DNA of 51,975 nucleotides from positions 1 to 51,975 of the forward strand of contig JAUYRZ010000113.1 of assembly GCA_030695565.1 (NCBI GenBank). The letters run 5' to 3'. This stretch comes from Archangium sp. GTDB lineage: Bacteria > Myxococcota > Myxococcia > Myxococcales > Myxococcaceae. Position 1 is the stretch's first letter, and each line of letters opens with the position of its first letter. Below, one piece after another: positions 1 through 51,975 of this stretch. The notes under the pieces are model-generated. The model saw only the letters and a program-made list of their open reading frames with translations, searched no databases and had not been told where the DNA came from. A program made the position numbers and the translations under genes.

Positions 1-137
1 TGCACGCCTTCGATCACCGAGCGAAACGCCGAGCAAGAGGGACAAAACCGCGATCAGGAACTCAGCTCGCAGAGGCGATTTACAGCCTGCATCTCCGAGT
101 GGTCGATCACGCCCGCGGGCCTCTCACCGCAGTAGTG

Positions 138-986
138 TTAAACCGGCTCGCGGTAGTGCAGGGTGATGAGGCTCAGCTCGGGATCCGAGTTGAGGCGCGG
201 CAGGCGGGTGCCCTTGCCGAACCCCATGCCGCGGTTCACGTAGAGCTGGTTGCCGCGCACGGTGTACGCGCCCTTGTACCAGGGCTGACCTGCGGCCTGG
301 TACACGCCGCGGGTGAGCTTGGGCACGTCCCACTGGCCGCCGTGCGTGTGACCCGACAAGCAGAGCACGTCGTCCCACGCCGGCAGCTTCCGGGCGCAGG
401 AGGGCGTGTGGGTGAGCACCAGGCGGGAGAGTTTGCCTGCGCCCTTGTAGGCCTTCTCGACGTCGTCGTGCTCGGTGGTGCAGTCGTCGACGCCGATGAC
501 GTTGAAGTCGACCCCGCGCAGCCGCACCGCCGTGTTCTCGTTCTGCAGCACGTTGACGCCGATGCGTTCGAGACCATCGTGGAGCTCGTCGGGGCCGCTC
601 CAGTAGTCGTGGTTGCCGAGCACGGCGACGCGCGGGGCCTCGAGCGGCCCCAGGAGCTGCGGCACCCGGGAGAGCGGATCGCGCCGGTTGGTCACGTAGT
701 CGCCGGTGAGCACCACCAGATCGGGCTTGAGCGCGTTCGCTTCACGCACGGCCGAGATGATGCGCCCGTCGGGCACGCCTCTGCCGATGTGAAGATCCGA
801 CAGCTGCACGATGCGCAGCCCGTCGTGCGCGGGGTCGAGGCTCGTCAGGTGCACGTGAACGTCGGCCACCTCGAAGTACTCGGTGGCGATCATCTTCCGC
901 TCGGCGCGTGCGGTGCTCGACACGAGGCTTCCAGCGAAGGAGGCCGCGAGCCCCTGAAGAATGCGACGACGAGTCATACGGGACAT
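138..986 (-). CDS. Tat-exported metallophosphoesterase (calcineurin-like, YkuE/YaeI type)
   Basis: Predicted 282-residue secreted or membrane-associated phosphoesterase. The N-terminus has a twin-arginine signal (TRRR at residues 5-8, then a hydrophobic stretch ending near ARA at 26-28). The full metal-site set is visible: D64-x-H66 (SDLH), GD at 95-96, GNHD at 124-127, H193 and GHTHGG from 212. This arrangement is typical of the YkuE/YaeI group, which hydrolyses phosphodiester or pyrophosphate bonds, sometimes in lipid A precursors; the substrate here is unknown. I chose the ATG at 986 because the longer GTG-initiated form adds a Pro/Cys-rich leader before the Tat signal. An ATG three codons further in is also possible. 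It lies downstream of the RDD-TPR gene on the same strand with a 127-base gap. Confidence 0.9.
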   Translation of the reverse strand: MSRMTRRRILQGLAASFAGSLVSSTARAERKMIATEYFEVADVHVHLTSLDPAHDGLRIVQLSDLHIGRGVPDGRIISAVREANALKPDLVVLTGDYVTNRRDPLSRVPQLLGPLEAPRVAVLGNHDYWSGPDELHDGLERIGVNVLQNENTAVRLRGVDFNVIGVDDCTTEHDDVEKAYKGAGKLSRLVLTHTPSCARKLPAWDDVLCLSGHTHGGQWDVPKLTRGVYQAAGQPWYKGAYTVRGNQLYVNRGMGFGKGTRLPRLNSDPELSLITLHYREPV

Positions 987-1113
987 GGCACCTGGGGGTG
1001 GGAAGAGGAGAGGCCACAGAAGACATGGGAGTGGTGCCCCGGCGCAAGGGCACGGCCTGCCCGAGGTTTCGGTGCGCAAATTCCCGCGCAGCGCTCACAG
1101 ACCAATCGGTGGG

Positions 1114-2427
1114 TTACTCCGAATTGCCTGCGTCGCGCCGCCATGCATCGAAGCGGCGTTGCAGGGCGAGCTTCTCGGCGCCCGGCAGCCGGCCGATCTT
1201 TCCTTCGACGGCGCGCAGCGCGTCTTCGGCATCTTCATCCTGAGGATCGTCGAGCAGCGCGAGCTCGAGCTGCTCGCGTGCTTCTTCGAAGCGCCCGAGG
1301 CGCTGCAGGCAGACGCCGAGCAACGTGTGGCCCAAAGCGACCAGCGGATTCATCGAGAGCGCGCGCTGCAGCTCGACCACCGCGAGCTCGGTGCGACCGT
1401 TGGTGGCGAGGTAGTTGCCGAAGCCATTGAGCGCCGAGGCGGTGGGCGTGGGGCCGAGCCACTCGCGATAGACCTCGATGGCGTCGTCGACCCGGTCCTG
1501 GCGCTCGAGCAAGGCGATCAAGGTCTCGGCGGTGCTGCGTTCGTGGGTCAAGGCGAGCTGGTCACGCAGCGCCTGTTCGCGGCTGGCCTCCTTGAGGCTC
1601 AACGCGCGGCGGTGCTTTTCGAGCAGCTGCTTCACGTCGTCTTCCCGGCCGCGCGCGAAGTACTCGCGTTGCAGCGCCACCGCGAGCGACTCGCTGCCGG
1701 GGTCTGCCTCGAACTTGGCCTGCAACGACTCGAGCTTGAGCCGGGCCACCTTCATCTGCGGCGACTCGCCACTGCTCGAGCTCAAGAACCACGGCAGCGC
1801 GAGCACCGAGCTCATGAGCACCAGCTCGAAGATGACGATGCGGGTGAGCACCTTGTTGCGGTGCGCCTTCCACTCGTCGAACTCTTCCAGGTCACTGGGG
1901 GGCGGCAGCGACGGGCCCTCGACCACGAAGCTGCGCGCGAGCAGATCGGCCAGGGTGCGTTGATCAGGCCGGCCCAGCGCGATGACGTGCCCGATGGCCG
2001 AGATGCACAACGCCGCGGCGCAGGCGACGGTCATCACGCCGGCGAGCAGGGCGGGCGTGGCGCTGCCACCGATGCCGAAGGACCGCGCGATGACGCTGCT
2101 GATGATGGTGAAGAGCCACGCTGCGGGGAAGACCCCGCGGCCGACGAGCTCGCGAAAGAGCAGGTTGCCCAGGTCGATGGCGTGCCCTTCTTTGCCCACC
2201 ACCTCGAGCCCCATGATGTGCAGGCCCAGGGTGCGCTTGAGGAACGCCAGCGGCACCACCGCGTACCCCACCATCACGGCCAGCACGCCCCACATCGGCA
2301 ACCCGATGCCCCGGGTGAGCATGGGGACCGCGAACGAGATGCCCGAGAGCACCACGACGAACGCGGCGTCGAGCAGGCCGGCGATGACGCGCTTCGAGAG
2401 GGGCGCGGGAACGGGCACGAAGTTCAT
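1114..2427 (-). CDS. RDD-family membrane protein with C-terminal TPR repeats
   Basis: Predicted 437-residue membrane protein. Residues about 5-190 form an RDD domain: hydrophobic helices with the conserved start LSKRVIAGLLDA and the KRTLGLHIMGLEVV region seen in this family. A further membrane segment follows near residue 200-225. The remaining part is soluble and helical, with tetratricopeptide-like repeats (the clearest reads ALGHTLLGVCLQRLGRFEEA). RDD proteins are membrane proteins of mostly unknown function, some linked to ion transport. TPRs bind other proteins, so this may be a membrane scaffold. The ATG at 2427 is preferred over an upstream TTG at 2439. An extragenic GGGAGAGGG hairpin lies just upstream, between this gene and the desaturase-like gene. 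Confidence 0.8.
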   Translation of the reverse strand: MNFVPVPAPLSKRVIAGLLDAAFVVVLSGISFAVPMLTRGIGLPMWGVLAVMVGYAVVPLAFLKRTLGLHIMGLEVVGKEGHAIDLGNLLFRELVGRGVFPAAWLFTIISSVIARSFGIGGSATPALLAGVMTVACAAALCISAIGHVIALGRPDQRTLADLLARSFVVEGPSLPPPSDLEEFDEWKAHRNKVLTRIVIFELVLMSSVLALPWFLSSSSGESPQMKVARLKLESLQAKFEADPGSESLAVALQREYFARGREDDVKQLLEKHRRALSLKEASREQALRDQLALTHERSTAETLIALLERQDRVDDAIEVYREWLGPTPTASALNGFGNYLATNGRTELAVVELQRALSMNPLVALGHTLLGVCLQRLGRFEEAREQLELALLDDPQDEDAEDALRAVEGKIGRLPGAEKLALQRRFDAWRRDAGNSE

Positions 2428-2449
2428 TTGCGACTTCAAACCACCATTT

Positions 2450-2485
2450 CCCTCTCCCGGAGCGGGAGAGGGTCAGCGAGAGGGC
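2450..2485. repeat. Extragenic GGGAGAGGG hairpin repeat, copy 1
   Basis: A 9-bp perfect stem CCCTCTCCC (2450-2458) and GGGAGAGGG (2464-2472) with a 5-base loop, followed by TCAGCGAGAGGG. It fills the short gap between two leftward genes. The same hairpin type occurs at seven other places in the window. It may act as an mRNA stabiliser or attenuator; no U-tract is present, so a classical terminator is unlikely. Confidence 0.85.
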
Positions 2486-3727
2486 TTACTGCAGTTCCAT
2501 CGCACCCTCGCCTGCGGTTTGAGGTGAACGAAGCGCCAGCACCCATACGAAGCTGAGCAACCCGACTGCGACGCCCGAGACTGCCCACGACATGGGAATC
2601 AGCTCGCGCATCGCAAAGCTCGCCAGCAGCGCGCTCTGCGCAAACAGCCGCGCCGACTCGAGCCGCAGCGCCCACCTCTTGCTCTCCAGGATGCCACCCC
2701 ACGCGGTGGCCGCCGCCCACAGCACCACCGACAACAGCACCCGATCGAGCACGGTCAGCGGGGTGTCCTGCCGGGTGACCAGCAGCATCAGCGGGAAGCC
2801 CAGCGCGCACTGCAGCACCAGGTACGGTTTGCTGCCCTTGAACGGCGTCGACTGAAACTTCACTTCCTTGCCGTCACGCTTCCAGCCTGTCGACGGCAGC
2901 TCGGGCAGGCCCGCGGGACGCCAGCCGGTGGGCATGAACCACACGCGCGCCTTGTCGAACCAGCTCGGCGCATTCCACGCGTCCTTCACCAGCTGCTTCC
3001 ACACCTGGAAGTTGATGAACGTGGGGTCCCACGTGTTGGGCGGCGAGGTGACGCCGTACGCGCACGCTTCGCCTTCGGGCTCGAACGAGCCGAACAACTT
3101 GTCCCAGATGATCAAGAAACCGCCGAAGTTCTTGTCGAGGTACACGTCGTTGCGCGCGTGGTGAACGCGGTGGTGGCTGGGCGTGTTCATCCACACCTCG
3201 ATGAAGCGCGGCAACTTCGGCACCACGCGGGTGTGGGGGATCAGCTGGAGCACCAGGTGGAAGGCCACCATGGCGATGACCCACTCGGCCTTGAAGCCGA
3301 GCAGGGCGAGCGGCCAGTAGAAGAAGAACGAGAAGAAGCGCTGGGTGACCGACGCGCGCAAGGCGACCGCGTAGTTGAGCTCCTCGGTGGAGTGATGCGG
3401 CATGTGCGCGGCCCAGCCGATGTTGGTGCGGTGACCGAAGCGGTGGAACCAGTAGAAGCAGAAGTCGACGCCCAGGAAGAGCAACACGAAGGTGAGCACC
3501 GATTGCTCGATGGTGAAGATGCCGTGGTCGGACAGCCAGCCGAGCACCGGGTACCAGGCGGCCGCGACGGCGACGTTCACGCACTGGTTGATGATGGCGG
3601 TGCCCAGGCTCGCGATGGAGTCCTGGAACTCGTAGTAGCCGTTCTTGCGCCACAGGCAGAAGGCGATCTCCGCGACGATGAGCAGCAGCACGAAGGGGGT
3701 CACCACGGCGTAGACGTTGATCGACAT
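2486..3727 (-). CDS. Sterol desaturase / fatty acid hydroxylase superfamily membrane enzyme
   Basis: Predicted 413-residue di-iron membrane oxygenase. The histidine clusters that bind the iron pair are present: HRFGH (about residues 92-96), HMPHH (about 108-112) and HHRVHH (about 185-190), set among several hydrophobic helices. The family hydroxylates or desaturates sterols, fatty acids or ether lipids using O2; the substrate cannot be told here. The C-terminal third adds four or so extra membrane helices beyond the catalytic core. The ATG at 3727 has an AAGGTGG ribosome-binding site six bases upstream; a GTG at 3736 would overlap that site and is less likely. It is divergent from the Crp/Fnr regulator, which could control it. 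Confidence 0.88.
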   Translation of the reverse strand: MSINVYAVVTPFVLLLIVAEIAFCLWRKNGYYEFQDSIASLGTAIINQCVNVAVAAAWYPVLGWLSDHGIFTIEQSVLTFVLLFLGVDFCFYWFHRFGHRTNIGWAAHMPHHSTEELNYAVALRASVTQRFFSFFFYWPLALLGFKAEWVIAMVAFHLVLQLIPHTRVVPKLPRFIEVWMNTPSHHRVHHARNDVYLDKNFGGFLIIWDKLFGSFEPEGEACAYGVTSPPNTWDPTFINFQVWKQLVKDAWNAPSWFDKARVWFMPTGWRPAGLPELPSTGWKRDGKEVKFQSTPFKGSKPYLVLQCALGFPLMLLVTRQDTPLTVLDRVLLSVVLWAAATAWGGILESKRWALRLESARLFAQSALLASFAMRELIPMSWAVSGVAVGLLSFVWVLALRSPQTAGEGAMELQ

Positions 3728-3788
3728 GGGGGCCACCTTGCCAGTGAGGCATCGGTGGCCGCGTTATCCCGGGTTAAGAAGTGGAGCC

Positions 3789-4397
3789 GTGCACGTCAGC
3801 GAGCCAGAAGCCAAAGCGCTGCATGCGAAGCTCTCGCAGTGGGGCCCGCTGTCCGCGGCCAACTGGGAGAAGCTGCTCGCGCTGGCAGAGCCGAGATCGC
3901 TGGCAAAGCAGGAGTTCTGGTCAGAGCCCTCGAAGCCGGTCGAACATTTCGCCATCGTGCGCTCGGGCCTGGTGCGGCACTTCTACGTCGACGCGCGGGG
4001 CCGCGAATCGGTGAAGGCGTTCCGGGGGCCGGGTGAGTTCTCGGCGCCATATGCCGAGCTGATCCAGCGCAAACCCTCGCGCACCTTCATTCAGGCGCTG
4101 GCGCCCACCGAGTTGCTCACCTTCGAGGTGACCGGCTTCGACGCGCTGGCCGAGAACTCGCTCGAGCTGCAGCGCCTGGCGCGGCGGTTCGTCGAACAAC
4201 ACTTCGTGGCCAAGGAGCAGCGCGAGTACGAGTTCCTCCAGCTCTCCGCGGAGCAGCGTTACCAGCAGTTCTGCGCGGAGCGGCCCGAACACCTGAGCCA
4301 CATTCCGCAACACCAGGTGGCCTCGTACATCGGCATCACGCCGGTCGCGTTGAGCCGCATTCGGGCGCGGGTCGCGAAGAGCTCACGGCGCACGTGA
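3789..4397 (+). CDS. Crp/Fnr-family transcriptional regulator
   Basis: Predicted 202-residue regulator. The N-terminal part matches a cyclic-nucleotide-binding-type beta-roll (EHFAIVRSGLVRHFYVD, then a GPGEFSAPYAEL segment), followed by the dimerisation helix and a helix-turn-helix near the C-terminus (HQVASYIGITPVALSRIR). No Fnr-type Cys cluster is present, so oxygen sensing through an Fe-S cluster is not indicated. The start is uncertain: GTG at 3789 follows TAAGAAGTGGAG and removes a leader that would overlap the divergent desaturase gene. Its 3' end overlaps the convergent LysR gene by 15 bases. The adjacent divergent lipid enzyme is the most obvious candidate target, by inference only. 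Confidence 0.82.
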   Translation: MHVSEPEAKALHAKLSQWGPLSAANWEKLLALAEPRSLAKQEFWSEPSKPVEHFAIVRSGLVRHFYVDARGRESVKAFRGPGEFSAPYAELIQRKPSRTFIQALAPTELLTFEVTGFDALAENSLELQRLARRFVEQHFVAKEQREYEFLQLSAEQRYQQFCAERPEHLSHIPQHQVASYIGITPVALSRIRARVAKSSRRT

Positions 4398-5300
4398 GGT
4401 CAGGTTGCTCGAGGCCTTCACCAGGCCGCGGAACCAGCGATGCGCGGGATCAGCGTGGTACTTCGCCAGCCAGGCCTGCTGCACGGTGAACGGGGCCACG
4501 TGAATCGGCGGCTCGAAGACGTGCAGCCCGGCGAAGTCGGCGAAGCGCTCCACCACCCGTTTGGGGGCGGTGAGCACCAGGTCGGACTTCGAGATGAGCA
4601 GCGGCGCCACCAGGAAGTTGGGCACGCGCACCGAGACGGTCCGCGAGAGACCGCGCGCGGCCAGCGAGTCATCGAGAGGACCGCCGGGCAGCCCTCCAGG
4701 GGCGATCTGCACGTGCTTGAGCTCGACGAACTGCCGCAGCGTGACCTTCTTGCGCGCGAGCGGATGGTCTTTGCGAATCACGGAGAGGTACGAGTCACTG
4801 AAGAGCCGCTGCACCACCAGCCCGGGGTGATCCGGCGCGTTCACCCCCAGCCACAGCTCGGCGTCCGTGCTGAGCGCCTGGAGCGGGAGAAAGTGCGGCC
4901 TGCAGCTCACCGAGACCCCGGGCGCTTCGGCGGAGAGCCGCTCGGTGAGCGGGGGCAACAAGACCAGCTCGGTGTAGTCGGCCATGCTCAGGGAGAAGTT
5001 CCTCACCAGCCGCTCGGGGCGCACGGTGTCGGGCTCGGCAAGCAGCAACGCGGCCCGGGCGAGGGTCTCTTTGACGGGGTCTTTGAGCCGTTCGGCCCGC
5101 TCGGTGAGCACCTGCGCTGAACCTGCCCTGACCAGCAGTGGATCTCCAAGTGCATCGCGGAGCCGGGCGAGGGCGTGGCTGGCCGCCGGTTGGCTGAGCC
5201 CCACCCGCTTGGCGGCGTTGGTGACGCTGCGGGTCTCCAGCAACGCGTGGAGGGTCTTGAGCAGGTTCAGGTCAAAATCCATGACGTGCATGGTGTTCAT
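4383..5300 (-). CDS. LysR-family transcriptional regulator
   Basis: Predicted 305-residue LysR regulator. The N-terminal winged helix-turn-helix is clear (LLETRSVTNAAKRVGLSQPAA region, then HALARLRDALGDPLLVR), followed by a two-lobed substrate-binding domain. Possible ATG starts lie at 5300, 5291 and 5282; none has a strong ribosome-binding site. I used the longest, but 5282 (MDFDLNLL) matches the usual LysR beginning. It is divergent from the NmrA-like oxidoreductase gene with an interrupted palindrome fitting the LysR T-N11-A rule in between. This strongly suggests that it controls that gene and itself. The inducer is unknown. Confidence 0.9.
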   Translation of the reverse strand: MNTMHVMDFDLNLLKTLHALLETRSVTNAAKRVGLSQPAASHALARLRDALGDPLLVRAGSAQVLTERAERLKDPVKETLARAALLLAEPDTVRPERLVRNFSLSMADYTELVLLPPLTERLSAEAPGVSVSCRPHFLPLQALSTDAELWLGVNAPDHPGLVVQRLFSDSYLSVIRKDHPLARKKVTLRQFVELKHVQIAPGGLPGGPLDDSLAARGLSRTVSVRVPNFLVAPLLISKSDLVLTAPKRVVERFADFAGLHVFEPPIHVAPFTVQQAWLAKYHADPAHRWFRGLVKASSNLTSRAP

Positions 5301-5301
5301 T

Positions 5302-5328
5302 CTCGCTATCGATTGGACGAATAGCGAG
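5302..5328. promoter_or_regulatory. LysR-type operator, T-N11-A palindrome
   Basis: CTCGCTAT (5302-5309) and its exact inverse ATAGCGAG (5321-5328) are separated by 11 bases, so the inner T and A form the canonical T-N11-A LysR box. It sits between the LysR start and the divergent NmrA-like gene, 56 bases before the latter's ATG. That position suits both activation of the oxidoreductase gene and autorepression. Confidence 0.8.
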
Positions 5329-5384
5329 CGCGGCCGTACGGATGGTGGGTCGTTCCAACCCGAAGCGCTCGAAAGAGGTTCACC

Positions 5385-6239
5385 ATGTTCGTCGTCGCTG
5401 GAGTCACCGGTCACACCGGGAAGGTCGTTGCCGAGACGTTGCTCGCTCAGTCCCTGCCGGTTCGCGTCATCGTGCGTGATGCGAAGAAGGGCGAGGCGTG
5501 GAAGGCGCGTGGGGCCGAAGTCGCCCTCGCAGAGGTGAAAGACGTGAAGGCGATGACCCAGGCCCTGCGCGGCGCCACCGGGGCCTACCTGCTCAGCCCG
5601 CCTGCGATGGAGGTCACCGACCTCCCGAAACATGCGACCGAGCTGGCTGCTGCGCTCAAGGCGGCCATCACCGAGAGCGGCGTGAAGCACGTGGTGTTTC
5701 TCTCGAGCATCGCGGCGCACGTGCCGTCGGGCACCGGGCCCATCGTGAGCGTGCACATCATCGAACAGGCCTTCAAAGACCTGCAGGCGCACGTCACGTT
5801 CCTGCGCGCGGGGTACTTCATGGAGAACCTGCTGGGCAGCCTGCACCCGATGAAGGAGCAGGGCGTGTTGCCCGCAATGTTCGATGCGCAGCGCAAGCTC
5901 GAGATGGTGGCGACGGCGGACATCGGTGCGGTGGCCGCTGAGCTGCTGCGCGCGGGGGCTTCGGCGCCGAAGGTGGTCGAGCTCTCAGGCCCCACCCCCA
6001 GCACGCTGACCGATGCGGCGAAGGCGTTCTCTGCGGCGCTGAAGAAGCCCATCAATCTCGCGCCGGTACCTGCGGTGGCGCAGGTCGACGTGCTCAAGGG
6101 GGTCGGTCTTCCGGAGACGTGGGCGAAGGCGTACGCCGAAATGAACGCGGCGGTTGAGGCGAACCGGCTGGTGTTCGAAGGCACGCCCCGGCGCGGTTTG
6201 ATCACCCTGGAACAGTTCGTCGCGCGTTCCGTGAACTGA
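5385..6239 (+). CDS. NmrA-like NAD(P)-binding oxidoreductase
   Basis: Predicted 284-residue atypical short-chain dehydrogenase. The nucleotide-binding loop GVTGHTG is at residues 6-12, followed by an acidic/basic strand end (RVIVRDAKKG), and the NmrA-like fold continues with VVFLSSIAAH and the LRAGYFMENLL segment. Members include NADPH-sensing regulators and quinone or isoflavone reductases; no catalytic YxxxK is evident, as usual for the NmrA branch. The ATG has an AGAGG ribosome-binding site. It is divergent from a LysR regulator with a shared operator, a layout typical of inducible detoxification or quinone-reducing genes. Confidence 0.88.
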   Translation: MFVVAGVTGHTGKVVAETLLAQSLPVRVIVRDAKKGEAWKARGAEVALAEVKDVKAMTQALRGATGAYLLSPPAMEVTDLPKHATELAAALKAAITESGVKHVVFLSSIAAHVPSGTGPIVSVHIIEQAFKDLQAHVTFLRAGYFMENLLGSLHPMKEQGVLPAMFDAQRKLEMVATADIGAVAAELLRAGASAPKVVELSGPTPSTLTDAAKAFSAALKKPINLAPVPAVAQVDVLKGVGLPETWAKAYAEMNAAVEANRLVFEGTPRRGLITLEQFVARSVN

Positions 6240-6278
6240 AAGCCCGGCGCACATCAGCGCCCACTCTGCGCCCGAAGA

Positions 6279-6307
6279 CCCCTCTCCCCGCTTCGCAGGG
6301 CGAGGGG
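6279..6307. repeat. Extragenic GGGAGAGGG-type hairpin repeat, copy 2
   Basis: CCCCTCTCCC (6279-6288) can pair with GGGCGAGGGG (6298-6307) with one mismatch, around a CGCTTCGCA loop. It lies in the gap between the NmrA-like gene and the Gly-rich lipoprotein gene, where it could end or stabilise the upstream transcript. Confidence 0.75.
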
Positions 6308-6319
6308 TAGGGTTCGGAC

Positions 6320-8026
6320 GTGCGCATTTTCGGCTGGGTGATCCTGGGTCTCCTCGTGGGCTGTGGCGGTGGCGAACGCTCGGGTGCGGCCATCGAGGTG
6401 AGCGTCGACGCGCCCCTCGAAGCGAGCGCTGAGTGTCTCGAGGTCGTGGCGCTCACCGCCACCGGCGAAGAGCTCGACAGCACGCGCTTTCCCCGCGCCG
6501 GAAAGACCGCCTTTCGGGTGGCGGTGTTTCCCGGCGGAGTGCTCGGCGCTTCCGAAGTGTTGGTCGAGGCGCGTGGGTTCACCGGCACCGCCTGCGATCG
6601 ACTCAGCGCGCGCAGCGAGCGTGCGACCGTACGTTTCGCGCCGGGCATCACCAGGGTCTCGGTCACGCTGGCCGCGCTCCCCCTCAGCGCCGACGGAGGC
6701 AGTGACGCTGGCGAGCCGCCCGACGCCGGCCTCGATGCAGGCGAACTGGACGCAGGCGTCGACGACGCGGGCGTTGATGATGCAGGTGCCGGCGATGCGG
6801 GCACTGATGATGCCGGTGTTCAAGACGCGGGCATCGATGCGGGGCCCGATGACGCGGGGTTCGACGCCGGCGTTCTGGATGCCGGGCCCCCGGACGATGG
6901 CGGGTGCGCACCCCCGAAAGACGCCGGAACACGCTGCGGCGTCGGCGGCGTGTGCGCGCTCGACTCGAGCTGCGCGGTCGATTTCCCGTACCCGCCGAGC
7001 AACTTCGACCCTCGCGCCGTGCCCAACATCTCGGGGGCGGCGGTGCTCAACTGCGACACCACCTTCAACTCGACGACGCTCACCTTCTCCCCCAACTTCT
7101 GCAACCAGCCCCAGCCGGTGCCGACGTTGATCACCCAGGACGGCGGCATCGAGGTGGTGGTGCTCGCGATGGCGGGTCTGAATGTGCAGGCCCCCCGCAC
7201 CCTGACGCTCATCGGCGCTCGCCCGGTCGTCTTCGCGATCTTCGGCAACGCGACCATCTCAGGCACGGTGCTCGCTGAAGCGGGCGCTGATCAGAGCGAC
7301 TGTGCCGGCAGCCATGGCACGGCGGGCATCGCGAATGCTCAGAACGCCGGCTCGGGCGGTGCGGGCGCAGGCTTCGGTGGTTTTGGCGGCGACGGCGGTG
7401 CGGGCGGCCCTCTCGGCGGCGTCGGCGGCGCCCCTCACGGCACCGCGATGCTGGTGCCGCTGACGGGCGGCTGCTCGGGCGCCAACGGCGGAGCGGGCGG
7501 CGCTGCAGGCGGGCTGGGCGGCAACGGGGGCGGCGCGGTTCAATTCTCGGTCTCCGGCACGTTGTCGGTGAACGGCCGCGTGGGTGCCCGGGGCTTCGGT
7601 GGACGCCGGGGGGCGGCGAGCACCAACAACGGCGGCGGTGGTGGCGGTGGCGCAGGGAGCGGCGGCGCCATCTTCCTCGAGGCCCAGACGCTTCTGGTGC
7701 AGGCGGCCCAGGTGACCGCCAACGGGGGCGGCGGCGGCGAAGGTGGCGGCACCACCAACGTGGGCATCGATGGCTTCTCAGGCAACCTCGACTCGGCCAC
7801 GCCGGCGCTCGGTGGCAACGCGAACCCGCCTAACTTTCCCGGCTTCGGCGGCAACGGAGGCGCTGGGGTGGTCAACGCGGCGAACGGTCTGAATCAGAAC
7901 ACCGCCGGCGGCGGTGGTGGTGCGGGCGGCGGCAGCGTCGGGCGCATTCGTTTCAACGCGCTGAGGTCGTGTCAGGTCGACGGCGGGGTGATCAGCCCTC
8001 CCGCCACGAAGACCGGCTGTCCGTAG
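6320..8026 (+). CDS. Lipoprotein with Asp-Ala-Gly tract and Gly-rich repeat region
   Basis: Predicted 568-residue surface lipoprotein. A short signal ends in the lipobox LVGC with Cys15. Residues about 16-125 form a beta-type domain. Residues about 130-200 are a low-complexity tract built on D-A-G units (DAGVDDAGVDDAGAGDAG), followed by a Cys-containing linker and a domain at about 220-325. From about 330 to 550 the chain is dominated by GG, GAGG and GFGG motifs resembling PE_PGRS-like parallel beta structures, ending in a short Cys-containing tail. The Asp-rich tract may bind calcium and the Gly-rich part may form an extended stalk. GTG start. No enzymatic motif seen; function unknown. Confidence 0.8.
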   Translation: MRIFGWVILGLLVGCGGGERSGAAIEVSVDAPLEASAECLEVVALTATGEELDSTRFPRAGKTAFRVAVFPGGVLGASEVLVEARGFTGTACDRLSARSERATVRFAPGITRVSVTLAALPLSADGGSDAGEPPDAGLDAGELDAGVDDAGVDDAGAGDAGTDDAGVQDAGIDAGPDDAGFDAGVLDAGPPDDGGCAPPKDAGTRCGVGGVCALDSSCAVDFPYPPSNFDPRAVPNISGAAVLNCDTTFNSTTLTFSPNFCNQPQPVPTLITQDGGIEVVVLAMAGLNVQAPRTLTLIGARPVVFAIFGNATISGTVLAEAGADQSDCAGSHGTAGIANAQNAGSGGAGAGFGGFGGDGGAGGPLGGVGGAPHGTAMLVPLTGGCSGANGGAGGAAGGLGGNGGGAVQFSVSGTLSVNGRVGARGFGGRRGAASTNNGGGGGGGAGSGGAIFLEAQTLLVQAAQVTANGGGGGEGGGTTNVGIDGFSGNLDSATPALGGNANPPNFPGFGGNGGAGVVNAANGLNQNTAGGGGGAGGGSVGRIRFNALRSCQVDGGVISPPATKTGCP

Positions 8027-8082
8027 AACTCGCGTCAGGTTCGTGACGAGCGCGTGCGCCGTTCGCTCGCTACGCATTGAGG

Positions 8083-9006
8083 ATGACTCGAAAGGTTCTG
8101 CTGCCGGTACTGCCGACGCTGATGCTCATGGCGGGCCTCTGGTTCGGCATCGAGAGCTGCGATCGCACGTCGGCGGCTGACCGCATTCCCTCCGCGGTGT
8201 GGGTCGCCACGCCCGAAGGTGCGCGCTTGGTGGTGCATGAGCAGATCGACCGCTCGAGTGACACCGGCTCGTGGACGGTGGATCGCATGGTGGCGATCGA
8301 TCCTCAGACCGGCGTGGTGGGTGAGCCCTGGTTCGTGAAGTTCGACGGTGACGAACAAGTGGTGTTGCAGGGCGCTCGCGGCCGTTCGCTCTGGTTTCAG
8401 GCGGGCAAAGAGTTCTTCGTGGTGCCCACGGTGGGGGGCGTGCTGAGGCCGCTGCGTTCGCTGGCGGCGCAGTACCCGGTGGTGCCCGCGCCCTGGTACT
8501 CGGTCAACGTCGACAGCGAGGGCCTGGTGCGCGTGGAGGCCGATGACCGTTCTCATTGGCACATCGACGTGAGCACACAGCGCGCCGAGAAGGACGCTTC
8601 TGCGCCGGTGGGCTGGCGGCCTTCGACGCAGTGGGCAGGGGCGAGCGGAAGGCTGGGCTTCGTCGACGTGCCCACCCAACGCCACTCGGATCAGGCGCAC
8701 TTCGCGCTGGCGCCCGTCGATGAATACGGAGGCCTTGCAGGTGCACCCCTCGAGAGCCGTTTCGAATCGCCCCGCTTCCTCGGGCAAGAGGTGATCGAGG
8801 TGCGCGGGTGCGCGGTGGTCGCCGAGCGTGCGTCGGTCACGTGCCTCGATCGATCGGGAGCGCGCGGCTGGTCGTGGGCGGTGCCCGAAGGCGCGGTCAC
8901 CCAATGGGCCGCATGGCCCTTCGAAGAGGGCGCGCTCGTTCGCAGCGATCGCCGCTTCACCCTGCTCAGCCGCGAAGGTCAGGTGCGCTGGACTCTGCTG
9001 CGCTGA
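8083..9006 (+). CDS. Membrane-anchored protein of unknown function
   Basis: Predicted 307-residue protein. The N-terminus is a hydrophobic signal or anchor (VLLPVLPTLMLMAGLWFGI), followed by a mostly beta-strand, Trp-rich extracytoplasmic region with repeating GxxLWF-, WYSV- and GWSW-like segments that could form a small beta-propeller. I do not recognise the family. A Cys four residues after the hydrophobic stretch is not a good lipobox. The ATG at 8083 is preferred over a TTG two codons upstream; neither has a convincing ribosome-binding site. It follows the Gly-rich lipoprotein gene on the same strand, so co-transcription is possible. Confidence 0.65.
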   Translation: MTRKVLLPVLPTLMLMAGLWFGIESCDRTSAADRIPSAVWVATPEGARLVVHEQIDRSSDTGSWTVDRMVAIDPQTGVVGEPWFVKFDGDEQVVLQGARGRSLWFQAGKEFFVVPTVGGVLRPLRSLAAQYPVVPAPWYSVNVDSEGLVRVEADDRSHWHIDVSTQRAEKDASAPVGWRPSTQWAGASGRLGFVDVPTQRHSDQAHFALAPVDEYGGLAGAPLESRFESPRFLGQEVIEVRGCAVVAERASVTCLDRSGARGWSWAVPEGAVTQWAAWPFEEGALVRSDRRFTLLSREGQVRWTLLR

Positions 9007-9189
9007 CGTGCCCGCTCTCCCTCTGGAAGGGTCTTTCTTCTGACCTCCTTCACCGCCCTGGCGGCCTTCGAAGTCTTCTCGATGACCGGCTCCGCGTCGA
9101 TGGCGGTCACCGCGAAGTCGGCCGGGCGGCGGCTGTGCCTCGCGCGTCTTTTCGCTCGCGGCCGCCAGACGCGTCGTTAGGACAGGGTC

Positions 9190-9561
9190 GTGACACCCCT
9201 TCCCAAGAGTTGCGCTGTTTGTGGCCGGACGATCGAGTGGCGCAAGAAGTGGGAACGTTCGTGGGGCGAGGTGAAGTACTGCAGTGACGGCTGCCGCAAG
9301 CGGAAGGGCAGCGTGGTGGCGGGCGGGTTCGAGGCCGACATCCTCGAGTTGCTCGCGGCGCGGGCCCGGGGCGCGACCCTCTGCCCCTCCGAGGTCGCGC
9401 GGGCGCGCAGCCCTGAGGCTGAAGAATGGCGCGCCCTGATGGAGCCGGTGCGCGAAGCCGCCCGCCGCCTCGTCGCGCAGGGCAAGGTGGTCATCACGCA
9501 GCAGGGCCATGAGGTCGATCCGTCGACCGCGAAGGGGCCGATCCGCATCCGCCTCCGGTGA
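9190..9561 (+). CDS. DUF2256-DUF3253 two-domain protein
   Basis: Predicted 123-residue cytoplasmic protein. Residues 1-40 match DUF2256, a small zinc-ribbon-like module: C8-x2-C11, the WRKKW block, and C31-x3-C35. Residues about 45-123 match DUF3253, a winged-helix-like domain ([20 protein letters not shown], then [20 protein letters not shown]). DUF3253 proteins are small and often occur alone; the fusion suggests a nucleic-acid-binding or stress-related role, but no function is established. GTG start preceded by AGGACAGGG. The 180 bases upstream carry no gene that I can support. Confidence 0.82.
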
Positions 9562-9649
9562 CCCGTTCGTCTACTGCCACCCAGTTTGCGCACCTGCGTA
9601 ACGCATGAGTACTTGAGGATGGGCCCGGAGCTTCCTACGAGCGCCTCCC

Positions 9650-11851
9650 GTGCGTACGCAATCGACCGTCACCCCGAACAACGCCCTCCTCGACGCCGTG
9701 CAGGCCTGCATCGGTCCGCGCGGGGTCGGCATCGGCTGCAACGCCGTCTTCGCCGCGCTCACCACCGACGCGTGGCTGGAGCAGCTGCGCTCCTTGCCGC
9801 TCGGGCGCCTCGGTCACCACCTGGTGTCCCTGCGTTTCCTCATCACCAACGGCGAGACCTGGCTGCGTCACTTCGCCTGGGAGCCGCCGCTCGCGCGCAA
9901 GCACCCTGAAGCGCCCGCCCGGTTGTGGCGTCTGTGGGCGCGCGTGCAGGTCGCGCGCACCGTCATCTCGGAAGAATCAGTCTGGGCGGAGATCGTCGCC
10001 ACGCGCTCGCTGGCTGCGTTCGGAGACGTGCTTCAGGGTGACGAGGGCCTGGGTGAAGAGGCGCTCAACCTGCTGGTCGCGCTGCACCGCCACCCGCACC
10101 TCGCGCAGGTGCTGCGGAAGCGCCTCGCGGCAGAAGCGGCGTCGCTCATGGCCAGCGCTCCCCAGGCTGCTGACCTGATCGAGCTGGCCACCTACGACCT
10201 GGCTCGTTTGCCCCCCACCACCGTCGGTCGAGGCGACCTCGCCTGGGTCATCGTGGCCGACAAGGGCGAGATGGGCGTGCGCGCGGTGCGGGAGGCCCTC
10301 AGGTTCGGCGCGACCCCCGTGGTGCTCTTCAGCGAGCAGGACGACGCCACCTCGTTGCAGGTGCGGCTCGCGAAAGCTTCGGGCGGTTTCACCATCGGGC
10401 TCCAGGGCAGCTTCCGCGAGAGCTACGCCAACGCGCGGCAGATCGCCGACCGCATTCACGCGGCCTACGCGGCCCGTTTCGGAGCGAAGGCCGAGGCCGA
10501 GCTCGCGCGTTCGGCGCTCTATCCGGGGTACGGGCCGCTGGCCGAGAACAGCGCGGCCATTCAGCTCTTCCGCGAAGAGGGCATCGTGTTCATCGGCCCC
10601 ATGCAGGACGTGGTCGAGCGCGCGGGCGACAAGCGGAAGTTCCGTCAGCTCGCGCAGGCCATCGATCCCGCGGCGGTGACGCCGGGCATCGTGCTCGAGG
10701 AGACCGAAGCCGAGGCCATCATCGCGGCCATCGCGGCCGGTCACGCGGCGGGCCACTTCACCTTCCCCGGGCGGCTCAAGGCGGCCAACGGCGGAGGCGG
10801 GCGTGGACAGGCGGTCATCGCCGAGCCCGCGGGGGTGCCTGCCGCGGTGCAGCGGGTGCTGGGAGAGATCAAGGCCAACGGGTGGGACGCCGGCGTGATG
10901 TTCGAGCAGAACATCCCCGAGACGATTCACCTCGAGGTGCAGGTGCTGCGAGATCGGTTCGGCAATACGCGCCACTTCGGCATGCGCGACTGCACCGAGC
11001 AGCGGGCGAGCCAGAAGATTCAAGAAGAGGCGCCCCCCGCGCTGCTGCGCAACGACCCCGCGCTGACCGAGCGCATCTGCGCCATCGCCACCCGCATCGC
11101 CGACGACTGCGGCTACGTCGGCGCGTGCACGGTGGAGCTGATGTACAAGGACAACAAGTTCTACCTGCTCGAGATGAACACGCGCATTCAGGTGGAGCAC
11201 CCGGTGACCGAAGAGGCGCACCGCGTGAGGCAGCCCGATGGTTCGTTGGCGCCGCTCGACTTGCCGGGGCTCCAGTTCCTCATCGCCAGCGGCCGGCCGA
11301 TTCCGTTCGCGCAGGGCGACGTGATCAACACCCACGTGGCGCGCGAGTTCCGCATCAACGCCGAGTCGTGGCGGGGTGACTTGAAGGATCCGCGTGACGG
11401 GCAGAAGGGGTTGTTCCTGCCCAACGCGGGGGTGTTCGATTCGCTCGAGGTGCCCCACTCGGCCGAGGTGCTCCAGGCGATGCACGCGGCGGGCGTGAAG
11501 GGCCTGGCCGAGGTGAACGTGCGCTTCGACGTGGGCTTCGAAGCGGGTGACGTGCTGGTCAACAAAGACCCGACCTTCGGCAAGCTGATCGTGGCCGTCT
11601 CGGCGCAGCCGGGGTTCGAGGCGCAGCGCTACGAGCTGCTGCGGCTCACCTCACTCGAGGTGCTCTCGCGCATGCGCATCATCGGCCGGCAGGTGATGCC
11701 CAACGGCGCCATCATCCCGGGCTCGGTGTTCCACACCAACCTCGAGGCGCACGCGCGGGTGCTCAACAGCGACACCGTGCGTGATCACGGGCTCTCCACG
11801 GCGACCGGCCGGCACGTGGGCTGGGTGGTGTCGATGTTGCGCGGTCAGTGA
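9650..11851 (+). CDS. Biotin-carboxylase-like ATP-grasp protein with N-terminal extension
   Basis: Predicted 733-residue protein. From about residue 196 it follows biotin carboxylase: an N-domain with VADKGEMGVRAVREAL (usual form ANRGE), YPGYGPLAEN and VFIGP, the ATP-grasp glycine loop GGGGRGQ at 381-387, RDCTEQRASQKIQEEAP, EMNTRIQVEHPVTE beginning at E508, and the RINAE segment. The active-site Glu/Asn/Arg block is intact, so ATP-dependent biotin carboxylation is plausible. Residues 1 to about 195 are a helical extension absent from the usual ~450-residue AccC. No biotinyl (MKM) domain, carboxyltransferase or BCCP gene is nearby, so partners must be elsewhere. GTG start. Confidence 0.85.
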   Translation: MRTQSTVTPNNALLDAVQACIGPRGVGIGCNAVFAALTTDAWLEQLRSLPLGRLGHHLVSLRFLITNGETWLRHFAWEPPLARKHPEAPARLWRLWARVQVARTVISEESVWAEIVATRSLAAFGDVLQGDEGLGEEALNLLVALHRHPHLAQVLRKRLAAEAASLMASAPQAADLIELATYDLARLPPTTVGRGDLAWVIVADKGEMGVRAVREALRFGATPVVLFSEQDDATSLQVRLAKASGGFTIGLQGSFRESYANARQIADRIHAAYAARFGAKAEAELARSALYPGYGPLAENSAAIQLFREEGIVFIGPMQDVVERAGDKRKFRQLAQAIDPAAVTPGIVLEETEAEAIIAAIAAGHAAGHFTFPGRLKAANGGGGRGQAVIAEPAGVPAAVQRVLGEIKANGWDAGVMFEQNIPETIHLEVQVLRDRFGNTRHFGMRDCTEQRASQKIQEEAPPALLRNDPALTERICAIATRIADDCGYVGACTVELMYKDNKFYLLEMNTRIQVEHPVTEEAHRVRQPDGSLAPLDLPGLQFLIASGRPIPFAQGDVINTHVAREFRINAESWRGDLKDPRDGQKGLFLPNAGVFDSLEVPHSAEVLQAMHAAGVKGLAEVNVRFDVGFEAGDVLVNKDPTFGKLIVAVSAQPGFEAQRYELLRLTSLEVLSRMRIIGRQVMPNGAIIPGSVFHTNLEAHARVLNSDTVRDHGLSTATGRHVGWVVSMLRGQ

Positions 11852-11860
11852 GCCGGAGCC

Positions 11861-12751
11861 TCACGGAGGCGTGGGGCGGAAGCCGAGACCGTCGAGCGGG
11901 AACAGGAACGCCATCACGCTGCCGGGGCCCATGTGCAGGTAGATGCTCGGCGAGAGCGGGCGCACCAGGGTGTATTCGCAGCGGTAGCGCTCCTGCAGGC
12001 GGGCGGCGACGGCCTTCGCCTTTTCTGGGGCGTTGCCGTGCGCGACTGCGAGCCACACCGCCGTCTTCGGGTCGAGGCGAGAGCTCACGTAGTCGTCGAT
12101 CTTCTGCACCACGTCGGCCTTTCCGCTCAGCTTCGCCACGGTGCTGACGACGCCGGCGTTGATGCTGATCATCGGGCGGATGTCGAGGAAGTTGCCCACC
12201 CAGCCCTGGAGGAAGCTGGCGCGCCCGCCTTTGATCAAGTTCTCCAGGGTGGCGACGGTGAGCACGTTGCGGTTGCGTTCAGCGAAGCTGCGAAGGAACT
12301 GAGCGACGCCGCGCAGGTTGAGACCGGCCTTGCGCGCCTGCGCGGCGGCGAGGGTGCACAAGCCCGCGCCCACGTCGGTCACCTGCGAGTCGACCACCTC
12401 GATGCGCGCTGCCTTCAGCTCGGGGTCGCTGCTCGCCTTCAACTTTGCGACAGCGGCCAGCGCAGCGTCGTGTGAGCCGATGAGCTTGCGTGAGGTCATC
12501 ACGCACAAGACTTCAGGGTCCTTCTTCACCAGTCGGCTGAAGTACTCGACGAAGTCCTGCTCAGTGGTGCCCTGCACCTGGGGGTATTTGTGGGCGCGTT
12601 TCACCCAGCCATCCACCTGCGCGAAGTCGATGGTGTTGCGCGTGTCGTGCGAGATGCCATCGACCACGATCTTCTGCGGGGTGAGGTCGATGTCTTGCGC
12701 GAGCGTCATGTCTTCATCGAGGTTGCTGCCGGGGTTGGTGACGATGCGCAT
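11861..12751 (-). CDS. DegV-family fatty-acid-binding protein
   Basis: Predicted 296-residue cytoplasmic protein of the DegV family, whose members bind a fatty acid and, in FakB proteins, present it to a fatty acid kinase. Seen: the N-terminal IVTNPGSNLDEDM segment, the QGTTEQDFVEYFSRL motif in place of the common TSQPS-type loop, the VVDSQ strand and the conserved ATLENLIKGGRASFLQGWVG region followed by IRPMISIN. It is convergent with the biotin-carboxylase-like gene (9-base gap). No fatty acid kinase gene (FakA) is visible in the window. The function is by family; the ligand is unknown. Confidence 0.88.
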   Translation of the reverse strand: MRIVTNPGSNLDEDMTLAQDIDLTPQKIVVDGISHDTRNTIDFAQVDGWVKRAHKYPQVQGTTEQDFVEYFSRLVKKDPEVLCVMTSRKLIGSHDAALAAVAKLKASSDPELKAARIEVVDSQVTDVGAGLCTLAAAQARKAGLNLRGVAQFLRSFAERNRNVLTVATLENLIKGGRASFLQGWVGNFLDIRPMISINAGVVSTVAKLSGKADVVQKIDDYVSSRLDPKTAVWLAVAHGNAPEKAKAVAARLQERYRCEYTLVRPLSPSIYLHMGPGSVMAFLFPLDGLGFRPTPP

Positions 12752-12852
12752 GGACGTCGAGTGTGGCTCAGGGAGCGCGAGCGGGGCGAGGGGCAGGCGC
12801 TCATTTCCGCTGACGAACGTTCGGCGAGCCCGCGAGGCGAAAAGATTCTGTG

Positions 12853-12865
12853 TAAGAAGCGGCCC
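12853..12865 (+). repeat. 13-bp direct repeat, left copy
   Basis: GTAAGAAGCGGCC occurs here, upstream of the truncated sigma factor gene, and again at 13340-13352 directly before the antiporter start. A related TAAGAAGTGGAG precedes the Crp/Fnr gene start at 3775. It could be a promoter or ribosome-binding element; function is not established. Confidence 0.5.
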
Positions 12866-13228
12866 GGCCTGCCGACTGATGGGGAATGCGCGCGGTCCTG
12901 TCCCCGGAGATCAGGTCAAGACCACGCATGGATCGCGACACGCTCTACCGGGAGGTCACCGAAACCCACGGCGCTTCCCTGGGGCGGCTGGCGGCTGGGT
13001 ATGAGGCTGAGCCCGATCTGCTGCAGGACATTCATGCTTCCGTGTGGAGGAGCCTGGGCCTGTTCGACCGACGCTGCTCGTTGCGCACCTGGGTGTACCG
13101 GGTGGCGCACAACGTGGCGACTTCGCATCTGATCAAGCAGGCGGGCGTTCGCTTCGTCGAGCTGGAAGACGTGGTGGCCGACTTCGACGTCGAGGCCGTG
13201 GAGGCGTGTGAGAGCGTGCTGGCTTCGC

Positions 13229-13305
13229 AGGGTCGCCGTCGGGGGACCAGGTCACCTGAAGATTCTTGCCCGCGCCGAGAGCCCGCGCGTTCGAGCCCGG
13301 GGCTC
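13229..13305 (+). repeat. Single arm of MITE-like palindromic element
   Basis: From CAGGGTCGCC to about GCGCGTTCGAGCC, this stretch aligns with the right arm of the element at 47970-48165 (shared CCGAGAGCCCGCGC) and with part of the island near 39180-39230 (TGAAGnTnCTnGCCC). It encodes the odd C-terminal tail of the sigma factor relic, so insertion or recombination of the element probably destroyed region 4. Confidence 0.6.
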
Positions 13306-13339
13306 GATCACCAATCACTCACTCTCGCCGGTGCACTGG

Positions 13340-13352
13340 GTAAGAAGCGGCC
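13340..13352 (+). repeat. 13-bp direct repeat, right copy
   Basis: Exact second copy of GTAAGAAGCGGCC (first at 12853). The AAGAAG core lies five bases before the GTG of the antiporter gene and so may also serve as its ribosome-binding site. Confidence 0.5.
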
Positions 13353-15383
13353 GTGATCACGCCGCACGACTTCCTCTACGCCCTCGCCGTCGTGCTCTGC
13401 GTCGCGGCGGTCACCACGGTCATCTCGCAGAAGCTCAAGCTTCCGGTGGTGCTCGGCTACCTGGTGGCCGGGCTGATCATCGGCCCCCATCTGCCCATTC
13501 CCCTCGTGGCCGATCCCGCGATGGTCATCGCGTTGTCCGAGCTCGGCGTCATCCTGGTGATGTTCTCGCTGGGTCTCGAGTTCAGCTTGAAGCAGCTCAA
13601 GAAGGTCGGTCCCACCGCCGGCATCACCGCGGTGATCGAGTGCGGCATCATGCTCATCACCGGCTTCCTGGTGGGGCAGGCGCTGGGTTGGACCACCACC
13701 GAGAGCGTGTTCGCCGGAGCGATCGTGGCGATCTCCAGCACCACCATCATCGTGAAGACGTTCGACGAGCAGGGCATCACCGGGCGCCTGCGCGAGCTGG
13801 TGGTCGGCGTGCTGATCGTCGAAGACCTGATCGCCATCGTGCTGCTGGCGACGCTCACCGCGATCTCCAGTGGCGCCGGGCTGTCGGCGCTCGCGTTGGC
13901 GACCACGCTGAGCAAGCTGGCCGCGTTCCTCGCCGTCTTGCTGGGCGTGGGGTTGTTGGTGGTGCCCCGGGTGACCCGCGCGGTGACGAAGCTCAACCGC
14001 CCTGAGACCACGCTCGTCGCCAGCGTCGGCTTCTGTTTCTCCATCGCCTTGTTGGCGCAGTACTTCGGGTACTCGGTCGCGCTCGGCGCCTTCATCGCGG
14101 GCTCGCTGATCTCGGAGTCGGGCGAGGGCAAGGTCGTCGAGCATCTGGTGCAGCCCGTGCGCGATCTCTTCGCGGCGATCTTCTTCGTGTCGGTGGGCAT
14201 GCAGATCGATCCCGCCGAGGTGGCGCGTCACTGGGGCGCGGCGCTGTTGCTGACCGTCGTGGTGATCGGGGGCAAGGTGATCAACGTCACCATGGGCGCG
14301 TTCTTGACCGGCAACCCCGTGCGTACCTCGGTGCAGGCCGGCATGAGCCTCGCGCAGATCGGTGAGTTCTCCTTCATCATCGCGGGCCTGGGCATGACGC
14401 TGGGCGCGACCGGCTCGTTTCTGTTCCCCGTGGCCGCGGCGGTCTCGGTGGTCACCACGCTCACGACTGGATTTCTCGTGAAGGCGTCGGGGCCGGTAGC
14501 CAGCTTCCTCGATCGAAAGCTGCCGCGGCGGTTGCAGACCTTCACCACCTTGTACGCGAGCTGGTTGGAGCGGCTGCGCGAGGCGCCTCCGGTGAAGGGC
14601 CCGAAGCGGGTGGCTCGTTCGCTCATCATCGACGCGGCGTTGCTGACGGTGGTGATCGTCGTCGCCACCGTTTCACGGCGCGCGGAGCTGACGCGTGATG
14701 CGCCGTTCTGGTTGGTGCTCGGTGGGGCGGCGGTGGTCGCGTTGCCGTTGTGCGTGGGGATCGCGCGGCTCTCTCAGCGATTGGCGGCCGAGCTCGCAGA
14801 AGCGGCGTTGCCGGCGAGGGCGGTGGGCAAGGTGGATCTCGCGGCGGCTCCGCGGCGGGTGCTGATCGTGACGTTGCAGGCCGGCATCGTGTTGGCGCTG
14901 GGCGTGCCGATGGTGGCCATCACCCAGCCGCTGCTCCCTGACATTCCGGTGGGGGTGGTGTTGCTGGGGATTCTGAGTCTGTTGGCCATGGCGTTGTGGC
15001 GGAGCGCGAACAACCTCGACGGTCATGTGCGCGCGGGCGTCGACGTGATCTCCGAGGCGTTGATGTCGCATTCGCGGGAGGACGCCCTGCATGACGTCGA
15101 GAAGATCCTGCCCGGCCTGGGGTTGAGCGCGCCTTCGGTGATCGAGCTGGCGAGCGGAAGTGCCGCGGTGGGCAAGACGCTGGCTCAGCTCAATCTGCGC
15201 GGGGTCACCGGCGCGACCGTGTTGGCGATCACCCGCGGCTCGAAGGCGATCGTCGCGACGGCGACCGAAGTGCTGCAGGTGGAAGATCGCCTGGCACTCG
15301 CGGGATCGCGTGAAGCACTCGATGCAGCCCGCACCGTCTTGTCTCCCTCTCCGCCTCGGGGAGAGGGAGTCCGTGGCGCGTAG
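13353..15383 (+). CDS. CPA2-family cation:proton antiporter (Kef type) with TrkA-C domain
   Basis: Predicted 676-residue inner-membrane antiporter. Residues about 1-385 form the Na+/H+ exchanger-like domain with roughly 12 helices; hallmark segments are LKLPVVLGYLVAGLIIGPH, LSELGVILVMFSLGLEFS, AIVAISSTTIIVKTF and ALGAFIAGSLISESG. Additional helices follow at about 430-460 and 505-550. A C-terminal TrkA-C/RCK_C-like module at about 590-665 (IELASGSAAVGKTLAQLNLRG, VLQVEDRLALAG) would bind a regulatory ligand; no full TrkA-N domain is seen. The last residues (SPSPPRGEGVRGA) come from an extragenic hairpin repeat that the frame reads into. GTG start, overlapping the sigma relic by four bases. Confidence 0.9.
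   Translation: MITPHDFLYALAVVLCVAAVTTVISQKLKLPVVLGYLVAGLIIGPHLPIPLVADPAMVIALSELGVILVMFSLGLEFSLKQLKKVGPTAGITAVIECGIMLITGFLVGQALGWTTTESVFAGAIVAISSTTIIVKTFDEQGITGRLRELVVGVLIVEDLIAIVLLATLTAISSGAGLSALALATTLSKLAAFLAVLLGVGLLVVPRVTRAVTKLNRPETTLVASVGFCFSIALLAQYFGYSVALGAFIAGSLISESGEGKVVEHLVQPVRDLFAAIFFVSVGMQIDPAEVARHWGAALLLTVVVIGGKVINVTMGAFLTGNPVRTSVQAGMSLAQIGEFSFIIAGLGMTLGATGSFLFPVAAAVSVVTTLTTGFLVKASGPVASFLDRKLPRRLQTFTTLYASWLERLREAPPVKGPKRVARSLIIDAALLTVVIVVATVSRRAELTRDAPFWLVLGGAAVVALPLCVGIARLSQRLAAELAEAALPARAVGKVDLAAAPRRVLIVTLQAGIVLALGVPMVAITQPLLPDIPVGVVLLGILSLLAMALWRSANNLDGHVRAGVDVISEALMSHSREDALHDVEKILPGLGLSAPSVIELASGSAAVGKTLAQLNLRGVTGATVLAITRGSKAIVATATEVLQVEDRLALAGSREALDAARTVLSPSPPRGEGVRGA
15344..15368. 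repeat. GGGAGAGGG-type hairpin repeat, copy 3, read into the antiporter C-terminus
   Basis: TCCCTCTCC (15344-15352) pairs with GGAGAGGGA (15360-15368). The repeat lies inside the final codons of the antiporter gene and gives its last 13 or so residues, ending at TAG 15381-15383. It also lies between the convergent antiporter and gnd genes. Confidence 0.8.
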
Positions 15384-15399
15384 TGGAGTCCTTGTCGGT

Positions 15400-16797
15400 T
15401 TACGCCTTCCACTCGGTGTGCACCGCGACACCGGGGCCGTCGGTGCGCTCGTACGTGTGGCTGCCGAAGTAGTCGCGCTGCGCCTGAATCAACGACGCCG
15501 TTCCCCGCGCGGTGGTGAGCGTGTCGTACCAGCTCAACGACACCGACAGACCCGGCGCTGCCAGACCGGCCCGGGCGGCACCGGCGACGACGCGTCGCCA
15601 CGCTGGAAGCCGCTTCGCCAGATCCGCCACGAAGTCCGGAGTCAGCGCGAGCAGCTCCGACTTCCCGCTGAACGCCGCCATCACCCGCTTCAAGAACGAC
15701 GCGCGAATGATGCAGCCCGCAGTCCAGATGCGCGCCACCTCGCTCAGGTTCGTGCCGTACCCGAACGTCTCACTCGCCGCCTGCAGCATCGCGAAGCCCT
15801 GCGTGTAGCTGGCGATCTTCGACGCATAGAGCGCGTCCGCCAGGTCGCTCACCGTCACGCCCTCCAGCTTCGCGCGCGAGGGCTGGTGCAGCGCCTCGGC
15901 CCGAACCCGGGTGTCTTTGGCCGACGACAACAACCGCGCATCGACCGCCGTCGCGATGGTGGGGATCGGCACGGCCAGCTCAGAGGCCGCGATGACCGTC
16001 CACTTGCCGGTGCCCTTCTGCCCCGCCTTGTCGAGGATCGAATCGACCAGCAGCCGCCCCGAAGGCTCCTTCACGCGGAAGATGTCGGCGGTGATCTCGA
16101 TGAGGAACGACGCGAGGTCGCCGCGGTTCCACTCCGAGAACGTGTCGGCGACCACCGGAGGCGCGAGCCCGAGCCCATCGCGCAGCAACGACGCGGTCTC
16201 GGCGATCAACTGCATGTCGCCGTACTCGATGCCGTTGTGCACCATCTTCACGAAGTGTCCGGCCGAGCCCGCACCGCAATACGTCACGCACACACCTGAA
16301 TCAGAACGCGCCGAGATCGCCTCGAGCACCGGCTGCAGCCGCTTCCACGACTCCACCTCACCACCGGGCATGATCGACGGCCCGAGCAGCGCCCCTTCCG
16401 CGCCACCCGAGACACCCATGCCGACGAACTTCCACGGGCGATCCTTCGCGCGCGCCGCCCGGCGATCAGTGTCGGTGTACAGGCTGTTGCCCGCATCGAC
16501 GACGAGGTCACCTTCCTGAAGCATCGGGTCGAGATCATCGAGCACCGCGTCGACCGGCTTGCCCGCGTTCACCATCAAGATGATCCGCCGCGGACGCTCG
16601 AGGCGCTCCACCATCTCCTTGAGCGAGGTCACCACGTCGAGCTTCGCCTCGGGGTGCGCGGCGGCGAGCTTCTGCGCGGTCTCGACAGTGCGGTTGTAGG
16701 CGGCGACCTTGAGGCCGCGGCTCGCGAAGTTGCGGGCGAGGTTGGCGCCCATCACGCCCAGGCCAATCACTGCGACGTCATTCAGACGGTTCGTCAT
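15400..16797 (-). CDS. gnd: 6-phosphogluconate dehydrogenase, decarboxylating
   Basis: Predicted 465-residue cytoplasmic enzyme that oxidises 6-phosphogluconate to ribulose 5-phosphate and CO2 with NADP+, third step of the oxidative pentose phosphate pathway. Seen: nucleotide-binding GLGVMG at 12-17; AYNRT following the second strand; MGVSGGAEGALLGPSIMPGG at 127-146; catalytic K184, H187-N188 and E191 in HFVKMVHNGIEYGDMQ; and the helical C-terminal dimerisation domain. The length matches the ~468-residue family. Its ATG overlaps the pgl stop (ATGA), so it is translationally coupled as the last gene of zwf-pgl-gnd. Confidence 0.96.
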   Translation of the reverse strand: MTNRLNDVAVIGLGVMGANLARNFASRGLKVAAYNRTVETAQKLAAAHPEAKLDVVTSLKEMVERLERPRRIILMVNAGKPVDAVLDDLDPMLQEGDLVVDAGNSLYTDTDRRAARAKDRPWKFVGMGVSGGAEGALLGPSIMPGGEVESWKRLQPVLEAISARSDSGVCVTYCGAGSAGHFVKMVHNGIEYGDMQLIAETASLLRDGLGLAPPVVADTFSEWNRGDLASFLIEITADIFRVKEPSGRLLVDSILDKAGQKGTGKWTVIAASELAVPIPTIATAVDARLLSSAKDTRVRAEALHQPSRAKLEGVTVSDLADALYASKIASYTQGFAMLQAASETFGYGTNLSEVARIWTAGCIIRASFLKRVMAAFSGKSELLALTPDFVADLAKRLPAWRRVVAGAARAGLAAPGLSVSLSWYDTLTTARGTASLIQAQRDYFGSHTYERTDGPGVAVHTEWKA

Positions 16798-17480
16798 GGA
16801 GTCTCTCTTTTCGAAGCCAGCTGTTGATCCGTTACTACCGTCACCTTGCCCAACCTGCTCGCCGGGATCGTCTCGTCACCTGCCATCAACCGCATCAAGG
16901 CTTCGCGCTTGCCACTGCCCAGCGCCACGATGATTCGCTCGAGGCCCGGCCGTGCCAGCACCGGTAACGTCAACGTCACTCGGCCGGAAGGCGGCTTGGG
17001 TGAATCCTGCAGGGCCGCGACCACCCCCTGACTGGCGAGGAGGGCGTGGCCCGGAAAGAGCGAGGCGACGTGCCCGTCTTCTCCCAGTCCCAGGAGCGCC
17101 ACATCGAGTGCACCGCCGAAGTCTTCTGCGAAACGTTGGGTGGTTCGGGCCACCGCAGAGGCTGCGTTCTCCCCATCGAGCACCAGCGGCAACTCGAGCG
17201 CCACCGGCTGCGTCTTCAGCAGCGAGCCGCCATGAAACGCGTCACCCCGGTTCGAGGCCGCGTCACTCACCGGCACCAGTCGTTCATCGACCCAGGTCAG
17301 CCGCAGGGTGCTCCACAACTCCGGAGCCAGGCTCTCGCGCACCAGTCGCAGCACACCGAGCGCAGAGCCGCCGGGAATGCCCAGGCGCGCGCCCGCACCC
17401 ACGCGTTGCAGCGCTTCACTCACCAGCCCCGCGGCCACCTCGAGCGGGCGTGCGGTGACCAGCACGGTCACGTCAGCCAC
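16794..17480 (-). CDS. pgl: 6-phosphogluconolactonase
   Basis: Predicted 228-residue cytoplasmic lactonase of the DevB/NagB-like type, hydrolysing 6-phosphogluconolactone to 6-phosphogluconate, step two of the oxidative pentose phosphate pathway. Seen: [32 protein letters not shown] and the family signature [15 protein letters not shown] chose GTG 17480 because a perfect AAGGAGG lies 8 bases upstream inside the end of zwf; this start overlaps the zwf stop by eight bases. An upstream in-frame ATG at 17504 is less likely. The 3' end overlaps gnd by ATGA. It is coupled between zwf and gnd, so the pathway enzymes are made together. Confidence 0.93.
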
Positions 17481-19008
17481 GCGACCAGCCTCCTTCACAC
17501 CCATGGAACAGCTCGTCGGCTTCGGGCGGCCCCCACGTACCGGCGGCGTACTCGCGGGGCGGGGTGGTGTCTTCTTTCCACGCGGCGTGCAGCGCATCGG
17601 CGAAAGACCAGCTCGCTTCGATCTCGTCGCCCCGCAGGAACAAGGTCGCGTCGCCCAGCATCACGTCGAGCAACAACCGCTCGTAGGCCGCGGGTGATTG
17701 GCTCTTGAAGGTGTCCTGGTAGTCGAAGGTCAACGACGCGGGCGCCATCACCATCGACGGCCCAGGGCGCTTCACGCCGAACGAGAGACCGATGCGTTCA
17801 CGCGGCTGCAACGAGAGCGAGAGCACGTTGGGCCGCGTCTGGCACAGGTCACCACTGCGCAGCTTCTCGCGGAAGTCGTCGTCGCTGATGCCGTCGGGCC
17901 GGTTGAACAACTGAATGGGCGGTGTGCGGAACTGCACCTGCACTTCGGTGAAGCGTTGCGGCATGCGTTTGCCGTGGCGCAGGAGAATCGGCACGCCCGC
18001 CCATCGCCAGGTGTCGATCTCACAGCGCACCGCCACGTAGCTCTCGGTGCTCGAGTTCGCCGCCACCCCTTCTTCCTGCAGGTAGCCGGGCACGGGCTGA
18101 CCCTTGATGGTGCCGGCGGTGTAGCGGGCGCGCACGGCCTCGCGGGCCATCAACTTCCTCGACGGAGGATGCAGCGCCTCGAGCACCGCCACCTTCTGCG
18201 CGCGCACCGACTTCGCGTCGAGTGATGAAGGAGGCTCCATCGTCACCAGCGAGAGCACCTGCAGCATGTGGTTCTGCAACATGTCGGCGAGCGCGCCGGT
18301 CTCGTCGTAGTACTCGCCGCGGCCTCGCTCCATGCCGAGCTCTTCGGCGACTGTGATCTGAATCAGCTCGACGTGCTGGCGGTTCCACAGCGGCTCGAAG
18401 ATCGCGTTGTGGAAGCGGAAGCCGAGGATGTTCTGAACGGTCTCCTTCCCCAGGTAGTGATCGATTCGGTAGATCTGAAACTCGCGCAGGTGGCGGTGCA
18501 GGTGCTGGTTCAGCTCCACCGCGCTCTTCAGATCGTGGCCGAAGGGTTTTTCGATCACCACGCGGCGCCAGCGCTTCTCGTCGCCTTCGATCGCCTCGAG
18601 CAGCCCCGCTTCGGAGAGCCGGGTGATGGCGTCGGCGAACAGCGCGGGCTTGAGCGAGAGGTAGAACAGCCGGCCGGTCTGATCGCCCCCGGGCAACGCG
18701 TCGAGGTGCTCGGAGAGCCGCTTCACGTCGGCCGCCACGTTCACGTCGCCGCGGCAGTAGGTGACGCTGGCCTCCATCTTCGTCCACGCCTCGAGCAGCT
18801 CGGGCGGCATCGCGGCGCGCACTTCGGCCCGGTACGCCTCGCTCGTCTTTTCCGTGCGAGACATGCCGATGATGTGAAAGCCGCTCGCCGGCTGATTCTT
18901 GGCGGCGAGGCTGGCCAACGCGGGGATGAGCTTGCGCAGGGCGAGATCACCGGCGGCTCCGAAGATGACGATATGTGCGGGCGAGTTCAGGGTGCCGCTC
19001 CGGAGCAA
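17473..19008 (-). CDS. zwf: Glucose-6-phosphate 1-dehydrogenase
   Basis: Predicted 511-residue cytoplasmic enzyme oxidising glucose 6-phosphate to the 6-phosphogluconolactone with NADP+, first step of the oxidative pentose phosphate pathway. Seen: nucleotide-binding GAAGDLA at 17-23, EKPFG at 153-157 and the substrate/catalytic signature RIDHYLGKE at 181-189, then the FANxxFEPLWNR-like segment ([16 protein letters not shown]). Length fits the family (~490). The start is unclear: TTG at 19008, or a CTG at 18990 that follows GGAG by seven bases. First gene of the coupled zwf-pgl-gnd operon. It is divergent from the Ser/Thr kinase gene, and their upstream regions overlap. Confidence 0.95.
17489..17495 (-). 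promoter_or_regulatory. Ribosome-binding site that fixes the pgl start
   Basis: AAGGAGG on the minus strand, inside the last codons of zwf, 8 bases before the GTG at 17480. It decides the GTG start of pgl over the upstream ATG and supports translational coupling to zwf. Confidence 0.8.
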
Positions 19009-19037
19009 AGAGGAGCGCGGACGATACTCACGGCCGC

Positions 19038-20795
<1,758 letters not shown>

Positions 20796-20808
20796 GTATT
20801 CTTCGCGC

Positions 20809-21522
20809 ATGGCTGCGACTTACGACGAGGCCGTTGCCGAGCTGTTCCGCGGGCCGCACGCGACGTTCGTGGCGGAGCGGAAACGGCTCGCGGGTGAACT
20901 GAAGGCTGCGGGTGACAAGGCGGGCGCGGCGACGTTCGCGAAGTTGGGCAGGCCTCCGATTTCGGCGTGGGCCGTCAATCAGTTGTGGTGGCAGGCGCGG
21001 CCTGAGTTCGACGCGTTTCTCGAGACGGCCAGGAGGATGCGCGAGGGTGATTTGAGCGCGACCCCGGCGCACCGCGAGTCGATACAGGCGCTGCGCACTC
21101 GCGCGGCCGCGCTGCTGACTGAGGCCGGCAACGCGGCGAACGAGGCCACGCTGCGGCGGGTGGCGACCACGCTGTCGGCGATCGCGGCTCATGGTGGGTT
21201 TGCTCCTGATTTGCCCGGTGCTCTCAGTGATGACCGCGATCCGCCGGGCTTCGAGGCCGCGGGGATTCCGGCGACAGTGGTGGCTGCTGCTCCGGCTGTC
21301 GCTGAAGAGGCCGGTCCTTCTGAGGAGGAACGACTCGCCGCGCTTCGTGAACTCGAGCGCGTTGCGGCAGAGAAGCTGCGCCGGGAACTCGAGTTGAAGG
21401 GTGCTCGCGTTGAGGTCGAGCGCATTCGCGAGGTGATCTCCTCGCTGCAACGGCAGGTTTTGGATGCTGAGGGTCAGCTGGTTCAGGCTCGTGCCCGAGT
21501 GAGCGAGTTGGAGAACGGGTAG
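20809..21522 (+). CDS. Coiled-coil protein of unknown function
   Basis: Predicted 237-residue cytoplasmic protein. The N-terminal half has the pattern YDEAVAELFRGPHATFVAER followed by LAGELKAAGDKAGAATFAKL and PPISAWAVNQL, a layout I associate with uncharacterised actinobacterial and myxobacterial proteins. The second half has an Ala/Pro-rich linker and a long charged coiled coil (about 180-237: EERLAALRELERVAAEKLRR...). No signal peptide, membrane segment or catalytic motif. It starts 13 bases after the kinase stop, so it is probably in the same transcript and could be a kinase partner or substrate; that is inference. ATG 20809. Confidence 0.75.
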   Translation: MAATYDEAVAELFRGPHATFVAERKRLAGELKAAGDKAGAATFAKLGRPPISAWAVNQLWWQARPEFDAFLETARRMREGDLSATPAHRESIQALRTRAAALLTEAGNAANEATLRRVATTLSAIAAHGGFAPDLPGALSDDRDPPGFEAAGIPATVVAAAPAVAEEAGPSEEERLAALRELERVAAEKLRRELELKGARVEVERIREVISSLQRQVLDAEGQLVQARARVSELENG

Positions 21523-21545
21523 CCCTCTCCCCCGCGGGGAGAGGG
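21523..21545. repeat. Extragenic GGGAGAGGG hairpin repeat, copy 4
   Basis: The most perfect copy: CCCTCTCCCC (21523-21532) and GGGGAGAGGG (21536-21545) form a 10-bp stem with a CGC loop, directly after the TAG of the coiled-coil gene and about 90 bases before sppA. The very stable hairpin could separate the two transcripts. Confidence 0.85.
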
Positions 21546-21633
21546 AGCCACTTTGTTAAGTTTGTGGTGGCTCCTTGGTTTGGCGAGTCTGCGAGCTTGC
21601 GGGGCACTGCCCTCCCAGTTACGCGTACCGCCC

Positions 21634-23529
21634 ATGATGGATCCGAACGCACCGCAACCGCCGCCGCAGACCCCGTACCTCCCGCCTGCGCCTCCGCCGG
21701 TGAAGAAGGGCGGCATGGGTGCAGGTCTCATCCTCGCGCTCGGCTGCTTCGGGTTCCTCGCCCTCGGCTTCGCCGGCATCGTGGTGCTCGCCGCGCTCAG
21801 CGGTGGTGACAACAACGGCGGCGGTCGGGTCGAAGATCAGTCCGTCCTCCGCATGAAGCTGTTCGGTGGCACCCCGGAATACGTGCGCTCCAGCGGCCTC
21901 GACGAGCTCTTCGGCGGCTCGCCCGTCACCGTGCGCCAGCACGTGTTCAACCTCGAGAAGGCCGCCGCCGACAAACGCATCAAGGGCGTGCTGCTCGAGA
22001 TGGGCACCATGGACGGCACCGGCTGGGCGAAGATCGAAGAGCTGCGCGACGCGATCGTCGAGTTCAAGAAGAGCGGCAAGTTCGTCATCGTCTTCAGCGA
22101 GGCGCTCTCCGAACGCGAGTACGCGCTGGCCATCGCCGCCGACACCATCGTGATGCCCAGAGACTCGTGGTTCGAGTTCAACGGCCTCGCCAGCGACATC
22201 AGCCACTACCCCGGCCTGCTGGAGAAGCTCGGCGTCGAGGTGCAGTACTTCCGCTACGGAAAGTACAAGTCGGTCTCCGGTGAGCAGACCGGCTCCAAGG
22301 CGTTCACCGAGCCGGTGAAGGAGATGATCCGCTTCAACATGGACGCCACCTACAACCACCTCGTCGAGGCGGTCGCGCGGTTCCGCAAGCTCGAGCCCGA
22401 GAAGGTCAAGGCGCTCATCGAAGAAGGCCACACCAAGTCTGACTGGGCCTTCGAGCAGAAGCTCATCGATCAGCTCGGCTACCAGGACGAGGTCGAGGCG
22501 TTGATCCGCACCAAGCTGGGCCTCGACGACAAGACGAAGATTCCGTACGTCTCCGCCAGCCGCTACCGCAACATCGAACCCAGCGAAGCCGGCCTCGAAG
22601 AAGGCAAACACACCATCGCGCTCATCTACTCGGTCGGCCTCATCGTCTCGGGCAAGGGCAGCGATGATCCGTTCGGCGGCGACTCGAACCAGGGCAGCGA
22701 GCCGTTGATCAGGGCGCTGCGGAAGGCCGCTGCCGACGACGAGGTGAAGGCGATCATCATGCGCGTCGACTCGCCCGGTGGTGCGGGCCTGGGCTGCGAC
22801 TACGTGCGGCGTGAGGTCGCGTTGGCGCGCGCGAAGAAGCCGGTCATCGTCTCCATGAGCGACGTGGCCGCTTCCGGTGGCTACTGGGTCTCGATGGACG
22901 CGACGGCAATCGTGGCGCAGCCGACCACCTCCACCGGCTCGATCGGCATCTACACGGTGGTTCCCAGCCTGGGCGGGCTCTACGAAAAGTTGGGCCTCAA
23001 CAACGAGACCTTCAAGGTGGGTGAACACGCCGACATGTTGATCGCCGCGCGCAAGTTCAGCGACGACGAGGCCAGGCAGTGGGACACCGATCTCTTCGCC
23101 TCCTACAACCGCTTCGTCTCGCTCGCCGCCGAGGGCCGCAAGATGGACAAGGACAAGATGCAGGAGCTCGCCCAGGGCCGCACGTGGCTGGGCAGCGACG
23201 CGAAAGAGAACGGCCTCATCGACGAGCTGGGCGGTTTCCCCGCGGCCATCAAGCTCGCGCGCGAGAAGGCCAGCATCCCCGCCGGCGAGACGGTCGCCTT
23301 GAAGCTGTTCGACCGGAAGAAGACCTTCCTCGAAGAGCTGCTCAACCGGGACAACGAAGACGAAGAGTCGCCTGAGCTGGCGGTCACCTTGCTGAGCAAG
23401 ACGGTGGAGGCCTCTGGCCTGCGCCCCCTGTTCAAGAAGGTGCCGGGCCTGTCGGGGCTCACCCGCGAGGTGGTGACGGGCAAGAACACCCTCTTCCCCA
23501 TGGCGGAGTACCAGGTCGACTACCGCTGA
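21634..23529 (+). CDS. sppA: Signal peptide peptidase SppA, 67K type
   Basis: Predicted 631-residue membrane serine protease that degrades cleaved signal peptides and other membrane-associated peptides. A Pro-rich N-terminus (about 1-24) precedes one membrane helix (about 28-55). Two tandem ClpP-like domains follow: the first carries the general base Lys in FRYGKYKS (K212), the second carries the nucleophile in VAASGGYW (S414) after the IMRVDSPGG motif. This Lys/Ser split across duplicated domains is characteristic of the long SppA. Length fits (E. coli 618). ATG 21634 is immediately followed by a second ATG; an upstream TTG at 21553 would read through unlikely leader sequence. Confidence 0.92.
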   Translation: MMDPNAPQPPPQTPYLPPAPPPVKKGGMGAGLILALGCFGFLALGFAGIVVLAALSGGDNNGGGRVEDQSVLRMKLFGGTPEYVRSSGLDELFGGSPVTVRQHVFNLEKAAADKRIKGVLLEMGTMDGTGWAKIEELRDAIVEFKKSGKFVIVFSEALSEREYALAIAADTIVMPRDSWFEFNGLASDISHYPGLLEKLGVEVQYFRYGKYKSVSGEQTGSKAFTEPVKEMIRFNMDATYNHLVEAVARFRKLEPEKVKALIEEGHTKSDWAFEQKLIDQLGYQDEVEALIRTKLGLDDKTKIPYVSASRYRNIEPSEAGLEEGKHTIALIYSVGLIVSGKGSDDPFGGDSNQGSEPLIRALRKAAADDEVKAIIMRVDSPGGAGLGCDYVRREVALARAKKPVIVSMSDVAASGGYWVSMDATAIVAQPTTSTGSIGIYTVVPSLGGLYEKLGLNNETFKVGEHADMLIAARKFSDDEARQWDTDLFASYNRFVSLAAEGRKMDKDKMQELAQGRTWLGSDAKENGLIDELGGFPAAIKLAREKASIPAGETVALKLFDRKKTFLEELLNRDNEDEESPELAVTLLSKTVEASGLRPLFKKVPGLSGLTREVVTGKNTLFPMAEYQVDYR

Positions 23530-23565
23530 GCGCAATGGACCGGGTCAGGCTTCGTCTGGGCCTGC

Positions 23566-24456
23566 ATGCTTTCGCTGATGCAGGTCTTCAGGTGGGCGCT
23601 CTGCGTCGGGTTGATCGGCTGCGTGCACACCCGATCCCCCCGATACAGGGGCGAGGTCATCGACATGCACGCTCACTTCGTTCAGGGTGACGAGCTGGCC
23701 TCGTTCGCGGAGGGAGCGCCGCGCCTTGCCCAACTGCCCGCGCTCGACGCGGCGGCCGGCGTCACCCACAGTGCGCTGATCGTGATCGCGAAGCGGGGTG
23801 ACGTGGAAGGCACGCGTGTGCAAAACGACGCGGTGATTGCCTTCGCCCGGAAGAGTGGCGGGCACTTCTTCGCCGTCTGTTCGGTGCACCCCATGGATGG
23901 CGAGGCGGCGGTGGCGGAGCTCGAGCGCGTGGCCGCGCTGGGTGTGAAAGTGGTCAAACTCCACCCGAACACGCAGCGCTTCGATGTGGGGGCGCCAGAG
24001 GTCGCGGCGTTGATCGCCGCCACCGCACAGCAGAAGCTGGTCGTGCTCTTCGACGGCTTCTCGCCGTTCGACGCCAACCAGACTGGCAAGTTCTTGATGT
24101 TGGCCGTCCAGAACCCAGAGGCGCGCATGATTCTCGCGCACGCCGGCGGGCCGAAGTTCGATGAGTTCGTTCAGTTCGGGATGCTGCGGCCCTTTCCCTG
24201 GTACCAGCGCAACGTCTGGGTTGATCTGAGCGCCACGGCGCACTTCTTCGCAGACTCACCGTACGAGGATCAGCTCGTCTGGCTGGCTCGGCAGATCGGG
24301 GTCGACCGGGTTCTCTTCGGCTCTGACTTCCCGATCGATTCGCCCGCGCACGCCGCGGAGGACTTCCGGCGGCTGGGCTTCACCGCTGAGGAGGAGCAAC
24401 GAATCTTTCACGACAACGCGGTTGAGTTGCTCGGCCTCGACGCAGCGGCGCACTGA
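23566..24456 (+). CDS. Amidohydrolase-family lipoprotein
   Basis: Predicted 296-residue metal-dependent hydrolase of the amidohydrolase-2 type, anchored as a lipoprotein: lipobox LIGC with Cys19. Metal-site residues seen are H35-x-H37 (DMHAHF), a mid-barrel His in KLHPN, HAGG, and the late Asp in FGSDFPIDSP. The family hydrolyses or decarboxylates ring or amide substrates; surface location is less usual and suggests a periplasmic or surface substrate. It follows sppA by 36 bases and may share its transcript. ATG at 23566; an internal ATG at 23578 would also leave a usable lipoprotein signal. Confidence 0.85.
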   Translation: MLSLMQVFRWALCVGLIGCVHTRSPRYRGEVIDMHAHFVQGDELASFAEGAPRLAQLPALDAAAGVTHSALIVIAKRGDVEGTRVQNDAVIAFARKSGGHFFAVCSVHPMDGEAAVAELERVAALGVKVVKLHPNTQRFDVGAPEVAALIAATAQQKLVVLFDGFSPFDANQTGKFLMLAVQNPEARMILAHAGGPKFDEFVQFGMLRPFPWYQRNVWVDLSATAHFFADSPYEDQLVWLARQIGVDRVLFGSDFPIDSPAHAAEDFRRLGFTAEEEQRIFHDNAVELLGLDAAAH

Positions 24457-24542
24457 GATCTTGCGAGCGCGCAGCGCCGCGAGTTCGCCCTTCAGTTCGA
24501 GCGGTGAGGATCGCCAGAGATGAGCATCGGCTCAGCGCAGTC

Positions 24543-24559
24543 GTGAACTGGGGGTTCAC
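24543..24559. other. Small hairpin in the gap before the papain-like gene
   Basis: GTGAAC (24543-24548) and GTTCAC (24554-24559) form a 6-bp stem with a 5-base loop. It lies in the 207-base gap between the amidohydrolase lipoprotein and the cysteine-protease-like gene. It could be a regulator-binding dyad or a weak RNA hairpin; there is no U-tract. Nothing else stands out in this gap. Confidence 0.3.
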
Positions 24560-24663
24560 ACCTCGGTCCTGCGCTGTGACCCGCAGGTCTACACCCCGTT
24601 GCGGCAACCGCGCTTCATCACACGCGACGCCTGAGGCACATCGATTGCTCATGCGTCCCCACC

Positions 24664-26244
24664 ATGAACGCTCTGACCCGAACCCGTCCCCGCAGCGCCC
24701 CTCATGCTCCCGCCGTCCGTCCGCCGCCCGTGCGCACCGAACGGCCCACCGCGGCGCCGCGCGCCGTGCCGTCGAGCTTCGAGGCCGCGCCGGTGCGCGC
24801 TGCGCCGGTGCGCCCCCTCGAGCCGGCCCTCACGCGAGCCGGGGTGGCAGCGCCGCTGCGCGCGCGCATCACAGGCCAGCTCGACGCGCTCCCTCCGGCA
24901 GATCGCGCGCGTGAACGGGCGCTGCTCGATCGTGCCGTGGCGGGCCCCAACGGCGCGCGCGCCGCGGCCACCTGGTCGGAGCTGGAGACGATGCGCACCC
25001 GCAGCCGCGCTGCCGCCACCCGGCTCACCCCGGAGATCCGCGAGGCCCTGGTGCGCGGTGTCTCTGAACGCCGCAGCGCCGACGATCTCGGCATCGAAGG
25101 CGTGATGGGCCAGGCGCAGGCGGTCCGTGCCGCACGAACCCTCGTCGACATGCCCCGCGCGCGCTACGACGAGGTGACCGGCTTGATGGCGAGCGCCGGC
25201 ACGGGCCATCGGGTCTCCCCTTCGGCGGATCCGCAGGCCGAGCGCGCGTTGCTGCTCGACGGCGTCGCTGCCCGGAGCGAAGCCCTCACCCGTCGCGGCG
25301 CTCGCGGAACCGCAGCCATGACCGAGCTGCGCGACTTCGCGGCCGACGTCAGAGGCCTGCCGCGCAACGAGCTCATCCGCACCACCACCGCCCTCGATGT
25401 CTCGCGCGCCAACGACTCGGCCACCTCGGTCACCGCGCCGGGCACGCGCGACGTGAACGGTGACAACGATGGTCTCACGCAGCGATTTGAGACCTCCTGC
25501 GGGCCGGCCACCGCAGAGCTGGCGCGCGCCGAGCTCGACCCCGTCTACGCGCGGCAGCTGCACCGGGAAGGGTTGACCTCGGGAAGCCGCACGGGCTCCG
25601 TCGCCGACGAGCAGCGGCGCGTGCTGGAGCGGGGTGGAGGCGCTGCGCGTTCGCGTGAGTCGGTCGCCGCAGCACACCGTGCACACGACGCCATCACGGC
25701 AGCCCATCTGGCCCCGGCGAACGATGCGCGCGTGCGCACCTATCTGCGTGGTGAGCGCCAGAGCGTCGAAGACCTGATGGTCGTGAGCGGCGATCTCGAG
25801 ACCATTCGGCGCGTCACCCCCGGCGCCTTGCCCCGGGCCGACGTCGACTTGATCCGGAGAGAGCACGGTGTGAGCCGCGGCATGGAGCTGCCCCCCGCCC
25901 TCGACGCCGTGGCGCGCCGGTCGGTGCACGGCCGCTACGACGTGGTGGCGCCCTCGGCTGGGATGTCGGGCACCGAGGTCGATCGCATCGCGCGGCGGCT
26001 GGAAGCGGGCGGTGATGTCCCGCTCCGGCTCACCGACGCGACCAACAGCGGCGGTCACTTCCTGTTGGTGAGCGACGTGCGCGGCACGGGCGCGGATCAG
26101 CGTTTCCTGGTGTCCGACCCCTGGTCTGGCCGCACCGCGTGGGTCGACCGCGCCGCGCTCACCACCCGGGGAACGACCGCGTTCGACCGCAACTTCGGGG
26201 TGGGCTGGGACCGGGTGAGTCACGCCTATCTGCCCCCGGAGTGA
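24664..26244 (+). CDS. Papain/C39-like cysteine-protease-like protein with Ca-binding-type loop
   Basis: Predicted 526-residue protein, family not recognised. Residues 1-55 are Pro/Arg/Ala-rich and probably disordered, with no signal peptide. Residues about 55-240 are helical. A DxNxDxD loop, like dockerin or thrombospondin-3 calcium sites, occupies 263-270 (D263, N265, D267, D269). Right after it come Q273 and C279 in QRFETSCGPAT, then H465 in GGHFLLVSDV and D485 in FLVSDPWSG. The order Gln, Cys, His, Asp is the papain/C39-type active site, so a peptidase or related amide-cleaving or transferase activity is inferred. The arrangement resembles secreted effectors or toxins with an N-terminal trafficking part. 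No immunity-like or secretion gene is adjacent. Confidence 0.7.
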   Translation: MNALTRTRPRSAPHAPAVRPPPVRTERPTAAPRAVPSSFEAAPVRAAPVRPLEPALTRAGVAAPLRARITGQLDALPPADRARERALLDRAVAGPNGARAAATWSELETMRTRSRAAATRLTPEIREALVRGVSERRSADDLGIEGVMGQAQAVRAARTLVDMPRARYDEVTGLMASAGTGHRVSPSADPQAERALLLDGVAARSEALTRRGARGTAAMTELRDFAADVRGLPRNELIRTTTALDVSRANDSATSVTAPGTRDVNGDNDGLTQRFETSCGPATAELARAELDPVYARQLHREGLTSGSRTGSVADEQRRVLERGGGAARSRESVAAAHRAHDAITAAHLAPANDARVRTYLRGERQSVEDLMVVSGDLETIRRVTPGALPRADVDLIRREHGVSRGMELPPALDAVARRSVHGRYDVVAPSAGMSGTEVDRIARRLEAGGDVPLRLTDATNSGGHFLLVSDVRGTGADQRFLVSDPWSGRTAWVDRAALTTRGTTAFDRNFGVGWDRVSHAYLPPE

Positions 26245-26308
26245 GGCCCCAACGGCAAGACGGGTCATCCGGCTTTCGCTTTGAATCCGGGGTGTCCGCA
26301 GCAGCCTT

Positions 26309-27250
26309 TCAGCTGCCGCTGCCGACGGCGCCGAGCTCGGTGGCCGCCGTGTCGCGGCTGGCGCCCACCCAGTCGTGGTCGGGGCCTTCACCCACGATCA
26401 CCACCGGCTTGCCGTCGAAGGTGACGCGTTTGCCCGGGTAGATGAACGCCTTGAACATGTAGACCGCGAGGGAGGGCTGCTCGAGCTCGGGGTGAATGGT
26501 CGCGTGGTACCGCTCGGCGTGCGCCTGGGGGGTGAGGCTCCAGTGCAGGCCGGGCGTCTCGTGGTGAATCCCGTGGAAGCCGTTGTTCAGGGTGAACCAG
26601 TTGAAGACCTTGCCCATGAAGTTGCGGGAGTGGTTCACCTTGTGATCAGCGTCGCAGCCGTCGTGCTGCAGGAAGTTCACGGTGGTGATGCCCCACACCG
26701 CGAACAGGTGGGGAATGATCACGAAGAGGATCGCCTTCCTCCAGTCGATCAACAGCAGGGCGACCTTCACACCCCACACCATCACCATCTCGATGAGCAG
26801 CTGCCGGTTCCACTGCGGCAGGCGCTCCTTCATCATCTTCTGGTAGCGGAAGTTGCCCGCCGTGACGCCCGGGCCGACCGCGAAGAAGAAGAAGAGGAAG
26901 TTGAGCAGGTTCCAGCGGAAATTCACCTTGCTGGTGCGCATCACGTCTTCGCGCTCCTGGGTGAACTTGTGGTGCGAGAGGTTGTGGCCCGGCACGTACT
27001 CGCTGATGGGGAACCCATACGAGAGGCTCACCCAGACCTGGAAGAGGCGGTTCATCCACCGCTGCTTGAAGACGGGGCAGTGCACCGTGTTGTGGGCGGC
27101 CACCGCGCAGATCCACGAGCTGACGGCGGTCACCACCACCCAGAGCACCAACAGGGGCCCCGAGGGGTCGAGCACCCAGCCGGTGATGGACAGGGTCGCG
27201 AAGAGACACAGAAAGAAGATCGTTCGCCAGTCGGCTGCGTAGCGGAGCAT
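26309..27250 (-). CDS. Fatty acid desaturase, membrane type
   Basis: Predicted 313-residue di-iron membrane desaturase. Hydrophobic helices alternate with the three His boxes: HNTVH at 53-57, HNLSHH at 89-94 and HGIHHE near 229-234, plus the QHDGCDADH segment that may supply another ligand. The family introduces double bonds into fatty acyl chains of lipids using O2 and an electron donor, and often adjusts membrane fluidity. Helices at about 12-28, 33-52, 118-132 and 175-200 fit the usual fold. No donor (ferredoxin or cytochrome b5) gene is adjacent. ATG 27250; no strong ribosome-binding site. Convergent with the papain-like gene. Confidence 0.9.
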   Translation of the reverse strand: MLRYAADWRTIFFLCLFATLSITGWVLDPSGPLLVLWVVVTAVSSWICAVAAHNTVHCPVFKQRWMNRLFQVWVSLSYGFPISEYVPGHNLSHHKFTQEREDVMRTSKVNFRWNLLNFLFFFFAVGPGVTAGNFRYQKMMKERLPQWNRQLLIEMVMVWGVKVALLLIDWRKAILFVIIPHLFAVWGITTVNFLQHDGCDADHKVNHSRNFMGKVFNWFTLNNGFHGIHHETPGLHWSLTPQAHAERYHATIHPELEQPSLAVYMFKAFIYPGKRVTFDGKPVVIVGEGPDHDWVGASRDTAATELGAVGSGS

Positions 27251-27511
27251 CGAGCGGTCTTCTGCCCCAGCCCACCTCCCCGGTAAAGCCCCGGGCCTCC
27301 TCCGTCACCCTGCCCAACTTGTGGATTTGAACACTTGCGAAGCCGCACTCGAAGCTCACGCTGCCCCCAGCGCCGCTGACCCTCTGTTTTGAGTGAGCGG
27401 CTCCTTCAATGTGAAGGACTCGCGTTTGCAACACCGCGCAGTGACACGCGCTCTTCGACGGCCCGCTTGCTGCTCAGTGCGGCGGCGAACCTCGAAAACC
27501 CGGAGAGCGAA

Positions 27512-28375
27512 ATGAAACTGAAACGCATCGTAGAGCTGGCCGTGTTGGCTGGGGTGGGCCTGGGCTGTGCCCACGCGTCTCACTCCGGAACGTCTGACCT
27601 GGACGACGAAGAGACCACCTCAGAGTTGCGGGCGCACCATCGGCACCACCACCGCGGCGGAGTCAATCAGTTCATCGCCATGAGCCTCGACACCCTGGGC
27701 GAAGACGACGCGCAGCGGCCGGCCATCGAGAAGATCCACGCCGAGCTCGACGCCTGCATGGTGCCCACCCGTGACGTGGCCAAACAGCTGACCCTCACGT
27801 ACGCCGACGGCATCGCCACCGGCGCCATCGAGAACGCCACGCTGGAAGGCGTCATCGTCGAGCTCAACAGCACCTCGGCCAAGGCCTACGAGTGCAGCAC
27901 CGACGCGCTCAACCAACTGCACGGCCTTCTCACCCCGGCCGAACGTGAGGTGGTGGCCGACAAGGTCCAGGCGCACTGGGAGATCTGGCTCCAGGTCAAC
28001 GCCGACGCGGAGAAGGGCGGGCAGGAGAAGGGCGGCCGCCTGGCTGCGCTCGCTGAAGACGTCGACCTCTCCGCCGAGCAGCTCGACCAGATGTCGAAGG
28101 CACTGACCGTCGCGTTTGGCCGAGCCCACACGTGGGAGTCGAAGAAGGCCCAGGCGCACGTGCTGGCCTTCGCAGCCGCGTTCGTGTTCGAGAAGTTCGA
28201 CGCCAGGACGGTGGCCCCTGACGAGAACGGCCGACTGTCGGCTCACGGCGCGCGCCGCATGGCGCTGTTCTACGAAACCATCACGCCGTTCTTGAAGGCC
28301 GAGCAGCGCAGCGAACTCGCCGAGCAGCTTCGAGAGCACGCCAACCACCCCCACATCATCACGTCGGCGAACTGA
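27512..28375 (+). CDS. Helical lipoprotein with His-rich segment (Spy/CpxP-like appearance)
   Basis: Predicted 287-residue lipoprotein: signal with lipobox GLGC (Cys19), then an acidic segment and a His cluster (HHRHHHRGG at about 42-50). The rest is almost all charged alpha-helix, with repeated LTPAEREVV- and LKAEQRSEL-like turns that recall the LTxxQ pattern of Spy/CpxP periplasmic chaperones or metal-response proteins. The His cluster suggests metal binding. The GGAG four bases upstream of ATG 27512 supports this start. It is followed nine bases later by a small exported Arg/His-rich protein gene, so the two probably form an operon. The assignment to Spy/CpxP is tentative. Confidence 0.72.
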   Translation: MKLKRIVELAVLAGVGLGCAHASHSGTSDLDDEETTSELRAHHRHHHRGGVNQFIAMSLDTLGEDDAQRPAIEKIHAELDACMVPTRDVAKQLTLTYADGIATGAIENATLEGVIVELNSTSAKAYECSTDALNQLHGLLTPAEREVVADKVQAHWEIWLQVNADAEKGGQEKGGRLAALAEDVDLSAEQLDQMSKALTVAFGRAHTWESKKAQAHVLAFAAAFVFEKFDARTVAPDENGRLSAHGARRMALFYETITPFLKAEQRSELAEQLREHANHPHIITSAN

Positions 28376-28383
28376 GACCCCCC

Positions 28384-28713
28384 ATGAACCGAACTCTCGC
28401 AGTGATGTCGAAGGGCGTGCTGATGGCTGGCGCGCTGATGATGGGTCTGTCGTCGATGCCGGCTCAGGCCCAGGTGCGGGTCACCATCTATCCGCCCGCG
28501 TCGTTCCGCGCGGTGCACCGGCCCGTCTACGTCGATGGGCGCGCGGCGTATCTGTACGACGGCCGCTGGTATTATCAGGAGCGTGGCGGTTGGTATCACT
28601 ACCGCGATGAGCCCCGCCAGCTGCGCGAGTACCGCAGCACCCGCGTGATCGTGGTGCCGCACTACGAGCGCCGTCATCACCGTCACCGCCGTGGTGGTGG
28701 CCGCGGCCGCTGA
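28384..28713 (+). CDS. Small exported Arg/His/Tyr-rich protein
   Basis: Predicted 109-residue secreted protein. A signal peptide (hydrophobic stretch about 10-25, ending AQAQ) is followed by a VRVTIYPPASFRAVHRP segment and a Tyr/Trp-rich central part with YDGRWYYQERGGWYHYR, like small periplasmic proteins carrying YDGxWY repeats. The C-terminus is strongly basic (ERRHHRHRRGGGRGR) and may contact polyanions or metal ions. It is probably co-transcribed with the preceding His-rich lipoprotein. No known function. The gene ends just before a GGGAGAGGG-type hairpin shared with the convergent gene. Confidence 0.7.
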   Translation: MNRTLAVMSKGVLMAGALMMGLSSMPAQAQVRVTIYPPASFRAVHRPVYVDGRAAYLYDGRWYYQERGGWYHYRDEPRQLREYRSTRVIVVPHYERRHHRHRRGGGRGR

Positions 28714-28722
28714 CTGAAATGA

Positions 28723-28741
28723 CTCTCCCTTCGGGCGAGAG
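28723..28741. repeat. Extragenic GGGAGAGGG-type hairpin repeat, copy 5
   Basis: CTCTCCC (28723-28729) pairs imperfectly with GGCGAGAG (28734-28741) over a TTCG loop. It lies between two convergent genes, a position where a bidirectional transcript end would be expected. Confidence 0.7.
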
Positions 28742-28752
28742 GGCCTCTCGAA

Positions 28753-31700
28753 TCAGGGCTGCAGGTCAGCTGGATCGACCTGCTGCCACTGGGGCGAGAG
28801 TGTCCACACCGGGTTGCCGCTGGCCTTCACCTCGATCGGTTGCATGGCGGCTTCCATCGACTGCCCGACGCGGAAGAAGACCACGGTCCACGGGCCGGGC
28901 AACACGTGGCGGGCGACGCCGTGGTCCATCAGGAGCGCCCCACCACCGGTCATCAGCTGCTCGAGATTGGCGATCGACTGAAGGGTGCCCGGTACCAGCA
29001 CCATGTCGACGGATGCCTCGGTGAGCTTGACCTCCACGGTCACCCCATCGGTCGCTTCGCGCAGCACCAGCTCGGCCGGGGCTTCGGTCAGGGTGACCTG
29101 GGTGGGGCGAAACGTGCGCGCGTCGCCCGTCTGCGCCACCACGGTCCACACTCCGGGTGACATGTCTTTGGACTCGAAGGTGCCCGCGGTGCTCGTGGGC
29201 CTCAGCGGAACGATCCGGGTATTTCGCGCAACGACCCAGGCGCGCTGCACCGGGGTGTTGGTCGCGTCGACCACCTTCACGGTGAGGCTGATGGCGGGGT
29301 GAAGCTCGAAGTCAGATGAGTTGCCGACCAGCGGCTGCGAGCCCGAGACGTAGCGGGGCGCAGTGGCGAAGATGTAGCTCGACGACGAGTCGACCGCCGG
29401 CAACACGTACCTTCCCTGCGCGTCGGTCTTCGTCGCGCCGTACTTTTCGGCAAGCAAAAATTCTTCGGCGGGCTCGACACCCACGTCGACCAGCGCACCC
29501 GTTATGGGCGCCCTGGTTCGTGCGTCGCGCACCACACCACTGACCGCGCGGCCGCGCTGCATCACCACCTCACCGAGCGGGTTGTCTCCCGCCGTGAGAT
29601 TCACCTTCCGCATCAGTTGCGCGTACCCGGGTGCATCGAAGGCGACCTTCGTGATGCGCGCGTCGACGGGCACCTTGAACTTTCCATCGGGCGCCTCGAC
29701 CGGCTTGTTCAGGAGTTCGAAGGCCGTGATGGGTTTTCCGTCGGTGCTCACCAACCGGCCCGAGACGGTGGTGCCCGCGCTCAACTTGAGCACCACGTTC
29801 TCGTCGGGGGCGGAGGCCTTCAGCTGCCCCTCGAGGAGAAGGGTCTTGTGTGAGGCGCTGAGCTGCACCGGGCCGGCGTGCAGAGAACGCAGGCGAAAGT
29901 GGCCTTGTGGGCCGGTCACCGCTCGGGCCGTGCCGCCGGGTTCGTACCCTCCGTCGAGCGACTTCTGCCAGCCGAGTACCTTGACGCCTTCGACCGGCTC
30001 ACCGTCTGCCGAGACCACCACGCCCGCGAACGGGACGCCGGGCTTCGGCCTCAAGACGATCTCTGCGTTGCCGGCCGCGGCGAGGGTGACCTTGGCGCTC
30101 GCGTGCCAGAGCGGCATGTACTCATCGAGCATCGCCGCATCGACGTGCCAGGTGCCGCCTTCCAGTCCGGTGAGCTCGAACCGCCCGTCGGAACCGGTCT
30201 CCGCACTCGATCGGCCATCGGGGAGCTCATCTTCATCGTCCATCTCGAGCGCTGCCGAGATGCGTGCGCCCACCGCAGGCCGATCTTCGTCGTCGAACAC
30301 CACGCCGCTGATCTTCCCGCCCGGGCTCACCACGATGACGAGGCCTCCTCCTGGCGCTGCGGCTTCGAGCTTTCCGGGTGCGAACGGCGGCGCGTCGACC
30401 CGAAGGGTGTAGAGGCCGGGCCAGACCCCGATCGCAAAACCTCCGTCGACCGAGTTCTGTTTCACGTTGTGCTGCCGCAGCGCTCCACCATCGAGGGCGG
30501 TGGCGCGAATGGAGTACTTCGGTACCACCTCGCCTGCGCTGGTTCGCACCTGGCCATACAGAACCGCGTGCGCGGCCAGACGCAGCTCGATCCCTGATTG
30601 GCCCCCGCGGGTCGTCGTACTCACCTCGAGCATTCCCGCCTTGCTCGCGTGCAGGTCTTGCTCTTCGGGTCCCACACCGGCGAAACGAAACGCTCCGCGC
30701 GCATCGGAGTCGACGTGCCGCCAGTTCTTGCCGAAACGGAGCGAAACGCGGGCCCCTTCGACCGGCGCGTTGTTGTCGGTGACGACCCGGCCCTCGACGG
30801 GTTCTCCCTGTCCGAGGACGATCGTCACGCCGCCGCGATCTTCGTGTTTGCTGATCAACGCGCTGGTGGCGCCCACGCCACTCGAACCTTCGGCGGTGAG
30901 CTCGTATTCGCCGGGCCGCAGCCGCTCGAGGTGGAACTCACCCTTCGCATCGGTGGTGACGGTGCGCTTGCGGTGCATGCCTTCGAGCTTCACCGTGGCA
31001 GCAGAGACCGGTGCGCCATTGGCCAGCACGACGCCCGAGAGCGCACGCGGAACGCTCAGCTCGAGCGTCACCGGCTCGGTCTCGTCCGCGTCGACCTGTT
31101 GGTGATCGGGCAGCAGCCCACCCTGCATCGCCACCACGGCGTATTTACCGATCGGGAGAGGGCCGAGGCGGAACTCGCCCTTGTCATCAGCGACGGCGTC
31201 GAAGAAGCGGCTGTGCGCCGCGAAGATGGCGGTCACGATGGCGCCCTTCGCCGGCTTCTCGTCGGTGGTGAGCACCTTGCCCGAAATCACCCGGCCCCCG
31301 GTGAGGGTGAGCTTGGTGTCTTGTGCATCGGAGGCCACGTTGCCCAACCAGCCCACGCCCCCGGGTGCGTCTGCGAAGAGCGTCAGCGTGGTGTCTTCGA
31401 GACCGGTGAGGGTGAAGACGCCCTCGCTGTTGGTGGTGGCGCGCGCGAGCGGAGCACTCTCACCGGTGCGCAAGGCGACGAGTTCGACGAGCTGACCGGA
31501 GGCCTCGGCGCAACCACAGGCGAGCAACATCTGACCGCAGTGGTTGTCGCACTTGCAGGGCAGGTCGGAGAGCACGTCGTCGCCGTGAGCAGCCACTGCC
31601 GTGACCACTGCGCCGCCGACCGGCTGACCGTCTCGCAGCACCACGCCGCTGAGCGAGCGTGCGCCTCGCTGTTGAATGGGCGCGTTCCACGAAGACGGCT

Positions 31701-31848
31701 TGATCGACTCCGGGAGCGCGCCTTCGTTGGCCGAGGTCGCGCTTTCTCGTCGCTCTTCCGGAGTGGAGAGCTCGGAGGGCCAGAGCCACCACAGCAGTCC
31801 GACTCCCACGAGCAGTGCAACCGCCGCCAGTCCAACCCATCGCCGCAT
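28753..31848 (-). CDS. Membrane-anchored multi-domain carboxypeptidase-regulatory-like protein
   Basis: Predicted 1031-residue envelope protein. An N-terminal helix (about 5-23) anchors it, and the remainder is exported: about ten repeated beta-sandwich units of the carboxypeptidase regulatory-like type, each with a pattern like SGVVLxDGxPVxGAxVxL followed by GEFxLxxLxPGxYxLxA. Such repeats form rod-like surface or periplasmic structures that bind carbohydrate or protein. An unusual Cys-rich insertion (CKCDNHCGQ...CGC) at about 96-115 could bind metal or form disulphides. The ATG at 31848 has GGAG seven bases upstream; the longer frame from 31911 is rejected. No catalytic domain seen; precise role unknown. 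Confidence 0.85.
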   Translation of the reverse strand: MRRWVGLAAVALLVGVGLLWWLWPSELSTPEERRESATSANEGALPESIKPSSWNAPIQQRGARSLSGVVLRDGQPVGGAVVTAVAAHGDDVLSDLPCKCDNHCGQMLLACGCAEASGQLVELVALRTGESAPLARATTNSEGVFTLTGLEDTTLTLFADAPGGVGWLGNVASDAQDTKLTLTGGRVISGKVLTTDEKPAKGAIVTAIFAAHSRFFDAVADDKGEFRLGPLPIGKYAVVAMQGGLLPDHQQVDADETEPVTLELSVPRALSGVVLANGAPVSAATVKLEGMHRKRTVTTDAKGEFHLERLRPGEYELTAEGSSGVGATSALISKHEDRGGVTIVLGQGEPVEGRVVTDNNAPVEGARVSLRFGKNWRHVDSDARGAFRFAGVGPEEQDLHASKAGMLEVSTTTRGGQSGIELRLAAHAVLYGQVRTSAGEVVPKYSIRATALDGGALRQHNVKQNSVDGGFAIGVWPGLYTLRVDAPPFAPGKLEAAAPGGGLVIVVSPGGKISGVVFDDEDRPAVGARISAALEMDDEDELPDGRSSAETGSDGRFELTGLEGGTWHVDAAMLDEYMPLWHASAKVTLAAAGNAEIVLRPKPGVPFAGVVVSADGEPVEGVKVLGWQKSLDGGYEPGGTARAVTGPQGHFRLRSLHAGPVQLSASHKTLLLEGQLKASAPDENVVLKLSAGTTVSGRLVSTDGKPITAFELLNKPVEAPDGKFKVPVDARITKVAFDAPGYAQLMRKVNLTAGDNPLGEVVMQRGRAVSGVVRDARTRAPITGALVDVGVEPAEEFLLAEKYGATKTDAQGRYVLPAVDSSSSYIFATAPRYVSGSQPLVGNSSDFELHPAISLTVKVVDATNTPVQRAWVVARNTRIVPLRPTSTAGTFESKDMSPGVWTVVAQTGDARTFRPTQVTLTEAPAELVLREATDGVTVEVKLTEASVDMVLVPGTLQSIANLEQLMTGGGALLMDHGVARHVLPGPWTVVFFRVGQSMEAAMQPIEVKASGNPVWTLSPQWQQVDPADLQP

Positions 31849-31933
31849 GTGTGCTCTCCCGCCCGTGAACCTGAAGTCACGGACGATGCGGGGCAGGCTG
31901 GAGAAGCGCAAGGGGTGTGTTCAATGGCCTCTC

Positions 31934-32314
31934 TCACCCGCCGGGGCACGGCAACCTCGCCCCCACACAGGGCGAGCTCAGCGAAGTGACGAGGAGATCC
32001 ACCAGCCACGACACGAGCAGTCCCGTTGCCGTGCCAGCGAGATCCCACACCAGATCCTTCCACGAGGGCTGACCCAGGCCGGCGAGGTCGAGCAGCTCCT
32101 TCGCGATGCCCGCCGTCAACGCGAGCCCACCACCCACGGCGAGCCGCACGGCGCGATCTTCGGTGAAGAGGGCCGCGCCTCCGTAGCCCAGGCCCGCGAT
32201 GCCCGCGCTGAACGAGAAGTGCAGCGCCTTGTCAGGTGCGAACCACGGGTCGGGATCCTGCTGCGCGGCGGCCACCGTGGAGCAGAGCGACAAGATGAGA
32301 ATTCCCGTGCGCAT
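31934..32314 (-). CDS. Small YfiM/DUF2279-like membrane protein
   Basis: Predicted 126-residue protein with a signal sequence (cleavage likely after TVAAA). Residues DKALHFSFSAGIAGLGYGG and GIAKELLDLAGLGQPSWKDLVWDLAGT match the pattern of YfiM/DUF2279 proteins, which carry an invariant DKxxHF motif near the N-terminus and a conserved acidic segment. Hydrophobic stretches at about 30-50, 58-75 and 95-112 suggest membrane association. The function of the family is unknown. The gene is divergent from the KPVIYLYP protein gene with only 22 bases between their starts, so promoters must overlap coding DNA or the mRNAs are leaderless. Confidence 0.72.
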   Translation of the reverse strand: MRTGILILSLCSTVAAAQQDPDPWFAPDKALHFSFSAGIAGLGYGGAALFTEDRAVRLAVGGGLALTAGIAKELLDLAGLGQPSWKDLVWDLAGTATGLLVSWLVDLLVTSLSSPCVGARLPCPGG

Positions 32315-32336
32315 GTTGTGGCTAGACTACGCCCCC

Positions 32337-33545
32337 ATGACCCGGTTCGTCCTGACGCTCGCTCTCGTGGCCACCGCAGCGCACGCTGAAGACGAGACCT
32401 ACCGGGACCCCGCTTCGAAGGAGACCCTCTTCATCGCCGGCGGTCCCAACGTCTCGTACGCCAGCTTGAAGCGCAGCTCGTTGCGGCCGCTGAAGATCGT
32501 CGAGCACGAAGACTCCGCGCGGATCATCAAGGTGAAGTTCGACAAGAGCCCCACCGTGTGGACCCTCACCATCGACCCCGAGCACACCAGGGTGGTCTGT
32601 GAATCACCGGGTGAGCCGCGGCAGGTGTTCGAGCGGGTGAAGATCGATCCCACCGCGTTGCCGGGCACCACGGCGTCACCGGGCAAGTTCATCAAGATCA
32701 CCTCGCCTGATGATGAGGCGGGTCTCTACGATCCGGTCACCGACTTCAAAGGCGAGGTCGCGGCCGATTGTGATCGCATCGAGGTCACCTCGCTCAACGC
32801 GGCCGGTGAGGTGCAGACCAAAGGCAAACTCAAGACCTTCACCGCGGGTGATTTGAAGTTCAGCTACCGCGCGTCGAAGGCGCTGCGGAACATGTCGTTG
32901 GGCTCCAACCGGTTTCGGTTTCAGGCGACGTTCAAAGATGGCGGCGTCGCCCTGGCGGAGGTGCGCGTCTCGTTCCACGAATACGAGGGCGAGATGGCCA
33001 AGCCCGTCATCTATCTGTACCCGCTCACCACCCGGCAAGTCAGCGTGAAGGTCAGCCCTGAAGGAGGGCTCACCAGGTCGGATCCCGCGTACGGCGCGGG
33101 GTGGAACGTCACGGCGACTCCGAAGGGCAGCCTGGTGACGCGCGATGGGCACGCGTACCCGTACCTGTTCTGGGAGAGCGGCCTCAAAGAGAAGCCCGCG
33201 CCGTTGACCGAAGGTTTCGTCGTCGCGCGTGCCGAGGTGAAGGCGTTCCTGGAGAGCTCCCTGAAGAAGCTCGGGCTCAATGAACGCGAGACGGCCGACT
33301 TCATGGAGTTCTGGCTGCCGCGCATGACCATCAAGCCGTGGGCGGCGGTGCGTTTCATTCCGCGTCAGGAAATCGACCGCGCCGCACCGTTGGAGATCAA
33401 GCCGGCGCCGGACAGCGTGATTCGGGTGTTGATCGACTTCCGGGCGTTGGATGCGCCCGTGAAGCTCGCGCCCCAGGTGCTGGTGCCAGCCAAACGCAGC
33501 GGGTTTACGGCCGTCGAGTGGGGCGGGTTGCTGTACCGCGAATGA
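32337..33545 (+). CDS. Exported KPVIYLYP-motif protein
   Basis: Predicted 402-residue secreted protein with a cleavable signal (ends TAAHA near residue 17). The N-terminal part (about 20-215) is beta-rich. From residue 222 it carries KPVIYLYP, then a WNVTATPKGSLVT stretch and HAYPYLFWESG. This combination marks an uncharacterised but widespread exported family. No catalytic residues can be assigned. Its TGA overlaps the ATG of the MEMO1-family gene (ATGA), so the two are translationally coupled and probably work together at the surface. ATG 32337; a TAGACT sequence 14 bases upstream could be a -10 element for a short-leader transcript. Confidence 0.75.
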   Translation: MTRFVLTLALVATAAHAEDETYRDPASKETLFIAGGPNVSYASLKRSSLRPLKIVEHEDSARIIKVKFDKSPTVWTLTIDPEHTRVVCESPGEPRQVFERVKIDPTALPGTTASPGKFIKITSPDDEAGLYDPVTDFKGEVAADCDRIEVTSLNAAGEVQTKGKLKTFTAGDLKFSYRASKALRNMSLGSNRFRFQATFKDGGVALAEVRVSFHEYEGEMAKPVIYLYPLTTRQVSVKVSPEGGLTRSDPAYGAGWNVTATPKGSLVTRDGHAYPYLFWESGLKEKPAPLTEGFVVARAEVKAFLESSLKKLGLNERETADFMEFWLPRMTIKPWAAVRFIPRQEIDRAAPLEIKPAPDSVIRVLIDFRALDAPVKLAPQVLVPAKRSGFTAVEWGGLLYRE

Positions 33546-34942
33546 GAGCGGCCAGTGGGTTGGTCGTGCTCCTCGCGGGCTGTGTCACCACCGTGCAGGG
33601 CACCTATCCAGGCGATCGCCCGATGTGGGACGGCATCTTCACCCACGCCGAACGAATCGAGCTTCCCGCCCGCCCCGTCGCGGTGGTCGCACCCCATCAC
33701 CTCATCGACGCTTCCGAGCTCGCTGGCTTCTGGTCTGAGCTGGCGAAGCAGAAGCCTTCCGTGGTGGTGGTGATCGGCCCTGATCACCACGCGCACGGTG
33801 CAGGCGTCACCGTGGGGCAGGGCGTGACGTACGACACGGTGTACGGGCCGTTGCGTACCGACGCTGGGCTCGCGCGCGCGCTGCGGAGTCCCCGGCGTGA
33901 TGCGGCGTTCGTGGGTGAACACGCGCTCCACGTTCACGCGCCGTTCATTCGCCGGCTGCTTCCCGAGGCCCGCTTCGTGCCGGTGATGTTGCAATGGGCG
34001 GTGCCGCGCGCCGAGCTCGAGGCCCTCGCACGGCGGCTCGATCAGCTGCTGCCGCCCGATGCGCTGGTCGTCGCGAGCGTCGACTTCTCGCATTACCAAC
34101 CCGCGCCCTGGGCCACGTTCCACGACGAGTCGAGCTTCTCCACCGTGAGCGGCTTCGACCTCGATGCGCTCTTCCTGCGCGAGGTCGATTCACCCGAGTC
34201 GCTCTTCGTGGCGATGCGCTTCGCTCAACTTCGGGGTGCTGCGAAGGCCACGCGGCTGCTGCACACCAACTCGCAACGCCGGCGCAGCGTGTTGATCACC
34301 GATTCCACCAGCCACCAGTACTTCACCTTCACCGCGGGCACTCCGGTGCCGAGGCCCAGCGTGAGCGTGGCGATCACCGGCGACGTCGCGGCCTCGACGG
34401 GCCTCACGCTGCACGAGGGGTGGACCTGGCATCCCGACCACGACTCGGGTGCTCCGAAGTACGAAGGACTGCGGAACATCCGAGGCCAGGAGGACCGCTT
34501 CTTCATGGGTCCGCAAGCGACCCTGTTCGGCCTCGCGCCCGGTCAGCAGGTCAGACGCATGCAGAACGGACTCGACGTGCTCTATGCCGCGGTCGATCTC
34601 TCGCAGCCGGTGCCTTCACTCGCTGGCGACTGCGTGATCGTACTCGCGTCGGGTGGCACTGCGGAGGCTGCGCGTGCATTGCTGCAGCAGGGTGCGCACG
34701 TGGTGGTGGGCCGTGGCTTCGGACCTTCGCTTCCTCTCGAGCACCTCGATGGACGCGTGTTGGCGCTCTCGCTCGGACCCTTTCTTTCGGGTGAAGAGGG
34801 TGAAGGTCAGGTGCTCGGCGTGACCTGCACGAAAGAAGGTGTTCGTACACGCACGGTTCCCATTCGGGTGACGAAGGGTCTGCCCGCGCTTGATCGAGAG
34901 CGGCTGGGTGCCGAGCTCGGGCTCCCGCTCACGTTTGATTGA
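33542..34942 (+). CDS. MEMO1-family lipoprotein fused to a CapA-like C-terminal domain
   Basis: Predicted 466-residue lipoprotein; lipobox LAGC with Cys14. Residues about 40-265 match the MEMO1/AmmeMemoRadiSam B family, a dioxygenase-like fold: H52-H53 in APHHLID, D81-H82-H83 in IGPDHHAH, YGPLRTD, and VASVDFSHYQP. From about 273 the chain resembles CapA-type poly-glutamate synthesis metallophosphatases (ITGDV with D281, and GAHVVVGRG...GRVLALSLGPFLSG). The usual metal residues of that fold (HWG and GHHPH) are replaced by SGG and GRGFG, so this half is probably inactive. ATG overlaps the upstream stop. Not next to the radical SAM partner of the usual AmmeMemo cluster. The CapA similarity is inference. 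Confidence 0.8.
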   Translation: MRAASGLVVLLAGCVTTVQGTYPGDRPMWDGIFTHAERIELPARPVAVVAPHHLIDASELAGFWSELAKQKPSVVVVIGPDHHAHGAGVTVGQGVTYDTVYGPLRTDAGLARALRSPRRDAAFVGEHALHVHAPFIRRLLPEARFVPVMLQWAVPRAELEALARRLDQLLPPDALVVASVDFSHYQPAPWATFHDESSFSTVSGFDLDALFLREVDSPESLFVAMRFAQLRGAAKATRLLHTNSQRRRSVLITDSTSHQYFTFTAGTPVPRPSVSVAITGDVAASTGLTLHEGWTWHPDHDSGAPKYEGLRNIRGQEDRFFMGPQATLFGLAPGQQVRRMQNGLDVLYAAVDLSQPVPSLAGDCVIVLASGGTAEAARALLQQGAHVVVGRGFGPSLPLEHLDGRVLALSLGPFLSGEEGEGQVLGVTCTKEGVRTRTVPIRVTKGLPALDRERLGAELGLPLTFD

Positions 34943-34945
34943 GCT

Positions 34946-34971
34946 CCCTCTCCCCGCTGCGCAGGGCGAGG
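34946..34971. repeat. Extragenic GGGAGAGGG-type hairpin repeat, copy 6
   Basis: CCCTCTCCCC at 34946-34955, then GCTGCGCA, then GGGCGAGG at 34964-34971 gives an imperfect hairpin in the 41-base gap between the MEMO1-type gene and the DUF2238 gene. Confidence 0.7.
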
Positions 34972-34983
34972 TACAACACGGCC

Positions 34984-35637
34984 ATGTCCCCACGAGGTAC
35001 CCGCGAAGGCGCGACCCTGCCCCTGGCGCTCGGCGCAGTGATGCTGCTCCTCTTTGCCGCGACGCTGTTCACCAGCCCCGAAGGCAAGCTCAACTGGCTG
35101 CTCGAAGTCGGGCCCGGCCTGGTGGGCATGGTGGCCCTCGCGCTGACGTACCGGCGCTTTCCGATGACGCCGATCATCTACGTGATGGTCTTCGTGCACA
35201 TCTGCATCCTCGTGTACGGCGGCTTCTACACCTACGCGAAGGCGCCGCTGGGCGAGTGGGCGAAGCTCACCTTCGGCTGGTCGCGCAACAACTACGACAA
35301 GATCGGCCACTTCGCGTTCGGCTTCTTCCCGGTGATCATCCTCCGCGAGGTGCTCTTGCGCAGGACGAAGCTGGAGCGTGGTGGCTGGCTCACCTTCATC
35401 TTGATCAACGTCATCTTCGGCTTCGCCGCGCTCTACGAATTGTTCGAGTGGGGCGCCGCGCTGGCGCTCGACCCCGCGGGGGGCGATGCGTTCCTCGGCA
35501 GCCAGGGCTACGTGTGGGACGCGCAGAGCGACATGCTCTACGCAGGCATCGGCGCGGCGGTGGGGTTGCTCGTCTTCTCGAGGCTCCACGACCGCGCCAT
35601 GGAGAAGCTGCTCACGGGCTCTCCGGCACCGGCGTGA
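34984..35637 (+). CDS. DUF2238 (YjdF-like) membrane protein
   Basis: Predicted 217-residue inner-membrane protein with about six helices. Family features seen are VMVFVHICILVYGGFYTYAK, NNYDKIGHFAFGFFPV and the ALYELFEWG segment, then the late DAQSDMLYAGIGA motif. Conserved acidic and His residues in the helices (D and H of DKIGHF, E of YELFEW, D of DAQSDM) suggest a metal site or a catalytic role, but no activity is established for DUF2238 proteins. It is 41 bases downstream of the MEMO1-type gene, on the same strand, so it may be the third gene of that transcript. Confidence 0.88.
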   Translation: MSPRGTREGATLPLALGAVMLLLFAATLFTSPEGKLNWLLEVGPGLVGMVALALTYRRFPMTPIIYVMVFVHICILVYGGFYTYAKAPLGEWAKLTFGWSRNNYDKIGHFAFGFFPVIILREVLLRRTKLERGGWLTFILINVIFGFAALYELFEWGAALALDPAGGDAFLGSQGYVWDAQSDMLYAGIGAAVGLLVFSRLHDRAMEKLLTGSPAPA

Positions 35638-35717
35638 CGGTGAGCGTCTTCATCGGGTCGTCTGTTTCGAAGCCGTTGAGGGTGATGATCACGCCGCGCG
35701 CGGTCACGCCGCCCGCT

Positions 35718-36203
35718 TCACTTCACCGCCACCGGAACATCCTTGGTGGAAGAGCCGCGGATCAACCGCAACACGCCGGCGCCCGCGCGGGTGCCCTTCA
35801 CGTACAAGGTCGACTCCCGCACGGTCACGTCGCTGTCGCCTCTCCATCCGTCCTTCTTCTCCAGCGGGCCCCAGTAGAGCTCCACGCCAGAGCCATCGAC
35901 CAGCAGCTCGGCCTGGCTGTTTTCGTCGACGCGGAAGCCGACGATCTCGCCCACGCGCAGGCCGATCTTCTCGGTCTCGTGGAGCAGCGGGAAGACGAAG
36001 CCGGGGCTGGGTTCCCACCCGCGGCGGGTGCCTTCGGTCACCTCGGCTTCGTAGGCGTCGCGGGTCAGCACCTCGCGCGCCGCTTCGGCGTCACGTTTGG
36101 CGGTGTCGACGTAGACGAGGCGCCAGTCGCCGCGTTCGACCGACTTGAAGCCCGCACAGCTGAAACCACCCAGCGTCGTCACTGCCAGCAGGAGCCATCG
36201 CAT
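35718..36203 (-). CDS. Small exported protein of unknown function (possible lipoprotein)
   Basis: Predicted 161-residue protein. A hydrophobic signal (MRWLLLAVTTLGGFSC) may be a lipobox with Cys16, although FSC is a poor match to the consensus. The mature part is mixed alpha/beta with an N-terminal helix rich in Glu/Arg and a C-terminal beta region, with segments IGLRVGEIVGFRVDENSQAE and STLYVKGTRAGAGVLRL. I do not recognise the family. ATG 36203 is chosen because it begins a clean signal peptide; the ribosome-binding site is weak. Convergent with the DUF2238 gene. Confidence 0.6.
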   Translation of the reverse strand: MRWLLLAVTTLGGFSCAGFKSVERGDWRLVYVDTAKRDAEAAREVLTRDAYEAEVTEGTRRGWEPSPGFVFPLLHETEKIGLRVGEIVGFRVDENSQAELLVDGSGVELYWGPLEKKDGWRGDSDVTVRESTLYVKGTRAGAGVLRLIRGSSTKDVPVAVK

Positions 36204-36352
36204 GGCCGGGGAGCCTAGTCGTTTTGCCGGTCGCTTCGCCTCGCACCGTTCGCGTCGGCGCAGTCGAGATGCCAGCTGTGCCTGGCGCAGCAAGTGCCCC
36301 TCGACTGGGCTCGGGGAGACCGGTGATTGCCGACACCCCTCGTCGGGCGACC

Positions 36353-37351
36353 TCAGGGCGTCTTGGTGGGGGCCGCGTTTTCTGCGGGCATCTTCAGCTC
36401 GAGTTCAGCTTCTTCCGCCGTACCGCCCACGGCCTCGGCCGAAGTCCTGGGGAGCGGACCTTTGACCGGCGCCGCCTCTTCTCCACCGCGCCGCTCGGAG
36501 ACGGGGAACTGGTCCCAATCGAAGGCGGCGGTCGCATCACCGACTCTGCGCGGGGTGGTGGCACGCAGCCGGCCGCGCACGAGGGCGATCTGCGCCTGAA
36601 CGGCCTGCGGCGTGGGGTGCGTCTTGAGCGCGTCGACCCAGAGCTCGATCGCCGCTTCGGGTTCACCTGCATCGGCCTTGAGCCGGCCCAGCTCGACCAG
36701 CGCGTGCGCGCGCAGCTCCGAGTCGGGGAACCGATCCATCAAGTCGAGAAAGACGCGGGCGGCCTCGGGCTTGCGGCCCTCCATCATCGCCAGCGCCTGG
36801 CCACGCAGGTACAGCGCGTCGTCGACGAAGACGCTGGTCTCGAACTTCTGCGAGACCTTGCCGGCTTCGAGCTCGCATTGTTCGTAGTCCTGCAGCTCGA
36901 AGTAGAGCTTGGCCACGGTGAAGGAGAGCTCGGCCGACTGCGGCGGATTGCGGGCGAGGGCCGAGGTGTATTCGGCGATCGCCCCGCGCAGATCGCGGAA
37001 GTGGTGCCAGAGCAGACCCGCCAGGTGGAGCCGGCCTTCGAGCGTCTCGGGTGCTTCCGGACAGACGGTGATCAGCTCGCGGTACACCTCGATCGCGCGG
37101 CGGGGGTCGTTGAGCTGGAAGGCGTAGAGATCGGCAGCGCCTCGCAGCGCGCGGGCCCGGTAGAGATTGCTCTGCGGCGAGCTGTCACGTTCGAGCAGGT
37201 CGAGGGCCAGCTTGTATTGCGCGATGGCGACGTCGGGCTTCTGCTCGAACTGGGCGGTGCGGGCACGCTCGAGATGCGCGGGGGCGTCGTCCTTGCGGCA
37301 GGCACTCAGCGCGAGCAGCGCGACGAGGGGCAGCGGACGAGCCCAGGTCAC
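36353..37351 (-). CDS. TPR-repeat lipoprotein
   Basis: Predicted 332-residue lipoprotein. Signal with lipobox LSAC (Cys18), then a helical chain built of about six tetratricopeptide-like repeats (AIAQYKLALDLLE, YRARALRGAADLYAF, AIAEYTSALARNP, AARVFLDLMDRFPDS, AIELWVDALKTHP). The spacing and lipoprotein anchoring recall BamD/YbgF-type envelope proteins that serve as scaffolds, but no specific assignment is safe. The C-terminal 70 residues are Pro/Glu/Ala-rich. GTG 37351 overlaps the TGA of the small Cys-rich lipoprotein gene (GTGA), so the two are coupled. Confidence 0.75.
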   Translation of the reverse strand: MTWARPLPLVALLALSACRKDDAPAHLERARTAQFEQKPDVAIAQYKLALDLLERDSSPQSNLYRARALRGAADLYAFQLNDPRRAIEVYRELITVCPEAPETLEGRLHLAGLLWHHFRDLRGAIAEYTSALARNPPQSAELSFTVAKLYFELQDYEQCELEAGKVSQKFETSVFVDDALYLRGQALAMMEGRKPEAARVFLDLMDRFPDSELRAHALVELGRLKADAGEPEAAIELWVDALKTHPTPQAVQAQIALVRGRLRATTPRRVGDATAAFDWDQFPVSERRGGEEAAPVKGPLPRTSAEAVGGTAEEAELELKMPAENAAPTKTP

Positions 37352-37578
37352 GGGCAGGCCTCGGGGCGGTAGCGCACGCAGCGGTTCTCGATGCACGCGA
37401 TGCAGTCGCGCAGCTGATCCTCGTCCATCCCGCAGACCAGCACGCTGGAGGGGCGCGGGCAGTCGGTGCTCTGCACGCAACTCGAGGCGCCGCCGTCGAG
37501 GCCGTTGAGGGTCTCGGAGCGCGAGCACACCCGGCCGCACCCGAGGAAGAACAAGGCACTGAACAGGAACCACCGCAT
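37348..37578 (-). CDS. Small Cys-rich lipoprotein
   Basis: Predicted 76-residue lipoprotein. Signal with lipobox FLGC (Cys14) leads to a short mature part of about 62 residues containing eight further cysteines, which are likely in disulphides (pattern includes CVQSTDCP, CIACIENRC, EACP). The layout resembles small myxobacterial Cys-rich envelope lipoproteins. It is coupled by GTGA overlap to the downstream TPR lipoprotein and may be a partner of it. ATG 37578 begins the clean signal; an upstream ATG at 37596 adds six residues. Function unknown. Confidence 0.65.
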   Translation of the reverse strand: MRWFLFSALFFLGCGRVCSRSETLNGLDGGASSCVQSTDCPRPSSVLVCGMDEDQLRDCIACIENRCVRYRPEACP

Positions 37579-37607
37579 CGGTGACGCTCGTACCACATCT
37601 GAAGTCT

Positions 37608-37627
37608 CCTCTCCCTTCGGGAGAAGG
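37608..37627. repeat. Extragenic GGGAGAGGG-type hairpin repeat, copy 7
   Basis: TCTCCC (37610-37615) and GGGAGA (37619-37624) pair over a TTC loop, followed by AGGTCAGCGTGAGGGC, which matches the tail seen after copy 1. It sits between two leftward genes. Confidence 0.75.
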
Positions 37628-37643
37628 TCAGCGTGAGGGCCGT

Positions 37644-38462
37644 TCAGTCAGGCCAGGCAGCCCGGAAGAGAGGTGCCCGCGCATTGGGATCGTCGGGGTC
37701 TGCCACCAGCCGCAACTCCTTGCCAAACCAACAAACGCCCTCGAGCTTCACGCCGGGAGCCATCACCCGGCGCGTCGCCAGGCCCAGTCGATCGATCACC
37801 CCAACGATCGACCCCGCGACCACACCATCGTCGTAGGGATTCTCGGTCGCCTCGGCAGCGGCGGTGAAAATGATCTGCGAACCGGGCCCACTGCACAGGT
37901 CGGTGAGCGAAAGCGAAACACCCTCGAACGAATCGAGCGCGACAGGAGTCACGCCGTGCAGACAGGCTGAGGTGAGCACGCCCGCCGCCAACTCGCGTTC
38001 GAAGACGCCGCGATCGAGACGAACGAGCGCGTTCTCCTTGCGAGCGCCGTTGCCCCGTTGGGCGAGGAACACCGCCTCGTCAGTGACCACCGCGCCTTCG
38101 ATGTTGAGCTCATGAATGTGGCCTTTAAGTGCGCTGTAGAGCGGGCGGAGCTCGATGGTCCGCCGAGCGAGGGTCTCGGGGTCGAGCGAGATCGCCAGAC
38201 ACCTCGCCGCGGTCGAACCAGAACCGATCGCGACCAGTTCACGACCCACGCTGATCAGCGCCTCGAAGTCGGGCTTTTTGCTCTTCGCGATGTGGGCGCG
38301 CGAAGACGAGTCACTCAAGGGCAGTCGCGCGGCGCTGCCTCCGCTGAGACCCGTGCGCAGCAACTCGAGGCCGTCGTCCGCGACTGAGTAGAGAAACCCG
38401 TCGCGGTGAACGAGCCCGCTGGCAGCGGACAAGTCGAGGTGCGTGATGAACTCGAGCGTCAT
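37644..38462 (-). CDS. Beta-propeller-like protein (DUF6929-like)
   Basis: Predicted 272-residue cytoplasmic protein; no signal peptide or membrane segment. The chain reads as short beta strands of the kind found in propellers: ITHLDLSAASGLVHRDGFLY, LYSVADDGLEL, HELNIEGAVVTDEAVFL, GVKLEGVCWFGKELRLVADP. This pattern resembles uncharacterised DUF6929/SdiA-regulated-like proteins. No catalytic residues stand out. ATG 38462 is the natural start; the stop lies just beyond repeat copy 7. The next upstream DNA is a lipoprotein relic on the opposite strand. Confidence 0.6.
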   Translation of the reverse strand: MTLEFITHLDLSAASGLVHRDGFLYSVADDGLELLRTGLSGGSAARLPLSDSSSRAHIAKSKKPDFEALISVGRELVAIGSGSTAARCLAISLDPETLARRTIELRPLYSALKGHIHELNIEGAVVTDEAVFLAQRGNGARKENALVRLDRGVFERELAAGVLTSACLHGVTPVALDSFEGVSLSLTDLCSGPGSQIIFTAAAEATENPYDDGVVAGSIVGVIDRLGLATRRVMAPGVKLEGVCWFGKELRLVADPDDPNARAPLFRAAWPD

Positions 38463-38500
38463 GGCGGTGAGTGTAGGCGCTCACGTGCTACGCGAAAGCG

Positions 38501-38975
38501 ATGAGGACATGGGCGCTGGTGGGGCTGGGCCTCCCTTCTTCCTGCAAAGGTGAATCGCGCCTGCTCAGAGCGCTCACAACCGCGAGGCGCTCGAACTCGC
38601 GAGGCCGTCGACGGTGACCCTCTCTGCTTTCGACGAGCACCGGGGGCTCGAAGGCACCGCCGGAGACTTCGACGAGGTCGCTGAGTTCATGCGACGCCTG
38701 AACGACATCGTCTGGTGTTCGAGAGGCTGGGCTTGGGTGGTTGAGCGCGCTCGCGACGGAACGTTCCGGGTCGAGCTGCCTGGCTCAGGCGTGCTCTTCG
38801 AGCTCGCTGCGAGCGGCGCCGAGTTCTCTTCGCTGGGACGGAGCTGGTGTTCACGGAGCTCTTGCCCTCGAGGCAGGGCGTTTCCTTCAAGCTCCGCTTC
38901 CGCCTCGAGGAGCTCCGCCGAAGTCAGAGGTGCCGTGCGAACCAGCTCAGGGAAGCGCGGTCGTCATTGGCTTCG
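38501..38975 (+). pseudogene. Frameshifted lipoprotein relic
   Basis: ATG 38501 begins a good lipoprotein signal (MRTWALVGLGLPSSCKG), but that frame closes at 38614. A second frame, open from 38554, continues plausible protein (NREALELARPSTVTLSAFDE, then RRLNDIVWCSRGWAWVVERA), and a third frame from about 38847 appears to carry on (FTELLPSRQGVSFKLRFRLE). Two frameshifts therefore separate three coding-like pieces in order, as expected for a decayed gene. The relic runs into the repeat island at about 38975. No family recognised. An alternative is that only the middle frame, starting at GTG 38614, is a real short gene. Confidence 0.5.
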
Positions 38976-39240
38976 CGCATTGCTCGGCTCGGTCGGGCTC
39001 TCGGCTCGCACAAAGATGCGTGGCTGGGCCAGGTCGGGGCGGGTCGACTCTCTCGGCTGTGACAACCCTGTTGCTTCGCGAAGCAACAGGGTTGTCATGG
39101 CCAGAAAAGTCGCCCCGGGTCTCCGCTCGGTGCGCCTCTCCGAAGTCTGACAAGCGAGTTGCTCCCCGCGTAACAACGGGGCTGTCAGTCACATGAAGGT
39201 CCTCGCCCATGGCTGAGAGGCCCGCTCGCAACGAGCAACG
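38975..39240. repeat. MITE-like palindromic element island, two units
   Basis: This fills most of the 328-base gap before the PIG-V-like gene. Its centre is a perfect 38-bp palindrome (39060-39097, core GACAACCCTGTTGCTTCG and its inverse). The left arm (about 38977-39055) matches the reverse complement of the right arm of the element at 47970-48165, including GGGCTCTCGGC. To the right is a second smaller unit (CCCCG...CGGGG with the GGGGCTGTCA flank) and an arm with TGAAGGTCCTCGCCC, matching the arm at 13229-13305. No ORF of coding character. It may be mobilised in trans or act as an extragenic palindrome. Confidence 0.7.
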
Positions 39241-39303
39241 CGAAGACCGCCGCCCCCACCTTCTTCAAGGCCACTTTCGACACTTGAGCGGTATACGGGC
39301 GCG

Positions 39304-40410
39304 GTGAGTATCCGTCCCTCGCAGGCGCTGTGGCGCTTTCTGGCCGTCGCCGCTGCGTGTGCGGTCGTCGGCAGCGTGACCATCACCCTGCTCGGCGTGC
39401 CCGGCTCGGGCCGGCAGATCGAACACTTCACCTGGCCTTTCCTCGACATGTGGGTCCGCTGGGACGCCGGCTGGTACGAGCAGATCGCCCTGCGCGAGTA
39501 CAACTACTCCGCGACGGAGCAGAGCGCGGCGGCCTACTTCCCGCTCTACCCGCTGGCCATGCGCGTCGTGATGCTCACCGGCATGAACGTGTTCCTCGCG
39601 GGCATCCTGCTCACGTTCCTCTTCGGCGGCGCCGCGGTGATGGTGTTCTCGCAGTGGGCCAGGCAGCTCAAGCCCGAGTCCGCCAGCCTCGCCACGTGGC
39701 TGCTCGTGTTGTGGCCGTTCGCTTTCTACATCGTCGGCGCGGTGTACTCGGACGCGCTGTTTCTACTCTGCGTGACGATGGCGTTCCTGCAGCTCGAGCG
39801 CGGCAAGGTGGGGTGGGCGACCTTCTTCGGTGCACTCGCCACGGCGACGCGGCCGATCGCGCCTGCAGTGGTGCTGGGGTTGTTGGTGCGGCACCTCGAG
39901 CTGCGGCGGGCGGCGGGGCATCCATGGACGGTGAAGGATCTGCTGCCGGTGTTTTCGGCGGCCGGGTTGATCGCCTTCATGGCGTTTCTCTGGTGGCGAT
40001 TTGGTGATCCCATCGGCTTCGTCACCACCCAGGCAGGGTGGCAGCAGCTGTCGGGGCCCGCGGCCGTCTTCAAGTACGGCGCGCTGGAGAAGATGAAGCG
40101 CATCGACCTGGTGTTTCCGCTCTTCCACGCGCTGCTCGCCTTCGCGGCGTTGGCTTCGGCGTGGCCCATGCGGAAGAGCCTGGGCTGGGGCTACGCGGTG
40201 TACACGGCGGTGGCCGTGGGTCTGCCGTTGATCAGCAGCAGGGACTTCATTGGCCTGGGCCGGTACGTGATCGCCGTGTTTCCGTTTTTTCTTCAGGCGG
40301 CGCTGGTGTTGGAGCGCCGGCCTCGGCGGACCGCGCTCTGGCTTGCTTTGAGCGGCGTCATGCTCGTGTGGATGACTTCGCGGTTCTCGATGGGCTTCTA
40401 CACTTCGTAG
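39304..40410 (+). CDS. PIG-V-like mannosyltransferase
   Basis: Predicted 368-residue membrane glycosyltransferase of the GT-C fold, similar to PIG-V/GPI mannosyltransferase 2 proteins. Early signature residues WDAGWY (53-58) and YFPLYP (78-83) are seen, with several hydrophobic helices (about 10-30, 90-110, 125-150, 175-195, 215-230, 265-285, 300-315, 330-348). Such enzymes transfer mannose from a polyprenyl-phosphate donor on the outer face of the membrane. The acceptor, a surface glycan or glycolipid, is unknown. GTG 39304 starts just after the repeat island. Convergent with the AgmX-like lipoprotein gene, 7-base gap. Confidence 0.85.
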   Translation: MSIRPSQALWRFLAVAAACAVVGSVTITLLGVPGSGRQIEHFTWPFLDMWVRWDAGWYEQIALREYNYSATEQSAAAYFPLYPLAMRVVMLTGMNVFLAGILLTFLFGGAAVMVFSQWARQLKPESASLATWLLVLWPFAFYIVGAVYSDALFLLCVTMAFLQLERGKVGWATFFGALATATRPIAPAVVLGLLVRHLELRRAAGHPWTVKDLLPVFSAAGLIAFMAFLWWRFGDPIGFVTTQAGWQQLSGPAAVFKYGALEKMKRIDLVFPLFHALLAFAALASAWPMRKSLGWGYAVYTAVAVGLPLISSRDFIGLGRYVIAVFPFFLQAALVLERRPRRTALWLALSGVMLVWMTSRFSMGFYTS

Positions 40411-40417
40411 AGCGAGC

Positions 40418-41719
40418 TCAACGGGTTCGGCGCTCGACCGCGGTCACCGTGAAGCTCTGCTCGACGTTCTGATACTCGCCCTCGTAACGCGGATACCGCC
40501 AGCCGTTGAACTGCGCCCGCAAGCACTTCGCCAGCTGTGTCTCGTCGAGATCCCTTCGCAGGTGCGCCTCACCCACGCGCCCGTCGTTGAACACCACCCA
40601 GCGCACCTCGAACCGCTGCGCATCCGGCGGGGTCATGCGTTTGGCCTGATCCGCCAGGCACTCCTGCAGCAACGGCGCGAAGTGTTCGTTCACTGTGCGC
40701 ACCTGATCCGCCGAGAGGCCCTGGCCTGCCTGGTCTCGGCTGTAGTCATGAAAGGTCCACCGGCCGAGCACCTTGCGCTCGAAGGCGCGGCAGCTCCCCG
40801 CTCCGTGCGCGGTGTCGTAGGAGACGCAGGTCTGATCGAGCATCGCCGTACGAGCCCACGCGCGGCCCTCTTCCGGCAACCCCGCGGAGATCACCGCCAC
40901 CTCTCGCATCGCCAGCTTCACCGCACCGTCGACGTCATTCTTCGCCCGCGCATGCGCGATGAGTTTGCCCAGCGCCTTGCGACGCAGACCGGCACACTGC
41001 ACCAGCTCGCACTGGCCTTCCGCCTTCTCCAGTAGCGCGATCTGCCTCCCTTCGGCGTCTTCCCGCAGCGCCTGCCCCAGCTGCACCTTCTGCACGAGGT
41101 AGAGATCCTTCTCGCGCGATCCCAGCCGCACCGCGGTCGCCTCACACGGGTTGGGCTTTGCGGCCTTCGCCGCGCACACCTCGGCGTCCTGCAGCTCGTG
41201 CACGTGTTGGAGCAGCTTCTTGTCGGCCCCCTTCAGCTTGCTCACCGTCATCAACCCGGTCAGCGCAGCACTGCGGCACGAGTCTGCTTTCTCCGGCCCG
41301 CACGAAAGCCGCCACGCCGTCGCCGCGTCACGGGCCGCAGCCACATCACCCCCTGCAAGCTCCACCTTGAAGGCGAGCTGGCCTGCCTGGTGCCGCGCTT
41401 CTCCGTCGAGCGTCTCGGCTTCTTTGACCGCGCGCGAGGCCGCTTCCCGGGCGGCCTCGACCTGCTTCGACTTGAGCGAGGCCTGACCTTCCGAGATCGC
41501 CGCCTTGAAACCCAGCGTGCTATCGACGGGCGCTGCGACCACCGGCCTCACCAGCACCGGCCTGGTCTTCTCCGCTTCGGGCTCGAAGGCGCTGGCGAGA
41601 TCATCCCCGCCTGCGGCAGAGGCCTGCGCCGCCTCACCGGCAGGAGCATCTTTCGAATTCGCCGAGCCCGTGGTGGCGCAAGACAAGAACAAAAACACCA
41701 CCAACGAGAGCCGGCCCAT
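40418..41719 (-). CDS. Lipoprotein with AgmX/PglI-like C-terminal domain
   Basis: Predicted 433-residue lipoprotein. Signal with lipobox FLSC (Cys14). Residues about 20-60 are Ala/Pro-rich, then about 70-340 are helical with many Cys (CGPEKADSCRSA, AEVCAAKAAKPNPCEAT). The final 90 residues carry VVFNDGRVGEAHLRRDLDET, KCLRAQFNGWRYPRYEGEY and a closing beta strand. This is the TonB/AgmX-PglI-like C-terminal module common in myxobacterial envelope proteins linked to gliding-motility complexes; membership is by pattern only. ATG 41719 is preferred over a TTG at 41734. It lies 85 bases downstream of the Cys/Gly-rich lipoprotein on the same strand. Confidence 0.72.
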   Translation of the reverse strand: MGRLSLVVFLFLSCATTGSANSKDAPAGEAAQASAAGGDDLASAFEPEAEKTRPVLVRPVVAAPVDSTLGFKAAISEGQASLKSKQVEAAREAASRAVKEAETLDGEARHQAGQLAFKVELAGGDVAAARDAATAWRLSCGPEKADSCRSAALTGLMTVSKLKGADKKLLQHVHELQDAEVCAAKAAKPNPCEATAVRLGSREKDLYLVQKVQLGQALREDAEGRQIALLEKAEGQCELVQCAGLRRKALGKLIAHARAKNDVDGAVKLAMREVAVISAGLPEEGRAWARTAMLDQTCVSYDTAHGAGSCRAFERKVLGRWTFHDYSRDQAGQGLSADQVRTVNEHFAPLLQECLADQAKRMTPPDAQRFEVRWVVFNDGRVGEAHLRRDLDETQLAKCLRAQFNGWRYPRYEGEYQNVEQSFTVTAVERRTR

Positions 41720-41804
41720 GAGCGGCGGCAGCAAACACCAGAGCCAGCCTCCGCGTCACTTCGATCCGCAGCGGGCGCAGTCTTTCAGCGAGGTCGCAAC
41801 ACAC

Positions 41805-43169
41805 TCACGGAGCGCAGAAACCATCCGTGCTCGATTGCATGCCACCGTCGGGCAGCCTGTTGATGTACGGCGTGCAGGTGTACCCGCTCCGGCAATTGGA
41901 CTGGCCTGCGCTCGAGTCAGCGCACTTGCGGACACACGCGGTCTCGTTGGCGGTGAACCCGATGCAGATCGCGCCGCCGTCGACGGCACATTCGACGTTG
42001 CTGAGGCAGTCGAGCCTCGAGCAGTAGCCGCCGGGCCAGGTCATCATGAACTCCGAGCTGAGGCAGGCGCCTCTGCTGGTGGGCGGGTTGATGCAGTCGT
42101 TCGTGCTCGTACAGGCATTGCCGACCTTGTCCGCGGGAACGCCGGCGTCGACAATCGGGAGCGGGCTGATCCAGCAGGCGCTCGCCGTGCCCAGGGAATA
42201 GCAGGCGTAACCGGCCGACCTGCAGGTGTCTCCGGCGCCGCAGCTGTCCCAACACAACGCTTCACCTTCTCCATAGGGGGTTTGCGCGGCCACGCAGTTC
42301 GAGCCCGCGGGGCAGGCCGAGGCCGGACACCTCAGCGTGCAATACCCGCCGGTGTAGCTCGCGTTGCCGCTGGTCGTCGTCAGCTTGCAGATCGCGGATG
42401 AACCCAGGCCGCTGATGCACTCGCCGTCGTTCGTACACGCCGAGCCCACGCGCGCGGTGGCCGTGGGCGTGGTGCACAGGCCGTTGGTGCACAGCTGACC
42501 CGAACCGCACGCGGCGCAACGAACTCCCTGGGCCCCGCAGTTGATGACGCTCGTTCGGCTCAGCGGAACGCAGGTGCCGCTGGGCAACGCACAGCCATCG
42601 CACGTGACGCCGCCACCACCACCGGCGCCGCCGCCCGTGTTCGTGCTGCCGCAGCTGAAGGTGCTCGGGTTGCAGGTCGAGGCGCTCGCGGCGCAGTCGA
42701 GGCAGCCGTTGCCCGCGGAGCCGCAGGTGGTGTTGTTCGCGTTGTTGGGCGGCCTCACGCACGTGCCCCGTGAATCGCAGCACCCGTTACAGGTTTGCGG
42801 GCTGCAGGTGCCTGCGCCGCCGCCTGATCCGCCTCCCATGCCACCGCCGGTCGAACCGCCGCCGCCGCCGATAGAGCCACCACCACCACCGCCGCCCATC
42901 GAACCGCCGCCACTGCCTCCACCCGTGCCGGTGGAGAGGGTCGAACAGGTTCCGAAACGGCAGGTCAGCCCGAGGTTGCAGGGCGAGCACGTCGCGCCGA
43001 ACGCGCCGCATTGGCTGTCGGAGCTCCCCGGCTGGCAGCTGCCCGCCGAGTCACAACACCCGTTCGCGCAGTTCGAGGCTGAACATTTGGGCGCAGCACT
43101 GCAAGCGCTCTCCAGGCCCACCACCAGACCGACCACCACCAGGAAGAGACCACGTGTGCTCATGGACAT
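41805..43169 (-). CDS. Cys-rich, Gly-linker surface lipoprotein, paralogue A
   Basis: Predicted 454-residue exported protein. Signal or lipoprotein signal with Cys23 near VVGLESACS. The mature protein is a chain of Cys-rich modules joined by Gly/Ser linkers: module CSASNCANGCCDSAGSCQ...CSPCNLGLTC, a GGGSGGGSMGGGG linker, CNGCCDSRGTCV, a short GGG linker, CDGCALPSGTCVP, then a long module beginning VGSACTNDGECISGLG and ending ACWISPLP, and a last module. Each cysteine set probably forms disulphides. It shares modules with the lipoprotein at 46189-47943 on the opposite strand, so the two are clear paralogues. Role unknown; secreted adhesin- or surface-type protein by composition. Confidence 0.78.
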   Translation of the reverse strand: MSMSTRGLFLVVVGLVVGLESACSAAPKCSASNCANGCCDSAGSCQPGSSDSQCGAFGATCSPCNLGLTCRFGTCSTLSTGTGGGSGGGSMGGGGGGGSIGGGGGSTGGGMGGGSGGGAGTCSPQTCNGCCDSRGTCVRPPNNANNTTCGSAGNGCLDCAASASTCNPSTFSCGSTNTGGGAGGGGGVTCDGCALPSGTCVPLSRTSVINCGAQGVRCAACGSGQLCTNGLCTTPTATARVGSACTNDGECISGLGSSAICKLTTTSGNASYTGGYCTLRCPASACPAGSNCVAAQTPYGEGEALCWDSCGAGDTCRSAGYACYSLGTASACWISPLPIVDAGVPADKVGNACTSTNDCINPPTSRGACLSSEFMMTWPGGYCSRLDCLSNVECAVDGGAICIGFTANETACVRKCADSSAGQSNCRSGYTCTPYINRLPDGGMQSSTDGFCAP

Positions 43170-43255
43170 CGGCGCACAGTGAGCCAGGTGCCGCGCGAAT
43201 CAAAGCGGAGTTGCAGGGTGGAGGAACGCCACGAGGTGCGGCACAGTCCGCCCCC

Positions 43256-44101
43256 ATGCGTGTCCTCCTCCTTTCGTCCCTGCTGGTGACCACCCTCGCG
43301 TGCTCGAACGGCGGCGGTTCGCGCGCTTCGGATCAGCTCGCGGCGCTCAAGAAGAAGCAGGAGGCCGACGCGAAGGCGAAGAAGGAGAAGGGCGACAAGC
43401 TCGAGGCCTTGCCCACCGAGGTGGTGAAGCTCGACCCGCCGTACGACGACAGCCAGACCACCGTCATCCTCCCCGATGGTCCCTGCCCCGAAGGGTTCTG
43501 GGCGCTCTTCCCCGGCGAGGCGCCCGGGGGTTCGCCCGAAGAGAAGAAGGCCAACGCCGCCAGGCGCAAGGAGCTCGCCGAAGCGGCCCGGGCGAAGAAG
43601 TACATCGTGAAGCTGCGTGCCCCCGCGCAGGTGGTGCTCTCGCCCTACGACGCGCCCAACGGCAAGTTCAACATCGACGTCAACGGCACCATCGACTGCA
43701 CCGATCCGCTCGGGCGCATCGCGCTCACCTGGTCCGAGGCGAAGGCCGGCGATCCCGGCAACTCTGCGGCGAAGGCCGACGCTGATTTCTCGCAGAACGT
43801 GTGGATGGCCCAGCCCGTTCACTTCGAGCTGTTCATCAAGTCGCTCACCGAGGCCAAGGAGTTCAACGACAAGAACCGCTTCGGCCTCTCCGCCCGGGTG
43901 GCCTTCGGCCTGGGCAAGGTGGAGGTCGACAAGAAGATTAAGAAAGTCGCCAAGGTCTCCGAGAAGGCGGCGGGTGAGACGCTCGCGTTTGGTGGCGGCA
44001 ATGAAGATTGGGGCGCAGGCCGCATGCTGCGCGCCGACCTTTTGGGCATTCGGGTCGCGACTGATCGCGAGAAGAAGCAGTTGGCCGAGAAAGGGAAGTG
44101 A
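43256..44101 (+). CDS. Lipoprotein with charged coiled coil
   Basis: Predicted 281-residue lipoprotein. Signal with lipobox TLAC (Cys16), followed by Gly/Ser and a highly charged Lys/Glu/Ala helix (about 28-52: LAALKKKQEADAKAKKEKGD). A beta-rich middle (KYIVKLRAPAQVVLSPYDA, then FNIDVNGTIDCTDPLGRIAL) is followed by mostly helical sequence with Lys-rich segments. I do not recognise the family. It starts 87 bases from the divergent Cys/Gly-rich lipoprotein and abuts the ferritin-like gene, so it is likely the first gene of a three-gene unit. ATG 43256. Confidence 0.68.
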   Translation: MRVLLLSSLLVTTLACSNGGGSRASDQLAALKKKQEADAKAKKEKGDKLEALPTEVVKLDPPYDDSQTTVILPDGPCPEGFWALFPGEAPGGSPEEKKANAARRKELAEAARAKKYIVKLRAPAQVVLSPYDAPNGKFNIDVNGTIDCTDPLGRIALTWSEAKAGDPGNSAAKADADFSQNVWMAQPVHFELFIKSLTEAKEFNDKNRFGLSARVAFGLGKVEVDKKIKKVAKVSEKAAGETLAFGGGNEDWGAGRMLRADLLGIRVATDREKKQLAEKGK

Positions 44102-44137
44102 GTGACGGCCGCTGAGCGCGTCGGTACAAAGCGCACC

Positions 44138-44683
44138 ATGAAAGAGCTCGACACCGAAGCGACCCAGCGCCTGCTCAACCGCATCATGGAGTTCGAGCTC
44201 GCGGGCGTCGTTCGTTACACCCACTACTCGCTGATGATCGCCGGCCCGAACCGCATCCCGATCGTGCAGTTCATGAAGGCGCAGGCCACCGAGTCGTTGC
44301 TGCACGCCTCGACCGCGGGTGAGATCCTCGTCGGGCTCGGCGGCCACCCCACGTTGACCATCGCCGACATCCCCGAGAGCTACAAACACTCGGTGAAGGA
44401 CATCCTCGAAGAGAGCCTCTCTCACGAGAAGGTCGCGCTCGACATCTACAAGCAGCTGCTCGACGAGGTGGAAGACCGCAGCGTCTATCTCGAGGAGTAC
44501 GCGCGCACGCAGATCGCCCAGGAAGAGATGCACGGGATGGAAGTGCGCAAGATGCTCCGCGACGTCGGCGTGATGCACGCGCACAACGAGTTCCCCGAGC
44601 TCGAGCACGACCACGTGCACAAGGCCGACAAGAAGAAGAAGAAAGAGAAGAAGAAGGACAAGAAGAAGCACGCCGAGGAGTGA
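44138..44683 (+). CDS. Bacterioferritin-like (ferritin superfamily) protein with Lys-rich tail
   Basis: Predicted 181-residue four-helix protein. Helix 1 contains RIMEFELAGVVRYTHYS (E18/E20, H29), helix 2 ATESLLHAS (E52, H56), helix 3 SHEKVALDIYKQLL (E97) and helix 4 QEEMH (E129/E130, H132). These carboxylate/His positions match a ferritin-like di-iron site. The C-terminal ~35 residues have a His-rich part followed by a run of Lys (KKKKKEKKKDKKK), unusual for a ferritin. Possible roles are iron storage, peroxide detoxification or DNA protection; the basic tail suggests binding of a polyanion. ATG 44138 suits the family start MKELDT; a GTG at 44102 with a better ribosome-binding site is possible. 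Overlaps the next gene by GTGA. Confidence 0.85.
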   Translation: MKELDTEATQRLLNRIMEFELAGVVRYTHYSLMIAGPNRIPIVQFMKAQATESLLHASTAGEILVGLGGHPTLTIADIPESYKHSVKDILEESLSHEKVALDIYKQLLDEVEDRSVYLEEYARTQIAQEEMHGMEVRKMLRDVGVMHAHNEFPELEHDHVHKADKKKKKEKKKDKKKHAEE

Positions 44684-45615
44684 CGGTGGGCGCTTCGATC
44701 ACCATCGATACGGAGTACGTGCAGCCTCAGTTGGCCGCCGCGTACCTGCGCGAAGAAGGCGGCGAGGTCGCCTTCATCGAAGCCAACACCACCCACGCGC
44801 TGCCCCGGTTGCTCACCGCGCTCGACCAGGCGGGGCTGTACCCCGAGGCGGTGAAGTACGTCATCGTCACGCACGTGCACCTGGATCATGCGGGTGGTGC
44901 ATCGGCGCTGATGCAGGCCTGCCCCAACGCCACGTTGCTCGCGCACCCCCGGGCCGCGCGGCACCTGATCGATCCCACCCGGTTGGTCGCCAGCGCGAAG
45001 CAGGTCTACGGCGAAGAGGCGTTCGAGGCGCTCTACGGCACCATCGAGGCGATCGACCCCGCGCGGGTGCGCTCATTGGAAGACGGCGAACGCGTCAGCC
45101 TGGGCACCGCGAACTTTCATTTCCTGCACACCCGCGGGCACGCGAACCATCACTTCGTGGTGCACGATGAGCTGGAGAACGTGGTGTTCACCGGCGACAC
45201 CTTCGGCCTGGTGTACCCGGCGCTCCAGCGCGCTCGACGTTTCGCCTACCCCAGCACCTCGCCCACCGACTTCGATGGGCCGGCGGCGATCGCCAGCGTG
45301 AAGCGCGTGGTCGACTTGAAACCGCGCGCCGTGGCGCTGACGCACTTTGGTCAGTTCGAAGACGTGCCGCCGATCGCTGATCAGTTGATCCACTGGCTCG
45401 AGCTCTCCACGCGCATGGCGGAAGAGGGCGCGAAGAGTGGTGACGAGCAGGGCACTTTGGAGCAGCGCTTCAAGTGGAAGCTCGATCAAGAATTCGAGCT
45501 GGCCGCCTCGCGCGCCGGGCTCACCCTGAACGAAGCGGATCGACAGTTGATCCGCTTCGACTCGGAGTTGAACGGCCTGGGGTTGGCCATCGCTGCCCTC
45601 AAGCAGCGCGGCTGA
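44680..45615 (+). CDS. Metallo-beta-lactamase-fold hydrolase
   Basis: Predicted 311-residue cytoplasmic MBL-fold protein. The metal motif H65-x-H67-x-D69-H70 (THVHLDHAGG) is present, with a later His in HTRGHANHHF, D in FTGDTFG and H in LTHFGQF, so the two-metal site appears complete. The family includes glyoxalase II-type and related hydrolases; substrate unknown. The GTG at 44680 overlaps the stop of the ferritin-like gene (GTGA), and a second GTG at 44686 is placed five bases after GAGGAG; either start may be used. Coupling to the ferritin-like gene suggests a shared response, such as redox or metal stress. Confidence 0.88.
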   Translation: MTVGASITIDTEYVQPQLAAAYLREEGGEVAFIEANTTHALPRLLTALDQAGLYPEAVKYVIVTHVHLDHAGGASALMQACPNATLLAHPRAARHLIDPTRLVASAKQVYGEEAFEALYGTIEAIDPARVRSLEDGERVSLGTANFHFLHTRGHANHHFVVHDELENVVFTGDTFGLVYPALQRARRFAYPSTSPTDFDGPAAIASVKRVVDLKPRAVALTHFGQFEDVPPIADQLIHWLELSTRMAEEGAKSGDEQGTLEQRFKWKLDQEFELAASRAGLTLNEADRQLIRFDSELNGLGLAIAALKQRG

Positions 45616-45621
45616 TCAAGC

Positions 45622-46089
45622 TCAGGTGAAGGACGACTTGATCTCCGGGCGCATCAGGATGGTGAGCGTCCAGATGCCGAGCGGGAGGGTGATGCAGCAG
45701 CAGCCCGTGCACGGGAGCATGCCGATCACACACGCGGCGATCGCCACGCCGTAGCTCTTCAGGTTGCGCATCTGCATGCCGGCGAAAACCAGCACGCCCG
45801 ACAGCGCCATGCCCAGCAGGCCGAACACCTTGGCGCCCGGCCCGGCCAACGCGCGGAGGGCGTCCTTCGCGGCGGGAGGCAGGTTGGGATCGCTCAAAAT
45901 CTGGTTCATCTGCGCCTGGTTGGCGCCGCCGGCCACCAGCCCGTAGATGCCGTAGAGCACGCTGAGCCCGCCGAACACCATGAAGAGGATGCCGGGCACG
46001 TTCAGCGCCTCGCGTGCGCCCCCTCCAGCACCGGGCGGAGGAGGGGCACCACCGAACTGCGAAGGAAAGGGCTGGCCTGAGGGGTTCAT
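45622..46089 (-). CDS. Small three-helix membrane protein with Pro-rich N-terminus
   Basis: Predicted 155-residue membrane protein. A Pro/Gly-rich, signal-less N-terminus (PFPSQFGGAPPPPGAGGG) is followed by hydrophobic segments PGILFMVFGGLSVLYGIYGL, KVFGLLGMALSGVLVFAG and a long C-terminal one with a Cys cluster (MLPCTGCCCITLPLGIW). The overall shape resembles DUF4190-type membrane proteins with a cytoplasmic Pro-rich arm. The Cys cluster may bind metal or be acylated. Function unknown. Convergent with the MBL-fold gene and divergent from paralogue B. ATG 46089. Confidence 0.65.
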   Translation of the reverse strand: MNPSGQPFPSQFGGAPPPPGAGGGAREALNVPGILFMVFGGLSVLYGIYGLVAGGANQAQMNQILSDPNLPPAAKDALRALAGPGAKVFGLLGMALSGVLVFAGMQMRNLKSYGVAIAACVIGMLPCTGCCCITLPLGIWTLTILMRPEIKSSFT

Positions 46090-46188
46090 GGGGGCGCACC
46101 ACAGCCTGAGCACGGCACGGGTTCAAGAAAGTACGACTCTGCGGTCATGCACTGGACGTGGGCTCGAACCCCCGACCATGCTGATCGA

Positions 46189-47943
46189 ATGATCCGCTCC
46201 TTGCCCCTCGCCGTGGCCTGCTTTGCCCTGGCTTCCTGCTTTTCCCCGGTCGATGAAAACTTCGACGGTGGCTCTGGTGGGGGCAGCTTTTCGGGCGGTG
46301 GCACGGGTGGATTTTCCGGTGGTGGCACGGGTGGAGGGACCGGCGGCGGCTTCGGTGGTGGCGGTACGGGCGGCGGCTTCGGTGGCGGCGGTACGGGCGG
46401 CTTCGGTGGTGGCGGGACGGGCGGCGGCTTTGGCGGTGGAGCGGGAGGCGGTGGCATGTTCTGCGACGGCTGCCGGACGGCCGCGGGGACGTGCGTGCCT
46501 CGGGCCAACACCAGCTCGCTCAACTGCGGCATCAATGGCTCTGCCTGCGTCGACTGTGGCTTCGGGCAGGTCTGCAACGGCGGCCTGTGCATGTCGCCGC
46601 CCGCGAGAAAACGTGTCGGCGATGCCTGCGCTTCCGACGGGGAGTGCCAGCAGTCACTCGGTGGAGCGGCCTTCTGTAAGCAGCGCACCAGCAGCGGCAA
46701 CGCCACCTACGCCGACGGCTACTGCACGCTGCGCTGCGCGAGCACGGCCAGCCAGTGTCCGGTCGGCTCGACCTGCGTGAGCGTGGTCGCGCCCTACGGC
46801 GAATCCGACAGCATCTGCTGGGACAACTGCAGCGCGACCGATTCGTGCCGGAGCCAGGGGTACGCCTGCTACGGCATCGGCAACGTCAACGCGTGTTGGA
46901 TCAGCCCGCTTCCTCCGATGGGTGGCGGCGCGGGTGGTGGCGGCGGAGCGCCCATCGGCGGCGGTGGCGCACCGGTCGGCGGCGGCTTCGGTGGTGGAGT
47001 GGGTGGCGGCTTCGGCGGTGGATCAGGCGGCGGTTCAGGTGGCGGCTTCGGCGGTGGAGTGGGCGGCGGCTTCGGCGGTGGAGCGGGTGGCGGCTCTCCC
47101 ATCGGCGGTGGCGCGGGCGGCGGCGGCCAAACCTGCGACGGCTGCTTCTTCAGCGGCTTCTGCATTCCGCGCACGAGCTCCAACAACGACACCTTCTGCG
47201 GCCAGGGCGGCGTCACTTGCGCGAGCTGCAGCAACGGCCAGACCTGCCGCAACTTCACCTGCGTGAACGGCCCCGTCGGCGGCGGCACGGGTGGCGGCGG
47301 CGCGTTCGATGGTGGCCCTCCGGTGGGCGGCGGCATTGGCGGTGGTTTCGGTGGCGGCATTCCCACCGGTGGTGGTGGCGGCTCCGTCGCCTGCTCCGCG
47401 GCGACCTGCTCGGGCTGCTGCAGCAACAACTTCTGTGTGCCGCTCCAATCGCAGAGCAACTTCGCCTGCGGTCTGCGCGGCAATCAGTGCGCCTCGTGCT
47501 TCAACGGGCTGACCTGTTCTTCCGGCGCGTGCACCTCGCCCGACGCCGGCACCTCGCAGGTGGGCAACGCGTGCACGAGCGACACCCAGTGCCGCCCGCC
47601 CACCAACGGCTTCTGCATCGCTGAGACTGTGTTCGGTCAGCCCACCGGCTGGCCCGGCGGCGCGTGCTCGGCCAACTGCGGCACCACCTCGTGTCCTTCA
47701 GGCTCGTCGTGTCTCGACGTGGGGGGCGGTGGTGGCGGCACCGGCAGCAACCCCATCTGCTTCCAGAGTTGCCCGCAGCCGCGCATCGGTCAGTCCTCCT
47801 GCCGTGCGGGGTACGTGTGCGAAGTCAACGTGCAGACGACCGGCTCGGGTATCTGCATTCCGCGCTGCAACACGGCGGGCTTCACCTGCTGGCAGGGAAC
47901 GCGCTGCGACGTCGGTTCGGGGTATTGCGTCGCTGGGCCCTGA
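46189..47943 (+). CDS. Cys-rich, Gly-linker surface lipoprotein, paralogue B
   Basis: Predicted 584-residue lipoprotein; lipobox LASC with Cys17. A long GGGTGGGFGGGG-type linker (about 24-85) leads to CDGCRTAAGTCVP, then the module VGDACASDGECQQSL to ACWISPLP, a second Gly-rich linker, CDGCFFSGFCIP, a third linker, CSAATCSGCCSNNFCVP, and a final Cys-rich module ending YCVAGP. These modules match those of paralogue A (41805-43169) but in different order and number, with linkers two to three times longer. Disulphide-stabilised knobs on flexible Gly arms suggest a surface adhesive or receptor role. ATG 46189 has a weak ribosome-binding site. The gene precedes the second MITE-like element. Confidence 0.78.
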   Translation: MIRSLPLAVACFALASCFSPVDENFDGGSGGGSFSGGGTGGFSGGGTGGGTGGGFGGGGTGGGFGGGGTGGFGGGGTGGGFGGGAGGGGMFCDGCRTAAGTCVPRANTSSLNCGINGSACVDCGFGQVCNGGLCMSPPARKRVGDACASDGECQQSLGGAAFCKQRTSSGNATYADGYCTLRCASTASQCPVGSTCVSVVAPYGESDSICWDNCSATDSCRSQGYACYGIGNVNACWISPLPPMGGGAGGGGGAPIGGGGAPVGGGFGGGVGGGFGGGSGGGSGGGFGGGVGGGFGGGAGGGSPIGGGAGGGGQTCDGCFFSGFCIPRTSSNNDTFCGQGGVTCASCSNGQTCRNFTCVNGPVGGGTGGGGAFDGGPPVGGGIGGGFGGGIPTGGGGGSVACSAATCSGCCSNNFCVPLQSQSNFACGLRGNQCASCFNGLTCSSGACTSPDAGTSQVGNACTSDTQCRPPTNGFCIAETVFGQPTGWPGGACSANCGTTSCPSGSSCLDVGGGGGGTGSNPICFQSCPQPRIGQSSCRAGYVCEVNVQTTGSGICIPRCNTAGFTCWQGTRCDVGSGYCVAGP

Positions 47944-47969
47944 AGAGCGCGGGTATTCACTGTTTGCTG

Positions 47970-48165
47970 ATGCGCGTGTCCCGAGCAGGCCTCGCTCTTC
48001 GCGGCGAGGATGCGCAAGAGCCTGGGGCCCGGCCCGACTCTCCCGGCCGTAGCAACCCTGTTGCTATGCGAAGCAACAGGGTTGTCACACGCTGGAAAAA
48101 TCCACCGGATCGAGCTTCGGATCCTCGCCGCGTGCCGAGAGCCCGCGCAGGCGAGCACGAACGGA
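47970..48165. repeat. MITE-like palindromic element, complete unit
   Basis: A 13-bp stem CAACCCTGTTGCT (48053-48065) and AGCAACAGGGTTG (48072-48084) surrounds a 6-base loop. The outer arms are imperfect inverse copies of each other: the left has GGCGAGGATGCGCAAGAG, the right has GGATCCTCGCCGCGTGCCGA. The element shares its core and arms with the island at 38975-39240 and its right arm with 13229-13305. It fills the gap between paralogue B and the hybrid-kinase wreck. Confidence 0.7.
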
Positions 48166-48184
48166 ACCCATCAAACAGCACGCT

Positions 48185-48544
48185 TCATGAAGGCCGCTGC
48201 GCGAGGAGCTTGTTCACCTTCTCGAACTCCAGCGGCTTGACCAGATGATGATCGAACCCCGCCTCGCGTGACCTGCGCGCGTCTTCGGCCTGGCCCCAAC
48301 CGCTGACCGCGATGAGCAGCACCCCGCGGCCCCAGGGCTGCGCGCGGATCCGCCGGGCCAGCGCGTGACCGTCGAGCAGCGGCATGGAGATGTCGAGCAG
48401 CATCACGTCGGGCCTGAACTCCTGCGCCAGCGCGAACGCCTGCTCCCCGTCGTTGGCCACCCGGGTCTCGTGCCCGGAGAAGGTCAACGCCATCGACAGA
48501 CTCCCCGACGCGTCTTCGTTGTCGTCGGCGACCAGCACCTTCAT
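48185..48544 (-). CDS. Receiver-domain protein (CheY-like)
   Basis: Predicted 119-residue single receiver domain. Acid pocket D7-D8, phosphorylation site D51 (LLDISMP), switch Ser81 (AVSGWG) and K103 (LVKP) are all present, so the domain could be phosphorylated. As it stands it looks like a free CheY-like response regulator; however, just upstream lie out-of-place pieces of a hybrid kinase, and there is no ribosome-binding site worth the name before ATG 48544. So it is likely the surviving last domain of the wrecked kinase, perhaps expressed from a nearby promoter or not at all. Confidence 0.7.
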   Translation of the reverse strand: MKVLVADDNEDASGSLSMALTFSGHETRVANDGEQAFALAQEFRPDVMLLDISMPLLDGHALARRIRAQPWGRGVLLIAVSGWGQAEDARRSREAGFDHHLVKPLEFEKVNKLLAQRPS

Positions 48545-48836
48545 GCGCGGTGACCGCCTCGGCTTCCAGGGGGACTTCGACCGGGCTGGTGGCGTCCCCG
48601 CCGAGCAGGGGCTGGTGTTCCCACAGCTCGACCAGCGGGCGGCAGGTCTGCACCGCATTGGCCAGCGCTGTCCGGCCGTGGCGGGTGATGGGCACGAGGT
48701 GATTGACGTTCCAGGTGGGACCGTGGCCTTCCATCACCTGGTCGATCTGCGGGCCGATGATGGGCCAGAGTTCCGCCCACACCTCACGCGCCGGCCGGCC
48801 GAGCGAACCGGGGTGCCGCTCGGGCCTACGGAGTGA
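48185..48836 (-). pseudogene. Remains of a hybrid histidine kinase
   Basis: Reading leftward from the end of the GspF-like gene, one frame gives a PAS-like piece of the kind found at the start of hybrid kinases (RHPGSLGRPAREVWAELWP, then DQVMEGHGPTWN and NHLVPITRHGR). It then jumps to LANAVQTCRPLVE, which resembles the strand between the DHp and ATPase domains, and then in another frame to a complete receiver domain. The GAF/DHp and ATPase parts are missing. The order of pieces matches an intact kinase, so internal deletions plus a frameshift are the simplest explanation. The receiver may still be made (see 48185-48544). Confidence 0.65.
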
Positions 48837-48837
48837 C

Positions 48838-49908
48838 TCAGCCGTCGAAATTGCCGCTGCCCGCGGCGTCGTAGAGCTTCTTGATGGGGCCCAGAATCAC
48901 CCCCACCATCCCCATCACCATCTTCAGCAACAACAACCCCGCCACCAGCGCCGTCACGATGAGGATGAGGATGCGGGTGGCTCGCAACGAGGACTCCTGC
49001 ATCTCGCGGCTCAGGCGCTCCAGCGCTTCATCGAGCGTGCCGGTGGTCTCGGCGATGGAGAGCGTGCCCAACGAGGTGCGATCGAGCAGGCCCAACTCGC
49101 GCACCGCGTCGGTCAACGTCGAGCCGCTCCGCAGCTTCGCCTCCACCCGGGGCAGCTCGGCCAACAGAGAGGGGCTCGAGGTGGCCTTGAGGGCCAGGGT
49201 GATGGCGCGCATCGCCTCCATGCCCGAGGCGTTGGCGAGGCCCAGGCCCAACACCAGGCGCGAAGCGGCCAGCTGCCGCAGGGGCGCGCTGACGAATGGG
49301 ATGCGCCGCTTGAGCCGATCCCACGCGGTCTCTTGGTTCACGGCCGCAATGAGAAACGGAGCGCCCAGCACCGCCGAGAGCAACAGCAGCGTGGTGCTCA
49401 GGCTGCTGATGAGTCCGCTCAGATAGAGCGTGCCGATCGGTGCGTTGGCGCTCGTCACCTGCTGCGCCACGCCCAGCAGCGGGCCCACGAAGATGAACGC
49501 GCCCCCGAGGTACATCGGCCAGAGCGCCCCGAGGATCGCCTGCCAGCGTTGCGCCTGCACCTTCTCCAGGTGGCTCACCACGCCCGCGCAGACGGTCTCC
49601 AATCGCCCCGCTTCTTCGGCGAAGGCGATCAGCTCGACGTTGGCGTCGTCGAACAACGCGCTGTGTTTGCGCATCGCCTGGCCCAGGGTGTCGCCCCCCC
49701 GCACGTCGCGCGCGACGGCCGCCAGCCCCCGGGCCATCGCCGCGTCGGGTGCGAACTCACCGAGCTGCGTGAAGGCGGTGGGCAACGGAATGCCCGCGCG
49801 GATGAGCGCGTGCAGCTGCGAATAGAAGGTCACCAGCCTGCGGTGCCGCAAGAAGGCGATCACCGGGTGCCGCAGCCACGCGCGGGAAAGGCGTCTGCTC
49901 AAGCTCAC
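48838..49908 (-). CDS. GspF/PilC-family inner-membrane protein
   Basis: Predicted 356-residue type II secretion F-family protein. Two T2SSF domains are visible: the first, about 25-135, with LVTFYSQLHALIRAGIPLPT and VELIAFAEEAGRLETV; the second, about 225-330, with RLVLGLGLANASGMEAM and IAETTGTLDEALERLS. Hydrophobic segments at about 137-165, 178-205 and 325-350 are the usual three. Such proteins form the inner-membrane platform of type II secretion or type IV pili. No other secretion or pilin gene is in the window, so this is an orphan. The GTG at 49908 overlaps the stop of the upstream membrane protein gene (GTGA), so those two are coupled. Confidence 0.85.
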   Translation of the reverse strand: MSLSRRLSRAWLRHPVIAFLRHRRLVTFYSQLHALIRAGIPLPTAFTQLGEFAPDAAMARGLAAVARDVRGGDTLGQAMRKHSALFDDANVELIAFAEEAGRLETVCAGVVSHLEKVQAQRWQAILGALWPMYLGGAFIFVGPLLGVAQQVTSANAPIGTLYLSGLISSLSTTLLLLSAVLGAPFLIAAVNQETAWDRLKRRIPFVSAPLRQLAASRLVLGLGLANASGMEAMRAITLALKATSSPSLLAELPRVEAKLRSGSTLTDAVRELGLLDRTSLGTLSIAETTGTLDEALERLSREMQESSLRATRILILIVTALVAGLLLLKMVMGMVGVILGPIKKLYDAAGSGNFDG

Positions 49909-50498
49909 GCGCGAGGCGCCTCTGACTTCTTCGCGGTCGGCTTCACGCCCGATGCCAGCATCAACCCGAGGAGAAACCCGGCCAACGGCGCGCCGGCACC
50001 CCACAAACGGTCACTGGCGGTGCCTACGCCGCGCAGCTCGAGCAACCTCACGTGGGGATCGAGCGGGTGAATGCTCTCGAGCGCCTCCTTCACCTCGGAG
50101 TCCAGCCCCTCCCACAACACGTCGCGCACGGTGCCCTCGAACTGGAGCGGCTCATCGGGGTGCTCCGCGGCGTCGAAGACCTCGTTGTGAAACGTCTGGG
50201 CGACGAGCTGGGTCGGCGCCTCTTCGTTGCCGGGATCGACCATGGGCATGAAGAAGGAAACTTTGGGGCTGGTCTGCGAGTTCTTCTTCGTCAGCGTGTA
50301 ACGCAGGCCGCGATCGGCCATCACCTTCGCGGTGACGGTGACGTTTCTCGAGGGCAGTCGGCCTTCGGCGATCTGCGCCACGGTGGCTTCGACCGCGGGC
50401 CCATCGAGCGCGTGCACGAGGTGAGGGGCCGCGATCAAGGCCCCCACCAAGGCGAGGCTCGGCGGTAACAACAGGAAGGCGCGGAGCTTCTGGTTCAC
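49905..50498 (-). CDS. Membrane protein with two terminal helices, coupled to GspF
   Basis: Predicted 197-residue protein with an N-terminal helix (about 6-27, LRAFLLLPPSLALVGALIAA) and a C-terminal one (about 165-186, GAGAPLAGFLLGLMLASG) flanking a ~135-residue extracytoplasmic domain of mixed alpha/beta type. No family recognised. It overlaps the GspF-like gene by four bases and is probably its functional partner, for example an accessory or pseudopilin-associated protein of an unusual secretion system; that is inference. ATG 50498. Divergent from the DUF2804 gene. Confidence 0.7.
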   Translation of the reverse strand: MNQKLRAFLLLPPSLALVGALIAAPHLVHALDGPAVEATVAQIAEGRLPSRNVTVTAKVMADRGLRYTLTKKNSQTSPKVSFFMPMVDPGNEEAPTQLVAQTFHNEVFDAAEHPDEPLQFEGTVRDVLWEGLDSEVKEALESIHPLDPHVRLLELRGVGTASDRLWGAGAPLAGFLLGLMLASGVKPTAKKSEAPRA

Positions 50499-50563
50499 GA
50501 AGCTGATGACCTCAGGTCTGCGTCACCCGCGCAATGAGAATGAGCCGGGTCTATCTTTGCGGC

Positions 50564-51619
50564 ATGAGCCCCAAGAAGCTGCCTCCGGCCCCACCGTCAG
50601 TCGAAGACGCAGGCGGCGCCCCCCGTTTTGGAACGTTTCAGGGCGCCCTCGATGTGGTCGACCTCTCGCGGCTCAGGGGCAGCTACCAGCCCAACCGGCT
50701 CGACCGGCTGCGCATGCACAAGAAGTGGCTCTACGGCTTCATCGCCACCCGTGAGATCGCCGCGCTCTGGGCGGTGGTCGACCTCGGTTACACCAGCAAC
50801 GCCTTCGCGCTCGCGCTCGACTTCTCCTCGGGGCGGGTGCTCGCCGACGTGGGCGTGCTGGGGCTGCCGCCGCCGTTGGTGCAGGTCAACGATCATCCCG
50901 GCGCGGGCATGGAGGTCTCCTTCCGCCGGCCTGACGCGAAGCTCAAGGCGTGGCGTACCTTCGGCGACGAGCGTTTTCACGGTCACGTGCGCCTGGGCGT
51001 CAACGTGCCGTTCATGAAGCCGAAGCTCGAGCTCTCGTGGGATCTGCTGGCCGCGGGCGCTGCGCCTCCGCTCACGGTGATCGCGCCGGTCGACAAGGGC
51101 GTGGTGAACGTGACGCAGAAGTGGGCGGGCCTGCTCTCGTTCGGCTCGCTGGAAGCCGACGGCCGCCGCTACTCACTCGATGGCGGCGTGGGCGGGCTCG
51201 ACTACACCCACGGCTATCTGGCGCGTGAGACGGCCTGGCGATGGGCGTTCGTGTGCGGCCGGCTCGATGACGGCACGCCCATCGGCATCAACCTGGTGGA
51301 GGGCTTCAACGAGTCACGCGACGACGTGAATGAGAACGCGTTGTGGCTGGGCACCGAGCTCATTCCGCTGGGGCGCGCGCGCTTCACGTGGAACCCCACC
51401 GCGATCCTCGATCCGTGGCACGTGCGCACGGAAGATGGGGCGATCGACCTGCACTTCAAGCCGTGGGCGGCGCACACCGACCTTCGCGATTTGAAGCTGG
51501 TGAAGAGCAGCTTCAAGCAGCCGGTGGGGTTGTGGTCGGGCGAGGTGAAGGTCGGCGATCGGGTCTACGTGGTGAAAGACGCGCCCGGCGTCGCAGAGGA
51601 TCAGTCCGTCCTCTGGTGA
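50564..51619 (+). CDS. DUF2804-domain protein
   Basis: Predicted 351-residue cytoplasmic protein of the DUF2804 family: no signal peptide, mostly beta strands. Features seen include NRLDRLRMHKKWLYGFIATR, KKWxxG-like repeats, AVVDLGYTSNAFALALD and the FTWNPTAILDPWHV segment near the C-terminus. The proteins resemble lipocalin or other beta-rich lipid-binding folds, and no function is established. ATG 50564 is preferred over ATG 50534 because the latter adds ten residues of no obvious use; neither has a good ribosome-binding site. Nothing else of note in the 65-base gap to the divergent gene. Confidence 0.8.
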   Translation: MSPKKLPPAPPSVEDAGGAPRFGTFQGALDVVDLSRLRGSYQPNRLDRLRMHKKWLYGFIATREIAALWAVVDLGYTSNAFALALDFSSGRVLADVGVLGLPPPLVQVNDHPGAGMEVSFRRPDAKLKAWRTFGDERFHGHVRLGVNVPFMKPKLELSWDLLAAGAAPPLTVIAPVDKGVVNVTQKWAGLLSFGSLEADGRRYSLDGGVGGLDYTHGYLARETAWRWAFVCGRLDDGTPIGINLVEGFNESRDDVNENALWLGTELIPLGRARFTWNPTAILDPWHVRTEDGAIDLHFKPWAAHTDLRDLKLVKSSFKQPVGLWSGEVKVGDRVYVVKDAPGVAEDQSVLW

Positions 51620-51626
51620 TGAAAAA

Positions 51627-51737
51627 CCTCTCCCTGCGAAGCGGGGAGAGGTCGGTCCGCAGGACCGGGTGAGGGGCCCGCTGCGGTGCTCGAAAGGCCC
51701 CTCACCCCGACCCTCTCCCCGCGTCGCAGGGAGAGGG
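51627..51737. repeat. Composite inverted GGGAGAGGG element (two units), copy 8
   Basis: The most complete copy. The left hairpin pairs CCTCTCCC (51627-51634) with GGGAGAGG (51644-51651); the right hairpin pairs CCCTCTCCC (51711-51719) with GGGAGAGGG (51729-51737). Between them GGGTGAGGGGCC (51667-51678) pairs exactly with GGCCCCTCACCC (51696-51707). The three stems would form a cruciform. It fills the gap between the DUF2804 gene and the convergent MYXO-CTERM gene. Confidence 0.85.
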
Positions 51738-51749
51738 AGACAGGTGAAC

Positions 51750-51975
51750 TCAGCTGCGGCGACGGCGCAGCAGCACCACGCCAAGCAAGCTGATCAGCGC
51801 CGAGCCCTCGAGCGCATTGCACCCGCACCCGGTGCCATTGCCCGCGCCGCCGCCGGTACCCGCATCAGCCGTACCCGAGCCGCCGCCGGTGGCCGTGCTG
51901 CCGCCGCCGGTCGCCGTGCTGCCGCCGCCCGTCGCCATACCGCCGCCCGTCGCCGTGCCGCCGCCCGTCGCCGTG
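51750..51975 (-). CDS. C-terminal end of a MYXO-CTERM surface protein (partial)
   Basis: Only the last ~75 codons are present; the 5' part lies beyond the right edge. The visible sequence has repeated TATGGGS units, a short ADAGTGGGAGNGT segment, then GCGC, a hydrophobic stretch (ALISLLGVVLL) and RRRRS at the end. A Gly-Cys motif followed by a transmembrane stretch and an Arg cluster is the MYXO-CTERM sorting signal of Myxococcota, where the protein is processed and anchored at the cell surface. This supports the taxonomic placement. The Gly/Thr/Ala repeat stalk would put the missing part away from the membrane. Confidence 0.78.
   Translation of the reverse strand, partial: TATGGGTATGGGMATGGGSTATGGGSTATGGGSGTADAGTGGGAGNGTGCGCNALEGSALISLLGVVLLRRRRS

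Follow-up and report, generated by a model that had tools for sequence, protein, structure and literature searches.

We found that a perfect 38-bp palindrome in a stretch of Archangium sp. DNA of 51,975 nucleotides (the window, numbered from its first letter) lies inside an inverted-repeat sequence that recurs elsewhere in the same genome. The comparisons described below show that the palindrome forms the middle of a repeated element with the look of mobile DNA, and that longer relatives of this element contain the gene of a DNA-binding regulator. This suggests a mobile family associated with a regulator protein and not with a known transposase. The explanation we favor, to which we give about an even chance, is that the palindrome is a paired operator for a MarR-like protein, located in a derived form of a small inverted-repeat element that lacks the gene. 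The window is the whole of contig C118 of a genome of 8.5 Mb in 134 contigs (G000, called the own genome here). A myxo_SS_tail match that falls short of its cut-off (35.6 versus 40 bits) is no more than a hint of Myxococcota.

The palindrome (39060-39097) had been noted in a preliminary description made from the sequence alone. Both its perfection and its rarity by chance held when checked: approximately 1.6e-6 palindromes of 38 bp are expected in the window. No other perfect even palindrome in the window reaches 16 bp, a size for which about 2 would be expected. As described earlier, the flanks match two further loci in the window, 48030-48087 and a half-arm at 13230-13320. The first of these is 86% identical to the flank over 58 nt in direct orientation, and there is an inverted match of 81 nt (77%). 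The lack of coding sequence was likewise confirmed; with a GC3-based filter, there was no coding-like open reading frame of 60 aa or more from -616 to +226 of the centre. The limits first given, 38975-39240, were in the right place but slightly too narrow. The element, copy A, covers approximately 38945-39271 and consists of an arm, a core, a second core and another arm, with the arms inverted and about 110 bp long. We took the GGC end in the sequence as the right border and placed the left border where the weaker arm match begins. The features of copy A and of its relatives in the window are as follows (models and profiles are described below).

38945-39271, no strand: copy A, 327 bp, arm profile matches at both ends
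38945-39055, plus strand: left arm of copy A (arm profile, 32.2 bits, E = 4e-9)
39060-39097, no strand: perfect 38-bp palindromic core of copy A (from the sequence)
39148-39187, no strand: second, diverged core of copy A, TGACA...TGTCA (from the sequence; the core-model match at 39122-39199 is weak, E = 0.012)
39188-39271, minus strand: right arm of copy A (arm profile match to 39272, 52.7 bits, E = 1.6e-15)
47937-48194, no strand: copy B, 258 bp (arm profile)
48050-48087, no strand: core of copy B, an imperfect palindrome (core model, E = 7e-19, copy B itself being in the model)
13230-13320, minus strand: half element, a single arm at the 3' end of a putative sigma-factor-like reading frame (arm profile, E = 1.2e-6)

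The positions of these sequences relative to genes bear on the possibility that the palindrome is a feature of host RNA, a hairpin at the 3' ends of genes that acts as a terminator or stabilizes mRNA. The RNA folds are strong (z of -5.1 and -4.4), and in approximately 10 of 19 own copies a border lies within about 60 bp of a gene's 3' end (GC3 heuristic). Copy B lies between convergent open reading frames that end at 47943 (plus strand) and 48185 (minus strand), with both stops just inside its borders. However, copy A is upstream of the start of a gene (GC3 heuristic) and has no terminator-like site, and the one such site at copy B is weak and does not use the core. A search of the window against Rfam gave nothing at the gathering threshold, and the copies do not align at sister loci (below). 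We think it unlikely that the palindrome is an RNA feature of this kind.

The element belongs to a family with many copies. Following a BLAST search, we built a core model from 15 copies and found at least 19 core places in the own genome, the 15 included (38 matches over both strands, from the best 150 of 2394 candidates scored). Alignment of half-copies indicated that most copies are palindromes over nearly their full length. In the 12 copies with clear ends, each side extends ~126-139 bp from the centre, and the ends are GCCYTGAAG-like words. A profile of the arms only, made from 25 half-copies of three genomes, had at least 98 matches in the own genome (best 150 candidates scored). Of these, 68 form 34 inward-facing pairs, and 22 of the 34 pairs are 250-285 bp long. 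All of these matches have their arms in common, so the palindrome represents just one of the core types within a larger family. The preliminary description had staked its proposal on further copies in the genome or relatives in sister species, and both were found.

The family is largely confined to the genus. The arm profile matched 7 of 59 genomes of the host's taxonomic family. Within the genus, five of six genomes had from 11 to at least 63 arm matches (best 63 candidates per genome), including four of the five sister genomes. Among other genera, 2 of 53 genomes were matched, by three weak arm matches altogether. One sister genome, G003, has at least 149 arm matches, comprising 37 pairs and 75 singles.

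Some members of the family differ from copy A in size or centre. Two versions of 655 bp, L171 (G000 C64:69712-70367) and L172 (G000 C100:22838-23492), contain a long nested palindrome. They are 90% identical over 954 bp, and the shared stretch continues for ~280 bp past one end and 17 bp past the other. L196 and L205 are a similar pair (85%); each pair shares the element plus DNA mostly on one side. Ten own elements (L040, L173, L174, L183, L184, L185, L330, L332, L335 and L337; e.g., G000 C134:36934-37215) have a different centre, such as TGTTGCGGATTGTTCAATCG ... CGATTGTACATTCTGCAACA or TGTTACGGATA ... ATCCGTAACA, which is perhaps a second MITE that inserts into the core as its target.

The exact core hairpin also occurs outside the genus, in 20 stretches (16 from Verrucomicrobia, 2 from Clostridia, 1 from Paenibacillus and 1 from Mameliella). 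The arms of these stretches are unrelated by eye, so we treated them as look-alike hairpins. The Verrucomicrobia stretches (L045, L046, L048-L052 and L054-L062) contain a hairpin of 33 bp whose 11-base stem, CAACCCTGTTG, is identical, and this hairpin is found on five contigs in HKST-UBA33.

We found that ten own copies of the element are absent from the corresponding loci of sister genomes. We searched with the flanks of 12 own copies and aligned 10 of them in detail. None of the 10 copies aligned at the sister loci (pieces of at least 25 bp, E <= 1e-4), although the neighboring sequence did, in many cases on a single side. On the nearer side, homology ended 0-71 bp from the border of the element. 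For L019, it ended 0 and 3-5 bp from the two borders, and the flanks are 7.5 kb apart in G003. For L014, it ended 4-8 bp from the border. Homology of copy B with G003 on the left ended 4 bp before the left border, and there was no match there on the right. For copy A, homology resumes at 39284 (G003) and 39292 (G001), 13-21 bp past the border, and the sequence upstream of that point is unrelated in G001 and G003.

The far sides of these loci were less regular. Far-side homology ended ~207-1061 bp away for L021, L025, L034 (compared with G004), L038 and L079, whereas the sister genomes gave no far-side match for L014, L016, L020 and L027. None of the 10 aligned copies gave a clean two-sided empty site. 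Because far-side homology is distant or missing, there may have been deletions or rearrangements beside the elements. The flanks of L038 are 58 bp apart in G001, with no element between them, and the own genome has ~400 bp there in addition to the element. At the site of L034, G003 has a different element, with a winged-helix reading frame that lacks a start, and in G004 the flanks are 8 bp apart and ~1 kb more than the element is missing. Twelve copies showed no target-site duplication, their longest matches averaging 4.08, versus 3.80 for mismatched pairs; old copies may have lost it. Some element sites are common to several species, which indicates age rather than activity. The earlier proposal of a non-autonomous mobile element is supported by the copy number, the recurring ends and the ten copies absent at sister loci, from which we infer that the elements have moved.

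Longer members of the family contain a gene. In G000:C108, G003:C58 and G003:C6, a MarR-like reading frame is present between the arms, starting beside an arm and ending beside the core; the frame in G003:C6 contains an internal stop. A search of the genus with one MarR-like protein gave 15 matches in five of the six genomes. All five of the closest homologues are between arms, in one orientation, with the 3' end of the gene towards the core (for the gene in G001:C912, the far arm is weak, E = 6e-4, and at the end of the contig). Ten of the 15 homologues have an arm at E <= 0.001. The family Pfam model PF12802 (MarR_2) scored over its curated cut-off in 4 of 8 proteins scanned (L206, L207, L208 and L218), including all 3 scanned of the five closest homologues. 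In a comparison with PDB sequences, MarR chains matched the MarR-like protein (best E = 4.9e-9).

MarR-like genes are found near long palindromes or inverted repeats far more often than control windows are. Such a sequence was present within 600 bp of 12 of the 15 homologues (9 of 12 without L206, L208 and L215, which were first found by looking inside elements). It was present in only 4 of 49 control windows (Fisher test, 2e-7), a set in which some windows overlap each other and 10 are loci of REase homologues. Of the four control hits, two fall at REase loci and another (L251) adjoins a known copy of the element. Inverted repeats of 181-194 bp enclose two of the MarR-like genes in G002, and G003 has three weaker MarR-like homologues besides the three counted. 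Upstream of eight MarR-like genes (L206, L207, L208, L211, L214, L215, L216 and L220) there is a leader motif close to TGTCGGACCCGCATGAGATGA in sequence that is otherwise diverged (by eye). A more distant MarR-like gene, L212 (G000 C125:41298-41720), has no arm match; a palindromic tract of 215 bp, made of TTTGTAAACAAA-like dyads, lies ~190 bp past its 3' end.

The core has the geometry of two adjacent dyads. In copy A it contains two imperfect 15-bp dyads, at 39061-39075 and 39082-39096, with centres at 39068 and 39089, 21 bp apart. Twenty-one base pairs correspond to two turns of B-DNA, and at such a spacing two dimers would be side by side on one face. We analyzed 76 elements: 31 of the 34 own pairs and 4 own elements with one arm, 35 of the 37 pairs and one other element from G003, and 5 elements from G001. 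The long own elements at C64, C100 and C78 and the elements at G003 C6:35596 and C54:73116 were left out. Two strict 15-bp dyads with centres 21 bp apart were present in 18 of the 76 elements, and any other spacing up to 60 bp was found in at most 2 elements. These other spacings are the control for spacing; a shuffle of the bases within 20-base blocks tests the dyads themselves. The other 58 elements failed the strict test, as does the core of copy A. The 18 elements that passed have core words of four kinds (13 ATGG, 3 GCAACAC-like, 1 GTACACC and 1 CAACC) and so amount to four independent supports, not 18. The 19 own copies are less perfect, and only one of them passed. Nevertheless, their dyad signal peaks at 21 bp, with 4.3 and 4.0 of 7 pairs, compared to 2.95 for the next spacing and a background of 1.94. 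The dyad geometry and the linked MarR-like gene point, indirectly, to the protein-binding palindrome that the preliminary description had offered as one reading, with the core as a putative binding site.

A dyad of this size would be expected for any dimeric regulator, and the palindrome might serve a host regulator as the operator of an ordinary regulon. The distribution of the sequence argues against this. The exact 12-base core word is found at 9 places in the own genome. Eight of these (counting the exact word only) are palindromic elements, and the ninth is a lone half with no palindrome. We regard an ordinary host operator as very improbable.

The words in the core vary, and several of them match the words in elements that carry a MarR-like gene. 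The palindrome in the window has CAACCCTGTTG, whereas ATGGACCAT and GTACACC are found in G003 and GCAACACTGTTGC in G001. In G003, ATGGWCCAT is in 12 elements, GTACACC in 5 and CAACC in 3 (11, 4 and 2 without the three gene-bearing elements), and the three best MarR-bearing elements of that genome have exactly these three words. In the own genome, CAACC is in 16 of 35 elements, one of which is its MarR-bearing element. Three words in G003 and one in G000 may therefore correspond to MarR-bearing elements, but the words, those of the gene-bearing copies included, were picked after inspection. None of the five counted words is present in 16 of 36 elements in G003 and 9 of 35 in the own genome. Ten own elements have a core of the TTGCGGAT type, for which no such MarR-like gene is known, and there are further palindromic cores without a known gene. 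A TCATCAAAGAGGACA core recurs in G003 beside the weaker homologue of L220. Among the five closest proteins, the nearest pairs by tblastx share a core word (L206 and L207, 63%; L208 and L211, 55%). By global alignment the second of these pairings is a tie, with G003:C30 about equally close to G001:C912 (49%), G003:C58 (48%) and G000:C108 (49%). The sample of five proteins is small, and a match between gene and core could arise through common descent without binding.

In the explanation that we favor, the full form of the element would have a single MarR-like winged-helix gene, placed between the core and one of the arms. Each dyad would be a putative site for one MarR-like dimer, so that the palindrome would accommodate a neighboring pair of dimers on the same side of the helix. 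Gene-less copies would spread in trans through their arms. The MarR-like protein would act on its own family of elements, repressing them, licensing them or shielding their palindromic centre, and protein and core would thus be expected to change together. A point against this explanation is that the core is at the 3' end of the gene and not at its promoter, so that it is not a usual autoregulatory operator.

The arms are not specific to the MarR-like gene. An own element at C78:43993-45148 (L221) contains a reading frame of 322 aa with weak matches to AbiEi_4 and REase_MTES_1575, below the Pfam cut-offs. PMC3710099 describes the MTES_1575 domain as a REase resembling Vsr. We found 24 AbiEi/REase homologues in five of the six genus genomes, 9 of them with an arm at E <= 0.001 in the flanks fetched. 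The gene is between two arms in three cases: L221, L222 (G003 C6) and L225 (G001 C197). In G003, a single gene is reached from both flanks of the C78 element, and in G004 from one of them, indicating that the element is old at that site. In the C78 element and in its counterpart in G003, the match to the arm is limited to its outer 70 positions, and these may be the true ends of the element. Since arms also flank the AbiEi_4/REase gene, the MarR-like gene may be a passenger.

These observations are relevant to a competing explanation, that the element is an ordinary MITE or mobile insertion cassette. The arms would be the ends of an undetected DDE-type transposon that moves copies with and without a gene in trans, the MarR-like and REase genes would be passengers, and the palindromes would be a by-product of fold-back. 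This would account for arms that are common to copies with a MarR-like gene, a REase gene or no gene, and TIMEs, described in PMC4133298 as having varying modules without a transposase, are an example of such an arrangement. However, we noticed no transposase between the arms in the open reading frame lists of 17 arm-bearing own regions (the only transposase family searched for was PF01797), and the 21-bp spacing of the dyads and the matching core words are left unexplained. We consider this explanation possible, though doubtful.

A third mechanism of movement, that of a REP or REPIN moved by a RAYT or other Y1 transposase, would fit the palindromic form and the small hairpin-like ends (GCCTTGAAGAAGGC in some copies). 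The preliminary description had proposed a search for REP-associated tyrosine transposases, and the link was not supported. The own genome and four of the five sister genomes lacked any PF01797 match; G003 had one, so that one of six genus genomes was matched. Furthermore, the arms are far longer than REPs. We judge this mechanism extremely improbable and, because there is no RAYT in the own genome, do not file the family under REPIN/RAYT.

The favored explanation can be extended to a partnership like that of REPINs and RAYTs, with a MarR-family winged-helix partner in place of the transposase. We hold this extension, taken as one reading, only tentatively and rate it well short of even. Each genome would have a few regulator genes, each in one element, plus dozens of gene-less palindromic copies whose centre would be a pair of operators two helical turns apart. 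The specificity of the protein and the core would diversify into immunity-like groups, as in phage repressors and operators, and the protein would govern the copy number or movement of its family. An enzyme that recognizes the arms would cut the DNA; this might be the AbiEi/REase protein, with which the outer arms are shared. If this is true, the palindromes are a selfish family in which a regulator takes the place of a recombinase as the resident protein. They would provide a natural set of co-varying pairs of MarR proteins and operators, a testable model for how non-autonomous repeats are kept under control inside a host, and a clue to what the AbiEi/REase genes with the same ends do. Our searches of open-licence papers brought up no description of such a family that we recognized.

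The element appears to resemble MITEs and mobile insertion cassettes in structure, and its few genes, each paired with many repeats, would work in the manner of REPINs and RAYTs. REPINs are dispersed, non-autonomous palindromes of several types, each type tied to one protein gene, according to PMC3116915. The linked gene has the same type of repeat beside it, as may hold here for palindromes of different sequence types. The linked gene here is MarR-like and does not encode a tyrosine transposase. In addition, the elements are ~260-330 bp (mostly 250-285 bp) with arms of ~110 nt, compared to 20-40 bp for the two short inverted REP sequences of a REPIN. The gene-less elements have the traits of MITEs, which are short, intergenic, inverted-repeat sequences in many copies (PMC10969869): they are short, with terminal inverted repeats, no coding capacity and many copies. 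Unlike MITEs, they have no parent transposon that we noticed (lists from 17 regions) and no target-site duplication (12 copies), are palindromic over nearly the whole length, and have a core of paired dyads and, in their longer forms, a regulator gene. Mobile insertion cassettes (MIC231) and TIMEs (PMC4133298) also have conserved ends around varying modules and no transposase. In a mobile insertion cassette, the ends are those of a known IS family and enclose passenger genes; copies enclosing a gene were found here too. In contrast, the module here is repeatedly the same MarR-like gene in a fixed orientation. ERIC, Correia/NEMIS and RUP sequences are palindromic intergenic repeats too. To our knowledge, none of them has a regulator gene in longer copies.

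The window also contains a separate REP-like repeat of the CCCTCTCCCCGC...GCGAGAGGG type, at 37600-37645 and at 6280, 34946, 51627 and 51711. Elsewhere in the genome, this repeat has at least a dozen other short matches.
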